A stretch of DNA of 64,000 nucleotides from an uncultured Bacteroidia bacterium. Lineage in GTDB: Bacteria > Bacteroidota > Bacteroidia > Bacteroidales > UBA932. Shown here in pieces: positions 1 to 64,000 of the stretch (within the stretch, counting starts at the first letter, position 1; each line of letters starts with the position of its first letter). A program made the position numbers and the translations under genes. The DNA lies in NCBI GenBank assembly GCA_902789395.1, contig CADANY010000002.1, positions 163,390-227,389 on the forward strand, given 5' to 3'. A model generated the notes under the pieces. The model was given only the letters and a program-made list of their open reading frames with translations. It was not told where the DNA came from and did not search any database.

Positions 1-1
1 C

Positions 2-130
2 CTGGTCCGTACCGGGAAGTTCGTCAGCACGATCCATTCTCCGGAAGTCCAGGATTTCCATTGCCTGTTTGCCATTCCGCAGACCCAGATTACGATCAAT
101 GACCTGCTGACCCAGAATCCGGTGTACTAG
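2..130 (+). CDS. SusD/RagB-family lipoprotein, C-terminal end only
   Basis: An open frame enters from the left edge and stops at TAG 128-130. Its last residues include FAIPQTQITINDLLTQNP followed by VY, which resembles the conserved SusD/RagB ending (PIPQ..I..N..L.QNPGY). SusD proteins are surface lipoproteins that cap a SusC TonB-dependent transporter and bind its ligand. Only 42 residues are visible, so the substrate cannot be judged. The next gene starts two bases after the stop, so the phosphodiester glycosidase gene and probably the EEP gene after it belong to the same utilisation locus. Confidence 0.75.
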   Translation: MVRTGKFVSTIHSPEVQDFHCLFAIPQTQITINDLLTQNPVY

Positions 131-131
131 T

Positions 132-977
132 ATGGAGTGGAAACGTTTGTTCCTGGTTGCATCGGCGGCATGGCTGCTGATGCAACCGGGTTTATCTGCA
201 CAGTCCCGGGCCGACTCGCTCGCATGGAACGGAGCGAAGTGGGAGTGGACCGATCTCGGGAAGGGCGCCCGCGCGGCAACCGTCCAGCTGAATCTTTTTG
301 ACAGCGTCCAGTCCATCTCGATCGTCGAGTTTCCCGCCCGTCGGTTCCGTCCGGTCCTGGTCCATGCTCCGGGAGCCGAATGCGCTACGACAGATACCCT
401 TGCCATGCGCAGCAGGGGGCGCTTTGCGATCAACGGCAGCTATTTCAATATGAAACGGCTGGTTCCCCATACCTTCTTCGCCCTGAATCACAAGGTTGTC
501 GGGGAGTCCCCTTCAAAGGAGATGACCCGCTCGAACGGCATCCTGGCCCTGAAGGGACGGAAGATGGAAATCTTTCCGTATGATACCCTCAGGAACGATT
601 ATTACCGGCGCCATTACAAGGCGGCTATTGCAACGGGCCCGATCCTGCTGAAGGATGGCGTTCCCGGCTCTTTCCGGGAGGGCTGGTCGTTTGCCGAGAT
701 GCGTCATCCCCGTTCCATGGTCGGATGGCGGCCGGACGGAACGGTCTGCCTTGTCGTTATCGACGGCCGTTTCCCGGGGCAGGGAGAAGGGATGACTCTC
801 CCGGAAATGATTGCACTTTGCCGCCTTCTCGGGCTTGAGGACGCCATCAACCTGGACGGCGGCGGCTCTTCGACGCTCTGGACCGACCGGACGGGGATCC
901 TGAATCATCCGTATGACAACCATCATTTTGACCACAAAGGAGCCAGAAGGGTCCCGAACGCTCTTGTGATTCGCTAA
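132..977 (+). CDS. Phosphodiester glycosidase (NAGPA-domain) family secreted protein
   Basis: A 281-residue protein with an N-terminal signal peptide (cleavage near LSAQS, about residue 25). The NAGPA/DUF2233 hallmarks are visible: AINGSYFNM near residue 98, RSMVGWRPDGTVCLVVIDGR in the middle, and the NLDGGGSSTLW motif near residue 240. The family includes mammalian uncovering enzyme, which cleaves GlcNAc-1-phospho-6-mannose diesters, and bacterial exopolysaccharide-associated proteins; activity here is inferred. The gene is nearly contiguous with the upstream SusD gene, and an EEP phosphodiesterase gene follows, so a phosphodiester-linked glycan or glycerophosphodiester substrate is plausible but unproven. 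Confidence 0.85.
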   Translation: MEWKRLFLVASAAWLLMQPGLSAQSRADSLAWNGAKWEWTDLGKGARAATVQLNLFDSVQSISIVEFPARRFRPVLVHAPGAECATTDTLAMRSRGRFAINGSYFNMKRLVPHTFFALNHKVVGESPSKEMTRSNGILALKGRKMEIFPYDTLRNDYYRRHYKAAIATGPILLKDGVPGSFREGWSFAEMRHPRSMVGWRPDGTVCLVVIDGRFPGQGEGMTLPEMIALCRLLGLEDAINLDGGGSSTLWTDRTGILNHPYDNHHFDHKGARRVPNALVIR

Positions 978-984
978 AAATCAT

Positions 985-992
985 TATTTTTG
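985..992 (+). promoter_or_regulatory. Candidate -7 promoter element next to a start codon
   Basis: TATTTTTG matches the Bacteroidota -7 consensus TAnnTTTG and ends five bases before the ATG at 997. If it is active, the transcript of the downstream EEP gene would be leaderless or nearly so. No good -33 TTTG is seen at the usual distance. Confidence 0.45.
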
Positions 993-996
993 CAGC

Positions 997-1965
997 ATGA
1001 GAATCTGGAAACATTTTATCCTTGCAGCAGCGGCGCTTGCCGGTCTGCTCCCGTCCCTTTTTGCCCAGGAGACGGCCCGTCGGCCGCTCCGGATCCTTTA
1101 TTGGAACATCCAGAACGGCATGTGGTCCGACCAGGGCAACAATTATGACAACTTCGTTGCCTTTGTCCGTGAACTGGATCCCGATATCTGCATCTGGGCC
1201 GAGGCGGAATCCCGGTACAGGACCGATACGGATACCAAGATGGCCGGCTGCGAAGAGGCCTATCTTCCCTATAACTGGGATCTTCTCGCGCAGCGGTACG
1301 GACACAGTTACTCCGTCCTTGCGGGCAAGCGGGATACCTTTCCGCAGGTCATTACATCGAAATATCCTGTCCGGACCCTCAAGCGGATCAACGGGAATGG
1401 GAAAGATATCATCGTCGTCCATGGGGCCGGCCTTGCGGAAGTCGACGTTGACGGAACCCCGATCCGGTTCGTGACGCTCCACACCTATCCGTTCAAGTAC
1501 GCCTATCTGGCTGAGGATCGGGCGAAAAGCGAGGCTGAACAGGGGGGAGATGTCTTCCGGGCCCAGGAGATGGAATATATCTGCAGGCAAACCCTTCTCG
1601 CCGAAGATCCCGCCGGGGAGGGACTCTGGATGATGGTCGGGGATTTCAACGCTATCTCCCGGGTCGATAATGACCATTATAAGCGCCCGGAGAACGACAA
1701 GGCGTTCCTGGTCCATGATTATATCAGGGCTTTCACGCCCTATGTCGATCTTATCAAGGAATGGTATCCGGATTCTTTCGAGCCCACGACCCTTTCCGGA
1801 CGGCGGATCGATTTCATGTACCTGACGCGTCCCCTGTTCGAGAAAGTCCGGTCAGCAAAAGTCCTTCGGGAGGGCTTTGCCAAGAATTGGCGCGATCCCC
1901 GCGATCTCCATGGCTTCTGCCATCCCTCCGACCACTATCCCATCCTTGTTGAGGTGGAATTGTAG
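997..1965 (+). CDS. Secreted endonuclease/exonuclease/phosphatase (EEP) family protein
   Basis: A 322-residue protein with a cleavable signal peptide ending near LFAQE (about residue 24). EEP-fold motifs appear in order: RILYWNIQNG near residue 33, a WAEAE metal-binding region (usually QE), MMVGDFNAISR near 213, RRIDFMYLT near 270 and the C-terminal PSDHYPILVEV with the catalytic Asp-His. The family hydrolyses phosphodiesters in DNA, sphingomyelin or phosphoinositides; the substrate here is unknown. It follows the NAGPA-type gene by 19 bases, which fits a phosphodiester-degrading locus. The stop lies one base from the stop of the convergent mutS gene. Confidence 0.88.
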   Translation: MRIWKHFILAAAALAGLLPSLFAQETARRPLRILYWNIQNGMWSDQGNNYDNFVAFVRELDPDICIWAEAESRYRTDTDTKMAGCEEAYLPYNWDLLAQRYGHSYSVLAGKRDTFPQVITSKYPVRTLKRINGNGKDIIVVHGAGLAEVDVDGTPIRFVTLHTYPFKYAYLAEDRAKSEAEQGGDVFRAQEMEYICRQTLLAEDPAGEGLWMMVGDFNAISRVDNDHYKRPENDKAFLVHDYIRAFTPYVDLIKEWYPDSFEPTTLSGRRIDFMYLTRPLFEKVRSAKVLREGFAKNWRDPRDLHGFCHPSDHYPILVEVEL

Positions 1966-1966
1966 G

Positions 1967-4597
1967 TTATAACCCCAACTCCTCTTTCATGCCCCGCAGA
2001 AGGTCGAAGGCCTGAAGCGGGGTCATGTTGTTGATGTCGGCGTCGCGAAGGCGGTCCCGGAGGGATTCGAGAAGCGGGTCGTCCAGCTGGAACATCGAGA
2101 GTTGGATCGAGCCGTCCCGTTCGACGTGCCCTTCTTTGGTATTGTGCGGTTTGACGGGCCGCTGGGAAAGCTGCTGGACCTTCTCAAGCTGGGCCGCGTT
2201 CTCGAGGGATTTGAGGGTCTGTTCCGCCATTTCGAGGACCTCCTTCGGCATGCCGGCCATCCGGGCTACGTGGATACCGAAACTATGCGCCGTTCCGCCT
2301 TCCCGCATCTTGCGGAGGAACACGACCTCCCGCCCGACTTCCTTGACGGCGATATGGAAGTTCTTAACCCGGGGATAGATCTCTTCCAGGTCGTTGAGTT
2401 CATGATAGTGGGTGGCGAAAAGGGTCTTCGCCCCCTTCCCGTATTCATGGATGTACTCGACGATGGACCGGGCGATCGACATACCGTCGTAGGTCGAGGT
2501 TCCGCGTCCGATTTCGTCCAGCAGGACCAGCGACCGGGCGGACAGGTTGTGCAGAATCATGGACGTCTCCAGCATCTCGACCATGAAGGTTGATTCGCCG
2601 CGGGAGATGTTGTCCGTCGCTCCGACTCGGGTGAAGATTTTGTCGAAAACGCCGATCCGGGCGCTTTCCGCCGGGACGAAGGATCCGATCTGAGCGAGGA
2701 GGACAATCAGGGCGGTCTGCCGCAGAAGGGCGGACTTACCGGCCATGTTGGGGCCCGTCAGGATGATGATCTGCTGCGTCTTGGAGTCCATGTATACGTC
2801 ATTCGGGACGTACTCTTCGCCCGGCCCCATGAGGGTCTCGATGACAGCGTGCCGTCCTGCCTTGATATCTATGGAGTCGCTTTTGTCCATGACCGGCCGG
2901 CAGTAATTCCGGAGGTTGGCCTGATCCGCGAAAGAGCAGAGCACGTCGAGTTTGGCGACGATACGGCAGTTTTTCTGGATCGCGGCGATCTCCCCTTGGA
3001 CCTTCTCGATCAAGGCGCCGTAGAGCCGGGTCTCAATTGCATAGATCCGCTCTTCGGCGGTCGTTATTTTCTCTTCGTACTCTTTGAGTTCCTCGGTAAT
3101 GTACCGTTCTGCATTGACCAGGGTCTGTTTCCGGACCCACTCCGGCGGAACCTTGTCCTTGTGCATGTTCCGGACCTCGATGTAGTAGCCGAAGACATTG
3201 TTGAAAGCGATTCTCAGTGAAGGGATTCCGGTCCGTTCCGACTCCCGCTGCTGCATCTGGAGGAGGTAGTCCTTCCCGCCGGTCGAAATTTGCCGGAGTT
3301 CGTCCAATTCGGAATCGATCCCCCCGGCGATAACCGGTCCCTTGCCGATCTGGACGGCGGATTCCGGGTCCATCACCCGCTGGATCTCCTTCCGGAGCGC
3401 CTCGCAGGATGCCATGCCGCCGAGAAGTTTTTCGAGGGATTCATTGCCCTTGAGATTCTCCCGAAGCGGCTCCATGGACGCAAGTCCCCGGCCGAGCTGG
3501 AGCATTTCCCGGGGGTTGACCTTCCCGGTGGCGACCCGTCCGAGGATCCGTTCCAGGTCCCCGATGTTCCCGAGGGTCTCCATCGTTTCTTCGAGGAGTT
3601 CGGCGTTGTCTTTCATGAACCCGACGATCTCGTAGCGCCGCTCCAGCTCCTTCAGATCCATGATCGGGAGCGCCAGCCACTGCCGGAGCATCCGGGCACC
3701 CATCGGGGTGGAGCACCGGTCGATCGTCTGGATGAGGGAAACGCCCTCCCCGCCGGAGGCGCTGGCGAAAATCTCCAGATTCCGGATCGTAAAGCGGTCC
3801 ATCCAGACGAACTTCCCTTCGTCGATACGGCCGAGGGAGCAGATGTTTTTCAGCCCGGTATGGCAGGTCTGTTCGAGATAAACTATCAGGGCACCGGCGG
3901 AGCAAACCCCGAGCGGATACGGATCGACGGCAAAGCCTTTCAGGGAATCTACGCCGAGCTGACGGCAGAGTTTTTTGACGGCGGCGTCGTAGACAAAAGC
4001 CCACTCGTCGATACTGGTCGTATAATAGGCACCGAAGCGGTCTTTGACTCCTTTCTCGTAGCCCCGCTGGACGATCAGTTCCCGCGGGTGGAGAGAACTC
4101 AGCAGGGTTGCGATATAATCGAGATTACCCTGGGCGAGCAGGAACTGGCCCGTAGACGCGTCCAGGAATGCCGCTCCGCACTGATCCTTTTCGAAGGTCA
4201 GGCCGCAGAGGAAATTGTTTTCTTTCTGTTCAAGGGTGCCGGCATTGAAGGAAATGCCGGGCGTGACGATTTCCGTAACGCCCCGTTTGACCAGTTTCTT
4301 GGCGAATTTGGGATCTTCCAGCTGGTCGCAGACGGCGACTTTCATCCCGGCCCGGATGAGTTTCGGGATATAATTGTCGATGGCATGGTGGGGGAAGCCC
4401 GCCATTGCAACAGGTCCCTTCTCTCCGTTCGATTTTTTGGTCAGGACCAGTCCGAGGATCTTGGACGCTTTTTCCGCATCGTCGGAATAGAGCTCATAGA
4501 AATCCCCGACCCTGTACAGGAGAAGGGCCTCGGGGTATTGGGCTTTCGTCTCGAAATATTGTCGGATAAGCGGAGTATCTTCTGCCGTCTTTGCCAT
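1967..4597 (-). CDS. mutS: DNA mismatch repair protein MutS
   Basis: An 876-residue MutS of usual length. The N-terminal mismatch-binding domain carries the Phe-x-Glu motif in GDFYELY (F32/E34 region). The connector, lever and clamp domains follow. The C-terminal ATPase has Walker A GPNMAGKS, Walker B LLDEIGRGTS and the FATHYHEL signature. It recognises base mismatches and small loops in DNA and recruits MutL. The gene stands alone on the minus strand, divergent from the DUF6377 regulator. Its 3' end is one base from the EEP stop, so no separate terminator fits between them. The ATG at 4597 starts the conserved N-terminus directly. Confidence 0.98.
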   Translation of the reverse strand: MAKTAEDTPLIRQYFETKAQYPEALLLYRVGDFYELYSDDAEKASKILGLVLTKKSNGEKGPVAMAGFPHHAIDNYIPKLIRAGMKVAVCDQLEDPKFAKKLVKRGVTEIVTPGISFNAGTLEQKENNFLCGLTFEKDQCGAAFLDASTGQFLLAQGNLDYIATLLSSLHPRELIVQRGYEKGVKDRFGAYYTTSIDEWAFVYDAAVKKLCRQLGVDSLKGFAVDPYPLGVCSAGALIVYLEQTCHTGLKNICSLGRIDEGKFVWMDRFTIRNLEIFASASGGEGVSLIQTIDRCSTPMGARMLRQWLALPIMDLKELERRYEIVGFMKDNAELLEETMETLGNIGDLERILGRVATGKVNPREMLQLGRGLASMEPLRENLKGNESLEKLLGGMASCEALRKEIQRVMDPESAVQIGKGPVIAGGIDSELDELRQISTGGKDYLLQMQQRESERTGIPSLRIAFNNVFGYYIEVRNMHKDKVPPEWVRKQTLVNAERYITEELKEYEEKITTAEERIYAIETRLYGALIEKVQGEIAAIQKNCRIVAKLDVLCSFADQANLRNYCRPVMDKSDSIDIKAGRHAVIETLMGPGEEYVPNDVYMDSKTQQIIILTGPNMAGKSALLRQTALIVLLAQIGSFVPAESARIGVFDKIFTRVGATDNISRGESTFMVEMLETSMILHNLSARSLVLLDEIGRGTSTYDGMSIARSIVEYIHEYGKGAKTLFATHYHELNDLEEIYPRVKNFHIAVKEVGREVVFLRKMREGGTAHSFGIHVARMAGMPKEVLEMAEQTLKSLENAAQLEKVQQLSQRPVKPHNTKEGHVERDGSIQLSMFQLDDPLLESLRDRLRDADINNMTPLQAFDLLRGMKEELGL

Positions 4598-4620
4598 AAT
4601 TCAAACCTTGGAAAATCATA

Positions 4621-4628
4621 CAAATTTA
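4621..4628 (-). promoter_or_regulatory. Candidate -7 promoter element for mutS
   Basis: On the minus strand this reads TAAATTTG, matching TAnnTTTG, about 23 bases upstream of the mutS ATG. No convincing -33 TTTG is seen, so this is a partial match. Confidence 0.4.
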
Positions 4629-4664
4629 ATACTTTTTCTTATATTTACGGCCGGATAACACTTG

Positions 4665-6293
4665 ATGATGAGACTGATAACCTCCCTTCTCGCTCTCCTG
4701 GGCGCCGTTCTGACATCCTGCGTTCCATCCGGTCGTGTCTACGATCCGGCATTGGACGGACTGGACGGCTATCTTTCTGCGCGCCAGCTCTATGAAACCC
4801 GGAAGTTGGATAAGATCGAAGCGCTGCGGAAGATCCTCCCGCCCGATGGCGGAGACCCGAGGCAGCGGTTCACGGTCTGCTACAACCTTGCCGAGGAGTT
4901 CTTCTCGTATAAATTCGACTCTACGGAAACCTGGCTCGGCCGGAGCATGGCCGCGGCGGAAGAAGCCCAAGATCCGCATCTGATAACGAAGGCGGAGATC
5001 CTTCTGGCAGACCTGTATTCGACCGCCGGTCATTTTCTCGACGCAGACCGGCTTTTCGGAGTGATTTCCGCCAGGGTCCTGCCTGAGGAGTTGCAGAAAG
5101 AATTCGATTACGCCTACTACCGGTTCGCCCGCAGCCTCCAGGATAATCTCGGGATCATCGAATCCGTTCCAGTCCCCGATCTCTCCGCCTGCGAGGACCG
5201 GGTTCTCGGATCTTTTCCCGTCCATTCTGACGTTTGGCGTGAGGTGCGCGTTGCCCGGTTCCTTCGGGAGAACCAGCTCTCCTCCGCGGACAGCCTGAAC
5301 CGACTGATGGTCAAGGCCCATCACCAGGAAGAGCACCGCTATGCCGTTGTGACATACATCCAGTCCGTGATCGAGAGTGCGAAAGGGGATGAAAAGGCCT
5401 GCATGGCCTGGCTGGTTGAATCTGCGGAAAGCGACATCGTCAATTCCGTCAAGGACTATGCCTCGCTGACCGTCATTTCTCAGATTCTGACGGATCGGGA
5501 TGTCGATCGGGCTTTCCGGTATCTCCGGATTGCCCAGGAAGATGCGATCTTCTATAATGCGCGCCTTCGTCCCTGGCAGATTTCTCAGTTTTTCATGAAT
5601 ATCGAGAACAGCTATATGGACTGGTACCGGGAAATATCTCTGAGGACCCGCACCGTGGCTGTTCTGATGACCGTCATTGCCCTGGCCCTTCTGGCGGCGT
5701 TGTATTTCCTGGTCAAGCGTTCCCGGAAACTCTCTAAGACACAGAATGCCCTCATTCTAAGTAACCAGCAACTGGAAACCACAAATGAGCGCCTCCAACT
5801 GTTGAATAAGGAAATATCTGAAGCGAATGCGATCAAGGAGGAATATATCGGCCTGTTCCTGAAGATCCTTTCTGAGAATATCGATAAGATGGCAGCCCAC
5901 GACAATTCGATCCGGAAAAAACTCAAGCAAGGAAAAACGGATGAACTGCTGAAGGAGCTGTCGATCACGACACGTACGGAAGACGAGCTGGAAGCCTTCT
6001 ATCACACCTTTGATACAACCTTCCTGAGCCTGTATCCGGACTTTGTCGAGGCTTTCAACGGACTCCTTCGGGAGGACGAGCGGATTGTCTTGAAAAAAGG
6101 GGAACTCCTGAATACGGAACTAAGGATTTTCGCCCTTGTCAGGCTTGGGATCGAGGACTCTACCCGTATAGCGAACCTGCTCCATTATTCCGTCAGTACG
6201 ATCTACAATTACAAGGTCAAGATGCGCAACAAGGCAGCTGGCGATCGTGATAAATTTGAAGATAATGTAAAAACTATCGGTCGGAAAATTTAG
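4665..6293 (+). CDS. DUF6377-type TPR membrane regulator
   Basis: A 542-residue protein read from ATG 4665 (the frame also has a TTG at 4662). It has an N-terminal signal with lipobox-like LTSC, a helical TPR-like region to about residue 310, one transmembrane segment (TVAVLMTVIALALLAAL, about 330-350), a coiled coil (NQQLETTNERLQLLNKEI) and a C-terminal helix-turn-helix-like end (LLHYSVSTIYNYKVKMRN). This layout matches DUF6377 proteins common in Bacteroidota. A role as membrane-anchored transcription regulator is inferred from the HTH-like tail and from its position directly upstream of the beta-glucan SusC gene. Confidence 0.8.
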   Translation: MMRLITSLLALLGAVLTSCVPSGRVYDPALDGLDGYLSARQLYETRKLDKIEALRKILPPDGGDPRQRFTVCYNLAEEFFSYKFDSTETWLGRSMAAAEEAQDPHLITKAEILLADLYSTAGHFLDADRLFGVISARVLPEELQKEFDYAYYRFARSLQDNLGIIESVPVPDLSACEDRVLGSFPVHSDVWREVRVARFLRENQLSSADSLNRLMVKAHHQEEHRYAVVTYIQSVIESAKGDEKACMAWLVESAESDIVNSVKDYASLTVISQILTDRDVDRAFRYLRIAQEDAIFYNARLRPWQISQFFMNIENSYMDWYREISLRTRTVAVLMTVIALALLAALYFLVKRSRKLSKTQNALILSNQQLETTNERLQLLNKEISEANAIKEEYIGLFLKILSENIDKMAAHDNSIRKKLKQGKTDELLKELSITTRTEDELEAFYHTFDTTFLSLYPDFVEAFNGLLREDERIVLKKGELLNTELRIFALVRLGIEDSTRIANLLHYSVSTIYNYKVKMRNKAAGDRDKFEDNVKTIGRKI

Positions 6294-6343
6294 AATCGAC
6301 TCTCTCAAGAGCTACTTTTTTGTAGGCCCGATTCTATAATAAA

Positions 6344-6360
6344 CACCTGAAAATCAGGTG
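6344..6360. repeat. Inverted repeat between the DUF6377 and susC genes
   Basis: CACCTGA-AAA-TCAGGTG is a perfect 7-base inverted repeat with a 3-base centre. It lies about 50 bases after the DUF6377 stop. It may be a weak terminator hairpin, but no T-run follows on the plus strand, or an operator. Confidence 0.5.
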
Positions 6361-6392
6361 CTTGAAATTTTGAAATCACTACTTTTTTCACT

Positions 6393-6429
6393 ATAGACTG
6401 CAAAGGGATTGCTTTGTAGACTATTTTTG
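6393..6429 (+). promoter_or_regulatory. Candidate susC promoter overlapped by a 13-base dyad
   Basis: TATTTTTG at 6422-6429 matches the -7 consensus TAnnTTTG. A dyad surrounds it: left arm ATAGACTGCAAAG (6393-6405), spacer GGATTG, right arm CTTTGTAGACTAT (6412-6424), 11 of 13 positions pairing. The right arm overlaps the -7 box and the left arm covers the -33 position, which reads only ACTG. This is where an activator or repressor of the beta-glucan locus would be expected to bind. Confidence 0.5.
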
Positions 6430-6475
6430 TGTATGACCTAACCCGCAATCTTACGTGTAACCAATATAAGATTTT

Positions 6476-9400
6476 ATGAAAAAAATAGCTATCCTGATCC
6501 TTTCCATGGGATTGAGTCTGGCGGCGTGGGCCCAGAACGTGACCGTGAGCGGTCATGTGCTGGACAATGCTTCCCAGCCTGTCATCGGGGCCTTCGTGGT
6601 CGAGAAAGGAACCAGCAACGGCACGATGACCGGAATCGACGGTGAGTTCGTCATCAAGGTTCCAGCTAGCGCGACGCTGGAGGTTTCCTGCATCGGTTAC
6701 CAGTCCCGCACTGTCACCGTAAGCGGCGAAACGACCGGCCTGACCGTTGTCCTCGAGGACGACAGCCAGATGCTTGAAGAGACAGTCGTTATCGGGTACG
6801 GAGTCCAGAAAAAGAGCGTCGTCACCGCCTCTATCGCGAAAGTTTCCGCGGAAGACCTTGGTGCGACCGCTCCGACCCGCGTGGACAACGCTCTCAAAGG
6901 CCTTACGGCCGGTGTCAATGTCACTGCGTCCTCCGGACAGCCCGGTGCCTCTTCCCGCATCCGGGTCCGCGGTACCGGTACGATCAACCATTCCGATCCT
7001 TTATATATAGTGGACGGAATGCCGATCGAAGGCGGCATCGATTACCTGAATCCGACAGATATTGAGAGCATCGAGGTTCTCAAGGATGCAGCTTCGGGAG
7101 CCGTGTACGGAGCCCGGGCTGCCAACGGTGTCATCCTTGTGACGACTAAGAAAGGCGTCAAGGGACAGACCCATGTAACCTATGATTTCTCTTACGGAAT
7201 TTCCAATCCGTGGCGCATGCGCGAGGTCCTGAATGCCTCCGAGTATGCTCTGATGATCAACGAGGGTATGATCAATGCCGGAATCGCTCCGAAGTACAAC
7301 GATCCGTTCAGCTACGGCGTCGGAACCGACTGGCAGAAAGAGGTATTCAACCGGAATGCCCCCCAGCAGACCCATGAAATGAGCGTCAGCGGCGCATCGG
7401 ACAAGGTCAACTACTATCTCTCCCTCGGCTACACCGAGCAGGAAGGTATCGTCGGCGGTAATTTCAACAAGTCCAACTATGACCGTCTGACCCTCCGTTC
7501 CAATACCTCATATACTGTATTAGACCGCCGCGAGGAACGAAATTTCCTGAACCAGTTTATTCTGACAAGCAACCTTTCCTATGCGAATATCCACTCGATC
7601 GGCGTGACGGAAAACTCCCAGTGGGGCTCTCCGCTCGGTTCCGCCCTGGCGCTTTCCCCGATCCTCGGAGTCCTTGCGACCGAGGACCAGGCAAAGCAGT
7701 ATGCTTCCCTGTATGCCGGCGAGACCCTGCTCCGCAATGCGGACGGGCAGCTTTTTATGATCCCGGGGATGGACTACAACGAAATGGTCAACCCGATCGC
7801 GAGTATGTCCCTGCCGGGGAACAAGGGATGGAGCCACAAGTTCGTCGCCGGTTTCGCCGGTGAACTCCAGATCTGGGACAACCTGAAGTTCCGGTCTTCC
7901 TACGGCATCGACCTCAGCTTCTGGGGCAATGAAGGATATACCCCGCTTTTCTATCTGAGCGGCAACAACAAGGCGACCTACAGCAACGCCAACGCTTTCA
8001 GCGCCACCTCCTCCGTCTGGCAGATTGAAAACACCCTGACTTATAATAAGGAAATCGGCCGTCACGGCTTCTCCGTCCTCCTGGGCCAGAGTGCCAAGGC
8101 TTCCCGAGGCCAGCAGGTCGGCGGATCCCGCTATGACCTTCCGGAAGAATGGTACGACAAGCCCTATATCGACAATGCGACCGGACTCCAGGAAGACGGC
8201 CGGATGAGCATCTACGGCGGACCATATATCTCCGCCCGTCTGGCGTCTTATTTCCTCCGTGCCGATTATAACTTCGACGAGCGCTATATGGCCCAGTTCA
8301 CGATCCGCCGGGACGGTTCCTCCCGCTTCGGCGCCAACAACAAATGGGCGACCTTCCCGTCCTTCTCCCTGGGGTGGAACATCCACAAGGAGAGCTTCTT
8401 CCAGGACAACATGCCCGCATGGATCAACAATGCCAAGCTCCGCTTCTCCTGGGGTAAGAACGGTAATGAAGCCATAGGTGATTTCCGCTATACTGTCCTG
8501 ACTTCTTCGGAGAACAACTACATCCTCGGAGAGGGGGAGACGACCGTCCAGGGTGTCAAGTCCAGCGGTCTTGCCAACCCGAACCTCCGCTGGGAGGAAA
8601 GCGTCCAGACCGACCTCGGCCTCGACCTTGGTTTCTTCAATAACAAGCTTACCTTTACCGTCGACTGGTATGATAAGAAGACGGACGGCATGCTGATGGA
8701 GATCCCGATCAACAAGTATGTCGGCGAAGCGCGTCCGATCGGCAATGTCGGAATCATGGACAACCGCGGTCTCGAGATGGAGGCTGGGTTCAAGCACTCG
8801 GTCGGTGACTGGAATTTCCGACTTGGCGGCAACCTGACCTGGCTGAAGAACAAGCTGATCAACCTCGGCAATGAGAGCGGCATCGCCAATTATGACTCCT
8901 TCCAGGGTGCCGGTACGATCACCCGGGCCGAGAACGGAATGCCTTTCCCGTTCTTCTATGGACTCAAGACGGACGGAATCTTCCAGAACCAGGCAGAAAT
9001 CGACAGCTATGTCAATGCTTCCGGCGCGAAGATCATGCCTGCGGCCCTCCCGGGCGATGTCCGTTTCGTCGACATCAACGGGGACGGTCAGATCTCGAAC
9101 GATGACCGTACCTGTATCGGTAACGGTACGCCGGACTGGACCTGGGGTATCAATCTCTCCGCCTCCTGGCGCAGCTTCGACTTCTACATGCTCTGGCAGG
9201 GAACGGTCGGTAACGATATCTTCGACGCGACACGCCGTACGGATATCTCCGAGACCAACATGCCGGCCTACATGCTGAACCGCTGGACCGGCGAGGGAAC
9301 CTCGAACAAGTATCCTCGCTTTGTCCGCGGAGACTCCGTCAACTGGCAGTCTTCTGACCTCTACATCCAGGATGGCACCTATGCCCGCCTGAAGAACATC

Positions 9401-9610
9401 CAGTTGGGCTATACGCTTCCCGAACGGCTGACCAAGACCGTTTTCGTATCTTCTCTCCGTCTTTATGTCGCGGCTGAGAACCTGCTGACCATGACCGGCT
9501 ACCGGGGATACGATCCGGAAATCTCTTCTGGAGGAACCTCCCTCGGTGTCGACTACGGTATCTATCCACAGGCCCGGACCTTCCTTTTCGGTATCAATCT
9601 TAAATTCTAA
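6476..9610 (+). CDS. SusC/RagA-family TonB-dependent outer-membrane transporter (beta-glucan locus)
   Basis: 1044 residues, standard SusC length. Order: signal peptide to about residue 20 (LAAWAQN), carboxypeptidase-regulatory-like beta-sandwich (VSGHVLDNASQPVIGAFVV), TonB-box region before ETVVIGYGVQKK, plug domain with RVRGTGTINHSDPLYIVDG and VLKDAASGAVYGARAANGV, then the beta-barrel ending in aromatic-rich FLFGINLKF. It would import oligosaccharides across the outer membrane with energy from TonB-ExbBD. The SusD gene follows after six bases. The neighbouring GH16 and GH3 genes point to a beta-1,3-glucan ligand. Confidence 0.96.
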   Translation: MKKIAILILSMGLSLAAWAQNVTVSGHVLDNASQPVIGAFVVEKGTSNGTMTGIDGEFVIKVPASATLEVSCIGYQSRTVTVSGETTGLTVVLEDDSQMLEETVVIGYGVQKKSVVTASIAKVSAEDLGATAPTRVDNALKGLTAGVNVTASSGQPGASSRIRVRGTGTINHSDPLYIVDGMPIEGGIDYLNPTDIESIEVLKDAASGAVYGARAANGVILVTTKKGVKGQTHVTYDFSYGISNPWRMREVLNASEYALMINEGMINAGIAPKYNDPFSYGVGTDWQKEVFNRNAPQQTHEMSVSGASDKVNYYLSLGYTEQEGIVGGNFNKSNYDRLTLRSNTSYTVLDRREERNFLNQFILTSNLSYANIHSIGVTENSQWGSPLGSALALSPILGVLATEDQAKQYASLYAGETLLRNADGQLFMIPGMDYNEMVNPIASMSLPGNKGWSHKFVAGFAGELQIWDNLKFRSSYGIDLSFWGNEGYTPLFYLSGNNKATYSNANAFSATSSVWQIENTLTYNKEIGRHGFSVLLGQSAKASRGQQVGGSRYDLPEEWYDKPYIDNATGLQEDGRMSIYGGPYISARLASYFLRADYNFDERYMAQFTIRRDGSSRFGANNKWATFPSFSLGWNIHKESFFQDNMPAWINNAKLRFSWGKNGNEAIGDFRYTVLTSSENNYILGEGETTVQGVKSSGLANPNLRWEESVQTDLGLDLGFFNNKLTFTVDWYDKKTDGMLMEIPINKYVGEARPIGNVGIMDNRGLEMEAGFKHSVGDWNFRLGGNLTWLKNKLINLGNESGIANYDSFQGAGTITRAENGMPFPFFYGLKTDGIFQNQAEIDSYVNASGAKIMPAALPGDVRFVDINGDGQISNDDRTCIGNGTPDWTWGINLSASWRSFDFYMLWQGTVGNDIFDATRRTDISETNMPAYMLNRWTGEGTSNKYPRFVRGDSVNWQSSDLYIQDGTYARLKNIQLGYTLPERLTKTVFVSSLRLYVAAENLLTMTGYRGYDPEISSGGTSLGVDYGIYPQARTFLFGINLKF

Positions 9611-9616
9611 ACAGGC

Positions 9617-11137
9617 ATGATCATGAAAACGTATAAGCTTATTCTCGCGGCCGCAATGACCGCAATGGCTGTTGCCTGCACGGACAAGTTCCTGACGGTT
9701 GAGCATCCTACCGCGATGCCGATCGAAGACTATTTCACGACGGAGCCTCACCTTGCCGAGGCCCTCGTCGCTGCATACGATCCGCTCCAGTGGCCGGACT
9801 GGTGCGAAGGTCAGTACAATCCGGTATGTATCATGAGTGACATCATGGCCGATCAGATCTGGGTAGGAGGAAGCGATAAGACCGATAACCAGTACTGGCA
9901 TCTAATGATGAATTACGAGGCGCTCCCCACCAATTGCATGACCGGCCTTTGGTCAGATGCCTACTCCGGTGTCAAGCGGTGCAATGACGTCCTGAAATAT
10001 ATCGGATGGACGGATGGCCTCTCAGATGAGGTTGCCAAGTCGACCGAGGCCCAGGCCCGCGTGCTCCGCGCGTTCTATTACAACTGGATATGGAAATTCT
10101 GGGGCAACGTGCCTTATTTCGAGTCCAATGACCTGCAGGATTTCCTCTGCGAGCAGTTCAAGGCGGACGAGGTCTATGCAAAGATCATCGCTGACCTTGA
10201 AGGTGCGATTGCGCTGGAGGCTCTCCCGATGAAGTGGACCGGTGCTGACCAAGGCCGCGTCTCTAAGGCCATGGCCTATATGCTCTACGCGGAAATCGTT
10301 ATGTACCAGAATGATGAGTCCCGCCTTCCGAAGGCGCTCGACTATATGAAGGAGATTATCTCTTCCGGTCAGTACAGCCTCAATCCGGACTATGGCAACA
10401 TTTTCCAGGAATCCGGCGAATGGACCGACGAGTCCATCTTCGAAATCGGCTACAAGGACGACAATGGCCTCCGTTCCTATGACTGGGTCCGCGGCGTCGG
10501 CGGTACGATCCTCCCCCGTCTGATCAGCCCGAACAACCCGAGCGGCGATGACATCCACGATAATGGCTGGGGCTTCGCCCCGGTCCGTCTCGAGACCTTC
10601 CAGATGTATGCCGACGGCGACGCCCGCAGGGCCGCCACATGCTTCGACGCCCCCGGAGCCGGTCTGAGCTACAATGCCCGCTATCAGGATACCGGTTATT
10701 TCCTGAACAAGTACATCGCGCTCAAGGCGAACAACGCCGACCGGATCGCGGCCGACGACCTCAATTTCAATAACAATCTCCGGATCTACCGCTATGCTGA
10801 AACCCTGCTCAATGCAGCGGAACTCGTTCAGCGCGGCTACGGCAGCGGGGACGGAGCCGCCTGGCTCAATGAAGTCCATGGACGTTCCCTCTCCGGTGCG
10901 ACGGTCGCTTTCTCTCTTGAGAACATCAAGGAAGAGCGCCGTCTGGAGTTCGTCGGGGAAGGCAAGCGCTACTGGGATCTCGTCCGCTGGGGCGACGCCG
11001 CCACGACACTCGTTCCGGACAGCTACGGCTACCGGACCAACACCTGGTCCGCATCCAAAAAATATCTCCCGATCCCGCAGGATGAGATCGACGCCAGCGA
11101 AGGAACGGCTTATCCTCTTGTCCAGAACAACTATTAA
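9617..11137 (+). CDS. SusD/RagB-family glycan-binding lipoprotein (beta-glucan locus)
   Basis: 506 residues. The start is ATG 9617 or the third codon at 9623, both before a typical signal with lipobox AVAC (Cys near 21). SusD features include an early ..PIEDYFTTEPHLAEALVAAYDP segment, a helical TPR-like core, the ERRLEFVGEGKRYWDLVRWG motif near the C-terminus and the ending PLVQNNY. It is expected at the cell surface as the lid of the SusC barrel. It lies between susC and the surface glycan-binding protein gene in one operon. Confidence 0.95.
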   Translation: MIMKTYKLILAAAMTAMAVACTDKFLTVEHPTAMPIEDYFTTEPHLAEALVAAYDPLQWPDWCEGQYNPVCIMSDIMADQIWVGGSDKTDNQYWHLMMNYEALPTNCMTGLWSDAYSGVKRCNDVLKYIGWTDGLSDEVAKSTEAQARVLRAFYYNWIWKFWGNVPYFESNDLQDFLCEQFKADEVYAKIIADLEGAIALEALPMKWTGADQGRVSKAMAYMLYAEIVMYQNDESRLPKALDYMKEIISSGQYSLNPDYGNIFQESGEWTDESIFEIGYKDDNGLRSYDWVRGVGGTILPRLISPNNPSGDDIHDNGWGFAPVRLETFQMYADGDARRAATCFDAPGAGLSYNARYQDTGYFLNKYIALKANNADRIAADDLNFNNNLRIYRYAETLLNAAELVQRGYGSGDGAAWLNEVHGRSLSGATVAFSLENIKEERRLEFVGEGKRYWDLVRWGDAATTLVPDSYGYRTNTWSASKKYLPIPQDEIDASEGTAYPLVQNNY

Positions 11138-11149
11138 TCGACGACAGAT

Positions 11150-14149
11150 ATGAAACGCATACTTTCCATTTTTGGTATTTCCGTTCTGGTTTTCTCCTGC
11201 TCGGTCGAGGAAATCAACCACCCTTCCGAGGCGGACGCCCCGCTTGCGGCCCGTTTCGAGCCGGTCATTTCCGTCAACCAGGAGACCAACCAGGTCACCT
11301 TCTCGCTCCCCTCGGGGACGAAAGGAGTCATCCCGGTCTGGATCCTGCAAGACAAAGACGGTGAATTCACGACCTACGCTGCCCATGACGGGCTGACGAA
11401 AATCTTTACCTCTGCCGGTGACTACAAGGTCCGCCTGAAGATCATGAACGCGGCGGGCGTCTCTCCCGATTATGTGGAACAATCTTTCCATATAGACAAC
11501 ACCATTGTCAATTTCGACCGCTACATCCGCTTCCTGGCCGGAACGTCCTCCAAGCAGTGGCGAATCGACAACACTATCCCGGCCCATTTCGGCTGCGGCC
11601 CTTCCGGAACGACCGGAACCGAGTGGTGGTCCGCCGCCCCGGACGAGAAGACCGCGTTCGGCCTGTACGATAACCGCCTGACCTTCACGAATGAGTACGG
11701 CTATACCTTCGATCCGGGCGAGAGCGGAACCCTGTATGTCAATACAGGCGTTACCGACGCTCCGTACGGCAGTTTCAATACCAATGACGGCCAGGATTAT
11801 ACTGTGCCCGTCGAGGCGCAGACGACGACCTACAGCTTCGAAGTCTCCGGTGACGACCTCTTCCTGGTCCTTCCGGCCGGAACCCGTTTCCCGTATATCC
11901 CGAACGCCGCGTTCATGAAGGATCCGCGTTTCCGTGTCGAGAGCGCGGACAACAATACGCTGAACCTGGTCCATGATAACGGCGAGATCGCCTGGCACTT
12001 CACCCTGACCTCCAAGGCCGCCGCAACCGTCTTCAACGGATTCAACTACACGGCGGATTCCAACCTTTGGAAGAGCGCGGATGCCGACGGCGGCCTCTCC
12101 CTGAGCTATTACTACGCCCCGGGCTGGGCCCAAATTGCCGATCCGGTCCTTGAGAAGGCGGGCTCCAAATATACCTGGACCCTTCCTTCCGCGACCTCCG
12201 ACCGGTGGCAGGCCCAGATGTTCCTCGTCCCGACCGCGCCCATCTCCCTGAGCGCCGCGATGCAATATGACTTCTCCTGCATCCTTTCCGCCTCTGCCGA
12301 CGTGACCGTCAAGGTCAAGGTCCACCGCTTTGACGAGAACGGATCCGATGCCGACAACGGAGTCGTGCTCATGGATGCCGACGTCCCCCTGAAGGCCGGC
12401 GAAGACGTCGTCTTCTGGAAGAGCGCCCTCGACGGCATCGATGCGAACAACATCCGGATCGTCCTCGACTGGGGCGGCAACCCGGACAACACCGAAGTTT
12501 CAGCCAGCCGGATCGTCCTTAAGGACCATGCGATCGATGACGGAACCGTCCTTCCGGGAGATGATTCCGACACCCCTTCCGACGGTCCTCAAGAATACAA
12601 GTATGACAGCGACGCCAACCTCTGGAAGGGCGCGGATGCCGACGGCGGCCTCTCCCTGAGCTATTACTACGCCCCGGGCTGGGCCCAGATTGCCGATCCG
12701 GTCCTCGAGAAGGCGGGCTCCAAATATACCTGGACCCTTCCTTCCGCGACCTCCGACCGGTGGCAGGCCCAGATGTTCCTCGTTCCGGTGACGCCCATCT
12801 CCCTGACGGAGGAAGCTTCCTATGACTTCTCATGTGTTCTTTCCGCTTCTGAGGATGTCACTCCGAAGGTCAAGATTCATCGCTTCGACGAGAACGGGTC
12901 TGACGCCGACAACGGTGTCGTCCTCCTCGATGTCGACGTTCCGCTCAAAGCCGGTGAGGAGGTGATCTTTGACGCCTCTGCCCTTGCAGGTATCGCGGCC
13001 GGCAACATCCGGATCGTCCTCGACTGGGGCGGCAACCCGGACAACGCCGAAGTTTCCATCAACCGGATTGTCCTGAAGGACCATGCCGTCGATGACGGAA
13101 CCCATCAGGGCGGACAGAGCGAGGTCGTTACCTTCGATTACGAGGCTGCAACGAATCTCTGGAAGGCTGCCGACCAGGCCCATTCCTATTCCTACTATTA
13201 TGCTCCGGGATGGGCCCAGATCGCCGATCCGAAGACGACCCAGGACGGAAACGTATATTCCCTGTCCTTCCCGGAGGCGACCTTCGACCAGTGGCAGGCC
13301 CAGTTCTTCATCATCCCGGACGCTCCGATCTCCCTCTCTGCAGAAAAAACCTATGATTTCCAGGTGATTATCAACTCCACGACGGACCACGGGAATATCA
13401 CCCTCAAGCTTACGGATACCTCCGATGACGGGAACTTCCTCTTTACGAACATGGTTTCCGCCGAGGCATATGAGGATATGGTCTTCCGCTTCACAAACCT
13501 TCAGGGCATCGACGCCGAGGCGGTCAAGCTGGTCTTCGACTTTGGAAAGAATGCAGCCGACACTGATGTTACGATCCGGGAGATCATCCTCCAGGAACAT
13601 GTCGCCGGTTCCGGAGACAATCCCGAGCCCGGTCCGGGTCCGGAAGTACCTACGGAAGATCCGCTCAAGATCGACGCGGCTTCCAACCTCTGGCGCAGTT
13701 CTTCGATGACCAATACCTTCTGGTATGCAGACGGAGGCTGGGCCCAGATCGCCGACCCGATGACCTTCCCGGCCGATGATTTCGGAGGCCTGAAAGTCAT
13801 CATCCCTTACGAGATCGGCGGCAGCGAATGGCAGGGCCAGACCATCTGGCATACGGACATTTCAGCCGGGGCTGGCGAACTGTACGATTTCGGCTTCACG
13901 GTCAATTCCGACGAGGATATCTATGCGATGACCGTCAAACTGGCCTGGGAAGGCCACGACGGCGACCATGCTTTCTTCTATGAAAACAGCGTCAGCGTCA
14001 AGGCTCACGAGACGTACAAATTCCGGAAGATCAAGATTGCCCCGGATGTTGATTATGACAAGATTGTCCTCTTCATCGACCTTGGCCGTTGCAAACGGGG
14101 AACAGCCGTCTCCTTCACTGATTTCTGTTTCCAGGACCATATTGACTGA
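11150..14149 (+). CDS. Surface glycan-binding lipoprotein with four beta-sandwich repeats
   Basis: A 999-residue lipoprotein (lipobox VFSC, Cys 17). A PKD-like domain (about 25-125) comes first, then a beta-rich domain (about 125-295) seen in SusE/SGBP-like proteins. Four related carbohydrate-binding-like repeats follow, each opening with NLW followed by GWAQIADP (from about residues 303, 488, 662 and 843). Repeats 1 and 2 are almost identical, also in DNA; repeats 3 and 4 have diverged, with Pro-Gly-rich linkers before repeat 4. Position after susD and before GH16 fits the SusE/F-like SGBP slot. It probably holds polymeric beta-glucan at the surface. No catalytic residues are recognised. Confidence 0.85.
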   Translation: MKRILSIFGISVLVFSCSVEEINHPSEADAPLAARFEPVISVNQETNQVTFSLPSGTKGVIPVWILQDKDGEFTTYAAHDGLTKIFTSAGDYKVRLKIMNAAGVSPDYVEQSFHIDNTIVNFDRYIRFLAGTSSKQWRIDNTIPAHFGCGPSGTTGTEWWSAAPDEKTAFGLYDNRLTFTNEYGYTFDPGESGTLYVNTGVTDAPYGSFNTNDGQDYTVPVEAQTTTYSFEVSGDDLFLVLPAGTRFPYIPNAAFMKDPRFRVESADNNTLNLVHDNGEIAWHFTLTSKAAATVFNGFNYTADSNLWKSADADGGLSLSYYYAPGWAQIADPVLEKAGSKYTWTLPSATSDRWQAQMFLVPTAPISLSAAMQYDFSCILSASADVTVKVKVHRFDENGSDADNGVVLMDADVPLKAGEDVVFWKSALDGIDANNIRIVLDWGGNPDNTEVSASRIVLKDHAIDDGTVLPGDDSDTPSDGPQEYKYDSDANLWKGADADGGLSLSYYYAPGWAQIADPVLEKAGSKYTWTLPSATSDRWQAQMFLVPVTPISLTEEASYDFSCVLSASEDVTPKVKIHRFDENGSDADNGVVLLDVDVPLKAGEEVIFDASALAGIAAGNIRIVLDWGGNPDNAEVSINRIVLKDHAVDDGTHQGGQSEVVTFDYEAATNLWKAADQAHSYSYYYAPGWAQIADPKTTQDGNVYSLSFPEATFDQWQAQFFIIPDAPISLSAEKTYDFQVIINSTTDHGNITLKLTDTSDDGNFLFTNMVSAEAYEDMVFRFTNLQGIDAEAVKLVFDFGKNAADTDVTIREIILQEHVAGSGDNPEPGPGPEVPTEDPLKIDAASNLWRSSSMTNTFWYADGGWAQIADPMTFPADDFGGLKVIIPYEIGGSEWQGQTIWHTDISAGAGELYDFGFTVNSDEDIYAMTVKLAWEGHDGDHAFFYENSVSVKAHETYKFRKIKIAPDVDYDKIVLFIDLGRCKRGTAVSFTDFCFQDHID
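12053..13130 (+). repeat. Two-copy tandem duplication inside the glycan-binding protein gene
   Basis: Two units with a period of 555 bases (185 codons): for example the stretch starting GCGGATGCCGACGGCGGCC at 12077 recurs at 12632. The 5' part of the unit is almost identical in both copies, including synonymous positions; the 3' part has drifted. This indicates a recent in-frame duplication or gene conversion. Confidence 0.9.
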
Positions 14150-15252
14150 TGTACATGAAAAACCTGAATCTGTTGATCGGGGCGATGCTCCTCGCCTGTG
14201 CCTGCAACTGCACGGGCGGGGAGAAACCCCAGGAAAAAGAAGAAACGGTTTCTACGGTGCCGGAAGCTCTGGCTGTTTCGGCGGAAAAAGGGACCGTGAC
14301 ATTTTCCGTTACGGCATCAGGACCTTTCCAGGTGTACAGTAACGATAGCTGGGTCCTTTCCGTCGATCCTTCCTACAGTGCCGATCCGACGGGGACTGTG
14401 ACGGTCAGATATGACGAAAACATCTCCCAGGATGTGCGGGAAGGATCCGTCGTCGTGAAATGCGGCTCGCTCCGCCACAGCGTTCCCGTCACCCAGGCGG
14501 GGATGACGCAGAATCCGGATATCTTGGTACCGGACGGGTATCAGCTGGTCTGGCACGACGAGTTCGACGGGACAACCGTGAGTGCAAAGAACTGGAAATT
14601 CGAGAATTGGGCGCCGGGCCGGGTCAATAATGAGCTCCAGCGCTATGTCGCCGGAGGCGAACTGGAAGGGGACAAGACCGCGTTCATCGAGGGCGGAATC
14701 CTGAACATCCGTGCGATGAAACACGGCAGCCAGGTCATCTCCGCCCGGATGAATTCGACGGAGTCCTGGACCTACGGGTACATGGAAGCCCGGATCCAGC
14801 TGCCCAAGGGAAAGGGCACCTGGCCGGCATTCTGGATGATGCCGAACGACCAGAGTCTCGGCTGGCCGAACTGCGGCGAGATCGACATCATGGAAGAAGT
14901 CGGCTGCGATCCGGACCAGACCTCCTCCTCGATCCATTGCGAAAGCTACAACCATGTCAAGGGAACCCAGAAAACGGCTTCCCGCCTGACCACGGGCGCG
15001 GAAAGCGGATTCCATGTCTACGCCATCGAATGGACGGCGGACGGAATTGTTTCCTATGTCGACGGGAAACCCTTGCTGAGCTTCCCGAACGACAAGAAGG
15101 GGAACAACGCGACCTGGCCCTTCAACAAATCGTTCTTCATCATCCTCAACCTCGCCTGGGGCGGGGACTGGGGCGGATACAAGGGTGTCGATGAAAGCGC
15201 CCTTCCCTGCACGATGAAGGTAGATTATGTGAGAGTATTCCAGAAGAAATAA
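14149..15252 (+). CDS. GH16 family beta-1,3-glucanase (laminarinase-like) lipoprotein
   Basis: 367 residues. The start ATG at 14149 overlaps the previous stop (TGATG); Met3 at 14155 is an alternative. Signal followed by Cys near LLACAC. A BACON-like beta domain spans about 35-118, then the GH16 jelly roll about 128-367. The catalytic motif is GEIDIMEE with nucleophile E244, D246 and acid/base E249. The extra Met (beta-bulge EIDIME form) is typical of laminarinases and other non-lichenase GH16 members. It would cut beta-1,3- or mixed-linkage glucan at the surface before SusC import. The GH3 gene follows after six bases. Confidence 0.93.
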   Translation: MYMKNLNLLIGAMLLACACNCTGGEKPQEKEETVSTVPEALAVSAEKGTVTFSVTASGPFQVYSNDSWVLSVDPSYSADPTGTVTVRYDENISQDVREGSVVVKCGSLRHSVPVTQAGMTQNPDILVPDGYQLVWHDEFDGTTVSAKNWKFENWAPGRVNNELQRYVAGGELEGDKTAFIEGGILNIRAMKHGSQVISARMNSTESWTYGYMEARIQLPKGKGTWPAFWMMPNDQSLGWPNCGEIDIMEEVGCDPDQTSSSIHCESYNHVKGTQKTASRLTTGAESGFHVYAIEWTADGIVSYVDGKPLLSFPNDKKGNNATWPFNKSFFIILNLAWGGDWGGYKGVDESALPCTMKVDYVRVFQKK

Positions 15253-15258
15253 CAGGAA

Positions 15259-17496
15259 ATGAACATCAGATATTTTGTCTTGGCTGCACTTGCCTCGGCC
15301 GCTTTCTCCTGTGCTTCCCCGAAGCCGGAGGGAACCCTCGGCGCCGGATCGGAACTTGACCGGAAGGTGGAAGACCTACTGTCCCGGATGACCCTGCAGG
15401 AAAAGATCGGCCAGATGAACCAGATTTCCGCCGGAGGCGAGGTCGCGCCCTATGCGGCTGCCATTAGGGAGGGGAAAGTCGGGTCCATCCTGAACGAGGT
15501 CGACCCGGTCCGGCTCAATGAGTTCCAGAGGATCGCGGTTGAACAGTCGCGTCTGGGCATTCCGATCCTCGTGGGCCGGGATATTATCCACGGCTACCGT
15601 ACGCTCTTCCCGATACCGCTCGGAATCGCGGCGACCTTTGATCCGGAACTGGCCCGTACCGGAGCCGCCCTTGCCGCGGCGGAAGCCCGCCCCGGCGGCA
15701 TCCACTGGACCTTCTCCCCGATGCTGGACATCGCCCGGGACCCTCGGTGGGGACGGATTGCGGAGGGCAGCGGAGAGGATCCTTATCTGGATGCCTGTAT
15801 GGCCGAGGCCTTTGTCCGCGGCTACCAGGGAGAACGGCCTGGCTCTTCGTCTCTCGCCGCCTGTATCAAGCATTTCGCGGGATACGGCGCGGCAGAGGGC
15901 GGCCGGGATTATGCCGGAACCCAGATTCCCGAGCGCTTACTCCGGAATGTCTATCTTCCTCCTTTCGAAGCGGCTGTAAAAGCCGGGGCTATGACCCTGA
16001 TGACGTCTTTCAATGAGAACGACGGCCTGCCTTCGACGGGAAACGCTCCGCTTGTCCGGGGCATCCTCCGGGAAGAGTGGGGTTTTGACGGCCTTGTCGT
16101 CACAGACTGGAATTCGATGGGCGAGATGATTGCCCACGGTTTCACTCCGGACCGGAAAGAGGCCGCCCGGCAGGCGCTGGAGGCCGGTGTCGATATGGAC
16201 ATGATGACCTTCGGCTTCCTCTCCCACCTCGAGGAACTCCTCAAGGAGAGAAAGGTCCGGATGGCCGACATCGACGAGGCCGTACGACATATCCTGAAAG
16301 TCAAGTATATGCTGGGCCTGTTCGACAGCCCGTATGTCGATCCGGCTGCGGCGGAGTCCGCTCTCTATACGGAAGATGCCCTTTCCGCGGCACGCAGGAC
16401 GGTTGCAGAGTCGGCGATCCTGCTGAAAAACGAAGGAGCCCTGCCTCTGAAAGGGGTCCGGACCCTCCTTGTGACCGGTCCGATGGCGGATTCCCCGCAC
16501 GACCAGCTCGGGACTTGGAGTTTCGATGGAGAGAAGGACCGGACCGTTACCCCACTCCGGGCCCTCCGCGAACAGTTTGACGGGAATGTCCTGTATGTTC
16601 CCGGCCTGAAGTATACCCGTGAGGTCCGGACGTCCTTCCCGGAGGTCCTTGAGGCGGCCCGGAAAGCGGATGCTGTCCTCGCGTTCGTCGGTGAAGAGGC
16701 CATTCTTTCCGGAGAGGCGCACAGCCTGGCAGACTTGAATCTGATCGGCAGCCAGAGCGACCTGCTGAAAGCCTTGAAAGCGACCGGGAAACCGGTCGTC
16801 GCGGTCGTGATGGCCGGGCGTCCCCTGACGATCGAACGGGACCTCCCCTCCTGTGACGCCATGCTCTATAGTTTCCATCCCGGGACCATGGGTGGTCCTG
16901 GCCTGGCTGATCTCCTTCTCGGAAAGACCTCCCCGAGCGGGAAAACCCCGGTAACCTTTCTCCGGACAGTAGGACAGGTGCCGATGTACTATAATCACAA
17001 TATGTCCGGACGCCCGTATCAAAACGAGAAACTGCTTGATGAAATCGGGCTGGAAGCCGGACAGACATCCCTTGGAAATACCTCATATTACCTGGATTAC
17101 GGAGCCTCTCCGCTCTTCCCGTTCGGCTTTGGCCTTTCTTATACGAACTTTGCCTTTTCGGATATTACTCTAGATCGGGACTGTTATGGAAAAGACGACG
17201 TCATCCGGGTTTCTTATACGCTTTCCAACACCGGCCAGGCCGAAGCGACCGAGGTCGTTCAGGTTTATGTCCGCGACCTTGTGGGGTCGGTCGTCCGGCC
17301 GGTTAAGGAACTGAAGGCGTTCGAACGGGTCACGCTTGCCCCCGGGGAGCGCAAGGCTCTGTCCATTGAGATCCCGGTTTCCCGGCTGTCCTTCTACGGC
17401 CGGAACGGGGAACGCACGGTCGAGCCGGGCGGGTTTCTTCTCTGGGTGGCGGGGGATAGCGCAACCGGCGAACCGGTTCCTTTCGAAGTCAGATGA
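15259..17496 (+). CDS. Glycoside hydrolase family 3 beta-glucosidase (BglX-like)
   Basis: 745 residues with a lipobox-like signal (AFSC, Cys 18). The GH3 N-terminal barrel contains IPILVGRDIIHGYRTLFPIP, the KHFAGYGAAEGGRDY loop and VVTDWNSMGE, where D283 is the expected nucleophile. The C-terminal alpha/beta sandwich and a fibronectin-III-like domain (VSYTLSNTGQAEATEVVQVY) follow, as in BglX. It should release glucose from the oligosaccharides made by the GH16 enzyme, probably in the periplasm. Its stop overlaps the start of the CotH gene (ATGA). Confidence 0.94.
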   Translation: MNIRYFVLAALASAAFSCASPKPEGTLGAGSELDRKVEDLLSRMTLQEKIGQMNQISAGGEVAPYAAAIREGKVGSILNEVDPVRLNEFQRIAVEQSRLGIPILVGRDIIHGYRTLFPIPLGIAATFDPELARTGAALAAAEARPGGIHWTFSPMLDIARDPRWGRIAEGSGEDPYLDACMAEAFVRGYQGERPGSSSLAACIKHFAGYGAAEGGRDYAGTQIPERLLRNVYLPPFEAAVKAGAMTLMTSFNENDGLPSTGNAPLVRGILREEWGFDGLVVTDWNSMGEMIAHGFTPDRKEAARQALEAGVDMDMMTFGFLSHLEELLKERKVRMADIDEAVRHILKVKYMLGLFDSPYVDPAAAESALYTEDALSAARRTVAESAILLKNEGALPLKGVRTLLVTGPMADSPHDQLGTWSFDGEKDRTVTPLRALREQFDGNVLYVPGLKYTREVRTSFPEVLEAARKADAVLAFVGEEAILSGEAHSLADLNLIGSQSDLLKALKATGKPVVAVVMAGRPLTIERDLPSCDAMLYSFHPGTMGGPGLADLLLGKTSPSGKTPVTFLRTVGQVPMYYNHNMSGRPYQNEKLLDEIGLEAGQTSLGNTSYYLDYGASPLFPFGFGLSYTNFAFSDITLDRDCYGKDDVIRVSYTLSNTGQAEATEVVQVYVRDLVGSVVRPVKELKAFERVTLAPGERKALSIEIPVSRLSFYGRNGERTVEPGGFLLWVAGDSATGEPVPFEVR

Positions 17497-19082
17497 AAAA
17501 GGGAGGACGCGCCATAGTCCTCCTTTTGCTGCTTCTTCTCACGGGATGCGGCGGGGATGTCGTGGCGGTTCCTGAACCTCGCCTCAAGTCCATTTCCGTA
17601 GACGAAACGGAGGTCGTTCTTCCTGCGGAGGGAACGGCCGAACTGCATTTTTCAGTCCGGGATCCCGGGGCGGTGTTCGAGGCACTGGAACTGGTTCGTT
17701 CCGACGGTACGCTCCCGGAGGATTATTCCCTCCTGCGCATCCTTCCCGAAGAGGAGCCGGGTTGCTTCGCCGCGGTAATCCGTGACCATGGAACTGAATC
17801 CCTTTACCGGGAATCCGTCCAACTGCGGATCGTTCTCGAGGCGCAAACCGGCCGGGTATCCTACATCGCATCCCCGTCCTTCACTGTCGAAAGCGAGGCG
17901 GCCGCCTCCGGCGGAGTCGTTCTTAAAACCGGTCTTCCCATCGTCCGGATTGTAACGGATGGCGGGGCCGAAATCCGCTCAAAGGAAGAATATCTGTCCG
18001 CTCGCATTTCGATCGACGGGAAGGGGACCGCTCCCGACCTTCAGGAGATGGGCTGCGGAATCCGCGGCCGGGGCAATACGACCTGGACTTGGCCGAAAAA
18101 ACCCTATCTTGTACGGCTGGAAAGCAGGATGGAGGTGCTGGGTATGCCGGCGCACAAGCGCTGGGTCCTTTTGGCCAATTTCATGGACCGGACCCTGATG
18201 CGGAACCTGCTTGCCTGCCACGTCGCAGCATTGACGGAACTGGACTGGACCCCATCGTGCGTTCCGGTCGAGCTGGTCCTGAACGGCCGGCACGAGGGGA
18301 ATTATCTCCTGATCGAACAGATCCGTGTCGACCGCAACCGGTTGGATCTGCCCGAGGACGGTTTTCTCCTGGAGCTGGACTTCCATTTTGACAATCCGGT
18401 CCAGTGGATCAGTCCCTGGGGACGGTCCGGGATGGTCTCCGGAGGAATCCCCTTCAGCATAAAGTATCCCGAACCGGAAGATCTATCCCCGGAAAGGATC
18501 GCAAGGATCCGGGAAAAAGTCGAAAGGGCCGCTGAAGTGCTGTACGGTCCGGATTTCAAGGACCCGGTAAAGGGCTATGCCGCCTTCCTGGACGTCGGTT
18601 CCTTCATTGATTACTGGATTGTCTTTGAGGTCATGGGGAACCACGAACTGGGCAATCCCGGCAGCGTTTTCATGCACGGAAGCCCTTCCGGGAAGATTGT
18701 TGCGGGCCCTTGCTGGGACTTCGACTGGGGGGCGCTGTCCTACCGGACTTCTCCCCATGCACAACGGGGGCTCATCAACCGGTACACCATCTGGTATAAT
18801 CGGCTGTTCGAGGATCCCGCCTTCTGCGAGCGGCTTCGGCTCCGGTATGAGGAATTGCTGCCTCTCCTGTCCGGCGTTCCGGCTTACATCGATTCTGCCG
18901 AGCGGCTGCTTACGCCGTCTGCACGCCTGAATTTTGCCCTCTGGGACCCTTCAGGCGACGCTTCGCAAAACGGAGGACAGATTATCAACGGAGATGAAAA
19001 CCTGTCTTTCCACGAAGCCGTTCTTCGCTTGAAAGACATTTATTCGGAACGGCTGGAAATCATTCGGAAAAATCTGCCATAG
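17493..19082 (+). CDS. CotH kinase-family lipoprotein
   Basis: 529 residues, lipobox LTGC (Cys 19). After an N-terminal beta domain (about 30-140) the CotH domain shows IRGRGNTTWTWPKKPYLVRL, KRWVLLANFMDRTLMRNLLA, GNYLLIEQIRVDRNRL and the metal-binding GPCWDFDWGAL. CotH of Bacillus is an atypical protein kinase that phosphorylates spore-coat proteins; Bacteroidota homologues are exported and mostly uncharacterised. Translational coupling to the GH3 gene (4-base overlap) makes it part of the beta-glucan operon. Its role there, for instance surface protein phosphorylation or binding, is unknown. Confidence 0.88.
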   Translation: MKKGGRAIVLLLLLLLTGCGGDVVAVPEPRLKSISVDETEVVLPAEGTAELHFSVRDPGAVFEALELVRSDGTLPEDYSLLRILPEEEPGCFAAVIRDHGTESLYRESVQLRIVLEAQTGRVSYIASPSFTVESEAAASGGVVLKTGLPIVRIVTDGGAEIRSKEEYLSARISIDGKGTAPDLQEMGCGIRGRGNTTWTWPKKPYLVRLESRMEVLGMPAHKRWVLLANFMDRTLMRNLLACHVAALTELDWTPSCVPVELVLNGRHEGNYLLIEQIRVDRNRLDLPEDGFLLELDFHFDNPVQWISPWGRSGMVSGGIPFSIKYPEPEDLSPERIARIREKVERAAEVLYGPDFKDPVKGYAAFLDVGSFIDYWIVFEVMGNHELGNPGSVFMHGSPSGKIVAGPCWDFDWGALSYRTSPHAQRGLINRYTIWYNRLFEDPAFCERLRLRYEELLPLLSGVPAYIDSAERLLTPSARLNFALWDPSGDASQNGGQIINGDENLSFHEAVLRLKDIYSERLEIIRKNLP

Positions 19083-19101
19083 ACAAACAAGGCTAGCGAC
19101 T

Positions 19102-19815
19102 ATGAAAACTCCTCTTCTTGATCTTTTCCTTCCCCGGACGTGCGTTGTTTGCGGTAGGCCGCTCCTGCTTCAAGAGCGGCAGATCTGTATCTACTGCCTC
19201 TCCGATCTGCCCCTGACTTATAATTGGCTGCGGACCCGTCATCCGATGGCGGACCGCTTCAATGCGATGATCAGCCGGGATCTGCCTTCCGATGTTTTTG
19301 AGCCTTATGCCTATGCCGCAGCCCTTTTCCGGTTCAGTTCTCAGGCCGGGTATCGTCGGATCCCTTATGCACTCAAGTATGGCGGGGATATCCCGGCAGG
19401 CCGTTATTTTGCCATCATACTGGGCCGGATGCTTTCTGAGGCCTCTCATTTCCGGGATGTCGACGCGGTTATTCCCGTCCCCCTCCACTGGACCCGGCGC
19501 TGGTCGCGCGGATACAACCAGGCCGAAATACTCGCCCGGGAGGTCGCGTCCGTCCTGGGTGTTTCCTGCCGGACCGGAGTCCTTGTCCGCAGCCGACGGA
19601 CCCGGACCCAGACCCGGAAGGCTGTAGCAGAAAAGAAAAAGAATGTCTCCGGAGCGTTTTCACTCCGGAGACCCCTGCCGGAAAACGTCCGGCATGTTCT
19701 TCTGATTGATGATGTTTTTACGACAGGTGCGACCCTGAATGCCTGTTACAGAACGCTCCGAAGGTCTTATCCGACCATCCGGATCAGTATCGCAACCCTT
19801 GCCGTAGTCGGTTAG
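19102..19815 (+). CDS. comF: ComF-family phosphoribosyltransferase-like protein
   Basis: 237 residues. An N-terminal zinc-finger-like segment has two CxxC pairs (CVVCGRPLLLQERQICIYC). The C-terminal half carries the type I PRTase signature VLLIDDVFTTGAT near residue 200 and WSRGYNQAEILARE. ComF acts in uptake of transforming DNA in Bacillus and Haemophilus; in Bacteroidota its role is unproven. It starts 19 bases after the CotH stop and may be read with it. Its stop overlaps the stop of the convergent SIS gene by four bases (TTAG). Confidence 0.9.
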   Translation: MKTPLLDLFLPRTCVVCGRPLLLQERQICIYCLSDLPLTYNWLRTRHPMADRFNAMISRDLPSDVFEPYAYAAALFRFSSQAGYRRIPYALKYGGDIPAGRYFAIILGRMLSEASHFRDVDAVIPVPLHWTRRWSRGYNQAEILAREVASVLGVSCRTGVLVRSRRTRTQTRKAVAEKKKNVSGAFSLRRPLPENVRHVLLIDDVFTTGATLNACYRTLRRSYPTIRISIATLAVVG

Positions 19816-20573
19816 ACTCCCTTGACGCGTTCTTTGTATTCGCGGATGCATGCATCGAGCCGCTCCCCGGCTGTCGTGTCGCCCGGAACATTGTGGGACG
19901 GATGGATATAGAGGTGCTCTCCGCGATCGGCGAGAATTTCCGCAACGGTGCAGATGGTCATCCATACGGTCGTGATGAACGCCATGGTCGAAAGCGGTCC
20001 GATCTTGTCCTGGTGGTTCTTCAGTTCAACGGAAGCGTCCTGGAGCGGGCAGCAGGTATCGACGACATAGTCGGCGAGCTGGAAGAGGTTCTTGCCGCAG
20101 GAATGGCGGGGTTTTTTGTCCCCGGTGTCGCCGGCGGAGCCGAAAACGATGACTTTCATGCCGCGTTTTTTGGCTTCGAGGGCCATGTCGATGTTGACGG
20201 CGTTGATACCCGTATGGGAGAAAATCCAGAGGACGTCTTTTTCATTGAAGTTCCAGCTTTCCATGATGGTCTTCCCGTAACCTTCTGTCCTTTCAAGGAA
20301 AAGGAACTGATGGATGCCCATTTCACCGACGATGTGCGTGAAGAAGGTCAAAGGGAGTTCGCAGAGGGGATGGAATCCGACGAAACCGCCGATCCGCGGA
20401 TACATTTCTTCGATCGGAAGATTGGCGTGTCCGCAGCCAAAAGTATGGACCCAGTGGCCGGACTGGATGGTATCGGCCATGACCTCGGCTACTTCCTTGA
20501 TCTTTTCCATCTGGGTTTCTTCAATTTTGTTCATCACGCCAAAGGCGTTTGCTTTCCATTGATTTGCTAACAT
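19812..20573 (-). CDS. SIS-domain sugar isomerase family protein
   Basis: 253 residues, cytoplasmic. SIS-fold phosphosugar-binding signs are HTFGCGHANLPIEEMYPR near residue 43, LWIFSHTGINAVNIDMA near 115 (the usual Ser-rich loop) and MKVIVFGSAGD near 140. SIS domains bind and isomerise phosphosugars or sense them. As last gene of an operon with a ROK kinase and an MFS carrier, it probably handles a phosphorylated sugar, possibly an amino sugar. The substrate is not identifiable from sequence. Confidence 0.8.
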   Translation of the reverse strand: MLANQWKANAFGVMNKIEETQMEKIKEVAEVMADTIQSGHWVHTFGCGHANLPIEEMYPRIGGFVGFHPLCELPLTFFTHIVGEMGIHQFLFLERTEGYGKTIMESWNFNEKDVLWIFSHTGINAVNIDMALEAKKRGMKVIVFGSAGDTGDKKPRHSCGKNLFQLADYVVDTCCPLQDASVELKNHQDKIGPLSTMAFITTVWMTICTVAEILADRGEHLYIHPSHNVPGDTTAGERLDACIREYKERVKGV

Positions 20574-20576
20574 ATT

Positions 20577-21746
20577 CTATTGATTTAAAGGTTGATTTTT
20601 GATTTTGTCTCCAGCTTTTCGGGCGACCGGAAGAAGAACTCTCATCATCACGATGGCAACACCGAGGGCCAGGGGTAGGAACCGGTAGTTGCCAGCGTCA
20701 AATGCCGCACCGGTCAGCCGGTTAAGGGTCGTTTGTCCGAGGAGCGCAATGAAAATAGCAAGGGAAAAAGCCGTTCCGCTGCGCTCAGGGAACGCCCCGC
20801 CGAGGAAGTTCAATACGACGGGGAAAGTAGCGCCGACGCCGAATCCGATGAGGACCATCGACAGGTAGACCCAGAACAGCCGCCCGCCTCCCAGATACAG
20901 GAGCAGGACGCCGGCGAGGGCTACGCCCAGATAACAATATAGGGTTTTCGCTTCCCGAAGCCGCCGGATGATGTGCCCGAGGGGCAGTCTTCCGCAGAGC
21001 ATCCCGATGGTAAACCAGGTCATCGCAAGGGTCGCGGCCGCGTGGGAAATGCTTGAAGTATGCTCCAGGTAGGAGACCGTGAAATTCCCGCTGGCGCCCT
21101 CAAATCCGCTTTGGAAGAAAAGAATAAGCCCGAAAAGGAGAAGTGCGGGATATTTGAGGAGGCCGAGCGACTGTACCAGGGGCATTTCCTTCGCGGAGGG
21201 CTTGGCCTTTGGGAAAGAAAGGAAACAGAACCAGACAGTCAGGAGGGCCATGATTACGGCCATGACGGTAAGCGGAATCCGGTAATCCGGAATGAAATAA
21301 TTCAAGAGGGTCCAGAGCAGGGCCCCGATACAGTAGAAGGCACCGAGAATCCCGAGCCTTCCCCCGCGCCGTTCTTCGTCATAAATGTCGGAAACGAGTG
21401 CATTGGTCTCGCCGTTGAGGATGCCTCCGCCGACCCCGAGACAGAAAATCGCTCCGTGAAGGACGGCAATGTTTTTCGACAGGGAAAGGCCGGCAAGACC
21501 GCCGAGGGCAAGAACGGAACTGATGATCAGCAGCCATTTATAACCGCTTCGGTCGACGACGGGTCCGAACAGGAGAGTCCCGAGGATGATTCCGAGGGAC
21601 ATGGTTGAAGGCAGGGCGTTCGCTCCCGGAACGATTTCGTTGAGCGGACCGAGGATCGGACCGAGCGAGAGCATGGCGACGCCGAAAAAGGCCATTCCGG
21701 CACAGGCGGCGGCGAATACTTTTGGAGTGGAGTAGGAAGGGTCCAT
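20577..21746 (-). CDS. MFS transporter, fucose-permease-like
   Basis: 389 residues from ATG 21746. A longer frame exists to 21980, but its extra N-terminus is Arg/Pro-rich and lies on top of the ROK gene, so it is rejected. About 12 hydrophobic segments begin with VFAAACAGMAFFGVAMLSLG. A motif-A-like loop GPVVDRSGYKWLLIIS follows TM2. Sugar or organic-anion symport across the inner membrane is likely. The gene begins two bases after the ROK stop and ends three bases before the SIS gene, so uptake, phosphorylation and isomerisation genes are linked. Confidence 0.85.
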   Translation of the reverse strand: MDPSYSTPKVFAAACAGMAFFGVAMLSLGPILGPLNEIVPGANALPSTMSLGIILGTLLFGPVVDRSGYKWLLIISSVLALGGLAGLSLSKNIAVLHGAIFCLGVGGGILNGETNALVSDIYDEERRGGRLGILGAFYCIGALLWTLLNYFIPDYRIPLTVMAVIMALLTVWFCFLSFPKAKPSAKEMPLVQSLGLLKYPALLLFGLILFFQSGFEGASGNFTVSYLEHTSSISHAAATLAMTWFTIGMLCGRLPLGHIIRRLREAKTLYCYLGVALAGVLLLYLGGGRLFWVYLSMVLIGFGVGATFPVVLNFLGGAFPERSGTAFSLAIFIALLGQTTLNRLTGAAFDAGNYRFLPLALGVAIVMMRVLLPVARKAGDKIKNQPLNQ

Positions 21747-21748
21747 GG

Positions 21749-22660
21749 TCAGAGCATTACGTGGTGAAGGGTCAGGGCGGCGGCGCCGATTAGGGCGGCA
21801 TCTCCCTGGACGGCAGAAGGGAGGAACCGGACTTGTTTCATGGCGACGGGCTGCCCCCAGCGGCAGGCTTCGGCATAGATCCGGTCCATAAACCGAGCGG
21901 CAGGTCCGAAGACTCCTCCTCCGAAAACAAGGATTTCCGGATTGAACAGGCTTACGAAGTTGGCCGCCGCCATCCCCCATAGCCGCACCGCCTTGTCGAG
22001 AACCGCCGTCGCGACAGGGTCTTCCCGTTCATAAGCGGCGAAGACGTCGGGAGAGGTGATGTCTTCCCGTCCATACCGTTCTGCCGCCCGTTCGCCGATT
22101 CCGGTCCCGGAAGCATAGTACTCGAAGCACCCGCAACGGACATACTCCTCAAGGAACGGCTCCTGGAGGGCCATCCAGCCCGTTGCGCCTGCAATGTCTC
22201 CGGCTCCGTGCAGGATCCGCCCATCCGCGAGGATCCCGGCACCGATTCCGGTCCCGACAGCCAGGTAGATGGCATTCCGGCAGCCTTTAGCCGCGCCTTT
22301 CCAGTACTCTCCGAGGATATAGCAGGTCCGGTCGCTTTCGATGAAAACCGGGATATCTCCGACTCCCGGACACTCCCGGATCCGGTCTCTCAGCGGATAA
22401 TCTTCCCAGCCGGGAATGTTCGGAGCCCAGACGCGGCCGGTTCCTCCATAGGCAATACCGGGGACACAGACTCCGATGCCGGAGAGTTTTTCCCCGGAGG
22501 AGATAAACGCACGGATCAGATCAGTCAGGAGTGCTCCTACTGCCTCTCCTTCCGCTCCGTCAAGGAGCGAAACGCGTTTGGTAAGCAGGGTCCCATCAGG
22601 GGCAAAAAGACCTGCGGCAATCTTGGTGCCGCCGAGGTCGATGCCGAGGGCGGGGCCCAT
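21749..22660 (-). CDS. ROK-family sugar kinase
   Basis: 303 residues. N-terminal ATP-binding GIDLGGTKIAAGLF (DxGGTK), a substrate loop VPGIAYGGTGRVWAPNIPGW, AVGTGIGAGILADG and the ROK region CGCFEYYASGTGI. The usual ROK zinc site (GH..CxCGxxGCxE) is only partly kept: the His and the first cysteines are missing, so metal binding may be lost. Members phosphorylate glucose, N-acetylglucosamine, N-acetylmannosamine, mannose or fructose. The tight neighbours (SDR, MFS, SIS) suggest a dedicated catabolic kinase. Confidence 0.88.
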   Translation of the reverse strand: MGPALGIDLGGTKIAAGLFAPDGTLLTKRVSLLDGAEGEAVGALLTDLIRAFISSGEKLSGIGVCVPGIAYGGTGRVWAPNIPGWEDYPLRDRIRECPGVGDIPVFIESDRTCYILGEYWKGAAKGCRNAIYLAVGTGIGAGILADGRILHGAGDIAGATGWMALQEPFLEEYVRCGCFEYYASGTGIGERAAERYGREDITSPDVFAAYEREDPVATAVLDKAVRLWGMAAANFVSLFNPEILVFGGGVFGPAARFMDRIYAEACRWGQPVAMKQVRFLPSAVQGDAALIGAAALTLHHVML

Positions 22661-22663
22661 GAG

Positions 22664-23410
22664 CTAGCAGTAGAGGCCGCCGTTGACGGCGACGACTTGC
22701 CCGGTCACATAGGAGGCGAGGTCGGAAGCCAGATAGAGAGCCGTATTGGCGATGTCTTCCGGCGTTCCGCCCCTGCGGAGCGGGATCTGTTTGAGATATT
22801 CTTCCTTCACGGCGTCAGGAAGGGCGTTCGTCATTTCGGAGACGATGAATCCGGGGGCGATCGCGTTGGCGCGGATGCCGCGGGAGCCCATTTCCTTGGC
22901 GACGGATTTGGCCATTGCGATCAGGCCGGCTTTCGAAGAAGCGTAGTTGATCTGGCCGGGATTGCCCATCTGGCCGGCGATGGATGCCATATTGATAATG
23001 TTTCCGCTTTTCTGGCGGGCCATGGAAGGCAGGAGGGCATTGATAAAGTTGAATGCGGATTTGAGGTTGACCGCGATGACGGCATCCCACTGTCCTTCCG
23101 TCATGCGCATCGCAAGGCCGTCTTTGGTAATACCGGCATTGTTGACGAGGATGTCGACCTTGCCGAAATCGGCCAGGATCTGGTCGACGACGGCATGTGT
23201 TTCGTCGAAGTTGGCGGCATTGGAGGCGTACCCTTTTACTTTATGGCCAAAGGCGGCAATTTCGGCAATCGTTTCTTCCGCCGCTTCATTGATAACTAAA
23301 TCCGTGAAAGCGACATCGGCGCCTTCTGATGCAAATTTAAGGGCGATCGCCTTCCCGATCCCGCGTGCGGCACCGGTAATAAGGGCGACCTTTCCGTCTA
23401 AAAGTCCCAT
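22664..23410 (-). CDS. fabG: Short-chain dehydrogenase/reductase, FabG-like
   Basis: 248 residues. Classical SDR with TGAARGIGKAIA cofactor loop near residue 13, NNAGITKDGLAMRM near 90, catalytic Ser in IINMASIAGQMGNPGQ, YASSKAG (Tyr-x-x-x-Lys) and C-terminal AVNGGLYC. It closely resembles Bacteroidota 3-oxoacyl-ACP reductase, which reduces beta-ketoacyl-ACP with NADPH in fatty-acid synthesis. It heads a tight operon with a ROK kinase, an MFS carrier and a SIS protein, so a sugar or polyol dehydrogenase role cannot be excluded; the symbol is given on sequence likeness only. Confidence 0.8.
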   Translation of the reverse strand: MGLLDGKVALITGAARGIGKAIALKFASEGADVAFTDLVINEAAEETIAEIAAFGHKVKGYASNAANFDETHAVVDQILADFGKVDILVNNAGITKDGLAMRMTEGQWDAVIAVNLKSAFNFINALLPSMARQKSGNIINMASIAGQMGNPGQINYASSKAGLIAMAKSVAKEMGSRGIRANAIAPGFIVSEMTNALPDAVKEEYLKQIPLRRGGTPEDIANTALYLASDLASYVTGQVVAVNGGLYC

Positions 23411-23430
23411 ACTGAATCTTTTTTGTAAAT

Positions 23431-24828
23431 TTATGAATTACTTTCCTTCCGCTCTTGCATCCGTTGGATCAGCTGTTCGGTCGTATGGATGCCGAGCTTC
23501 CGGAAAATGTTGTTCTTATGTGTTTCTACTGTCCGGGTCGACAGTCCGAGCTTGTCGGCGATCTCTTTGGAAATCAGTCCCTGGCAGCAGAGTTCTGCAA
23601 CTTGGAGTTCCCGCTTCGTCAGGGAGTCCGTCGAATTGCCGGCCATCTTGGACAGGTCCTTGATGACGGCGGACATCTTTTCATGCTTCACTTCCAGGGT
23701 CGTCTCTTCTTCGTGGATCTGGAGAATCTTTTCTTTGATTTCAAGTGCCTGACGGAGAATCCGGATATTCTTTTTCCGGACCGTGGCGATCCAGATGACG
23801 AGAACCAGCGCCAGGGCAAGAAGGGCTGCGATTATCGCGAGAAGGAGCCGGATGCTCTTCAGCCCCTCTACTTCCTGCTCTTTGGAAGCGATTTCCTGCT
23901 CCTTCTGCTTGACTTCCTGCTTGATTTTGAAGTCGTTGAGTTCTTCTGCCGTTTTTTCCTTGAAGATCGAATCGGTCAGGGCGGCATATTCCTGCATGTA
24001 GCGGTTCGCCTCGGTAGGGTCAGACGTGCGGAGCAGGCTGGACAATTCCTGGGTAATCTTTTTCTGGAGATACTTGTTCCCGATTTCGATGCTCAGTCCC
24101 CGCGCCTCACGGAGGTAGTTGGCGGCAAGATTCTCAAACCCTTCTTTCCGGGCGATAAGACCCTGCTGGTACCGGCAGATCGTCAGGGAATTCTTATTCT
24201 TCGTGCGGTCGAAGACAGCGTACGCATCTTTGAGCAGTTCCGAAGCTTCCGCCAGTTTTCCTTGCTCGAGAAGCGCTTCGGACAATTGGGATTTCCGGAT
24301 AGCCGTCTGCTCTTCCCGTCCGGCCGCCTCATCCAGCGAAAGCGCTTTTCGGGCAAAAGATTCGGCTTCTTCGAATTTTTTCCGGTTGACGAGGATATCG
24401 GCGGCCATTCCGTACCGGATGGCAAGGGCTCCGCTCTCTCCGTCGAGCCCCTCTTCGATATCGATAGCTTCCCGGATCAGTTTTTCAGCCATTTTGTAGT
24501 CTGACGTTGCCATATACATGGCCGCGAGATTGTTGAGGGAAGAACTGATCGCCGCTGAGTCCCGGGATGCCACGTCGAGTTTGTAGCACTCTTTCTGGCT
24601 GGCAATCGCCTTGTCGAAAATGCCGAGGCGGAAATAGGATGAGGCGAGCAGGCTGAGTGTTTCTCCGAGCAGTTGGTCGTCCTTCGCTTCCCGGATGGCG
24701 GGGAGTTCTTCGGAAAGGGTCTCGACCGCTTCCTGATAGCGGTTCTCCTGATAGAGCCCGGAAGCTTTCTGCAGGACTTCCGAAGGGGTCAGCGCCAACG
24801 TGAGCGAAAGAAGAAGCGAAAGGATCAT
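23431..24828 (-). CDS. TPR-containing membrane LuxR-type regulator
   Basis: 465 residues from ATG 24828 (the longer frame starts with TTG). Signal peptide, TPR repeats up to about residue 285, a transmembrane helix (LLLAIIAALLALALVLVIW, about 335-355), a coiled coil and a C-terminal LuxR HTH: LTKRELQVAELCCQGLISKE then LSTRTVETHKNNIFRKLGI. No receiver domain. Such TPR-TM-LuxR proteins are common in Bacteroidota and are thought to sense an envelope or nutrient state. It lies 20 bases upstream of the SDR gene in the same direction and may control or belong to that operon. Confidence 0.87.
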   Translation of the reverse strand: MILSLLLSLTLALTPSEVLQKASGLYQENRYQEAVETLSEELPAIREAKDDQLLGETLSLLASSYFRLGIFDKAIASQKECYKLDVASRDSAAISSSLNNLAAMYMATSDYKMAEKLIREAIDIEEGLDGESGALAIRYGMAADILVNRKKFEEAESFARKALSLDEAAGREEQTAIRKSQLSEALLEQGKLAEASELLKDAYAVFDRTKNKNSLTICRYQQGLIARKEGFENLAANYLREARGLSIEIGNKYLQKKITQELSSLLRTSDPTEANRYMQEYAALTDSIFKEKTAEELNDFKIKQEVKQKEQEIASKEQEVEGLKSIRLLLAIIAALLALALVLVIWIATVRKKNIRILRQALEIKEKILQIHEEETTLEVKHEKMSAVIKDLSKMAGNSTDSLTKRELQVAELCCQGLISKEIADKLGLSTRTVETHKNNIFRKLGIHTTEQLIQRMQERKESNS

Positions 24829-24864
24829 AATCAATTAGTTTATCATGCGAATTTAGTGAAAATC

Positions 24865-24896
24865 CTTGGGACTGCAAGAGGTTTTCTGTATCTTTG
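24865..24896 (+). promoter_or_regulatory. Candidate promoter of the S-adenosylhomocysteinase gene
   Basis: CTTG at 24865-24868, a 20-base spacer and TATCTTTG at 24889-24896 match the Bacteroidota -33/-7 arrangement (TTTG, 19-21, TAnnTTTG). The ATG follows 22 bases after the -7 box. Confidence 0.6.
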
Positions 24897-24918
24897 CACC
24901 CTTAAAAATCATACCCCT

Positions 24919-26169
24919 ATGGCTTGTCACGTCAGAAACACAGAATCCTGGGAGAGCGGGGAACTCAAGATCCGTTGGGTCCGGGACCATATGCCCCTCC
25001 TTGCTTCGATCAGTGAAGATTTTTCCGTCAGCCGGCCTTTTGCCGGGCTTAAAGTCGCCTTGAGCGTCCATCTGGAGGCCAAGACGGCCCACCTGTGCGA
25101 AGTCCTCGCGCTGGGAGGTGCCGAGATGTATGTTACCGGAAGCAATCCGCTTTCGACCCAGGACGACATCGCCGCAGCCCTCGTGCGGCAGGGTATGAAT
25201 GTATTTGCGGTCCATGGCGCAACGCCCGAGGAGTATGAGTCGGATATCCGCCGGGTTCTTGAGATCGGACCGGATTTGATCATCGATGACGGAGGAGACC
25301 TTGTCGGAATGCTCCATCGGGAATTCCCCGAGCTGCTGCCCCGCGTCATCGGCGGATGCGAAGAGACGACAACGGGGATCCTCCGCCTCAGGGCGATGGA
25401 CCGTGCAGGACAGCTTGCTTTCCCGATGATGCTGGTCAACGACGCCGCTTGCAAGCATTTCTTTGACAATCGCTATGGAACCGGCCAGAGTGTCTGGGAC
25501 GGAATCAACCGGACAACCAACCTGATTGTCGCCGGAAAGACGGTCGTTGTCGCCGGCTATGGCTGGTGCGGCAAGGGCGTCGCGATGCGCGCCAAAGGAT
25601 TCGGTGCGGAAGTGATTGTGACAGAGGTCGATCCTGTCAAGGCGCTGGAGGCGCTCATGGACGGATACCGGGTTATGCCCATGCGTGAGGCGGCCCCGCT
25701 CGGCGACTTGTTCATTACCGTTACCGGATGCCGGGACGTCATTACGCCGTCGGATTTCCTGCGGATGAAGGACGGTGCGATCTGTTGCAACGCCGGTCAC
25801 TTCGACGTTGAGGTCGATATCGCTTCCCTGAAAAAAATGGCGGTCTCTTCGCGGGAGGCCCGCGCCAATATCCAAGCCTATACCCTTGAGAACGGCCGGA
25901 CGGTCCATGTCATCGCCGAAGGACGCCTTGTCAATCTTGCCGCCGGCGACGGGCACCCGGCAGAGATCATGGACATGTCCTTCGCCATCCAGGCGCTCAG
26001 TCTCCGCTATCTCCTCGAGAACCGCGACAGGCTGGGTCGGGAAAGGGGAAAGATGCTCCATTCCGTCCCGGTCGAGATCGACCAGGCGGTGGCCCGGCTT
26101 AAACTTCGTTCCTGCGGCGTCGAAATCGACACCCTTACGCCCGAACAGCGGGCATACTTATTCGGTTAA
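24919..26169 (+). CDS. ahcY: S-adenosylhomocysteine hydrolase, short type
   Basis: 416 residues from ATG 24919. A longer in-frame extension to 24673 lies opposite the TPR-LuxR gene and is rejected. It converts S-adenosylhomocysteine to adenosine and homocysteine, using tightly bound NAD. Visible motifs are VNDAACKHFFDNRYGTGQS (substrate Lys/Asp/Asn region), the Rossmann loop VVVAGYGWCGKGVAMRAKGF and NAGHFDVEVD. The protein is shorter than the common bacterial/eukaryotic form, which has an extra insert and a KPDHYRY-type tail; here the end is LTPEQRAYLFG, as in archaeal and Thermotoga-type enzymes. nhaA follows after two bases. Confidence 0.94.
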   Translation: MACHVRNTESWESGELKIRWVRDHMPLLASISEDFSVSRPFAGLKVALSVHLEAKTAHLCEVLALGGAEMYVTGSNPLSTQDDIAAALVRQGMNVFAVHGATPEEYESDIRRVLEIGPDLIIDDGGDLVGMLHREFPELLPRVIGGCEETTTGILRLRAMDRAGQLAFPMMLVNDAACKHFFDNRYGTGQSVWDGINRTTNLIVAGKTVVVAGYGWCGKGVAMRAKGFGAEVIVTEVDPVKALEALMDGYRVMPMREAAPLGDLFITVTGCRDVITPSDFLRMKDGAICCNAGHFDVEVDIASLKKMAVSSREARANIQAYTLENGRTVHVIAEGRLVNLAAGDGHPAEIMDMSFAIQALSLRYLLENRDRLGRERGKMLHSVPVEIDQAVARLKLRSCGVEIDTLTPEQRAYLFG

Positions 26170-26171
26170 AC

Positions 26172-27590
26172 ATGAAACTCATCCCAATTTATTGGTGGAA
26201 CAAGGAAATCCACAACTTCCGCATCTCGCAGGATAAGTTCTCTAAACAGCCCTGGGCGAACGGGGTTATCCTGCTTCTGTGCGTCGTCATCGCCATGCTG
26301 CTGGCGAACCTTCCCTTTACGAAACACGCTTATCACGCTTTCCTCGAGACCTCCCTGTCTCTTCGGATTGCCAGTCCGGACGGCGCGGTAAACTGGATTT
26401 TCCCGAGGGACATGACTGTCGAGAAGTTCATCAACGATATCCTGATGGTGATCTTCTTCTTTACTGTCGGACTGGAAATCAAACGGGAGGTTGTCAACGG
26501 GGAACTCTCGTCCTTCAAAAAGGCCATTCTCCCGGTTATCGCGGCTTTCGGCGGAGTCATAGCCCCCGCGCTGATTTTTACGGCCGTCAACCACGGGACC
26601 TTCTCAGCAAGCGGATGGGGCATTCCGACCGCCACCGACATCGCCTTTGCGGTCGGTATCCTGTCCATCCTCGGGGACAAGGTCCCCGTTTCTTTGAAAG
26701 TTTTCCTGACCGCGCTGGCTATCGCGGATGACCTGATCGCTATCCTTGTCGTCGCCCTTTTCTATGGCGGCAAGATCAACCTGCTGCTTCTCGGGATTGC
26801 GTTTGCCGTCATCCTTTTCACCTTTATCCTGAAGCGCCTCGGTGAAAAACGCCTGTTTTTCTATCTTCTTCCGGCAATCATCGTTTGGGCCCTGTTCTAT
26901 TATTCCGGGATCCATGCGACGATGTCCGGAGTCGTCATGGCGTTTATCATTCCGATGGACGCGCGTTACAATAAGGCGAAATTCCACCGCCGGAGCCACA
27001 TCCTCTATACCGGACTGGTTGCGAGTGAGGAACTCTCGCCCGCAGAGGAATTCCCGAACGGCCCCCAGCGCTACTATCTCCGCCGTCTTTCGGGCCTTTC
27101 CAAACGTTCCATCGGTCCGACCTACCGGCTTGAGCACCTTCTCTCTCCTTGGGTGAATTTCCTTATCATGCCGATTTTCGCCCTGGCCAATGCCGGCGTC
27201 GAGATTACCGACATGTCCTATTTCAATGTCTTCTCGTATGATCCCGCCATCGGCGGAGCCGGGATGGGTATTTTCCTGGGTCTTCTTCTCGGTAAGCCGA
27301 TCGGCATTACCCTCTCCAGCTGGATCGCCATCAAGTGCAAGATCGGCGAGATGCCGGCCAAATCGACCTGGGCGATGCTCTTTGCCGTCGCTTGTCTGGG
27401 AGGAATCGGGTTTACGATGTCGATTTTCGTCGACACACTGTCCTTTGCCGGAGAGGGAATTCCGGCCGACGTGACGGCCCACCTCAGGGATGCAGGAAAA
27501 ATAGCGGTCCTGATGGGATCGCTATGTGCCGGGATTCTGGGCTCTGTGTTGATTTCCCTTGTCGCTAAGATCCAAGGGCGGAAGGCTTAG
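26172..27590 (+). CDS. nhaA: Na+/H+ antiporter NhaA
   Basis: 472 residues with about 12 transmembrane segments. NhaA hallmarks are TATDIAFAVGILSILG (Asp of the assembly region) and AIADDLIAILVVALFYGG, the double Asp that binds Na+ and H+. It exports Na+ against H+ at the inner membrane, most active at alkaline pH in known homologues. It is slightly longer than E. coli NhaA because of an insert around residues 275-325, as in other Bacteroidota. It is probably co-transcribed with ahcY. The stop overlaps the convergent marR-type stop by four bases. Confidence 0.96.
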   Translation: MKLIPIYWWNKEIHNFRISQDKFSKQPWANGVILLLCVVIAMLLANLPFTKHAYHAFLETSLSLRIASPDGAVNWIFPRDMTVEKFINDILMVIFFFTVGLEIKREVVNGELSSFKKAILPVIAAFGGVIAPALIFTAVNHGTFSASGWGIPTATDIAFAVGILSILGDKVPVSLKVFLTALAIADDLIAILVVALFYGGKINLLLLGIAFAVILFTFILKRLGEKRLFFYLLPAIIVWALFYYSGIHATMSGVVMAFIIPMDARYNKAKFHRRSHILYTGLVASEELSPAEEFPNGPQRYYLRRLSGLSKRSIGPTYRLEHLLSPWVNFLIMPIFALANAGVEITDMSYFNVFSYDPAIGGAGMGIFLGLLLGKPIGITLSSWIAIKCKIGEMPAKSTWAMLFAVACLGGIGFTMSIFVDTLSFAGEGIPADVTAHLRDAGKIAVLMGSLCAGILGSVLISLVAKIQGRKA

Positions 27591-28021
27591 CTGAGTGTCT
27601 GGATTATCTCGTCCAGCCACCGGGCCATTGTGCCAGCTTCTTTTCCCGTAAACCGGTCGCAAGTAATGGACGCACCCATCCTCCCGGGGATTGGTGCGGC
27701 TTTCTTTTTAAGGTCCCGTCCCTGTTCTGTCAGCCTCGCAATAACCTGCCGGGCATCTTCCGTTCCCCGGCTCCGCTCGAGCAATCCTTCCTTCTCCATC
27801 CTTTTCAGGAGAGGCGTGACGGTATTCGTCTCCAGATAGAGCCGCTTGGCGATATCGTTGACCGGCTGACCGTCTTTTTCCCAGAGGACCATCATGACCA
27901 GATACTGCGGATAAGTCAGGCCGAGTGCTTCAAGCATCGGCCTGTACGCCTGCGTAATCAGTCTGGATGCCGTATAGAGGCGGAAACAGAGCTGGTTCTC
28001 CAATTTGAGCGGATTGTCCAT
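27587..28021 (-). CDS. ohrR: MarR-family regulator of the OhrR peroxide-sensing type
   Basis: 144 residues, winged-helix MarR fold with VNDIAKRLYLETNTVTPLLK as recognition helix region and the wing TEDARQVIARLTEQG. Cys12, Tyr26 and Tyr37 have the same spacing (+14, +25) as Cys15, Tyr29 and Tyr40 of Bacillus OhrR, where the Cys senses organic peroxides and the Tyr residues stabilise it. It is the last gene of a ferritin-glutathione peroxidase operon and overlaps the latter by one base (TAATG). It probably represses its own operon through the palindromes at 29055-29106. Confidence 0.85.
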   Translation of the reverse strand: MDNPLKLENQLCFRLYTASRLITQAYRPMLEALGLTYPQYLVMMVLWEKDGQPVNDIAKRLYLETNTVTPLLKRMEKEGLLERSRGTEDARQVIARLTEQGRDLKKKAAPIPGRMGASITCDRFTGKEAGTMARWLDEIIQTLS

Positions 28022-28563
28022 TAGAGCAGTTCCTTGATCTTTTCTTCGAGGGATTCCGGCGTCGCGGTCGGGGCGAAGCGCTGAACACGGGTTCCGTCGC
28101 GGCTGATAAGGAATTTGGTGAAATTCCAGAGGATGTCACTGTCTTTCTGGGCGCTCTTGCTGATCGTCTTCAGCATTTTCTGGGTCGCCTTAGCCTTCAG
28201 ACCGTTATATTCCTCAGCGGGAGCGGCAGATTTAAGATAGGTAAAGACAGGATCTTCAGAAGCGCCGTTCACGTCAATCTTTTTCATGAGCGGGAAGGTG
28301 ACGCCGTGGTTGATGCGGCAGAATTCGGCGATCTCCTCGTCACTGCCCGGTTCCTGGTGGGCAAACTGGTCGCAGGGGAATCCGATAATGACGAGTCCCT
28401 GGTCCTTATACTTCTGATAGAGGGCTTCGAGTCCGTCATACTGAGGGGTGAAACCGCACTTGCTTGCGGTGTTGACGATAAGGAGGACTTTGCCCTTGAA
28501 TTTGGCGAAGTCAACCTCGTTACCCTTGTTGCCGAGGGCCTTGAAATCATAGATCGTTGCCAT
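28021..28563 (-). CDS. Glutathione peroxidase family protein (thiol peroxidase)
   Basis: 180 residues, usual length. The peroxidatic Cys36 lies in NTASKCGFTPQYDGL (cysteine, not selenocysteine). The GFPCDQFAHQEPG motif supplies the tetrad Gln and a possible resolving region, and ILWNFTKFLI the Trp and Asn. It reduces hydrogen and lipid peroxides; bacterial Cys forms usually use thioredoxin. Middle gene of a stress operon, 21 bases after the ferritin-like gene and coupled to the OhrR-type regulator gene. Confidence 0.94.
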   Translation of the reverse strand: MATIYDFKALGNKGNEVDFAKFKGKVLLIVNTASKCGFTPQYDGLEALYQKYKDQGLVIIGFPCDQFAHQEPGSDEEIAEFCRINHGVTFPLMKKIDVNGASEDPVFTYLKSAAPAEEYNGLKAKATQKMLKTISKSAQKDSDILWNFTKFLISRDGTRVQRFAPTATPESLEEKIKELL

Positions 28564-28584
28564 TGTCCGTTTTATTTTACTTGA

Positions 28585-29040
28585 TTACAATTGTTTGACA
28601 AGCCAGTTCTGAAGGCCGATCTTCTCGATCATTTCGAGCTGCTGCTCAGACCAGTACATATCTTCTTCCTCGTCTTTGTAGTAGGCTTTCAGGAGATCAT
28701 AGGTCGTCATGTCTTCGGCAAGGGAGAGAGTGCACTTTCCAAGGATGGGGACCTGCTCGACAGAGACTTTCAGATCATATTTAATGAATTCTACCGGGTC
28801 GGTGAAAACCGGCATGGCGGGAGCGGCTTCGACTTTCGCTTCGCCGCCGAGATCGATGATGCGGTCGATGAACTGATCGACATACCCCATTTCTTCTTCA
28901 GCGTGCTCCGCGTATTTTTCGGCGAGTTTGCTGTAACCCTGGGATGCGAAAACCTTGCTCTGGACTTTGTGTGCGAGGGACTGTGCGGCGAGGCCGGTTG
29001 CGTAGGCCTGAAGCGCCTGGATGGATAATTGCTTGTTCAT
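28585..29040 (-). CDS. Ferritin-like diiron protein (bacterioferritin/Dps-like)
   Basis: 151 residues, almost all helical. Diiron-type ligands are suggested by Glu/His patterns in KYAEHAEEEMGYVDQFIDRI (helix 2) and YYKDEEEDMYWSEQQLEMI (helix 4). Length fits bacterioferritin or Dps-like proteins, which store iron and limit peroxide damage. First gene of an operon with glutathione peroxidase and an OhrR-type regulator, so induction by peroxide is likely. The haem-ligand Met of true bacterioferritin cannot be assigned with confidence, so the subfamily is left open. Confidence 0.82.
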   Translation of the reverse strand: MNKQLSIQALQAYATGLAAQSLAHKVQSKVFASQGYSKLAEKYAEHAEEEMGYVDQFIDRIIDLGGEAKVEAAPAMPVFTDPVEFIKYDLKVSVEQVPILGKCTLSLAEDMTTYDLLKAYYKDEEEDMYWSEQQLEMIEKIGLQNWLVKQL

Positions 29041-29054
29041 GTTTCTGTGTATTT

Positions 29055-29106
29055 ATATCGTTTGCGACACAAAGTTACAACAAAAAATTTATATCGCAAG
29101 CGATAT
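29055..29106 (-). promoter_or_regulatory. Ferritin-operon promoter with two palindromic operators
   Basis: On the minus strand the -33-like CTTG (29097-29100), a 19-base spacer and TAACTTTG (29070-29077) form a good Bacteroidota promoter. Palindrome 1 at 29091-29106, ATATCGC-AA-GCGATAT, covers the -33 box. Palindrome 2 at 29055-29070, ATATCGTTTGCGACAC, is an imperfect copy right after the -7 box. Centres are 36 bases apart. Symmetry and position fit a MarR-family dimer repressor, most simply the OhrR-type protein of the same operon. Confidence 0.72.
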
Positions 29107-29125
29107 TTTAATTTATTTCGGTTTT

Positions 29126-29345
29126 TTGTCATTCCGGCCTCTTCGGAAACTCTCCGGCGCCTTCCCGGGCAAAGGCTCCCCGTGGAGGCTGACTCCTTGA
29201 TTCACAGGCAGATCCTTGATGCGCCTCTGGTGCGTTTTAACCAGAGGCGCATCGGATAAGGGTTTGATTGTCAGCCCGCTTCTCGTATCATGGTCCCTGA
29301 TACCTTTCGGGTATGAAAGGAATCTTCGGCCATCGGGGCAGTTGT
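29126..29345. other. Structured intergenic stretch without a convincing gene
   Basis: GC-rich and full of inverted repeats: TTCCG..CGGAA, GTATCA..TGATAC, CCTTTC..GAAAGG and the long stem listed separately. Open frames on both strands are short, have no motif and no ribosome-binding site. It may be a non-coding RNA, a leader, or a dispersed intergenic repeat. It separates the ferritin operon promoter from the promoter of the second SusC locus. Confidence 0.45.
29218..29253. repeat. Perfect 14-base inverted repeat (strong hairpin)
   Basis: GATGCGCCTCTGGT (29218-29231) and ACCAGAGGCGCATC (29240-29253) are perfectly complementary around the 8-base loop GCGTTTTA. No T-run follows on either strand, so a simple intrinsic terminator is unlikely. 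Confidence 0.85.
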
Positions 29346-29349
29346 TTTC

Positions 29350-29380
29350 TTTGATTTTGTCATTATAATAGGTATTTTTG
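29350..29380 (+). promoter_or_regulatory. Candidate promoter of the second SusC/SusD locus
   Basis: TTTG at 29350-29353, a 19-base spacer and TATTTTTG at 29373-29380 match the full Bacteroidota consensus. The predicted leader before the susC ATG at 29468 is roughly 80 bases and AT-rich. Confidence 0.7.
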
Positions 29381-29467
29381 CGAATAAAATAGCAGAAACT
29401 AACCAATATTAATATTGTAACACGATTGTAATAACCTATTATACTATTTACTAATAATCCATCAGCT

Positions 29468-32400
29468 ATGAGGCTAAAAATCAATCTGTTGATGTTTGTT
29501 CTCCTGATGATGGCCGTTCCTGCCTTTGCGCAGGGAAGCGGTCAGGGAACAAACAAGATTACTGTCTCCGGCCGCGTTCAGGACGAACAGGGCGCACCTG
29601 TAATCGGAGCAGGAGTTATGGTGGATGGGACGACCATTGGTGTAGCAACCGACCTTGAAGGCAGGTATACCATTTCAGTCCCTTCCCATGCTGTTTTAAC
29701 TGTCCAGAGCATTGGTTACAAGACGGTGAAAGTTCCCGTCGACGGCCGTGCCCGGATAGATGTCACCCTTGCTTTCGGGCGGGAAATGCTCGAAGAAACT
29801 GTCGTTGTCGGTTACGGTACGCAGAAGAAGGCGAACCTGACCGGAGCTGTCGACCAGGTCGGAGAAGAGACCTTTGACGGCCGGCCGAATGCCAACCTGG
29901 CGCAGATGCTCCAGGGCCGCGTCGCCAACCTGAACCTGAAATTCACCGACGGTCGTCCGAATTCTTCTCCTTCGTTCAATATCCGTGGACGGACTTCCAT
30001 CGGGCAGGGCGGCAGCGCGCTTGTCCTCATCGACGGGGTCGAAGGCAATGCCAGCCTCCTGAACCCGAATGATATCGAGAGCGTTTCGGTCCTCAAGGAT
30101 GCGGCTTCTTCCGCAATTTACGGATCCCGCGCCCCGTACGGCGTCGTCCTTATCACGACAAAGAACGCCAAGAAGGGAACTGCGACGGTCAATTATCAGT
30201 CCAACTTCTCCTTTGAGCGTCCGACCGCCATGCCGGATGTTGTTTCCGACGGTTATACCTGGGCCAACCACTTCTACATGTCCTGGTACAACTACAAGGG
30301 AAGCAACCCGACCGCGATCAACAAGACCATGGAATTCTCGACAGCCTGGCTGGAAGAATACCGTCAGCGTGCCGAGACCGGCAACTATGAAACGCTGGTC
30401 TCCGACGGATCCATCGGAACCCGCGGCCGTTGGCTCTATTATCATAAGGGAACGGACTATTACGATTATCTCTACAAGGATTTCACCTTCTCCCAGACCC
30501 ATAATCTTTCGGTTTCCGGAGCGGACGACAAGTTCGATTACTATGTATCCGCGCGTTTGTATGACAACAACGGTCTCTTCGACAGCGAAGTGAATCCGGA
30601 CTCCTACAAGCTCTACAACGGCCGTGTCAAGGTCGGATACCAGGTAACTCCCTGGCTGAAAATCACCTCCAATACCGATATCGCCTACAGCAAGTATGTG
30701 ATGCCGGAGACCCAGAGCGAAGGCGGCGGGAATATCTGGCGTAACATCGCGGACGAAGGCCATCCTTGCTCCCCGATCCTCAACCCGGACGGAAGCCTCT
30801 CTTACAGCGGCGTCTATTCGGTCGGCGACATTCTTTATGGAACCAGCCGGCGTACCTATACCAACCGTCAGGCCCAGAATACGATCGGAGCCAAGGCGAC
30901 CTTCCTGGACAGCCGTCTGCGTTTCAATGCAGACTTTACCTACCGCGCCCGCTCTTACGATACTCATGTCCACCGTCTTCCGACCCCGTTCTCGAGGTAT
31001 GAAGGCATCACGGAGTCCCTCGCCGAGATCAAGGCGCTCGCCGATTATATCAGCGAAACCCTCCGGACATACGACTATGTCGCGACCAACGAATACGCCG
31101 AGTTCGAAGACAAGTGGGGCAAGCACAACTTCAAGGCCCTCCTCGGTTACAACTACGAGCAGCAGACCTACCGGAATACCTATGCCTACAACGACGGCCT
31201 GCTGGCTCCGAACGTAGACAACATCAACCTGGCCCTCGGCCTGGACAACAAGAGCATTACCGGCGACTACAGCAAGTGGCGCACGGCCGGTACGTTCTTC
31301 CGGGTCAATTACAACTATGACGAGCGCTACCTCCTCGAGATCAACGGCCGTTACGACGGATCTTCCAAGTTCCCGGCCCGTCAGCGCTGGGCTTTCTTCC
31401 CGTCCGTCTCCGCCGGATGGCGCATCAGTCAGGAGCCTTGGTTCAAGGTTGACAACCGCCTGATCTCCAATATCAAGCTCCGCGCTTCCTACGGTTCCCT
31501 CGGCAACAGTAACGTCGGTGTCTACGCTTATGATGAGACTTTCGATTTCAGCACGGGCGTCATCGTCAACGGCCAGAAGGTCCGTTACACCTCGGCTCCG
31601 GCCCCGATCCCCGAGTCCCTGACCTGGGAAACGGCCCAGACCCTTGACGGCGGTCTCGACATGAGCTTCTTCTCCGGCCGCCTGACCTTTACCGGCGACA
31701 TCTACAAACGCAAGACCCTGAACATGTACACGGTAGGCCCGACCCTTCCGGATGTCTACGGAGCGTCTTCCCCGAAGGGCAACTTCGCCGAGATGACCAC
31801 CCGCGGTTTCGAAATCGCCCTGGGTTGGGATGACGGCGGTACCCTGGCCGGAAAGCCGTTCAAGTACGGAATCCACGCAACCCTCGCCGACTACTATTCG
31901 ATCATCGACAAGTACAACAATGCTCTCAAGTCCTTGAGCAACAATGCCTACAACACTTCTTACTATGAAGGGATGAGATTGGGCGACCTTTGGGGATTCG
32001 TCTGCAACGGGTTGTACCAGAACCCGGCCGAAATCGATGCTGATGAAGCTCTGGCGAAGGCGGCCGGACAGGCCCACTATAACCCGCTCATGCAGCAGAC
32101 GGAGAGCTATACGCTCTATCCCGGAGACATGCGTTTCGAAGATCTCAACGGAAACGGCTATATCGACCGCGGCAAGAATACGGCTGACGATCCCGGCGAC
32201 CGCAGGATCATCGGCAACAGCGAGCCTCGCTTTATCTACTCATTCGGGTTCGACGTTGAATGGGCCGGTATCTTCGCGAACGCCTTCTTCCAGGGCGTTG
32301 GCAAACAGGACTGGTACCCGGACAACGAATCCTCGGCATTCTGGGGTATGTATAACAGACCGTACAACCAGATGCCCTCCTGGCACCTGAACAACTACTG

Positions 32401-32779
32401 GACGGAAGACCATCCGGACGCATACCTGCCCCGTTATACCGGTTATTTTGCCCCGTTCTATAAAGGCCGCGTCAACGCCAATACGAGATACCTGCAGGAC
32501 GCTTCCTACATCCGTCTCAAGAGCGTCCAGATCGGTTACAACATTCCTGACAAGCTGATCCGCAGGGCCGGATTCCAGAAAGTGTCCATCTTCCTCGCGG
32601 GAGAGAACCTTTGGACCTGGTCGCCGGTCTACAAGTACACGCGCGACGTGGACGTGACGGCGAATATCTATGGTAATGACAGTGTCCTCTCGACAACCGG
32701 TGACGGCTACAACTTCCCGACGATGAAGAGCGTCAGCCTCGGTCTCAAGCTTACCTTCGGACATATCGATAAAAAATAA
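29468..32779 (+). CDS. SusC/RagA-family TonB-dependent outer-membrane transporter (second locus)
   Basis: 1103 residues. Signal peptide (MMAVPAFAQGSGQG), regulatory-like beta-sandwich (VSGRVQDEQGAPVIGAGVMV), ETVVVGYGTQKKANLTGAV TonB-box/plug start, plug signature VLKDAASSAIYGSRAPYGV, and a large barrel ending SLGLKLTFGHIDKK. It imports an unknown ligand. The SusD gene follows after 12 bases. The operon has no glycoside hydrolase; it ends with a PKD/propeller lipoprotein and an EEP enzyme, so the ligand may be a phosphodiester compound. Confidence 0.95.
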   Translation: MRLKINLLMFVLLMMAVPAFAQGSGQGTNKITVSGRVQDEQGAPVIGAGVMVDGTTIGVATDLEGRYTISVPSHAVLTVQSIGYKTVKVPVDGRARIDVTLAFGREMLEETVVVGYGTQKKANLTGAVDQVGEETFDGRPNANLAQMLQGRVANLNLKFTDGRPNSSPSFNIRGRTSIGQGGSALVLIDGVEGNASLLNPNDIESVSVLKDAASSAIYGSRAPYGVVLITTKNAKKGTATVNYQSNFSFERPTAMPDVVSDGYTWANHFYMSWYNYKGSNPTAINKTMEFSTAWLEEYRQRAETGNYETLVSDGSIGTRGRWLYYHKGTDYYDYLYKDFTFSQTHNLSVSGADDKFDYYVSARLYDNNGLFDSEVNPDSYKLYNGRVKVGYQVTPWLKITSNTDIAYSKYVMPETQSEGGGNIWRNIADEGHPCSPILNPDGSLSYSGVYSVGDILYGTSRRTYTNRQAQNTIGAKATFLDSRLRFNADFTYRARSYDTHVHRLPTPFSRYEGITESLAEIKALADYISETLRTYDYVATNEYAEFEDKWGKHNFKALLGYNYEQQTYRNTYAYNDGLLAPNVDNINLALGLDNKSITGDYSKWRTAGTFFRVNYNYDERYLLEINGRYDGSSKFPARQRWAFFPSVSAGWRISQEPWFKVDNRLISNIKLRASYGSLGNSNVGVYAYDETFDFSTGVIVNGQKVRYTSAPAPIPESLTWETAQTLDGGLDMSFFSGRLTFTGDIYKRKTLNMYTVGPTLPDVYGASSPKGNFAEMTTRGFEIALGWDDGGTLAGKPFKYGIHATLADYYSIIDKYNNALKSLSNNAYNTSYYEGMRLGDLWGFVCNGLYQNPAEIDADEALAKAAGQAHYNPLMQQTESYTLYPGDMRFEDLNGNGYIDRGKNTADDPGDRRIIGNSEPRFIYSFGFDVEWAGIFANAFFQGVGKQDWYPDNESSAFWGMYNRPYNQMPSWHLNNYWTEDHPDAYLPRYTGYFAPFYKGRVNANTRYLQDASYIRLKSVQIGYNIPDKLIRRAGFQKVSIFLAGENLWTWSPVYKYTRDVDVTANIYGNDSVLSTTGDGYNFPTMKSVSLGLKLTFGHIDKK

Positions 32780-32784
32780 GGAGG
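32780..32784 (+). promoter_or_regulatory. Strong Shine-Dalgarno sequence before susD
   Basis: GGAGG lies seven bases before ATG 32792. Such a full anti-16S match is uncommon in Bacteroidota and supports this start codon. Confidence 0.6.
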
Positions 32785-32791
32785 AACAGCC

Positions 32792-34615
32792 ATGAAAAAA
32801 TACATATACATTCTTTCTTCGCTCTTTGCACTAAGCCTTGCGGCGGTTTCCTGCGATCTCAGTGAAGCCCCGCAGGCAGAGGCCGGACGGGCTATCGTCT
32901 TCGGTGACGAAGCCGGACTCCGGAACTATACCTACGGATTCTACAATTATCTGCCGGATTACGCGAGCGCCCACAGGATCAACGTGATGCACGACCATTC
33001 CGCCAAGATGAACACAGGGACCTACGAGCAGGGGGCCTACACGATCAGTACTTCCAACTCCTGGAGCTGGGGCAACATCCGTAACGTCAACTACTTCATC
33101 AAGTACAATACCGATCTGAACCTCCCGGAGGAACTCCGGAACAATTACACGGGTATCGCCCGCCTGTTCCGTGCCTACCTGTATTATGACAAGCTCGTTA
33201 CCTATGGAAACGTTCCCTGGATTGACAAGCCGCTCGACCCGACCGACGAGGAACTCTACAAGACCCAGGACAACCGTGATGTCATCATCAAGAACATCAT
33301 GGACGACCTCGATTTTGCCGCTGAGCATATCACGGTTTCCTCGATCACTCCGTACTCCAACACGGTCAACAAGTGGACGGCGCTGGCCCTAAAGAGCCGG
33401 ATTTGCCTGTTCGAGGGCACTTTCCGAAAGTACCATGCAAATGGGAGCTCCTACGGCAGCAAGTATCTCGAGGGATGCTCCATCTCTGCCAATGAACTCC
33501 TGCAGGCCGCTGCCGACGCGGCAAAGAAAATCATGGACGAGGGCCCGTACAAACTCCATACGGGTAATGTCTATGAAGCCGGCGGACGCGGCGCTTACCG
33601 CGACCTGTTCATCAGCGACAACCCCGTTACGGAAGAAGTCATGCTGGCTTACACCCAGAGCAAGGACCTTTCCGTCCTCGGCGAGGCCAACTGGTACTAC
33701 AATTCCACTTCCTACGGTCCCCATCTCTCGATGACGCGTGCCTTCGCGAAGACCTACCTCAATGCGGACGGGTCCATTTATCAGGAGAAAAAGGGCAACG
33801 GTACCTACAAGACCTTCGCAGAAGAGACTGCCGGCCGTGACGCCCGTCTGTGCCAGACGATCCGCGGTGCGGATTATACCCGCAAGGACAAGTCCGGCGC
33901 CTATATCCGGACCGCTCCGGACATGAGCCTTTCTCTGACCGGCTACCAGTACACGAAGTATGTCATGGATGATGTCGGTTACGACAACGGCCGTACCAAC
34001 GACAATGATGTTCCCCTGATGCGCTATGCGGAAGTTCTCCTGAACTATGCCGAGGCGAAGGCGGAACTCGGGACCATCACGGCCGACGACTGGACCCGGA
34101 CCATCGGAGCCCTTCGCCGTCGCGCCGGCATCACCGGCGGCGACCTGGACAAGCTCCCGACCGTCGTGGATCCCTATCTCCAGAAGACTTTCTATCCGAA
34201 TGTCTCCAATCCGGTCATCCTTGAAGTGCGCCGCGACAGGGCTATCGAGCTGATCCTCGAAGGCTTCCGCATGAACGACCTCAAACGCTGGGCTTGTGGA
34301 AAAGACTGGGAAACAGCTCCCTGGGACGGTGTCTATCTCCCGGCGCTGGATGCTCCGGTCGATCTCAACGGGGACGGAGTTTACGATGTCTACGTAACTG
34401 CGGACGCCAACTACCAGAAGAGCGGAACCTACAAGTCCATCGCGATGACCCTGAATGACCACCAGAAGGCCGTCAAGGTCTCCGACGATCCGGCGGGAGG
34501 ATATCTCCTCGGTTATGAGATGCCCCGCAAGTGGAATGACAACATGTACATTTATCCGGTACCGGAGAATGTTATCCAGAAGAATGACAACCTCAAGCAG
34601 AATCCCGGCTGGTAA
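32792..34615 (+). CDS. SusD/RagB-family lipoprotein (second locus)
   Basis: 607 residues, lipobox AVSC (Cys 21). SusD-type helical core; the family motif region near the end reads EVRRDRAIELILEGFRMNDL followed by KRW, and the C-terminus is IQKNDNLKQNPGW, the classic SusD ending. Partner lid for the upstream SusC. The longer-than-average size includes an extra segment near 505-560 rich in Asp/Asn/Tyr. Next gene begins within about 20 bases. Confidence 0.94.
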   Translation: MKKYIYILSSLFALSLAAVSCDLSEAPQAEAGRAIVFGDEAGLRNYTYGFYNYLPDYASAHRINVMHDHSAKMNTGTYEQGAYTISTSNSWSWGNIRNVNYFIKYNTDLNLPEELRNNYTGIARLFRAYLYYDKLVTYGNVPWIDKPLDPTDEELYKTQDNRDVIIKNIMDDLDFAAEHITVSSITPYSNTVNKWTALALKSRICLFEGTFRKYHANGSSYGSKYLEGCSISANELLQAAADAAKKIMDEGPYKLHTGNVYEAGGRGAYRDLFISDNPVTEEVMLAYTQSKDLSVLGEANWYYNSTSYGPHLSMTRAFAKTYLNADGSIYQEKKGNGTYKTFAEETAGRDARLCQTIRGADYTRKDKSGAYIRTAPDMSLSLTGYQYTKYVMDDVGYDNGRTNDNDVPLMRYAEVLLNYAEAKAELGTITADDWTRTIGALRRRAGITGGDLDKLPTVVDPYLQKTFYPNVSNPVILEVRRDRAIELILEGFRMNDLKRWACGKDWETAPWDGVYLPALDAPVDLNGDGVYDVYVTADANYQKSGTYKSIAMTLNDHQKAVKVSDDPAGGYLLGYEMPRKWNDNMYIYPVPENVIQKNDNLKQNPGW

Positions 34616-34633
34616 TGATTAATGTTCCTGTAT

Positions 34634-36526
34634 ATGAAAACAATGAATAAAATACTCCTCCTTTCGCTTTCCTTGTTCGCGGTCGCTTCCTGCGTCAAGC
34701 CGGAGGTGTCGGTGAACGCCGACTTTACGACCGACAAGGATGTATACGAACTCTACGAGGATATCAAGATTATAAATACCTCCACGGCGACCAATGACAT
34801 CATCGTCGCCTGCAAGTGGGAATGGGGTTCGGAGTACAGATGGGGCAAACAGTTGGAAGAGCCGATCTCCTTCGATACGGTCGGAGAAAAGGAAATCCGG
34901 CTGACCGCCGTCACCAACAGCAACGTGTCCGGAACCTGCGTCAAGAAGATCACGATTCAGGATACCAACAAGCGTCCTGTTGCCGACTTTACATGGACTC
35001 CGGCCTCCGGAATCGTGGCCGGCGATACGGTACAGTTCACCGACAAGTCTTCCGATCCTGACGGAAAGATTGTTTCCTGGGAGTGGAAGATCGGATCCAG
35101 CGTCATCACCGAACAGAATCCTTCGTTCACGTTCAACGAATTCGGCGACATTGAAGTAACCCTGACCGTTACCGACAACCAGCGCGGAAAAGGCTCCGTT
35201 ACCAAGACCATCCACGTTGAAAAGAACCAGAATTCCATGGAGCTTCTCTGGGCTTCGTCGTACGACAGCGACGGCGACGTCATCTTCACTTCGCCGGCCG
35301 TCAGCCCGGACGGAAATACCATCTATGTCTACTCCAGCGGCATGCACCTGGTGGCAGTCGGCAAGGACGGCAAGCAGAAGTGGAGTTTCGACGCCACCGG
35401 CCACAATCCTGCCGTGAACAAGAATTTCAGCACCGCCACTCCTTCCGTCGATGCGGACGGTACGATTTTCTTCATCGCGGGCAACAAGGATACCCAGGAT
35501 AAGACGAGAACCTACGAAACCGGTATCTACGCCATCAATCCCGACGGCAGCCAGAAGTGGTACTATCCGTACGGATATGGCTATTTCATCAATGTCATCC
35601 CGCTGGTTCTCCAGGACAAGATCTTCGTTGAGACGAAGCGGAATCCTTCGGCCGGCGACTTCCCTGAGCTCTGGCCTTCCGGCGGATCCGACAACGGTCT
35701 GCTGATCAACAAGGCGGACGGTTCCTACGGCGGATACCTCCAGGTCAAGCGGGGGTCGCACGGCGGTGTCGCCGCGACGAAGGAAGAGAACTTCCTGGTC
35801 CATACCGACAGCAAGTACGGTACCCGTGTCTACTGGAAGGAAGGTTCTGAATGGAAGTATTATGGACCCGCAGCGGGTCAGGACGCCTTCATGCTCGGAT
35901 ACATTGGAAAGAAGAACACCGAAATCGGTTTCACCAGCTACATGGCGATCGCTCCGGACAACAAGGTCTACATCCTCTACGGGAAAGCCGACGGAGCAAG
36001 TAGTTCCGAGTCTGCAGCAACCCTTCTCTGCTACGATCTGGGCAAGTATGACAAGACTGCCGGCTCGTCGCCCGAATGGATCCTCGATCTTGAAGGGACC
36101 AACAAGATGTACTACAGTCTGGGTACGGTCATCGGACAAGACGGGACCGTCTATGTGACGACCACCGCGGGCGTTACTGCTGTGAACCCGAACGGGACCA
36201 GGAAGTGGTTTGCTCCCGCTTCCGGTAACGAGGTGATGGGCAGCCCTGCCGTTGACAAGCTCGGCTATGTCTACTTCTGCGAAACGGCTGCGGACATGAC
36301 TGTAGGCAAGCTGGTGAAACTCAACGCGGAAGGAACGAAAGTTGCGGAACTGACCTTGGGCCAGAGCCTTTGCACTTCCCCGACGATCGGTCCCGAAGGA
36401 ACCGTCTACTGCAACGGAATCAAGGACGGTAAACCGACCCTTTCCGCAGTAGCCGGCGTCGCAGAACCGGCGACGGGATGGTCACAGCTGGGCGGCAATC
36501 CCCGCAAAACCTGTAAATTCGAATAA
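34634..36526 (+). CDS. Lipoprotein with two PKD-like domains and a PQQ-type beta-propeller
   Basis: About 630 residues. The open frame begins at ATG 34622, but Met at 34634 or 34643 directly precedes the signal (LFAVASC lipobox) and is preferred. Two PKD-like domains (about 25-105 and 110-195; the second has VQFTDKSSDPDGKIVSWEW) come before a propeller of PQQ/WD-like blades with repeated PDGxxY and GxxKW patterns (DGKQKWSFDA, DGSQKWYYPY, NGTRKWFAPA). In the operon it takes the place of a surface ligand-binding protein after SusD. Enzymatic function is not evident; no quinoprotein active-site ring was recognised. Confidence 0.82.
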   Translation: MKTMNKILLLSLSLFAVASCVKPEVSVNADFTTDKDVYELYEDIKIINTSTATNDIIVACKWEWGSEYRWGKQLEEPISFDTVGEKEIRLTAVTNSNVSGTCVKKITIQDTNKRPVADFTWTPASGIVAGDTVQFTDKSSDPDGKIVSWEWKIGSSVITEQNPSFTFNEFGDIEVTLTVTDNQRGKGSVTKTIHVEKNQNSMELLWASSYDSDGDVIFTSPAVSPDGNTIYVYSSGMHLVAVGKDGKQKWSFDATGHNPAVNKNFSTATPSVDADGTIFFIAGNKDTQDKTRTYETGIYAINPDGSQKWYYPYGYGYFINVIPLVLQDKIFVETKRNPSAGDFPELWPSGGSDNGLLINKADGSYGGYLQVKRGSHGGVAATKEENFLVHTDSKYGTRVYWKEGSEWKYYGPAAGQDAFMLGYIGKKNTEIGFTSYMAIAPDNKVYILYGKADGASSSESAATLLCYDLGKYDKTAGSSPEWILDLEGTNKMYYSLGTVIGQDGTVYVTTTAGVTAVNPNGTRKWFAPASGNEVMGSPAVDKLGYVYFCETAADMTVGKLVKLNAEGTKVAELTLGQSLCTSPTIGPEGTVYCNGIKDGKPTLSAVAGVAEPATGWSQLGGNPRKTCKFE

Positions 36527-36531
36527 AGCCC

Positions 36532-37530
36532 ATGAAGAATAACCTTCTTTTTGTCTCTCTCCTGTCCGCAGTGCTGCTGTTTGCAGCCTGCGGGCCGGAG
36601 AACGTCGTCAATCCGGTCACGCCGCCCAAACCCGACGAGCCGGCCGAGCCGGTCGTAACTCCGCCGGATCCGGCGGGTCCGGTGTCCATGACCGTATGTA
36701 CCTTCAATATCCGTTACGCCAACAACAACGACAAGTATCCGGACGGCAGCAGTGCCGCCTGGAGCGCCCGCCGGGAGGCTGTAAAGAAATTCGTGGATAC
36801 GGTCAAGCCAGACATCATCGGCCTGCAGGAAGTCCGGGCGACCCAGTCGCAGGACTTCGCCACTTTCTTCGGAAAGGATTATGATTACTATGATGTCGGC
36901 CGTGACAGCAAAACCGGCGAATCGGTTGCCAGCGCGAATTGCGAAGGGGTCGGGGTCCTGTACCGGAAAGACCGGTTTGAACTGGTCGTGAAGGACTTTT
37001 TCTGGCTGGACGAGGACCTCAGGACCCTTCCTGCCAAGAACAGCGACGGGACCTACGGAGCCTGGAAATCCGCTTGCCGGAGGGTTACGGTCTATGTGGA
37101 ACTCAAGGACAAGAAGCACGGCAATTCCGTCATCTGGTTCTTCCCTACCCACTATGACCACAAAAGTACCGAGGCGAGGAAAAACTCCGCGGATCTGATG
37201 GTCCGGCAGATGAAGGCCCTTTGCAAGGTGAGCGACCTGAAAGAGACCGATCCGGTCATCTTCCATGTCGGGGATCTCAACACGACCTACGACAACAACC
37301 AGCTGCAGCGTCTCAAGGAAAATATGTACTACGCTCGCCTGGCCGTGGACGGCCCCGACAAATTCACCGGGACCTTCAACGGATTCAATGACAGCAACAG
37401 CTTGATCGACCATATCTTCTACGGCGGCAAATCGGTCAAGCCCGTGAAATACTGGGTCGACAAGACCAATTACGGGGTACCGTTCCTTTCGGACCACTAC
37501 CCCGTTCTCTTCCAATGGGAATATCGCTAA
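36532..37530 (+). CDS. EEP-family phosphodiesterase/nuclease lipoprotein
   Basis: 332 residues, lipobox FAAC, then a Pro-rich tether with repeated PxxP spacing (about 25-55). EEP motifs: TVCTFNIRYANNNDKYPDG near 57, IIGLQEVRATQ with metal-binding Glu near 100, FHVGDLNTTYDNNQL near 243 and LSDHYPVLFQWE at the end. It likely sits on the outer surface and cleaves a phosphodiester before SusC/SusD uptake. It ends the second SusC locus. Its stop overlaps the convergent small lipoprotein gene by four bases (CTAA). Confidence 0.9.
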   Translation: MKNNLLFVSLLSAVLLFAACGPENVVNPVTPPKPDEPAEPVVTPPDPAGPVSMTVCTFNIRYANNNDKYPDGSSAAWSARREAVKKFVDTVKPDIIGLQEVRATQSQDFATFFGKDYDYYDVGRDSKTGESVASANCEGVGVLYRKDRFELVVKDFFWLDEDLRTLPAKNSDGTYGAWKSACRRVTVYVELKDKKHGNSVIWFFPTHYDHKSTEARKNSADLMVRQMKALCKVSDLKETDPVIFHVGDLNTTYDNNQLQRLKENMYYARLAVDGPDKFTGTFNGFNDSNSLIDHIFYGGKSVKPVKYWVDKTNYGVPFLSDHYPVLFQWEYR

Positions 37531-37988
37531 TCTGGGTTTGTCGAAATGTCGACCGCCTCTACTCTCAGATCCAATTGTGGGGTATACTTGAACTGAATCG
37601 GAATTAGTCCGTTGAGATAGAGGGTATACTCTTTGCCCCTCTCAAGACCGCGGACCAGATACTTGACCTCTTCAATCGGACAGACGCAATTGGCTAAGGG
37701 ATCGACCCAGAATCGGAGATAAATCTCCGTCCCCTGGATCTCCAGTTTAGCCTGGACGCCCATCTTTTCGATGGCACAATTGTAATCGCCCCACTCGTCG
37801 GTGACGAGAAGTCCCGCTGATGTATATTTAAGGTGGATGAATTCATCTCGATCCACTCCGCCCGAGTGGGCGCGGGTCTCATAGGATTTGGCGCATTCGG
37901 TATGATATACTTTGCCGGGTTCCAGGGAAAGGGCCTGACACCCGGCAAGCAGTAGCGCGGCGGAAAGATATGCAAAGATTTTATTCAT
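37527..37988 (-). CDS. Small lipoprotein of unknown function
   Basis: 153 residues with lipobox LAGC (Cys 17) after a typical signal. The mature part is predicted mostly beta-strand (LKYTSAGLLVTDEWGDYNCA, QGTEIYLRFW) with two Cys beyond the lipid-bearing one in AIEK/NCVCP regions. I recognise no family. It stands between the second SusC locus and aspS; 57 bases separate it from the aspS stop, so it could be transcribed with aspS. Confidence 0.65.
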   Translation of the reverse strand: MNKIFAYLSAALLLAGCQALSLEPGKVYHTECAKSYETRAHSGGVDRDEFIHLKYTSAGLLVTDEWGDYNCAIEKMGVQAKLEIQGTEIYLRFWVDPLANCVCPIEEVKYLVRGLERGKEYTLYLNGLIPIQFKYTPQLDLRVEAVDISTNPD

Positions 37989-38045
37989 GATTCGCGGTTT
38001 TTAATATGAAATCCAGAAAGAGGTAAAATCTTGCATGAAAAAGGT

Positions 38046-39815
38046 TTACGCTTTCAAATCTATTTTAATCTGGAGTTCATCGAGCTGGACCTGATCGATT
38101 TCCGACGGGGAATCGATCATTACGTCGCGTCCCTGATTGTTCTTCGGGAAAGCGATATAGTCACGGATCGAGTCGCTGCCGCCGAAGAGGGCGCAGACGC
38201 GGTCGAAACCGAAAGCCAGACCGCCATGGGGCGGTGCGCCGAACTTGAAGGCATTGATGATGAATCCGAATTTCATCTCGGCTTCTTCCTCTCCGATGCC
38301 AAGGACTTCGAACATCCGCTTCTGCATGTCTGCATTGTGGATCCGGATGCTGCCGCCGCCGAGCTCCGATCCGTTGAGGACGAAGTCATAGGCGTTGGCG
38401 CAAACGCGCTCAAGGTCTTCCTTCTTATTGCTGTAGAACCATTTCTCATGCTCCGGTTTCGGGGCGGTGAAGGGGTGGTGCATCGCATAGAAACGCTGGG
38501 TCTCGTCGTCCCACTCGAGGAGCGGGAAGTCTACGATCCAGAGCGGAGCGAATACCTTCGGGTCCCTCAGGCCCAGGCGGTTCCCCATCTCGAGGCGCAG
38601 GACGCCGAGCATGGTCTGGACCTTGCGGCGGTTGTCTCCGCTCATGACGAGAATCAGGTCTCCGGGTTTCGCTTCCGCCGTTTCGGCGATCTTGGCGAGA
38701 TCCTCAGGACCATAGAACTTATCGATGGAGGATTTGAAGGTTCCGTCAGCGTTGACCCGGATATAGATCAGTCCCTTGGCTCCGACCTGGGGGCGCTTGA
38801 CCCATTCGGTCAGTTCGTCGACCTGCTTGCGGGTATATTCCGCAGCACCGGGGACGGCGATCGACCCGATATAGGCGGCTCCGTCGAGGACACCGAATCC
38901 CTTGCCCTTGGCAACGTCCGTCAGTTCATGGATTGTCATGCCGAAGCGGATATCCGGCTTGTCGGATCCGTAGTTATCCATCGCGTCGTACCAGCTCATC
39001 CGCGGGAGGGGATTGGGGACGTCGACGCCAAGGACGTTCTTGAAGAGCGTCCGCATCATTCCCTCAAAGGTCCCGAGGACGTCTTCCTGCTCGACGAAGG
39101 ACATCTCGCAGTCGATCTGCGTGAATTCCGGCTGGCGGTCGGCACGGAGGTCTTCGTCACGGAAGCAGCGTACGATCTGGAAATACCGGTCGTATCCGGC
39201 GACCATCAGCAACTGCTTGAAGGTCTGCGGGGACTGCGGAAGGGCGTAGAACTGTCCGGGGTTCATGCGGGACGGCACGACAAAATCGCGGGCCCCTTCC
39301 GGGGTAGACTTGATCAGGTAGGGGGTCTCGATTTCCATGAAACCCTTTTCGTCCAGATAGTTCCGAACCTCATGGGCGATACGGTGACGGAGCATGAGTG
39401 CCTGCTTGAGCGGTCCGCGGCGAAGGTCGAGATAACGGTATTTCATCCGGAGGTCATCCCCGCCGTCAGACTCGTCTTCGATCGTGAAGGGCGGGGTGAC
39501 GGATTTATTGAGGACCGTAATGCCGGAAACCTTGATTTCGATCTCTCCGGTCGGCATTTTGAGGTTTTTGCTCTGGCGCTCAATGACCTCACCTGTTGCC
39601 TGGATGACAAATTCGCGTCCGAGGGAGGTCGCCGTTTCGACAAGGTCAGCCGGAGCGTCCGCCTCGACGACAAGCTGTGTGATGCCGTAGCGGTCGCGGA
39701 GATCGATAAAGGTCATACCTCCGAGTTTACGGGCCTTCTGGACCCAGCCGGCGAGGGTAACCCTCTCCCCGGCGTTCGCGATGCGGAGCTCTCCGCAAGT
39801 ATGTGTTCTGTACAT
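38046..39815 (-). CDS. aspS: Aspartyl-tRNA synthetase
   Basis: 589 residues from ATG 39815; an extension to 39959 runs over the S1/P1 nuclease gene and is rejected. N-terminal OB-fold anticodon-binding domain ([29 protein letters not shown]), class II catalytic core with motif 2 [18 protein letters not shown], the bacterial GAD insertion domain (about 290-420), and motif 3 [15 protein letters not shown]. It charges tRNA-Asp. Gene is monocistronic or followed by the small lipoprotein. Confidence 0.98.
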
Positions 39816-39842
39816 AAGTGGACGGTTTTTCAGTTCAGTCCG

Positions 39843-39859
39843 CAAAGATAGCAAAAATA
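39843..39859 (-). promoter_or_regulatory. Two candidate -7 elements upstream of aspS
   Basis: Read on the minus strand, TATTTTTG (39852-39859) and TATCTTTG (39843-39850) both match TAnnTTTG, one base apart, 28-37 bases before the aspS start. Only one may be used. No clear -33 box. Confidence 0.45.
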
Positions 39860-39885
39860 AGGGAAGGGCGGATCGATTGTCCGCT

Positions 39886-40740
39886 CTATTTGGAATGCTT
39901 CCGTGCGTACTTCGGGTCGAAGGCCATGTTGAGGGCATGGGCCAGCCGGTATCCGGCATTGCGGATCTGGGTCTTCATGAGGGGCGTATGGTCCCGGATC
40001 CATTTGGCGTTGATCGTGTCTCCGTCCTGGATTTCAAGACGGCACTCCTGGCACTTGTCGGCAACGTCCTTGCCCCAGTCGTAGATCGTTCCCTTGCAGA
40101 TTTCCTCGATCTGCTCCGGAGAGCAGTCGTCGCAGATTTCGGCAATGTCGGAATAACTGAAAGGAAGGTGGTTCGTGACCATATAATTGTCCCAGACGAC
40201 ATGGTAGGTCGTCAGCTGGCCCGCGAAAGTCACGGGATACTTGCCGATATCCTTATATTTGGCGGCATAACGGACATGGCCGGGGCAATGCATGTCTCCG
40301 ATCAGATGGGTGACCATGACAAGTTCCTTCCAGCGGATTGAATCCGGGAAGTCCTTTGCATGGGCGAGATCCTGAAGGCAGTGGTCGGCAAAGTAAACGT
40401 TGTTGACGAGCTGACGGCCCGTTCCGGGTTCATGCAGGGTCGTATACGGACGGTTATCTGGGTCGACTTCGAAGGTATGGGCATGACCGATTCCTTCGGT
40501 CCATTCCAACGGGAAGGTTGCATCTACTTCTGCGCGGTAATCGTCGCAGTACGAAGCGATGGCAACGAGCGGGGTGCCCTGCATGATTTCCTGGACCCGT
40601 TTCTGTGTCGTCTTGGTAAGGTGGTTCTGGGCGATTTTCGCCACGGCGGCATGGCCCATACGGCCCCACCCGAAGGCGGAAGCCGGAATCAGCGCCGCGA
40701 TAAACAGGGCGGCAATGGTCTTTGAAAAGAGATTTTTCAT
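39886..40740 (-). CDS. S1/P1-type zinc-dependent nuclease
   Basis: 284 residues, signal peptide ending ASAFG so that the mature protein starts at Trp ([14 protein letters not shown]), as required for S1/P1 nucleases where the N-terminal Trp binds zinc. Further zinc-ligand motifs: [34 protein letters not shown] and [10 protein letters not shown]. The family degrades single-stranded DNA/RNA and 3'-nucleotides outside the cytoplasm, giving phosphate and nucleosides. It is divergent from rsmA and about 70 bases upstream of aspS in the same direction. Confidence 0.93.
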
Positions 40741-40784
40741 TTTGCGGTCAGTTATAATCGACTAGCAAGTTACTGAAAAAAACT

Positions 40785-40792
40785 TATCTTTG
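40785..40792 (+). promoter_or_regulatory. Candidate -7 promoter element of rsmA
   Basis: TATCTTTG fits TAnnTTTG and lies eight bases before the rsmA ATG, implying a very short or absent leader. No clear -33 box. Confidence 0.5.
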
Positions 40793-40800
40793 CAATTGTT

Positions 40801-41616
40801 ATGGAAGTTCGCGCAAAAAAATCCTTAGGTCAGCATTTTCTGACGGATCAGTCGATTGCCAAGGCAATCGTGGATGCCCTCTCCCCGTCAGCAGAGCGGA
40901 TGCCGGTGCTGGAGGTCGGTCCCGGTATGGGCGTACTGACGCAGTATCTGCTGCAGCGGGAAGACATCGACTTGAAACTCGTCGAGATCGACGGAGAGTC
41001 CGTGGACTATCTGCTGACCCACTTCCAAGGCATGCAGGGCAGACTCTATCAAGCTGATTTTTTGAAGCTTCCGCTTGAGAGAATCTTCCCGGGGGATTTC
41101 GCGGTCATCGGGAATTTCCCCTATAATATTTCTTCCCAGATTTTCTTCAAAATCCTGGACTGCAAGGATCGCGTTCCCGAGGTTGTCTGCATGATCCAGA
41201 AAGAAGTGGCCGAACGGATCGCGGAAAAGCCCGGGACGAAAACCTATGGAATCCTTTCCGTCCTGCTTCAGGCATGGTACGATATCGAATATCTCTTTAC
41301 GGTCGGATCCGGGGCCTTTGCCCCGCCGCCCAAGGTCCAGTCCGCCGTAATCCGGCTCCGCCGGAACGGAAGGAAGGATCTCGGGTGCGATGAAAAACTG
41401 TTCAAGACGGTCGTAAAAACCGCCTTCGGACAACGCCGGAAAACCCTTCGGAATTCGTTGAAACCATTGATACAGGCGCGATTGGATTCCTTAGGAGAAG
41501 ATCCGGAAACCTTCAAATCCAATCCGGTCTTCGACCTTCGTCCCGAACGTCTCGGCGTCGAAGACTTTATCTCCCTAACCCGGTTGTTGACTCCTTCAGC
41601 CCCCCTTCCTCATTGA
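40801..41616 (+). CDS. rsmA: 16S rRNA dimethyladenosine transferase RsmA (KsgA)
   Basis: 271 residues, usual length. KKSLGQHFLTDQSIAKAI at the N-terminus, SAM-binding LEVGPGMGVLTQ near residue 39, catalytic NFPYNISSQIF near 106 (NLPY motif with Phe for Leu), and the helical C-terminal domain with AFGQRRKTLRNSL. It dimethylates two adjacent adenines in helix 45 of 16S rRNA late in 30S assembly. The next gene starts one base after its stop. Confidence 0.97.
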   Translation: MEVRAKKSLGQHFLTDQSIAKAIVDALSPSAERMPVLEVGPGMGVLTQYLLQREDIDLKLVEIDGESVDYLLTHFQGMQGRLYQADFLKLPLERIFPGDFAVIGNFPYNISSQIFFKILDCKDRVPEVVCMIQKEVAERIAEKPGTKTYGILSVLLQAWYDIEYLFTVGSGAFAPPPKVQSAVIRLRRNGRKDLGCDEKLFKTVVKTAFGQRRKTLRNSLKPLIQARLDSLGEDPETFKSNPVFDLRPERLGVEDFISLTRLLTPSAPLPH

Positions 41617-41617
41617 T

Positions 41618-42916
41618 ATGAAAACACTTTCCATTTCCAAGAGCATCCCCGTCGTAGGGGAATACGACGTTGTGGTCTGCGGCGGCGGCCCCGCCGGATT
41701 CATCGCGGCCGTTGCTGCAGCGCGCGAAGGCGCAAGGACAGCACTTGTCGAGCAGTATGGTTTTCTTGGAGGAATGGCGACGGCCGGTCTTGTCGCCCCG
41801 ATCAGCGTCTTTACCTATAAAGGAGAGTTGGTCGCCGGCGGCCTTCCCTGGGAATTCGTCCACCGGCTGGAGTCTATGGGCGGTGCCCTAATTGAAAAAC
41901 CGCTCGGAAACGTAGCCTTCGATCCGGAGCTCTATAAGCTATGTGCCCAGCGGATGGCCCTTGAAGCGGGAGTGGACCTCTATCTCCATTCTTATCTGAC
42001 CGGCTGCCGGCAGGAAGAAAACTCAATCACCCACGTCTTCATAGAGAATAAAAACGGCACAGAGGCTCTTTCCGGATCGGTTTTTGTCGATGCTACCGGG
42101 GATGCGGACCTGGCCCATTTTGCCGGTGTGCCGATGCAGCCTCGGGACGGAGCGCCCCTCCAGCCTGCCTCTACCTATTTTATCCTTTCGGGAGTCGATA
42201 CGGACTCCCCGCTGATCCGCGAGGCTATGCACCACAATAAGCAGGGCGAAAACTGTCACTGTCTTCCGGTCAGGGAGCGGCTGATGGAACTTCCGGACAT
42301 GCCTGATTTTGGCGGACCCTGGTTCTGTACGGTCCTGCATGAGGGCTCCGTAGCGGTCAATATGACCCGTACCCGGACGGATGCCTGCGAGAACAGGGAC
42401 TTTACCGCCGCCGAATGCCGGCTGCGTGAGGATGTTTTCCGGATGGCCCGGATCCTGAAAGAGAACTTTCCCGAATTCCGGAATAGCTACGTCTCCGCAG
42501 TTGCACCCCAGGCAGGGGTCCGGGAAACCCGGCGGATCCTCGGGGTCCATACTGTGACGGGCGAGGAATATGTCAGCGCTTTCCATTATGAGGACAGCAT
42601 CGCACGCGGGGCCCATCCCATCGATATCCATGCCGCAAAGGGCAGTTCCCAAAGCCTGACCTTCCTCGAAAAACCGGCGTATGTCCCCTACCGGGCTCTG
42701 ATCGCCACGGACTTCCCGAATCTTGTCGTCGCCGGACGGTGTCTTTCCGCCGACCGTCGCGCCTTCGCCTCCCTTCGGGTACAAGCTTCCTGCATGGCTA
42801 CAGGGCAGGCCGCCGGCCTTGCCGCGGCGCAGACCGTAAAAGGAAACGGAGACATCCGCAAGGCAGACATCCCCGCTTTGATTTCCCGGCTCCATTCCCT
42901 CGGCGTTTGGATATAG
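41618..42916 (+). CDS. FAD-dependent oxidoreductase (FAD_oxidored family)
   Basis: 432 residues. N-terminal FAD-binding Rossmann motif DVVVCGGGPAGFIAAVAAA (GxGxxG) followed by LVEQYGFLGGMATAGLVAP, and a second FAD segment ATDFPNLVVAGRCLSADR near the C-terminus, both typical of the FAD_oxidored family. Substrate unknown; some members sit in sugar- or polyol-degrading loci. Signal peptide absent, so cytoplasmic. The start is one base from the rsmA stop, suggesting co-transcription without a functional link. Confidence 0.87.
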   Translation: MKTLSISKSIPVVGEYDVVVCGGGPAGFIAAVAAAREGARTALVEQYGFLGGMATAGLVAPISVFTYKGELVAGGLPWEFVHRLESMGGALIEKPLGNVAFDPELYKLCAQRMALEAGVDLYLHSYLTGCRQEENSITHVFIENKNGTEALSGSVFVDATGDADLAHFAGVPMQPRDGAPLQPASTYFILSGVDTDSPLIREAMHHNKQGENCHCLPVRERLMELPDMPDFGGPWFCTVLHEGSVAVNMTRTRTDACENRDFTAAECRLREDVFRMARILKENFPEFRNSYVSAVAPQAGVRETRRILGVHTVTGEEYVSAFHYEDSIARGAHPIDIHAAKGSSQSLTFLEKPAYVPYRALIATDFPNLVVAGRCLSADRRAFASLRVQASCMATGQAAGLAAAQTVKGNGDIRKADIPALISRLHSLGVWI

Positions 42917-42941
42917 CTCTTCTTTGTTTTAGTTCAGTGCT

Positions 42942-44183
42942 CTACAGATACTGCCCGATAAACAAGATACACCCGGTGCTCTTTTCACTAATCAGATAGA
43001 TAAAGGGGCGGTCAATGATAAATTCAGGAGTCGACGGAATAGCAGAAGCGGAACCAATGGAGTAGGCAACGCTAATAGCCGCAGCTTCACTTCCTTTCTT
43101 GTCCATAGAAAACGCCGTCTTATGGATCATTGTGTCGAAAGTAATCTTCTTGTCGGAAATTCCGCTAAGGTCAGAGTCTTCGCCAAACAGTTTGCAGATG
43201 CCTAATCTATTAAGGTTCTTCGCGATTATATTATTCGAGTATGATACATTGATTTTCGGAAGTGATATTTTGTACGGGGAATAACTATGCGTCCGATCCC
43301 TCAGACCATTAAGCACAGTAGAGGACAAGTGATTGCAGGCGGTGTCAAAGATATCGTCCTTCGGAACCAGAATTTCTAGTTGAAAGGCACTGTTCCCATA
43401 AGGGATGGCAGCATACTCCCATCCATTCCGTGAGGAATAGGCAATGGGGATTTTGCCTCCTTCCAGCATCATGACGTTTTCTTGCTTGCCGTTGAGATGA
43501 TAAAATGGCTTCTTCTCCTCTTTCTCAAAAGGCGTTGACCATTTTCCGGAAAAGTAAATCGCATTGGCTGCCAGCATTTTGGAATAAGCAGGTGGAGTGT
43601 CCAGTATCTGGTTGATCTTTCCGTGAGTTTGTTTTTTGCACCAATTGTTCAGTTTATCAAGGAACGCCATTGACGATAGGTCGTCATAATCAGGTTGGAC
43701 GGAGAACCGATTCTTGACAATGTCTATAAACGGAGATTTGATGGACTTATTCAACGTTTTGTCGAACCAGAGCCCATTTGCCGATTCGAGTGTTACGGAA
43801 TTGTCCGCTGTGGTGAGCGCGTTGTATAAAGATGTGTAAAATACCCCAGTTTCTTCAGGAGAAAACTCTTTCAGTCCCAGGGCTGAGACAATCTCTTCCC
43901 TTGTTTCCCCTTCCGCTCCAGCAGAGAGGAGAGAGAGAACAGTCGCAATACTAAAGGGCGAGATAAAGGAAGAGGAACCTTCTTCAAGTGTTCGAACTTC
44001 TCGGAATAAGTTGAGACCAAAGTCGTTAGATGCAGAAAGCATTGTTGCTTCGGCTTTGGTAAGAACAATCGGTTCCATGGGTTTTACAGCCCCGTTCGTA
44101 TCCTTTCCCTGTTTCTCACAACCGAATATAAGGAATAATAGCAAGAGATATGTTTGAATATGAAGAAATGAAAACGTTCTCAT
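42942..44183 (-). CDS. Serpin-family protease inhibitor lipoprotein
   Basis: 413 residues. SPII signal with lipobox IFGC then a short polar linker, so surface or periplasmic anchoring is likely. Full serpin fold: FISPFSIATVLSLLSAGAEG, ANAIYFSGKWSTPFE, and the reactive-centre hinge KKGSEAAAISVAYS, small residues at P15-P9 as in inhibitory serpins. The P1 residue falls in a SIGSAS region, probably Ser or Ala, suggesting elastase- or subtilisin-like targets; exact P1 is uncertain because the loop is longer than in alpha-1-antitrypsin. C-terminal DRPFIYLISEKSTGCILFIG. The gene is clearly richer in A and T than its neighbours, suggesting transfer. Confidence 0.93.
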   Translation of the reverse strand: MRTFSFLHIQTYLLLLFLIFGCEKQGKDTNGAVKPMEPIVLTKAEATMLSASNDFGLNLFREVRTLEEGSSSFISPFSIATVLSLLSAGAEGETREEIVSALGLKEFSPEETGVFYTSLYNALTTADNSVTLESANGLWFDKTLNKSIKSPFIDIVKNRFSVQPDYDDLSSMAFLDKLNNWCKKQTHGKINQILDTPPAYSKMLAANAIYFSGKWSTPFEKEEKKPFYHLNGKQENVMMLEGGKIPIAYSSRNGWEYAAIPYGNSAFQLEILVPKDDIFDTACNHLSSTVLNGLRDRTHSYSPYKISLPKINVSYSNNIIAKNLNRLGICKLFGEDSDLSGISDKKITFDTMIHKTAFSMDKKGSEAAAISVAYSIGSASAIPSTPEFIIDRPFIYLISEKSTGCILFIGQYL

Positions 44184-44216
44184 AGAAAATAGAAAAGAAT
44201 TAGAAAATAGAAAAGA
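44183..44216. repeat. Tandem 16-base A/G repeat in the serpin leader
   Basis: TAGAAAATAGAAAAGA occurs at 44183-44198 and again at 44201-44216. It fills the whole gap between the serpin ATG and the porin stop. On the minus strand the serpin leader is therefore a repeated pyrimidine tract with no Shine-Dalgarno sequence; copy-number change could alter expression. Confidence 0.8.
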
Positions 44217-44217
44217 G

Positions 44218-45204
44218 TTACAACAGCCTCATCCGCCAGGTGACGCCGATGTCGAAGTTGTTGACGGTGTCGTGGTTGTCGCGGAAATAGACGGCGTGGA
44301 GACGAACCGTCTCGTCTCCGAGCGGGAAGTACTCGACGCCGGCACCGTAGTACAGGTAATTGTTCCCGGCGGGCAGGACCAGATCGTAGGAAAGGCCGTT
44401 CTCATCAACATTCATCGCGTCATTCCATTCATATCCGACCTTGGTGCAAAGGTTCCATTTCCCAACGGAATAGATGGCTTTCCCAATGACGGTCCCGTCA
44501 GAGAAGAAGCGCGGATGTCCCGCCGCCGTACGGTTGATGTAGTCGACGTCGACCACGAGGGGTCCGAAGAAGAACTTGTTCCCGAGGGCGATATAATTCA
44601 TTTTACGGTGATACTCGTCTTCGACCAGGTTGACGCTCCAGAGCGTTTTCCATCTCGGGAAGAAAGATCCGTTCCAGTAGAGGTTGTAGGAATACGTGTT
44701 CTGGGTCGGAGGAGAGATGGGCGAAGGAATGAACTGTAAGGAGATGGTCTGGCCCGGGACGGGCGTATAATGGGCCGTCGCACCGAAGGCGTAGACCTGT
44801 GACATTCCGTTGCAGAAAGCGCTGTAATAGTAGACCTCGATCGGCGGGGAGTCGAACTCGTATCCGCCCACAAGGATCCCCTGCTTGCCGAAAGTAAATC
44901 CCCAATGGTCATTGGGCTGCCAGCGGATCCATAGGAAATCGGTCGCCTTGAACGGATTCTTGGCTTCGATATCCTTGTTGAGGCGCTGCCGGACCCGGTA
45001 GGAGATGGTTTCGGACAGGGTCCCCTTGATATGGAGGTTCAGGTAGTCGCCCTGGAAATGGGTGCCGTATACCCCGTCCCGGGTCTCCTGGTGGAAGGTG
45101 GCCCGGGCGTCGAGGGATATTTCATCGAGTGACTGTGCAGCAAGCGGCGCAGCCGTTAAGAAAACGGAGAGAAGGGCTGGTAAAAGATACCCTGTCTTAT
45201 TCAT
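44218..45204 (-). CDS. Outer-membrane porin-like beta-barrel protein
   Basis: 328 residues with a signal peptide (LTAAPLAAQS). Alternating hydrophobic/polar strands with many aromatic residues (YNLYWNGSFFPRWKTLWSVN, YLYYGAGVEYFPLG) and a strand-like C-terminus (NNFDIGVTWRMRLL) fit a 12- to 16-strand outer-membrane barrel resembling OprP/OprO-type porins. Its start overlaps the end of the GlpT-type gene by eight bases. It may let organophosphate or phosphate cross the outer membrane for that carrier; this is inference. Confidence 0.72.
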   Translation of the reverse strand: MNKTGYLLPALLSVFLTAAPLAAQSLDEISLDARATFHQETRDGVYGTHFQGDYLNLHIKGTLSETISYRVRQRLNKDIEAKNPFKATDFLWIRWQPNDHWGFTFGKQGILVGGYEFDSPPIEVYYYSAFCNGMSQVYAFGATAHYTPVPGQTISLQFIPSPISPPTQNTYSYNLYWNGSFFPRWKTLWSVNLVEDEYHRKMNYIALGNKFFFGPLVVDVDYINRTAAGHPRFFSDGTVIGKAIYSVGKWNLCTKVGYEWNDAMNVDENGLSYDLVLPAGNNYLYYGAGVEYFPLGDETVRLHAVYFRDNHDTVNNFDIGVTWRMRLL

Positions 45205-46567
45205 TTTCGACTGTTTCTGTATTTCTAGCTTTGTCCTTGAGGTTCCAGAGCGTTACGACAAGCAGGAAGCCGATAACGGAGACGGCGGACATCAGGATGA
45301 AGATCGGGTGCCAGCCGAAATGATCGGCGAACTTACCGAGCGGGTAACCCGTAATCAGGGTCGAGAGATAACTCATGAATCCGATGATGCCGACGGCCGA
45401 GGAGGCCGCTTTCTTGGAGACCTCGTTAGATGCGACTACCCCGAGAAGTGCTTGCGGCCCATAGAGGAAGAAGCCAGCAAGAGCGAGCACGATCAGGAAA
45501 AGCACCGGCTGGTGCCAGTCCTGGATATAGTGCAGGGCAACGAGGCAAAGAGCAACGAGGACCATCTCGATGGCGCAGACCCGCTGCGAGCGGCTCTTGA
45601 AGAACTTGTCGGAGACATAGCCGGCGAAGATCATGCCGAGGCAGCCCGCCACTTCGAAAATACCGACGGTCCATCCGGAGAGCTGCGGGCTGAGCCCCAT
45701 GTCCTGAAGCATGGACGGACCCCAGTCCAGTACCGCGAAGCGGACAACGTAAACGAAGAGGTCGGTCAGGGCGAGAATCCAGATGACAGGATTCAGGAAG
45801 ACCCTCTTGACGAGGAACTTGCGGAAAGCCTTCTGGTCTTTTCCCTTGCTTTCGTCCAATTCTCCCTCGACCTTCGGGAGCTCCTGGAGACCGACGGATT
45901 TCGGCGTGTCGCGAAGCGTTGCGATAATGAAGAATATGCCGACAAGTCCGAGGCAGGCCGGAACCCAGAAACAGAGCTGCCAGCTGGTAAGGTAACCGCA
46001 GATGACGGAGGCAACAAACGCACCGACGCTGTGGGAGGTATTCCAGATGCTCATCTTGGTCGCCAGCTCATGCGGGGGTACCCAGTTGACCATCAAATGG
46101 TTGCACGGAGCAAATCCGCATCCCTGGAAGATCTGGTTGACGATGTAGAGCACCGACAGGATCAGGATGAATCCGCCGATGAAGTCCGGTCCCTCCGTCG
46201 TGCCGGTAATCAGGGTTGTCAGCTTGTCCGTCCATCCGAAGAGGAAGTTGACGGCCACGCAGACGCCCAGTCCGAGGACCAGATGCCACCGGGCATTCGT
46301 CCGGTCGCCGATAATTCCATTGATGAGTTTTGAAATACCGTAGATGATACCTCCTGCGGACAGGATGGCGCCAAGCTGTGCCTTCGTGATCTCCGGATAG
46401 GCATCCTGGATCATCGGGATGGCAAAGGAAAAGTTCTTCCGGACGAAGTAGAATACGGCATAGCCGATCATCGAGCAGATGATGACCTGCCACTGCCAGG
46501 ACTTGAAGAAATCAACCTTCCCGTCCTTGCCTTTGAGCTTAAAGATGGGTTTAACGGTCGGTTCCAT
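45197..46567 (-). CDS. glpT: GlpT/UhpT-family organophosphate:phosphate antiporter
   Basis: 456 residues, 12 transmembrane segments, major facilitator superfamily. Early GYAVFYFVRKNFSFAIP with the conserved Tyr-x-x-Arg-Lys-Asn pattern and GIIYGISKLINGIIGDR after TM2 identify the organophosphate:Pi antiporter family that includes GlpT and UhpT. It would import glycerol phosphate or a hexose phosphate in exchange for phosphate. It is translationally coupled (TAATG) to a glycerol-1-phosphate dehydrogenase gene, so glycerol phosphate is the favoured substrate; stereochemical preference is unknown. Confidence 0.88.
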   Translation of the reverse strand: MEPTVKPIFKLKGKDGKVDFFKSWQWQVIICSMIGYAVFYFVRKNFSFAIPMIQDAYPEITKAQLGAILSAGGIIYGISKLINGIIGDRTNARWHLVLGLGVCVAVNFLFGWTDKLTTLITGTTEGPDFIGGFILILSVLYIVNQIFQGCGFAPCNHLMVNWVPPHELATKMSIWNTSHSVGAFVASVICGYLTSWQLCFWVPACLGLVGIFFIIATLRDTPKSVGLQELPKVEGELDESKGKDQKAFRKFLVKRVFLNPVIWILALTDLFVYVVRFAVLDWGPSMLQDMGLSPQLSGWTVGIFEVAGCLGMIFAGYVSDKFFKSRSQRVCAIEMVLVALCLVALHYIQDWHQPVLFLIVLALAGFFLYGPQALLGVVASNEVSKKAASSAVGIIGFMSYLSTLITGYPLGKFADHFGWHPIFILMSAVSVIGFLLVVTLWNLKDKARNTETVENE

Positions 46568-48012
46568 TATTTAAACGGCTTTTCTTCGTTGATATCCCAG
46601 GCATGTCCCGGGAGGAAAATCGCATTGACGAGTTCATCATAATAGCGGCCGCGCTTGGCGAGGTCGAGGGCGTTGAAACGCCAGCGCATCAGCTGGACCT
46701 TCTCGAACATGTCGTGGAGCTGGTGACGGGTCACGCCGATATCAGACGGGTCGGTCGGAGCGCCGACGATGGCAAAGCTCTTCTGCATTTTCTCGAAGGA
46801 CCAAACCTGGGCCTGGAGTTTTTTCTTGAATTCCGGCCAGACGGTCTTGACCTTTGTCAGCTGCTCGCGGACGGTGTCGGCGTCGTTGTATTTCTTTGTG
46901 ATTTCGGTGTAGCCGAGCTTGGGAGCCGGGAAATTCCGGAAGATCTCGATGGCGCGCATCTGCTCCTGGTCGATCGTCGGCCAGGCCGCAACGCAGGCGT
47001 CGACATCCAGCTTGGTCAGGTCGAACTTGAACATCTCGTCGAAAATAGCGCACATGGTCAGGGTGCCGACCGCAACCTGGATCCCATGGGACTGGAGTTT
47101 TCCGTGGAAACGGTGGTGGGTCATGTCAAGGATATGGCTGAAGAGGTGCTCGCAGCAGGATGCCGGACGGCTGGACCGGGCGGCCTGCATGGCGAAACCG
47201 CTCATGGTCAGGCCTTCGAAGATATCAGCGATGGCCTGGTGGTCTCCGGCGGCGATGCCTTCCGGGTCGGAAAGGTAGGTATGGAGCCGGGGATAGAGAA
47301 CATCCCAGGCGGCCGGGATGATCGGTTCCGTGCCCATCAGGTCGGCAATCATCCATTCCGCACCGGCCGGAACCTTGGCGGCGAGATCGGCATAACCGGA
47401 CGCAGCCATCCACTTCGGCGCATTGGCGATGACATTGATGTCTGCGATGATTGCGGTCGGAGCGGCGCACTCGAAGGTCTGCTTGGCGTTCTGGTAGGTA
47501 ATCGACGCGCCGAAGGAAGAGAATCCGTCGACGGAAGCGGCGGTGGCGACGCAGATATACCCCTGTCCATGGTGCTGGGAAGTCAGTTTGCAGAGGTCGT
47601 TGATGACGCCGGCACCGACGGAGACGGCGACAAAGAAGTCGTCGGAGGGCTTCCTGAATGCGGTTTTGGCATCTGCCTCGACATAGGCGGGATCGTTCTC
47701 AAGGCGCTTGGCCTCGGCGAAATCGCCGTCGAGGAGCTTATCGACCATCTCGATGTAGCGCCACTCGGCATGGAACTCCTCTTTTTCGATGATGTATTTC
47801 TCGGTAGGAATGCCTGCGGCTGTCATCCGGGAGAAGACCTCCTCTCCGCAGGCCGGCCAGGTATTGATGTCGGCGACGACGACGGCCTTGCGGCCCGGGA
47901 ACAGCTCTTTGAAAACTTCCGGAACCCGTCCGAGGATTCCTTCACCCATTTCGAACACTTTTGTGTCGGTTGCCACCTTCAGGGCGGCGGCGATTCTCTC
48001 TTTTGAATCCAT
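46567..48012 (-). CDS. sn-glycerol-1-phosphate dehydrogenase (AraM-like)
   Basis: 481 residues, iron-alcohol-dehydrogenase/dehydroquinate-synthase fold. VSVGAGVINDLCKLTSQHHG is the nucleotide-binding GGGxxxD region, ATAASVDGFSSFGAS is diagnostic for the AraM/EgsA group, and SSRPASCCEHLFSHILD with HRFHGKLQSHGIQVAVGTL carries metal-ligand His residues. The family interconverts dihydroxyacetone phosphate and sn-glycerol-1-phosphate, the archaeal lipid backbone; Bacillus AraM makes it for heptaprenylglycerol phosphate. Here the next gene is a GlpT-type importer, so the enzyme may instead oxidise imported glycerol-1-phosphate. No prenyltransferase gene is in the window. Confidence 0.87.
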   Translation of the reverse strand: MDSKERIAAALKVATDTKVFEMGEGILGRVPEVFKELFPGRKAVVVADINTWPACGEEVFSRMTAAGIPTEKYIIEKEEFHAEWRYIEMVDKLLDGDFAEAKRLENDPAYVEADAKTAFRKPSDDFFVAVSVGAGVINDLCKLTSQHHGQGYICVATAASVDGFSSFGASITYQNAKQTFECAAPTAIIADINVIANAPKWMAASGYADLAAKVPAGAEWMIADLMGTEPIIPAAWDVLYPRLHTYLSDPEGIAAGDHQAIADIFEGLTMSGFAMQAARSSRPASCCEHLFSHILDMTHHRFHGKLQSHGIQVAVGTLTMCAIFDEMFKFDLTKLDVDACVAAWPTIDQEQMRAIEIFRNFPAPKLGYTEITKKYNDADTVREQLTKVKTVWPEFKKKLQAQVWSFEKMQKSFAIVGAPTDPSDIGVTRHQLHDMFEKVQLMRWRFNALDLAKRGRYYDELVNAIFLPGHAWDINEEKPFK

Positions 48013-48037
48013 GATATGGTATTATATTTAGTATTAC

Positions 48038-48061
48038 TCCGAATCGGATTGTACAAAGGTA
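48038..48061 (-). promoter_or_regulatory. Candidate promoter and operator of the glycerol-1-phosphate dehydrogenase operon
   Basis: TACCTTTG on the minus strand (48054-48061) fits TAnnTTTG. Just downstream lies the 11-base palindrome TCCGA-A-TCGGA (48038-48048), 26 bases before the ATG, where a repressor could bind. Confidence 0.5.
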
Positions 48062-48115
48062 AGCATTTTTCCCCGTCGGTTTTCCATAAAAATCTTTATT
48101 CTTTCAGATTTTCTG

Positions 48116-48136
48116 TGACAATAATTGTTAAATTTG
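48116..48136 (+). promoter_or_regulatory. Candidate promoter and operator of the mannitol PTS operon
   Basis: TAAATTTG (48129-48136) fits TAnnTTTG. The near-palindrome TGACAATAATTGTTA (48116-48130, core ACAAT-A-ATTGT) touches its first two bases, a position suited to a repressor. No clear -33 TTTG is present. Confidence 0.5.
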
Positions 48137-48166
48137 CAAGTACATTATATAAAATAAACAATCTCT

Positions 48167-49315
48167 ATGAAAGCAATACAATTCGGAGCAGGCAATATCG
48201 GCCGCGGTTTCATCGGGGCCGTCCTCTCGCAGGCCGGGTTCGAAGTCGTCTTCGCGGACGTCGTCGCCGACCTTCTCGGGCAGATCAATACGCGGAAAGA
48301 GTATACCGTCCATGTGATGGATACCGTCAGCCGTGACATCACAATCAAAGACATCAAGGCCGTCAATTCCGGGGGCGACGACGCCGTCGCAGAAATCGTG
48401 GATGCCGACCTGATTACGACGGCTGTCGGGCTCCGTATCCTGAAATTCGTCGCCCCGGCGATTGCCAAGGGTCTCGCCGCGCGCAAAGCCGCCGGGATAG
48501 AAAAACCGCTCAATATCATTGCCTGTGAGAACGGCCTCAGGGCGACCTCCCAGCTCAAGGCCCTGACCCTCGATCTCCTTTCCCAGGATGTCCGGGAGTG
48601 GGCCGAGTCCCACGTCGGTTGGCCGGATGCCGCCGTCGACCGGATCGTCCCGCCGGTCCGCTGCGAAATTCCGCTCGACGTTGCGGTGGAAGAGTATTAC
48701 GAATGGGATGTAGAGCGTTCGTCCTTCGTCGGGGAGATTCCTGCGATCGAAGGCATGACCCCGGTCGATAACCTTGAAGCCTATGTCGAACGGAAACTCT
48801 TTACCCTCAATACAGGCCATGCGACGGCCGCCTATGTCGGTAAGATGAAGGGTCTCCAGACAATCGGAGACAGCATTGCCGACCCGAAGGTCTGTACCCT
48901 TGTCCGCGCCGTCATGCGCCAGAGCGGTGAAGGCCTGATCAAGAAATTCGGTTTCAACCATGAGGTCCATTACGCCTATATCGAGCGGATTATCAAGCGT
49001 TTCTCCAATCCGTACCTGCGCGACGACGTCGACCGGGTCGGACGTGAACCGCTCCGGAAGCTGGCTCCTAACGACCGGCTTATCCTTCCGATGATGACGG
49101 CCAAGAGCTATGGACTTTCCTATGACAAAATCCTTCTTGCCATCGGTGCCGCCCTGCATTTCAATAACGGGATGGACCCGCAGAGCATCGAAATGCTTTC
49201 CTCGATAGAGGTCCTCGGCCTGGAAGGAACGATCGTCAAATATACGGGAATCCCGGCCGGTGATCCGCTCGTAGGGGAAATCGTCGACGCGTACCACGAG
49301 GTCGAGAAATTCTAG
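48167..49315 (+). CDS. mtlD: Mannitol-1-phosphate 5-dehydrogenase
   Basis: 382 residues, usual MtlD length. N-terminal NAD-binding KAIQFGAGNIGRGFIGAVL, the polyol-dehydrogenase signature region DRIVPPVRCEIPLDVAVEE and YVERKLFTLNTGHATAAYVG with the conserved Lys..Asn..Gly-His. It oxidises mannitol-1-phosphate made by the PTS to fructose-6-phosphate. First gene of the operon; the mannitol EIICBA gene starts six bases after its stop. Confidence 0.97.
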   Translation: MKAIQFGAGNIGRGFIGAVLSQAGFEVVFADVVADLLGQINTRKEYTVHVMDTVSRDITIKDIKAVNSGGDDAVAEIVDADLITTAVGLRILKFVAPAIAKGLAARKAAGIEKPLNIIACENGLRATSQLKALTLDLLSQDVREWAESHVGWPDAAVDRIVPPVRCEIPLDVAVEEYYEWDVERSSFVGEIPAIEGMTPVDNLEAYVERKLFTLNTGHATAAYVGKMKGLQTIGDSIADPKVCTLVRAVMRQSGEGLIKKFGFNHEVHYAYIERIIKRFSNPYLRDDVDRVGREPLRKLAPNDRLILPMMTAKSYGLSYDKILLAIGAALHFNNGMDPQSIEMLSSIEVLGLEGTIVKYTGIPAGDPLVGEIVDAYHEVEKF

Positions 49316-49321
49316 TTCGTG

Positions 49322-51205
49322 ATGGTACAGGAGAAAATCCAGCGTTTCGGGCGGAGCCTCAGCGCGATGGTCATGCCGAATATCGGCGCGTTCATCGCGT
49401 GGGGCTTGATCACGGCCCTGTTCATCCAGGGGGGCTGGTGGCCGAACGAGCATCTGGCGAAGATGGTTTCGCCGATGCTCAAATATCTGCTGCCGACCCT
49501 GATCGCCTTTACGGCCGGCAAGAATGTCGGCGGATATCGGGGCGGAGTCGCCGGAGCCGTTGCCGCGATGGGCGTGATTATCGGAACCGATACGCCCATG
49601 TTCCTCGGGGCCATGCTGATGGGCCCCCTGGCCGGCTGGTGCGTCAAGCGTTTCGACAAACTGGTCGAGGGTAAGATCGGGGCCGGATTCGAAATGCTCG
49701 TGGACAATTTCTCCCTCGGGATCATCGCGATGCTCCTCGCCATTGCGGGATACCTGCTGATCGGGCATGTGGTCGAATGGCTGACGAACCTGCTCAGCAG
49801 CGGGGTCAACTGGATGCTTGCCCACAAGATGAACCCGCTCCTGGCCGTACTGGTCGATCCGGCGAAGGTCCTTTTCCTGAACAACGCCGTCAACCACGGA
49901 ATCATGACCCCGCTCGGCATCCAGCAGGCCGCCGAGATGGGACAGTCCATGCTTTTCCTCGTCGATCCGAATCCGGGACCGGGTCTGGGAATCCTTCTCG
50001 CCTGCTGGGTCTTCGGAAAGGGAATGACGAAGCAATCCGCTCCCGGAGCCGCGGTGATCCAGCTGTTTGGCGGGATCCATGAAATCTATTTCCCGTATGT
50101 CCTGGCGCGTCCGATCTTGCTCTTTGCCGTGATGATCGGCAATATCTGCGCCCTTTCTTTCTATACGCTTACGAACTTCGGACTCGTTGCGCCCGCTTCG
50201 CCGGGCAGCCTGATTTCGATTATCCTGATGTCCCCCCGGGGACGGACCCTGATCGGGATCCTGGGCGTGCTGATTGGAACGGCCGTGTCGCTCCTGCTGG
50301 CTATACCGATGGTCAAGGCCCGGCCTGATTTCCAGGGGGAGAATGAAGACGCTCCCAAGACGCCCGGAGCGGGACAGCCAGTCCCGTCCGGCCTGTCCGG
50401 AACCGTCCGGAAGATTGTTTTCGCCTGTGATGCGGGTATGGGATCCAGCGCCCTTGGAGCAACCCGGTTCAAGGCGAAACTGCTGAAAAACCACCTCGAC
50501 GGGATTGCCTGCACCAACAGCGCCGTCGACGCCATTCCCGCCGATGCGGACCTTGTCGTCTGTCAGGGAACCCTGGCCGGACGGGTAGAGGGACACGAAG
50601 TCGTGACGATTACGAATTTCATCTCCGACCCCGCCCTTGATGCCCTTATCGAACGCCTCAAGGCAGCTCCCGCCCCGGCCCTTCCGGAGGAAGGGGAGGG
50701 GCCGCTCCGCGTTGCTTCGCAACCCTGTACGGGCAAATGCTCCGCAACTCCCTCCCCCTCCTCCGGAGAGGATTCAGGAGAGGAGACGGCGCTGCTGAGC
50801 CGCAGCCGGATCCGGACCGGGCTGTCTCCGGAAACGAAGGAAGAGGCGATTCTCCGGGCGGGCCGGCTGCTTGAAGAGGCCGGCTGTGCAGCGCCGGGCT
50901 ATGCCGAGGCGATGCTGGACCGTGAAAGACTCATGACGACCTATATGGGGATGGGCCTGGCGATTCCGCATGGAACGTCCGAGGCTAAATCCAAGGTGCT
51001 CCGTTCCGGCATATCCGTCCTCCAATATCCGGAAGGCGTCGATTTCGGAGATGAAAAGGCATTCCTCCTTATCGGCATCGCCGGAGTCGGGGACGAACAC
51101 CTGGACATCCTCGCCAAGGTTTCCTCCGCCCTCGAGGATGAGGCCTTGCTGGAACGCCTGTCCCACCAGGCGGATGTTGAAGAAATCTATAATGCACTAA
51201 AATAA
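49322..51205 (+). CDS. mtlA: PTS mannitol transporter, fused EIICBA
   Basis: 627 residues from ATG 49322 (a GTG lies just before at 49319). Membrane EIIC domain about 1-335 with the mannitol-family motif GGIHEIYFPYVLARP. EIIB about 362-450 with KIVFACDAGMGSSALG (phospho-Cys about 369). EIIA about 498-627 with GMGLAIPHGTSEAK (phospho-His about 550). It takes up mannitol and phosphorylates it. The linker between B and A (about 450-495) is odd: rich in Glu, Pro, Ser and Cys and encoded by a palindromic repeat. PTS permeases are rare in Bacteroidota. Confidence 0.96.
   Translation: MVQEKIQRFGRSLSAMVMPNIGAFIAWGLITALFIQGGWWPNEHLAKMVSPMLKYLLPTLIAFTAGKNVGGYRGGVAGAVAAMGVIIGTDTPMFLGAMLMGPLAGWCVKRFDKLVEGKIGAGFEMLVDNFSLGIIAMLLAIAGYLLIGHVVEWLTNLLSSGVNWMLAHKMNPLLAVLVDPAKVLFLNNAVNHGIMTPLGIQQAAEMGQSMLFLVDPNPGPGLGILLACWVFGKGMTKQSAPGAAVIQLFGGIHEIYFPYVLARPILLFAVMIGNICALSFYTLTNFGLVAPASPGSLISIILMSPRGRTLIGILGVLIGTAVSLLLAIPMVKARPDFQGENEDAPKTPGAGQPVPSGLSGTVRKIVFACDAGMGSSALGATRFKAKLLKNHLDGIACTNSAVDAIPADADLVVCQGTLAGRVEGHEVVTITNFISDPALDALIERLKAAPAPALPEEGEGPLRVASQPCTGKCSATPSPSSGEDSGEETALLSRSRIRTGLSPETKEEAILRAGRLLEEAGCAAPGYAEAMLDRERLMTTYMGMGLAIPHGTSEAKSKVLRSGISVLQYPEGVDFGDEKAFLLIGIAGVGDEHLDILAKVSSALEDEALLERLSHQADVEEIYNALK
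50683..50767. repeat. Structured palindromic repeat inside mtlA, encoding the EIIB-EIIA linker
   Basis: Arm TCCGGAGGAAGGGGAGGG (50683-50700) and arm CCCTCCCCCTCCTCCGGA (50750-50767) pair at 17 of 18 positions. The interior holds two further small hairpins, GTTGC-TTC-GCAAC and CCC-TGTAC-GGG. This looks like an intergenic palindromic element that inserted in frame between two domains. Confidence 0.75.
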
Positions 51206-51472
51206 ATGAAGACCCAGAAAGTTACGGTTCAGGCCCCGAATGGCCTCCATGCCCGTCCGGTCGGAGAAATTGTCCGTATCGTCAAATCCTTCGCCGGGAC
51301 GACGGTCTCGCTTTCTACGGGAGCGAAAACAGTCAGCGCCGCCAGTATGCTCGGCATCCTTTCGCTCGGACTGAAAGCGGGAACGGAAGTTGAGGTCTCC
51401 GCGGAAGGGCCGCAGGAAGCGGCTGCCGTTGCTGCGCTCGTCCGGATTATCGAGTCCGCTGACATAGAATAA
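51206..51472 (+). CDS. ptsH: Phosphocarrier protein HPr
   Basis: 88 residues. Phospho-accepting His15 in APNGLHARPVGEIV; regulatory-type Ser about 47 in the VSAASMLGILSLGLKAG segment, where Gram-positive HPr is phosphorylated by HPr kinase. HPr passes phosphate from Enzyme I to EIIA. The start is directly after the mtlA stop and the ptsI gene follows after 11 bases, so the whole phosphorelay is in one operon. No HPr kinase gene lies in this window. Confidence 0.96.
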   Translation: MKTQKVTVQAPNGLHARPVGEIVRIVKSFAGTTVSLSTGAKTVSAASMLGILSLGLKAGTEVEVSAEGPQEAAAVAALVRIIESADIE

Positions 51473-51483
51473 CCTGCAGTTTA

Positions 51484-53031
51484 ATGGTGACGAGAAATGG
51501 AATAGCCTCAGTTGAGGGACTGGCGGCGGGGACGGCTTTCTTGCTGCGGAAAAACAAAGGTACCGGACAAGCTGTCGTCTCCCTGGACGAGGCCTTCGAG
51601 GCAGAGCGGGAGCGGCTTGAAGCCCTTTCCCAGGACGGGGAAAGCGAGGCGGCAGGGATCTTTGCCGCCCATCTGGAGATCCTTGAAGACCCGATGCTCC
51701 GCGAGTCGATCGAGGCGCATCTTGGCGACGGCCTTTCCCTGATAGAGGCCGTGGAGGCGGCTTCGAAGGAACTTGCTGCCATGTTTGAAGAGATTGAGGA
51801 TGAGTATCTTCGCGCCCGGGCTGATGATGTCCGGGATATCTGCCGCAGTCTGTCGGAACGGCTCTCCGGTTCCGCCGGGGATTCCTGGCAAGGATTGCCG
51901 GAGGATGCCGTCATCGTCGCGGAAGAACTCTTTCCTTCCGATACGACGGAGATGGACTTTGGGAAAATCCGGGCCTTCGTCATGCAAAGAGGGAGCGTGA
52001 CGAGTCATGTTTCGATCATTGCCCGCAGCAAAGGGATTCCGGCGCTTCTCGGAGTTGAAATCGACGGAATCGAAACGGGAGACCGGCTCCTTGTCGACGG
52101 CGATGCCCGGATCCTGACGATCCGGCCGGAGGAAGCCACCGAAGAAGCTTTCCGCGAGAAAATGAATCACAGGGATGCGGGGGATACCGCAGAAGTTCTT
52201 CTCAAACCGGACGGAACGCCGGTTACCGTTTTCGGGAACGCCGGTTCCCTCGGAGACATCGATGCGGCCATCGCAGCCGGGGCGGACGGGATCGGTCTGT
52301 TCCGGACGGAGTTCGTCTTTATGGACACCGACCACCTCCCGACGGAAGAAGAGCAGTTTGCCATCTATCGGCAGGCGGTTCTCCGGTGTGGTGGAAAGCC
52401 TCTGATAATCAGAACTATGGATATAGGAGGAGATAAGATTCTTCCGTATTGGAACCTCCCCCGGGAGGAGAATCCCTTCCTCGGTATGCGGGGCGTGCGC
52501 CTCTGCCTGACGCACCCGGACGCTTTCCGGATCCAGGTCCGGTCCATCCTCCGCGCCGGAGCCCTTGGTCCGGTTCTGATGATGATCCCGATGGTCGCCA
52601 AGGTTGAGGAATTGGATCAGGTCCATGCGATGGTCCTCTCCTGCTCGGAAGAACTCTCCCGGGAGGGAATCCCGTTCAGGGAAGACCTGCCTGTCGGCAT
52701 CATGGTCGAAACGCCGGCGGCGGTCCTGATGGCTCCGGAATTAGCCCGGAAGGCAGCCTTTTTCAGTATCGGAACCAATGACCTGACGCAATATACGATG
52801 GCTGCGGACCGGGGCAATCCCGGCGTGGCGCATCTCTATAATCCGATGGATCCGGCGGTGGAGAGGGCGCTGGAAATGACGGTCGCCGCTGCCCGCGAGG
52901 CGGGAATTCCCGTCGGGGTCTGCGGCGAAATGGCTTCGACTTTTGAGGGACGGCAACGCCTGGTATCCCTCGGGGTGGACTCGGTCAGTCTCTCTTCTCC
53001 GAAGCAAATCAAGAAATTGAAACAGAAATAG
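51484..53031 (+). CDS. ptsI: PTS Enzyme I (phosphoenolpyruvate-protein phosphotransferase)
   Basis: 515 residues, about 50 shorter than most Enzyme I proteins; the shortening is in the N-terminal half and the C-terminus. Phospho-His175 lies in GSVTSHVSIIARSKGIPALL. The PEP-binding barrel shows GIGLFRTEFVFMD, MRGVRLCLTHPDAF, FSIGTNDLTQYTMAADR and the catalytic Cys region GIPVGVCGEMAS. It autophosphorylates from PEP and feeds HPr. Motifs needed for catalysis are present, so it should be active. Confidence 0.96.
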   Translation: MVTRNGIASVEGLAAGTAFLLRKNKGTGQAVVSLDEAFEAERERLEALSQDGESEAAGIFAAHLEILEDPMLRESIEAHLGDGLSLIEAVEAASKELAAMFEEIEDEYLRARADDVRDICRSLSERLSGSAGDSWQGLPEDAVIVAEELFPSDTTEMDFGKIRAFVMQRGSVTSHVSIIARSKGIPALLGVEIDGIETGDRLLVDGDARILTIRPEEATEEAFREKMNHRDAGDTAEVLLKPDGTPVTVFGNAGSLGDIDAAIAAGADGIGLFRTEFVFMDTDHLPTEEEQFAIYRQAVLRCGGKPLIIRTMDIGGDKILPYWNLPREENPFLGMRGVRLCLTHPDAFRIQVRSILRAGALGPVLMMIPMVAKVEELDQVHAMVLSCSEELSREGIPFREDLPVGIMVETPAAVLMAPELARKAAFFSIGTNDLTQYTMAADRGNPGVAHLYNPMDPAVERALEMTVAAAREAGIPVGVCGEMASTFEGRQRLVSLGVDSVSLSSPKQIKKLKQK

Positions 53032-53033
53032 TT

Positions 53034-54668
53034 ATGCAGAAATCATTTGTTATCGGCGTCGATTACGGAACGGATTCCGGACGGGCGGTCTTGCTCGATG
53101 CGCTGACCGGAGAGCAGATCGCCGCCAAGACGGCTGCTTACCCCCGCTGGGCCGAAGGACGTTACTGCAATCCTTCGGAAGACCGGTTCCGTCAGCATCC
53201 GAAAGACTACCTGGAAGTTCTTGAGACGATTCTCAAAGGCGTTATCGCCGCCTGTCCCGATCCCTCCGGGATTGTTGCGATCGGCATCGATACGACAGCC
53301 AGCACCCCCTGCCTGACAGACAGCCGGCTGGTTCCGCTCGCCCTGAAGCCGGGATTTGAAGACAACCCTGACGCCATGTTCGTCCTCTGGAAGGACCATA
53401 CCGGAATGGCGGAGAGCCAGGAGATCAATGCCCTTTGTGACGGGAAAGGTTATCCTTATACGGCCCATTGCGGTCATGTCTATTCTGCCGAGAATTTCTG
53501 GTCGAAAATGCTCCATCTCGTCCGTACGGCCCCTGAGGTGGCCGAGGCGGCCGATTCCGCCATCGAGTGCTGCGACTTTCTCGCCGCGACCCTGACCGGA
53601 TGCCATGACATTGAGGCCCTCCGTCCCGGCCACTGCTGCATCGGAGCCAAGTGGATGTGGGCTGAAGAGTGGGGCGGATATCCGCCGGCCTCCTTCTTCG
53701 GCGAACTCGATCCGAGGCTGAACCGGCTTCGCCTGCCGCAGCAGAATTTCGGGTGCGATAAAGCGGCCGGGACGCTCTGTCCCGAATGGGCGGCAAAACT
53801 GGGACTCAGCGAATCCGTCATTGTCGGCGTAGGCAATGTGGACAGCTATTCCGGCGCCGTCGGCGGCGGTGTCCGTTACAGGACGCTGGTCATGAATCTC
53901 GGCACGTCGGCCTGTTTCATGGCGGTTATGCCGAAGGAGCGTATGGGGGATAAGATTATCGACGGGGTTTTCGCCCAGGTCGACGGGTCGATCCTTCCGG
54001 GCCAGATCGGCATCGAGTCGGGGCTGACGGCTTTCGGAGATATCTATGCCTGGGTCCGCAACCTCCTGAGCTGGCCGCTCCGCCAGGGCGCGGCGGCTGA
54101 TCCTGCCTTTGCTGAAAAGGCGGAAGCGATTGAAAACAAGCTGATTGCTGATCTGACGACAGCCGCAGCAACCCTCCCGGTCCGGGAGGAGGCACCCCTG
54201 GCAACGGACTATCTCAACGGACGGCGCTCTCCCTTCGGCGACAGCTCCCTGACCGCGGCCCTGACCGGTCTCAAGATCGGAACGGACGCCCCGGAATTCT
54301 TCCGGGCCTTTGTCGAAGCGTCCGCTTTTGCCGTCAGGGCCGTCGTGGACCATATGGAAGCCGGCGGCGTAGAAATTGAGCGCTGCGTCGCTGTCGGCGG
54401 CGTCGCACAGAAGTCCCCCTTTGTGATGCAGATGCTTTCCGACGTCCTTGGAAAGCAGATAGAAGTTTCCTCCTCTAAAGATTCCTGCGCCCTCGGATCT
54501 GCGATCCATGCCGCCGTCGCCGCCGGGATCTATCCGAGCGTGGAAGCGGCTGAAGAAGTGCTCTGCCCGCCCGCGTCCCGGAAATATGAACCGAACTCAT
54601 CCCCGGTCCTCGAGGCCCGCTTCCGCCGGTACCTCGCCCTGACCGGACTGAAAGATAAACTGAAATGA
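53034..54668 (+). CDS. araB: Ribulokinase (AraB-like FGGY kinase)
   Basis: 544 residues. FGGY kinase fold with VIGVDYGTDSGRAVLLDALT at the N-terminus, the AraB-specific AMFVLWKDHTGMAE (WKDHTA motif), substrate region GAKWMWAEEWGG, and ATP-site motifs LVMNLGTSACFMAV and RCVAVGGVAQKSPFVMQML. It phosphorylates L-ribulose and, in known enzymes, also D-ribulose and ribitol. The operon holds mannitol genes but no arabinose isomerase or epimerase, so the source of its substrate is unclear; a pentitol or pentulose brought in by the next gene is possible. Confidence 0.93.
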   Translation: MQKSFVIGVDYGTDSGRAVLLDALTGEQIAAKTAAYPRWAEGRYCNPSEDRFRQHPKDYLEVLETILKGVIAACPDPSGIVAIGIDTTASTPCLTDSRLVPLALKPGFEDNPDAMFVLWKDHTGMAESQEINALCDGKGYPYTAHCGHVYSAENFWSKMLHLVRTAPEVAEAADSAIECCDFLAATLTGCHDIEALRPGHCCIGAKWMWAEEWGGYPPASFFGELDPRLNRLRLPQQNFGCDKAAGTLCPEWAAKLGLSESVIVGVGNVDSYSGAVGGGVRYRTLVMNLGTSACFMAVMPKERMGDKIIDGVFAQVDGSILPGQIGIESGLTAFGDIYAWVRNLLSWPLRQGAAADPAFAEKAEAIENKLIADLTTAAATLPVREEAPLATDYLNGRRSPFGDSSLTAALTGLKIGTDAPEFFRAFVEASAFAVRAVVDHMEAGGVEIERCVAVGGVAQKSPFVMQMLSDVLGKQIEVSSSKDSCALGSAIHAAVAAGIYPSVEAAEEVLCPPASRKYEPNSSPVLEARFRRYLALTGLKDKLK

Positions 54669-55966
54669 CCATGACTAAAACCGTTTCAAATCCAGGCACG
54701 AGAAAATGGGTGATCGTTGCCCTGATGTTCCTTGCCATTATCTGCAATTATCTGGACCGGCAACTCCTGTCGATCCTTAAACCGGAGATTCTGGAGCATT
54801 TCCAGATCGGCGATTTCGAATATGCTTGGATCGTCAATGTTTTCCTTCTCTGCTACGCGATCATGTACCCGATATCGGGGATTCTCGTCGACCGTTTCGG
54901 TCCGAAGAGTGTCATGCTCGGGGGAATAACGATCTGGTCCCTTGCCTGTATCGGGGCCGGATGGGCTCCGAATGTCTGGGTCTTCGCGGCTTGCCGGGGC
55001 ATCCTCGGTCTGGCCGAACCGACGATTTTCGCCGGACAGATCGTTGCCGTGACCCTCTGGTTTGAGAAGAAGCAGCGCGCGACGGCGAACAGCCTCTGTA
55101 CGATCGGCGGATCGCTTGGCGCGGTTGTCGCTCCGATCGTCATTGCCTGGCTGATGGGCCTTCTGGGCTACTGGCAGCACGTTTTCGTCATCTCCGGCGT
55201 GGTCGGACTGGTCATCGCCCTCTTCTGGCTCTTTATCTATAAGACACCGCCTCAGGAAGTCCTCGACATGACGGTCAATGCCGACCTGCAGACCCCGACC
55301 GGCGAGCAGAAATCTTTTACTTTCAAGCAGCTCTTCAAGACCCGGACCCTTTGGGGCGGCATTCTGATCCGTCTCGTCAGCGATCCGGTCTGGTACTTCT
55401 GCTGCTTCTGGCTCCCGGGTTTCCTGAGGAGCATGGGTGCCCACCAGGGACTGACCAATGAGCAGACCCTCAACATGATCCAATGGATCGGGGGGATCCC
55501 GTTCCTCGTCGGAGCGATCGGCGGTATCCTTACTTCCGCCTGGTCCGACGGGATGATCCGCCGTGGCATGCCTGCGCTGAAGGCGAGGAAGAAGATGCTG
55601 ATATCGGTTGTCGTGATCGCCCCGCTCTGCATGCTGGTTCCTTTTATTAATGCGGCAGAGATGGCCTTCGGCCTCAAGATCGGACTTATTATCGCGATTT
55701 TCAGCCTTGTCGCAGTCCTCTGTCTCAGCTGGCTCTATACGATTCCCGTCGTCTTCGCGGAGACCTTCCCCGTTAAGAACATTGCTTCTGTGATGGGGCT
55801 CTCCTGCGGGGCCGGGGCTCTCGGAAGCATGGTCTTCAACCAGTTTGTCGGGTCCATCCCGGAGAGTGGCTGGAAAATCCTCTTTATCATCATGGGCACG
55901 CTTCATCTCTTCGCCGCCCTGATTCTTTGGAAAATGGTACGTAAAGAAAACCCTGAAAACGCATGA
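54665..55966 (+). CDS. MFS transporter of the anion:cation symporter (ExuT/GudP-like) type
   Basis: 433 residues, start overlapping the araB stop (ATGA; the third codon ATG 54671 is an alternative). Twelve transmembrane segments with the family motif CNYLDRQLLSILKPEILEHF near TM1 and GILVDRFGPKSVMLGGI after TM2. Members carry sugar acids, tartrate or phthalate, and some carry neutral polyols. Coupling to ribulokinase suggests a pentose-derived substrate; not proven. Confidence 0.88.
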   Translation: MTMTKTVSNPGTRKWVIVALMFLAIICNYLDRQLLSILKPEILEHFQIGDFEYAWIVNVFLLCYAIMYPISGILVDRFGPKSVMLGGITIWSLACIGAGWAPNVWVFAACRGILGLAEPTIFAGQIVAVTLWFEKKQRATANSLCTIGGSLGAVVAPIVIAWLMGLLGYWQHVFVISGVVGLVIALFWLFIYKTPPQEVLDMTVNADLQTPTGEQKSFTFKQLFKTRTLWGGILIRLVSDPVWYFCCFWLPGFLRSMGAHQGLTNEQTLNMIQWIGGIPFLVGAIGGILTSAWSDGMIRRGMPALKARKKMLISVVVIAPLCMLVPFINAAEMAFGLKIGLIIAIFSLVAVLCLSWLYTIPVVFAETFPVKNIASVMGLSCGAGALGSMVFNQFVGSIPESGWKILFIIMGTLHLFAALILWKMVRKENPENA

Positions 55967-56841
55967 AACGATTCTTTCTCGCAGCGCTCCTGCTGACCGC
56001 TGTCCTTCCTGTCTTTGCCGCGAAGAAAACAACCCATACCGTCATGACGGCCAATATCCGGGTTACCGGACTCGAAGCGGATGACCAGCCCGGGCTCCGC
56101 TGGGACGACCGGAAAGCAATCTGCCGGGACGTCATCCTTTCCCGCAAACCGGATATTATCTGTATGCAGGAAGTCATCTATGATTCCTATGAATATTTCA
56201 AGAAAGAGCTCAAGGGCTATACCGGATTCGGGTTCGAAGGCCCCGAGATGGACCCGTATACGGAAGGGTACCACTTTATTGCGAAGAATGTAATCTTCTA
56301 TAAGACATCGCGTTATGAGATGCTCGGAGCCGGGGTGTACTGGATGAGTGAGGATCCGCTTGTGGGCGGAAGCCTTTCCTGGGAATCCGCGCGGGCCCGT
56401 CATACGAACTGGCTGCGCCTCCGCGACAAGGTCACCGGCGAAGTGTTCCGGATCCTCAATACGCACCTGGACCATATTTCCGAGGACGCCCGCCAGGCCC
56501 AGGCCAAACTGATTATCCATGAGGCCTCGCAGTATGCGGAGGACTTCCCGCAGATCCTCTGCGGCGATTTCAACTCCGGCATCAAGAGCGTTGCCATCCA
56601 CAGCATCAAGGCTGCCGGATGGAAAGAGATGTGGGAAGGGATCAACGGCGAAGTCGAATATGGTTTCACAGCCCATGGATTCAAGGCCGATACGAAGAAA
56701 AAGCCCGGCCGGAGGATTGACTTCATCTTCGCGCATGGACCGGTTACCCCCCTCTCCGCAGAGATCGTCACCGACCACCCCAAAGGCATCTATCCTTCCG
56801 ATCACTACTTCCTCGTCTCCGAAGTCCGGATCGGGGAATAG
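55963..56841 (+). CDS. Secreted EEP-family phosphodiesterase/nuclease
   Basis: 292 residues, signal peptide ending PVFAAKK. EEP motifs: TVMTANIRVTGLEADDQPG near 27, PDIICMQEVIYDS (metal Glu), RILNTHLDHISEDARQ, QILCGDFNSGIKSV near 200, RRIDFIFAHG near 248 and YPSDHYFLVSEV at the end. Start overlaps the MFS stop by four bases, so it is the last gene of the mannitol-ribulokinase operon. Its role there is unclear; it might release a phosphorylated polyol from a polymer or lipid. Confidence 0.9.
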   Translation: MKRFFLAALLLTAVLPVFAAKKTTHTVMTANIRVTGLEADDQPGLRWDDRKAICRDVILSRKPDIICMQEVIYDSYEYFKKELKGYTGFGFEGPEMDPYTEGYHFIAKNVIFYKTSRYEMLGAGVYWMSEDPLVGGSLSWESARARHTNWLRLRDKVTGEVFRILNTHLDHISEDARQAQAKLIIHEASQYAEDFPQILCGDFNSGIKSVAIHSIKAAGWKEMWEGINGEVEYGFTAHGFKADTKKKPGRRIDFIFAHGPVTPLSAEIVTDHPKGIYPSDHYFLVSEVRIGE

Positions 56842-56853
56842 AACCTGCCCGGA

Positions 56854-57306
56854 TTAACTTTCTGCGGGGCCCAATATCTGTCCGACCAGTTCCGAAGGGG
56901 TCATGAAGCGGACAGAAGAATTATCATAGGTGTAGCGGTTGATGAATCGTCTATCATTCGTTACAATCACATGGCAGAAGGAATCTCTTGCCCGGATATA
57001 TTGAATGTCGTCCTCGAAATCTGATCCAGGGTGAAGGCAAACTTCCTTCAAGTCGAAGTATCCCAGCGAATCGATATTGACATATCGGGATATGGAAAGG
57101 ATTCGGCTGGCGAAATCCTCTGTTTTTGTCTCCCCCTTTCTCAATAAAACATATGAGGCATCGACAATAGACTGGATTGTGATGACACCTTCCATTTGCC
57201 CTGATCTGATAGCATCAAAAATGATGTTTGACTCGTGCGTTGATGGACGGTCTTTGTGGAGAACGTCGATTAACACATTTGTATCAATGAATATTTTCAA
57301 TTTCAT
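56854..57306 (-). CDS. PIN-domain ribonuclease toxin (VapC-like)
   Basis: 150 residues from ATG 57306. PIN acidic residues: IFIDTNVLIDVL (first Asp), Glu in the middle helix (TKTEDFASRI) and DFEDDIQYIRAR, with Asp in VTNDRRFI. Such toxins cut tRNA or rRNA when unbound. The gene overlaps the 3' end of the upstream ribbon-helix-helix gene by 23 bases, as in coupled toxin-antitoxin pairs. An upstream extension to 57342 is possible but lacks PIN sequence. Confidence 0.85.
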   Translation of the reverse strand: MKLKIFIDTNVLIDVLHKDRPSTHESNIIFDAIRSGQMEGVITIQSIVDASYVLLRKGETKTEDFASRILSISRYVNIDSLGYFDLKEVCLHPGSDFEDDIQYIRARDSFCHVIVTNDRRFINRYTYDNSSVRFMTPSELVGQILGPAES

Positions 57307-57565
57307 ATCCGAGAATATGGTATAAACGTGGATCTGATTCAATTTCCTCGCGCGTAGGAGAAGATATGTTGTAGTTCAGGCTCAGGATTTCGTCTGAGAC
57401 CTTGAAATCCTTCGGCAGTTTTGGGAAGACAGGGGTAGTATCCCGGTCCAGCAGATTCTCAATATAGGCATTGAGGGACATATTGTTGAATTTGGCCAGC
57501 CGTTTGGCCCGGGCCATGATGTCCGGGCGGATTCGGATAACAGTTGTTGTTCTTTCTCTCTCCAT
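57284..57565 (-). CDS. Ribbon-helix-helix antitoxin of the PIN toxin
   Basis: 93 residues from ATG 57565. N-terminal RHH DNA-binding part RERTTTVIRIRPDIMARAKR followed by LAKFNNMSLNAYIENLL; the C-terminal tail (SPTREEIESDPRLYHILGY) would wrap the toxin. It normally neutralises the PIN protein and represses the pair. The region is more AT-rich than the surrounding chromosome. Confidence 0.82.
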   Translation of the reverse strand: MERERTTTVIRIRPDIMARAKRLAKFNNMSLNAYIENLLDRDTTPVFPKLPKDFKVSDEILSLNYNISSPTREEIESDPRLYHILGYEIENIH

Positions 57566-57740
57566 AAAATGCTTTTTTGCAAAGATAATAAAAATGATAT
57601 CATCTGCAATGGGTTGATATCTCATATGGCTTCGCGGAATGAGCGGCGTAGGGGAGAAACCTCCGCATAATCAGCCCGATAAATATTTTAAATTATTTAA
57701 TTTTTGTGGTCATATGTTGGATATTTAGTATATTTCTGTG

Positions 57741-57925
57741 TTTGACACTTTGATTTTGTCAAGCCAGAGACACTTCAAGGCCACAGCCCGCTGCGTGGGC
57801 GATTTGAGGTTTTGATTGTTTTTCAGGGATTGTAGTTATATAGCTACATCTCGTTTGACACTTAACAAGGTTTAAGAAGGAGCAATTTAAGGCTTACAGC
57901 ATGCTGTAATGGCGTTTTGTAGTGT
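57741..57925. repeat. Two-copy structured direct repeat in a gene-free stretch
   Basis: The stretch 57566-57981 holds no convincing gene. Two units start with TTTGACACTT at 57741 and 57854 and, 35-36 bases later, share AAGGC..ACAGC-NN-GCTG..GGCG..TTTG. The second unit contains the perfect 16-base palindrome TTACAGCATGCTGTAA (57894-57909). The first has GCCC..GGGC stems and TTGACA..TGTCAA. The pairing is kept while the bases change, which suggests a selected hairpin. They may be ends of the neighbouring IS1634-type remnant. Confidence 0.6.
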
Positions 57926-57981
57926 CCTGATTTTTTCTGACTTTGTAGTACATAAGCCGGAAGGCGCCTGTCCATCCGGCT

Positions 57982-58638
57982 CTACTCGGCATCATCGTTC
58001 TTCTCCCTTTTCTTGGTCTGTGCAATGATACTCCTCATCTTCTGCTTGGTGACAATCTGGGTGTCCGTCCTGAACCCAGCACTGCCTTGCAGGTTGTTCG
58101 TCAGGTCTGTCCTGGTGTATGTCGGGATATAGCCTTCTCCTGCCACGCTCAAGAAGTCCATTGAGCGGAGTGTGTCCACTATCTCCTCGGTTGTGAAGTG
58201 CTTTCCGCCACGGTTCACCTTCTTTTCCAGGTACTTGTATATCAACAGAGCCACGAAGCATGTCATGAAGTGTGCCTTGATGCGGTCATCCCTCCTCACA
58301 TATACAGGGCGCGCCTCAAAGTCAGTCTTGAAGATGTGGAACCCGTTCTCGATGATCCAGCGGCCGCCGTTCAGTTTGATGATGGCCGGAGCCGGATCAT
58401 GCATATCCGTGCACAGGGCGTAGAAGCCGTCAAAGGGGGCCTTCTGGTCTATCATCTCCTGATTGAGCGAGTAGCTCGCCGTCTGGGCCAGTTCCCCGTC
58501 CGGGGTGACATGCTCCGCCTTGATGAAGCGTTTGGCGTCGTTGGAGCTCTTCTTCTTGGACGTGGCGCCCTGCCTCTTTGCAAGCCGCGCTGCAGCACGT
58601 GTCACTTGACTCTCCCTGCAATATCGGGACAAGGCCAA
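57982..58638 (-). pseudogene. IS1634-family transposase remnant (C-terminal part)
   Basis: The open frame gives 218 residues, but only the C-terminal third of a transposase. The region NGGRWIIENGFHIFKTDFEA contains the last catalytic Glu (W-x-IE-x-x-F), followed by the conserved RPVYVRRDDRIKAHFMTCF. The catalytic Asp residues and N-terminus are missing. Homology seems to end around 58605-58615, beyond which the sequence belongs, on the other strand, to an IS1182-type remnant; the apparent start codon is therefore not a real one. Confidence 0.75.
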
Positions 58639-58846
58639 GGAGATGCTTACAAGTGAACGCGGACTATATCACAGGAGTATGCGTCCGATAAAACCTGAGG
58701 TCGTCTTCGGCCAAATCAAATACGACTGCGGCTTCAAACGCTTCCATTACAAGGGGGAACGGCTCGTTGAAGCCGAGTTTTCCACGCTAGCAATCGCACA
58801 TAACATCCGGAAAATGATCGCGAGGACGGATGCCAGAGGTCGATGA
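58610..58846 (+). pseudogene. IS1182-family transposase remnant (C-terminal part)
   Basis: After a TGA at 58607-58609 the frame encodes YRDKAKEMLTSERGLYHRSM, then RPIKPEVVFGQIKYDCGFKR and IAHNIRKM, the typical end of IS1182-type DDE transposases (catalytic Glu in the VFGQIK segment). About 78 residues remain of a protein of roughly 450-550. It is directly joined to the oppositely oriented IS1634-type remnant. Confidence 0.75.
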
Positions 58847-58907
58847 GAAGGAGGTATATATTGCTTTGATCAGAAGCCGCTCGAAAAAGCGACACGGCCG
58901 ACAAGGG

Positions 58908-58946
58908 AAAAAAGAAGGTGACCAATAATCACTTATTAGTCACCTT
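58908..58946 (-). terminator. Intrinsic terminator of the third susC-susD operon
   Basis: Arms 58915-58928 (AAGGTGACCAATAA) and 58933-58946 (TTATTAGTCACCTT) pair at 13 of 14 positions around loop TCAC. On the minus strand the hairpin is followed by TTCTTTTTT (from 58916 down to 58908), a good U-tract. It lies 26 bases after the susD stop. Confidence 0.85.
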
Positions 58947-58971
58947 CCTAGAAAGGATTGTTGTCAGGAGA

Positions 58972-60693
58972 CTACCAGCCCGGGTTCTGGGGGAGGGTCT
59001 TTCCAACCGCTTTATACAGAGTAATCTGTCCGGTAGGGATCGGATACAGGTAGTGCTTCTTGTCGTAGATGCGAACCTTTGCAGGATCATCCGAACGGGC
59101 GTCCACATATCCGTCAGCCGTGATTTTGCATCCGGCGCTCGTTCCTGCGACGGGATCATTCTTGACATAGGCTCCGTAGACCTGCTCCGGATATTTCTGC
59201 GTGTCAAGTTTATCCAGCTGGTGCCAGCGGATCATTCCCCAATAGCGGTCATTGATATCCAGCATGAGCTCAACGCGGCGCTCACGGCGGATTTCCCAGA
59301 TCAGGTCGCTTACGCCCATGTTGTTTGCCGGATCGTGACCGGGATTGACGGTCATGTGAGGCATTTTCACCCGGTCGCGCAGGAGGTTGACGGAAATGTC
59401 CAGGTCATTTTGGGTGCAGTTTCCAAGTTCCGCGCAGGCTTCCGCATAGTTAAGATAGATACAAGCCAGCCAGTAAATAGGAGAATCAGTGGAGTTGCTT
59501 GCAACAGTCCTTTCAGATGCGGGCAGTTTATCCGTATCGAATTTCATAATGCCGTAGCCGGTTGACGAGGTCGTCTCCATACCGGAGTTCCAACGCTCGT
59601 ATCCGTTGCCTTTGTACATCAAGACCGGATCGATGGTCTGTCCGAGCCGGGGATCCCTGACGGCAAGGATTGCTGTCAGATCCAGATCTCCGTTCGCATT
59701 CATCCGCGGCCGGTCGTTCTTGTCCCTGGAAGTCGTTGCAAGCGGCTTTCCGTCCGTGAACAGATAGGAATCGAATGCTGCTTTGGAGAGACCGCTCTGC
59801 ATCGTACTCGTACAGGTGTAATCGATGGTGCTGTGGACAAGCGATCCATAAACATAATGCTTATAAAGGATCATTTCCTTATTATTCGCCAGATCCAGGG
59901 AAGAATAATTGGCCCGATAGTTATCGTTCAGCTTATACATCGAGTTGCCCATGATCGCCTGGCAGGCATTTTTCGCTTCGGTGAGATACTTGGTCGCGCG
60001 GGAAGGGTCCGCAGCCTTTCCATTCTCATCCGCCGTGCGGTATTTGCAGAAAGTGCCTTCGTAGAGACAGATTTCAGCCTTGATCGCCTGGGCGACAGCG
60101 TTGTTGATGGTGACGCGGGAGCTGCCGTTCTTGGAAATATTCGCGGTCGCGAAATTCAGATCTTCGAGGACCTTGTCCATGACGACATCACGGTCCTGCC
60201 GGTCTCCATAGAGATACAGCTCTTTGTCTTCATCGGTCACGTCCACGACTTTGTCGATGTAGATGATGTCTCCGAAAAGACGGACCAGCTGATAATGCCT
60301 CAGGGCACGATACAGGCGTCCGACTCCCAGCCAGTGATTTTTGGAGGCTTCATCCATGGACTCGATCCCGGGGACTTTCTCGATCAGGAGATTGGCCCGG
60401 CGCAGTTCGGTATAGTTGTTCGACCATGTTCCATTGGTGGCGGGAGCGTTTTTGTAGGTCCACTCCGTAAAACCGCTGGAGGCCTGGTCGTCATTCAGCG
60501 TGTTGAAGTAGAAATCACCGGAGAAGCCGGTGAAGGCATTGTAGAAATAATTGGCATACGCCTGTACATTCGTCTCGCTCGTCCAGAAATTGTCATTCGT
60601 GAACTGATCGACAGGTTCCTTGTTCAGGATGTTCTCACAGGATACAAGGGAAAGAGTGGAGAGGGCGACAATAGTAAATAATATCTTCTTCAT
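58972..60693 (-). CDS. SusD/RagB-family lipoprotein (third locus)
   Basis: 573 residues from ATG 60693; a Met two codons earlier (60699) is possible, but AAGGA lies at better distance from 60693. The longer open frame to 60771 runs into susC. Lipobox LVSC, early NDNFWTSETNVQAYANYFYN, family motif IRRERRVELMLDINDRYWGM with IRWHQL, and the ending GQITLYKAVGKTLPQNPGW. Partner of the SusC just upstream. A terminator follows at once, so no surface enzyme is encoded downstream. Confidence 0.94.
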   Translation of the reverse strand: MKKILFTIVALSTLSLVSCENILNKEPVDQFTNDNFWTSETNVQAYANYFYNAFTGFSGDFYFNTLNDDQASSGFTEWTYKNAPATNGTWSNNYTELRRANLLIEKVPGIESMDEASKNHWLGVGRLYRALRHYQLVRLFGDIIYIDKVVDVTDEDKELYLYGDRQDRDVVMDKVLEDLNFATANISKNGSSRVTINNAVAQAIKAEICLYEGTFCKYRTADENGKAADPSRATKYLTEAKNACQAIMGNSMYKLNDNYRANYSSLDLANNKEMILYKHYVYGSLVHSTIDYTCTSTMQSGLSKAAFDSYLFTDGKPLATTSRDKNDRPRMNANGDLDLTAILAVRDPRLGQTIDPVLMYKGNGYERWNSGMETTSSTGYGIMKFDTDKLPASERTVASNSTDSPIYWLACIYLNYAEACAELGNCTQNDLDISVNLLRDRVKMPHMTVNPGHDPANNMGVSDLIWEIRRERRVELMLDINDRYWGMIRWHQLDKLDTQKYPEQVYGAYVKNDPVAGTSAGCKITADGYVDARSDDPAKVRIYDKKHYLYPIPTGQITLYKAVGKTLPQNPGW

Positions 60694-60710
60694 TTTCATT
60701 TCCTTTTTGA

Positions 60711-63700
60711 TTAGAATGTAATCTGTACACCGCAAGAGTATGTCCTCAATACAGGATCCGTACGACCCCATACACCGTTACCAAGACTTCCTTCTCCCTG
60801 GTTGATTTCGGGGTCAAGGCCGAACTGGGCGGTGTGGTTGATCAGATCGATCGCATTGTTGACATTACCGTAGATACGGACTTTCTCAATATTGATTTTG
60901 CTCGTGATATTCCGGGGAAGAGTATATCCCAGCGTAATATTCTTGAGGCGGAGATAGGACAGATTGACAAGGTACTTGTCCTGAGGGTAGAAGTTCTTCC
61001 GGCCGGCATCGAGGACATTGGCGGAAATGGTTCCCTGTCCGGCTCCGGAGCTGGCAAGACGGGGATACCGTGCGTCCTGGCGGATGTTTCCGCTGGCAGC
61101 CTCTTCATTTGTAATATAGTCTACCTGATTCGAGTAGATGGCATCGGCACCTCTCATGAGCGGCATGACGAATGCGGATTGTGTCCAGACACTGCGCTTC
61201 CCGACGCCCTGGAAATAGAGGTCGAGGTCGAATCCTTTCCAGTCACCGCCCAGCCGGAGTGAATACTGGTAACGGGGTTGCGTATTGCCAATCACCTTCA
61301 GGTCGCCATGGTCGGCGACGGTTCCTTCTCCGGCGTTGATCACGCCATCCCCGTTAAGATCTTTGAATTTGATGTCACCGGGGCCGTAAGAGAAGTTGGT
61401 CGTTTCAAGGCTTTTCTGGGAAGGGGAATTGAGGACATCTTCATTGGACGTGAAGTATCGGTCGGTTTCGAAGCCCCAGATTTCACCCCAGACCTTGCCC
61501 GTATAACGGGTGTTCACCAGATTGGCGTCGTTATTCCAGTCCGTGATGACAGCCTTGTAATCGGCGATGTTTCCGATTGCATAGACATTCAGGGAATTGA
61601 AGGAATGGTGCCAGTCCAGGGTCAGTTCCCAGCCGCGGGAGCGGAGAGAACCGGCATTTTCGTAGGCCGCCGAAGCGCCGAGGGTCTGCGGCATGGTCTT
61701 GCCGGGAGCAAGCATGTTCTTGGTATCACGCTGGAACCAGTCGAGGGTGGCATTCAACTCTCCGTTGAAGAAGCCGAGATCCAGACCGACATTCGTCGTA
61801 GCGATGGTCTCCCAGGTAAGGGTGGAGGAGACCATCTTCGGAAGGCCGAACGTGTCGTATTTGGAGGAACCGGTACCGAGCCAGTTGACGCTTCCTGCGC
61901 TCCGGGCCATGGTCTGGATGTACATGTTGGAACCGACTTCCTGGTTGCCTACGGTTCCATAGGAAGCCCGGAACTTGGCATTGTTGACCGTCTTTCTGAG
62001 CGGGGCGAAGAAGGCCTCATCGGAAAGGCGCCAGCCGACGGAGACGGAAGGGAAGAAAGCCCAGCGGTCCCTTGCCGGGAACTTGGACGAGCCGTCGTAA
62101 CGTCCGTTGAGTTCGAGAAGGTAACGTCCCTTATAATTATAGTTGAGACGCCCGAAAAAGCCTGCGGAACCGACGAGACTGCGGCTATGCGCGAACGTAT
62201 TCTGTTTGTTGGTATCGTTGGTCAGGGCGATTTCCGCCATGTTGAAGTCGAGCAGGTTATAATAGTTGCCGCGGAGGAATTCATACTCGGATTCATCGAC
62301 ATTGAAGCCGGCCATAAGATTGAAATTATGGTCCTTTGCTACCGTGAATTCATAATTGCCATAGATATTGGCGTTGTATCCGACGGTATAATCCCTCTGG
62401 GCGTTGATGTAGGTGGAGGTGCTCATGGTGCTGACCGAAGGCTTCGTCGACCACGTATTCATCATCGTGACAGGCAGGTTTGTCTGCTTGTAGCGCCAGA
62501 CATTGCTCAGATACGTATAATCGGCATTCATGGTCAGCCCCTTGGCAAGAGTAATCTTGGTAAAGGCTCCCAGACGGAAATTCTGGGTGCGGGAATAGTT
62601 CTCGCCCGCTTGTTTGCGGTAAGAGATAGCGTTTCGGCCGTCATAACCGTCAATCGTTCCCCAAGGACCGAAGAACGAGCCCCAGCGCCACATGTACTGA
62701 TAGGTGCCTTGCCGCAGGGCATCGGTCGGATCCTCGTAGTTCTTGTAGACAAAGTTCATGCGGGCGCCGACGAGAAGCCACGATTTTACCTGCGAGGAAA
62801 CATTGATCGTCGCATTGTACCTCATGAGCTTGTCCGGGTTGAAGTTCATCAGTCCCTGTTCTTTATTGTAGCCGAAAGAGGTGTAGTAATTGGTCTTTCC
62901 CGACGTTCCCTGGACGGAGAGGTTGTGGTTCTGGGAAGGAGCGGCTTTATTAAACATGATTCCGGCGACATCCCAGTCGGCGAAATAGCCGACTCCGCGG
63001 ATATAGTCGTCTCCTTCTACCATTTCCCGGTATCCGGATTTCCCTCCATGTTTCGCCTGCCAGGCTTTGACTCCGTTGATGAATTCTTCAGAGTTCATGT
63101 ACATGCCGAACAGTTCGCTGTCGACGCCTTCGCGGGCGTTGACCTGGTTCAGGCCGGTGATCTGCTCCATGACACTCGGATAATCGGGAAGAACCGTTGC
63201 CTGGCTCCAGCCGAAGTTGTTCGAGTAGTTGACGACGGCGCGGTCAGTCGTAGAGGCGGACTTGGTCGTGATGAGGACGACGCCGAATGCCGCCCTCGTT
63301 CCGTAGATGGACGCGGAGGCTGCATCCTTGAGAACGGAGATGCTCTCGATATCCTGCGTGTTCAGGTATGAGATATTGTCGATAGGAACTCCGTCGACAA
63401 CATACAGGGGCTTGGAAGTCTGACTGTTGGACAAGGTACCGATACCGCGGATGACGATATTCGGCTCCGACCCGATTTTTCCGTTTGAGTTGATGACCGT
63501 CAAGCCCGGAACGGCGCCCTGGAGGGCTTTGCCGAGGCTGGCAATCGACTTGGACTCAAGGGTCTTCGCCACGTCGACCGTAGAAACGGCTCCGGTCAGG
63601 TTCGCCTTTTTCTGGGTACCGTAACCGACGACGACAGTTTCTTCAAGGAACTCGACATCCTCTTCGAGAACGAGCCGGAGGTTCTCCAGTGCAGTTACCG

Positions 63701-63980
63701 TCAGGGTCTTGTAACCGATACAAGAAATATCCAGGGTCGCCCCCGGGTTGGTCTGGATCGAGAAACGGCCGCGGGCATCGGTCATGGTACCCTTGGTCGT
63801 TCCCTTGACCACGACGCTGGCTCCGGGAACCGGCTGACCCTGAGAATCAACAACGACACCGCTTGCGGTAATCTGCTGTTGCATCGCAACTTCCGGAGAG
63901 GAAGCCGCCGCTGCGAGCGCGCAGGAGCCGAAAAGTCCGGCTGCTACGGCGACCGCTGCAAGGATCTTGTTTACTTTCAT
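60711..63980 (-). CDS. SusC/RagA-family TonB-dependent outer-membrane transporter (third locus)
   Basis: 1089 residues, complete. Signal peptide (LFGSCALAAAASS), regulatory-like domain ASGVVVDSQGQPVPGASVVV, ETVVVGYGTQKKANLTGAVS at the plug start, VLKDAASASIYGTRAAFGV plug signature and C-terminal RTYSCGVQITF. It resembles the second-locus SusC in the plug but differs in the barrel. Ligand unknown. The start is 20 bases from the window edge, so its promoter and any upstream genes are not visible. Confidence 0.95.
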   Translation of the reverse strand: MKVNKILAAVAVAAGLFGSCALAAAASSPEVAMQQQITASGVVVDSQGQPVPGASVVVKGTTKGTMTDARGRFSIQTNPGATLDISCIGYKTLTVTALENLRLVLEEDVEFLEETVVVGYGTQKKANLTGAVSTVDVAKTLESKSIASLGKALQGAVPGLTVINSNGKIGSEPNIVIRGIGTLSNSQTSKPLYVVDGVPIDNISYLNTQDIESISVLKDAASASIYGTRAAFGVVLITTKSASTTDRAVVNYSNNFGWSQATVLPDYPSVMEQITGLNQVNAREGVDSELFGMYMNSEEFINGVKAWQAKHGGKSGYREMVEGDDYIRGVGYFADWDVAGIMFNKAAPSQNHNLSVQGTSGKTNYYTSFGYNKEQGLMNFNPDKLMRYNATINVSSQVKSWLLVGARMNFVYKNYEDPTDALRQGTYQYMWRWGSFFGPWGTIDGYDGRNAISYRKQAGENYSRTQNFRLGAFTKITLAKGLTMNADYTYLSNVWRYKQTNLPVTMMNTWSTKPSVSTMSTSTYINAQRDYTVGYNANIYGNYEFTVAKDHNFNLMAGFNVDESEYEFLRGNYYNLLDFNMAEIALTNDTNKQNTFAHSRSLVGSAGFFGRLNYNYKGRYLLELNGRYDGSSKFPARDRWAFFPSVSVGWRLSDEAFFAPLRKTVNNAKFRASYGTVGNQEVGSNMYIQTMARSAGSVNWLGTGSSKYDTFGLPKMVSSTLTWETIATTNVGLDLGFFNGELNATLDWFQRDTKNMLAPGKTMPQTLGASAAYENAGSLRSRGWELTLDWHHSFNSLNVYAIGNIADYKAVITDWNNDANLVNTRYTGKVWGEIWGFETDRYFTSNEDVLNSPSQKSLETTNFSYGPGDIKFKDLNGDGVINAGEGTVADHGDLKVIGNTQPRYQYSLRLGGDWKGFDLDLYFQGVGKRSVWTQSAFVMPLMRGADAIYSNQVDYITNEEAASGNIRQDARYPRLASSGAGQGTISANVLDAGRKNFYPQDKYLVNLSYLRLKNITLGYTLPRNITSKINIEKVRIYGNVNNAIDLINHTAQFGLDPEINQGEGSLGNGVWGRTDPVLRTYSCGVQITF

Positions 63981-64000
63981 AGAAACAATTTTTAGTTAAT

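Follow-up and report, generated by a model that had tools for sequence, protein, structure and literature searches.

Can a member of the Bacteroidales run a sugar phosphotransferase system (PTS) of its own, how would it have come by one, and what becomes of the relay proteins of such a system when they lie beside a single permease? These questions are raised by a gene run of an uncultured Bacteroidales bacterium in which mtlD, a fused mannitol EIICBA gene (mtlA), and the genes for HPr (ptsH) and Enzyme I (EI; ptsI) follow one another. We analyzed the run within the window, by which we mean the whole 64,000-nucleotide stretch of contig CADANY010000002.1 under study; the host genome measures 2.66 Mb and is 98.6% complete. 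A survey of PTS evolution gives the PTS as absent from Bacteroidetes (PMC2405797), and a fish-gut genome study assigns a dehydrogenase route to Bacteroidia and the mannitol PTS only to other classes (PMC11333855). Our literature search on a Bacteroidales mannitol PTS or mtlA found no report of such a system in the library covered. The mannitol PTS described here is of a familiar kind, although the lineage that carries it is unusual; what is new is its trimmed EI, its unusual setting, and a reversed constraint between relay and permease. A complete, constrained PTS in Bacteroidales alters gene-content assumptions on how the group uses mannitol.

Gene content, active sites, and predicted function

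An earlier note on this DNA had placed mtlD, mtlA (as a fused mannitol EIICBA), ptsH, and ptsI next to one another, and this arrangement is borne out. All four are intact open reading frames (ORFs), arranged head to tail with intergenic gaps of 6, 0, and 11 bases, and their scores exceed curated NCBIfam cut-offs (Table 1). The range given there, 48167..53031, fits the four PTS genes but not the end of the run, which passes over a 2-base gap from EI to a kinase gene and then through two 4-base overlaps, so that three further genes bring it to seven, ending at 56841. All seven probably form one transcript.

Table 1. Features of the mannitol PTS run and of the divergent set beside it (positions in the window)
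Feature	Position	Strand	Evidence and remarks
Porin O/P family gene, last of divergent set	44218..45204	-	PF07396 42.9 bits
GlpT/UhpT-type organophosphate antiporter, divergent	45197..46567	-	TIGR00881 300.2, TIGR00712 259.0, both under cut-offs
Glycerol-1-phosphate dehydrogenase-like gene, divergent	46567..48012	-	PF13685 102 bits
TACCTTTG, candidate -7 box of divergent set	48054..48061	-	TAnnTTTG match
TAAATTTG, candidate Bacteroidota -7 box of mtl operon	48129-48136	+	TAnnTTTG match, conserved in L120
mtlD, mannitol-1-phosphate 5-dehydrogenase	48167..49315	+	NF002646 467.3 bits, cut-off 368; PF01232, PF08125
mtlA, fused mannitol EIICBA permease, 627 aa from ATG	49322..51205	+	PRK15083, TIGR00851
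Palindromic element in mtlA EIIB-EIIA linker coding region	50683..50767	.	18-nt arms, 94% complementary
ptsH, HPr phosphocarrier	51206..51472	+	TIGR01003 73.4 bits, cut-off 47.9; His15
ptsI, Enzyme I without usual C-terminal tail, 515 aa	51484..53031	+	TIGR01417 444.8 bits, cut-off 341.7
L-ribulokinase-like FGGY kinase	53034..54668	+	NF003154 577.5 bits, cut-off 428
MFS transporter	54665..55966	+	PF07690 176.7 bits; 4-base overlap with kinase gene
Endonuclease/exonuclease/phosphatase-fold protein	55963..56841	+	PF03372 65.6 bits; signal-peptide-like start (by eye)

The mtlA product scores over the models for mannitol EIICBA and EIIC, exceeding PRK15083 by 88 bits (677.1; cut-off 589) and TIGR00851 by 0.1 bit (468.5; cut-off 468.4), and mtlD lies well above its equivalog cut-off. 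EI carries PF05524, PF00391, and PF02896, which are its N, mobile, and PEP-binding domains. The phosphorylation residues claimed in the earlier note are all there, namely, EI His175, HPr His15, and, in MtlA, EIIB Cys369 and EIIA His550 when counted from the ATG, or Cys370 and His551 when counted from an alternative GTG start at 49319, in frame with the ATG at 49322. The sites compared among family members were chosen by E. coli numbering. Across the family rows, the active-site His and PEP-site residues of EI, ten sites in the alignment, are invariant in 44/44, HPr His15 is present in 47/47, and the EIIB Cys, the EIIA His, and the EIIC His and Glu (GIHE motif) of MtlA are invariant in 38/38. 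These alignments excluded proteins covering <85% of the window's protein as well as locus L147, whose EI falls with that of Butyrivibrio and which was therefore also kept out of the identity and dN/dS sets. With regard to Firmicutes-type HPr-Ser catabolite repression, 45/47 family rows retain HPr Ser46; a search of the genome for HPr kinase/phosphorylase gave 0 matches, in a search that matched 3 of 14 controls and missed B. subtilis, a control that has hprK.

The predicted fold of EI is confident (model pLDDT 87.5). When the model was compared with the PDB, ranks 2-15 were EI structures and rank 1 was an integrative model titled PT1-ODO2, PT1 being a name for EI. Ten genes were compared between the window and its counterpart in a second genome, G540 (locus L120), and with dN/dS values of 0.02-0.16 they are under purifying selection. 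Because of the invariant residues, the confident EI fold, and this purifying selection, the mannitol PTS is predicted to work.

In that case, PEP would donate a phosphoryl group to EI His175, from which it would pass to HPr His15 and then by way of EIIA His551 to EIIB Cys370 of the fused permease. The EIIC domain would carry mannitol over the inner membrane and release mannitol 1-phosphate, to be oxidized by MtlD to fructose 6-phosphate. It is quite likely, in our judgment, that the run encodes a complete mannitol PTS for predicted mannitol uptake and conversion through fructose 6-phosphate into glycolysis and that EI and HPr serve this permease only; we infer its activity, its substrate, and its co-transcription. 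The set was previously called self-sufficient, which agrees with our searches of the 98.6% complete genome, where HPr, EI, and EIIA_2 each gave one match. This basis for a single client consists of the EIIA_2, HPr, and EI searches, with the EII classes Glc, Man, Lac, and Gut lying outside it.

A close known counterpart is mtlA-mtlD of E. coli (NC_000913), which likewise comprises a fused EIICBA and MtlD, with MtlA 48% identical and the phosphorylation residues the same. In E. coli, ptsH-ptsI-crr lie at a separate place and serve many permeases, whereas here ptsH-ptsI come directly after mtlA. Similarly, mtlR follows mtlD in E. coli, while no mtlR model match occurs among the genes of the run.

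A local TAnnTTTG promoter had also been proposed, and TAAATTTG does stand ahead of mtlD and is conserved in L120. By itself such a box is weak evidence, because the window holds 26 TAnnTTTG matches where 13.9 are expected. The divergent-set box TACCTTTG is likewise conserved, L120 having TATCTTTG at its position. Scans for sigma-70 promoters and terminators gave nothing useful (7 and 3 found, against 3.4 and 8.7 expected).

Rarity and origin of the system

The claim that PTS permeases are rare in this group holds in our samples. MtlA was met in 1/393 sampled genomes of the order, that one being the window's own, although this sample is thin: a protein search gave Alistipes and Mangrovibacterium permeases and an Alistipes communis EI that had not been met in it. 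HPr was found in 9/299 sampled genomes of the family, covering 2 of 25 genera, and an EI match in 49/400 sampled genomes of the genus, so that across family, genus, and order samples the system is missing from most close relatives. In the phylum, 290/395 genomes have an EI match; within the class, that search gave nothing besides the window's genome and 11 weak matches (E 1e-20 to 3e-28), and beyond it the matches listed have 32-41% identity.

The MtlA tree groups the genus with a genome of its sister genus (G002), Alistipes, Mangrovibacterium, and unnamed proteins in one clade (support 100/94). The sister of this Bacteroidia clade (99/90) comprises three named loci from Clostridia together with further unnamed proteins, in a tree whose root was not inferred and many rows of which are unnamed; further out come E. 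coli, Spirochaetes, and the remaining Clostridia. The tree holds 19 of 38 genus rows and 31 cluster representatives for 120 proteins; six outside rows were omitted as near-copies or long branches, duplicate and lesser copies having been omitted earlier. Among the nearest named outsiders are the fused EIICBA proteins of Clostridiales BH.7_2 and Lachnospiraceae SUG1983 (49-50% identical). In the Clostridia loci L260 and L261, no HPr or EI match adjoins mtlA, and their EI groups with other Clostridia. Alistipes, known here from protein records alone, shares the permease clade (P0248 and P0249) and has a near EI (A. communis, P0209).

In the EI trees, one built from 31 of 80 named loci and the other from 20 of those plus 13 of 29 rows of other classes, the genus, G002, and Alistipes again come together. 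A long-branched Lachnospiraceae row (L048) sits among or beside them, and L147 lies apart. The EIs of the genus, sister genus, and Alistipes as one Bacteroidia clade are compatible with the data (p-AU 0.544). We also considered a vertical link of these EIs with those of other classes of the phylum, and joining them in one clade was rejected (AU p 0.00067, with the caveat that the EIs of the other classes do not themselves form one clade). No donor can be named from EI, because the best 80 EI loci match at only 36-43% identity and are mostly Clostridia, none of them titled Bacteroidales. A recent transfer with foreign composition was likewise rejected: the four PTS genes have a GC3 of 0.63-0.74, compared with 0.707 ± 0.039 in 12 other ORFs. 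Among 147 plasmid records, no carrier matched at an identity of at least 60%. In G540 the operon occupies the same chromosomal site, with similar neighbors.

These results bear in two directions on the earlier view of a transferred module. Rarity, an MtlA clade near Clostridia, and an EI apart from those of other phylum classes favor transfer; as to the grouping with Firmicutes, Spirochaetes, or Proteobacteria that the earlier note looked for, the MtlA clade is sister to one holding Clostridia in a tree read without a root. What does not stand is a fresh, isolated transfer, in view of the shared permease clade, the EI matches in 49/400 genus genomes, the native GC3, and the shared site in G540. 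The note had named as a refutation a large clade of vertical descent in which mtl-PTS operons are common; a clade exists, but in the samples such operons are not common. The history would thus be either an acquisition that is old and patchily kept or an ancient trait lost many times, and not a recent isolated transfer. We infer that the system entered Bacteroidia long ago from a Clostridia-related source and then underwent patchy loss and exchange.

The alternative with the most to commend it is vertical inheritance from an early Bacteroidia ancestor, with loss in most lineages and no transfer into the class. The single clade that contains every named Bacteroidia permease in the tree, the compatibility of the EIs of the genus, sister genus, and Alistipes with one clade, and the native composition all agree with it. 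However, with the system found in 1/393 sampled genomes of the order, very many losses would be needed, and a genome of the same family (g3) branches apart from the genus in the MtlA tree, with Alistipes closer to the genus, which suggests transfer between lineages. We therefore regard purely vertical descent as a real but somewhat doubtful possibility. That a contig of another organism was binned into a Bacteroidales genome is scarcely credible: the rarity of the operon in the order is the only support found for it, and against it stand the same site and similar neighbors in G540, the agreement of operon GC3 with that of the neighbors, the SusC/SusD-type genes within the same window, and the EI matches across the genus.

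Neighborhood in relatives and the choice of substrate

Of 51 loci, 41 hold mtlA and EI within one stretch; eight of the remaining ten are short or stop close to EI. A GlpT-type gene is in the stretch in 27/51 loci and is contiguous with HPr-EI in 17/51. Close relatives of GlpT (E up to 1e-180) occur in 31/200 genus genomes, 14 of them among the 49 EI-positive ones, for which the comparison figure is EI in 49/400 overall, kinship of the genomes not being allowed for. The only annotated cluster of the GlpT-joined type, L156, has nearby a glycerophosphodiester phosphodiesterase family gene, a BACON protein, and two glucosamine-6-phosphate deaminase-type genes; L132, of another layout, has phosphodiesterase-like and deaminase genes too. 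Taken with the glycerol-1-phosphate dehydrogenase-like gene of the window, these neighbors suggest, as a lead, a wider polyol-phosphate scavenging theme around the mannitol PTS. The dehydrogenase-like gene is 93% identical to its L120 counterpart and scores 146.2 against NF002022, under the cut-off of 413. The lipoteichoic acid of B. subtilis is built of sn-glycerol-1-phosphate (PMC7086022).

The same neighborhood invites the question of whether a polyol other than mannitol, for example D-arabinitol or glucitol, is what the permease takes up, with the kinase-like and MFS genes of the run acting in that pathway. The ribulokinase-like kinase and MFS genes begin only 2 bases on, and TIGR00851 is exceeded by merely 0.1 bit. 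The kinase scores 474.4 bits against TIGR01234, under its cut-off of 583.25. Against another substrate, mtlD is well above its equivalog cut-off and PRK15083 is exceeded by 88 bits, and mtlD is also near mtlA in loci where no kinase relative was seen, L132, L141, and L156 among them. Another polyol is consequently improbable, and mannitol is retained as the predicted substrate.

Within mtlA itself, the linker stretch with the palindrome exceeds that of L120 by about 63 bases, visible as a gap in their alignment. The palindrome core has a second copy elsewhere in the genome.

A trimmed Enzyme I and faster relay evolution

EI had been described as about 50 residues shorter than usual. The shortening is real, and its size is larger: compared with the 575 residues of the E. 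coli protein, 60 are missing, mostly as a C-terminal tail. The protein ends just past E. coli residue 535, which accounts for over half of the deficit, and as for the remainder, the N-terminal part lacks approximately 11 and 5 residues, another 6 are missing ahead of the PEP-binding domain, and a few more are lost at other points. The tail is missing in 14/14 family rows inspected, window included, whereas it is kept in both Alistipes EIs (34 residues), in E. coli, and in 3/3 other outside EIs.

EI and HPr have also diverged more than the permease. Over 37 loci, window and G002 included, mean identity is 50% for EI, 55% for HPr, and 74% for MtlA, and EI falls below MtlA in 666/666 pairs and HPr below MtlA in 662/666. 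This comparison omitted L013, L015, L136, L144, L154, L155, L159, L164, L165, and L166 because they are short or lack a whole EI or mtlA and, like the dN/dS comparison that follows, L147 and proteins covering <85% of the window's. Among the 24 closer pairs of the 37 loci, defined by an mtlA dS between 0.03 and 1 and stemming from few subclades, hence not independent, EI dN exceeds mtlA dN in 23/23 pairs with a defined ratio, by a median of 3.1 times. HPr dN is above mtlA dN in 22/24 pairs, and median dN/dS is 0.154 for EI and 0.060 for mtlA; the dN/dS range for ten genes given above comes from one pair.

The controls differ from this pattern. Between E. coli and K. pneumoniae, dN/dS is 0.048 for EI, 0.055 for mtlA, 0.013 for HPr, and 0.048 for mtlD, and between E. 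coli and A. caviae it is 0.132 for EI and 0.169 for mtlA. In terms of identity the outside picture is mixed and tells in part against a peculiarity of these loci, because EI is also below MtlA in 44/55 pairs of 11 outside genomes; the exceptions include the three pairs formed by Lacrimispora, Lachnospiraceae STD2, and S26M. By dN/dS and dN, constraint on EI and HPr is weaker than on the permease that they supply, and the system differs from that of E. coli both in an EI shorter by 60 residues and in an EI less constrained than MtlA.

Could a short, fast-evolving EI simply be inactive as a sugar phosphotransferase, leaving a broken or purely regulatory PTS? The 60 missing residues and the rapid change of EI would fit, but the frames are intact, the ten EI sites are invariant in 44/44 rows, EI dN/dS is 0.11-0.23 in measured pairs, and a whole EIIC-B-A permease and mtlD adjoin EI, which makes such decay very unlikely.

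Because the genome has a single match each for HPr, EI, and EIIA_2, the weaker constraint on EI and HPr is most simply explained by a relay dedicated to one permease and released from other partners. With one client instead of many, constraint on EI and HPr would relax and the EI C-terminal tail could become dispensable. It can be hypothesized, with what we judge an even chance of being right, that the PTS relay has been privatized in these Bacteroidales: EI and HPr, which in other bacteria are slowly evolving hubs for many permeases, would here lie in the operon of a single permease as their sole client, have shed the tail of EI, and now evolve faster than that permease. If so, PTS hub proteins would be constrained chiefly by how many clients they have, and not by catalysis, and a genus with dozens of diverged EI-HPr pairs would be a natural experiment in the drift of EI-HPr recognition. 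The faster evolution of the relay is also a direct, computable test of the usual conservation of hub proteins. Two relatives, L155 and L157, have EI-HPr in a stretch that lacks mtlA, so that EI may work for a different client in some of them. Allele replacement may also add to the divergence of EI, because EI dS in the window-L120 pair is 1.61, compared with 0.68-0.99 for the other nine genes.

GlpT and the divergent gene set

A GlpT-type antiporter gene forms a contiguous run with the HPr and EI genes in 17 of the 51 loci compared (L141-L143, L148, L150-L153, L156-L158, L160-L164, and L166), and many of these 17 also carry mtlD and mtlA nearby. Within the window, the divergent set joins a porin to an antiporter of GlpT type and a gene resembling glycerol-1-phosphate dehydrogenase; together these could provide a putative route for sn-glycerol-1-phosphate. 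Possible sources of this substrate would be lipoteichoic acid or archaeal lipids.

Coordinates of features in the window and at two further loci
Feature	Location	Position or context
Serpin-like gene (label by reading of sequence)	window 42942-44183	between porin and FAD oxidoreductase genes
Porin, GlpT-type antiporter, glycerol-1-phosphate dehydrogenase-like gene	window 44218-48012 (-)	
Palindromic element	window 50683-50767	in frame, MtlA EIIB-EIIA linker
PIN-domain gene, small gene (weak HicB and DUF6364 matches), transposase piece	window 56854-58638	directly right of mtl operon
Second copy of palindromic core	L255, about 1490-1560	elsewhere in the same genome
Butyrivibrio-type EI	L147 (G559:C45), 1-1596	contig start

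Flanks of the operon and the PTS relay

At L120, the same locus in the relative G540, the porin and FAD oxidoreductase genes directly adjoin, and the serpin-like gene was therefore either gained in the window or lost in L120. Part of the PIN-domain and small-gene pair is also matched close to the operon in L120.

The HPr kinase family gave no match in the window's genome, which is a weak negative, as the same search was positive in just 3 of 14 controls, with Bacteroides ihuae among the positives and B. subtilis missed. The L147 contig (G+C 0.54-0.63) carries mtlD and mtlA of the genus type besides its Butyrivibrio-type EI, a combination that may reflect either in-place replacement or a chimeric contig.

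A palindromic element in mtlA

The element in the MtlA linker looks like a protein-coding palindromic repeat. The self-complementary arms of the L255 copy differ from those of the mtlA copy, and the L255 copy seems to be open in another frame; a gene resembling an ATP synthase subunit, as read by eye, lies near it.
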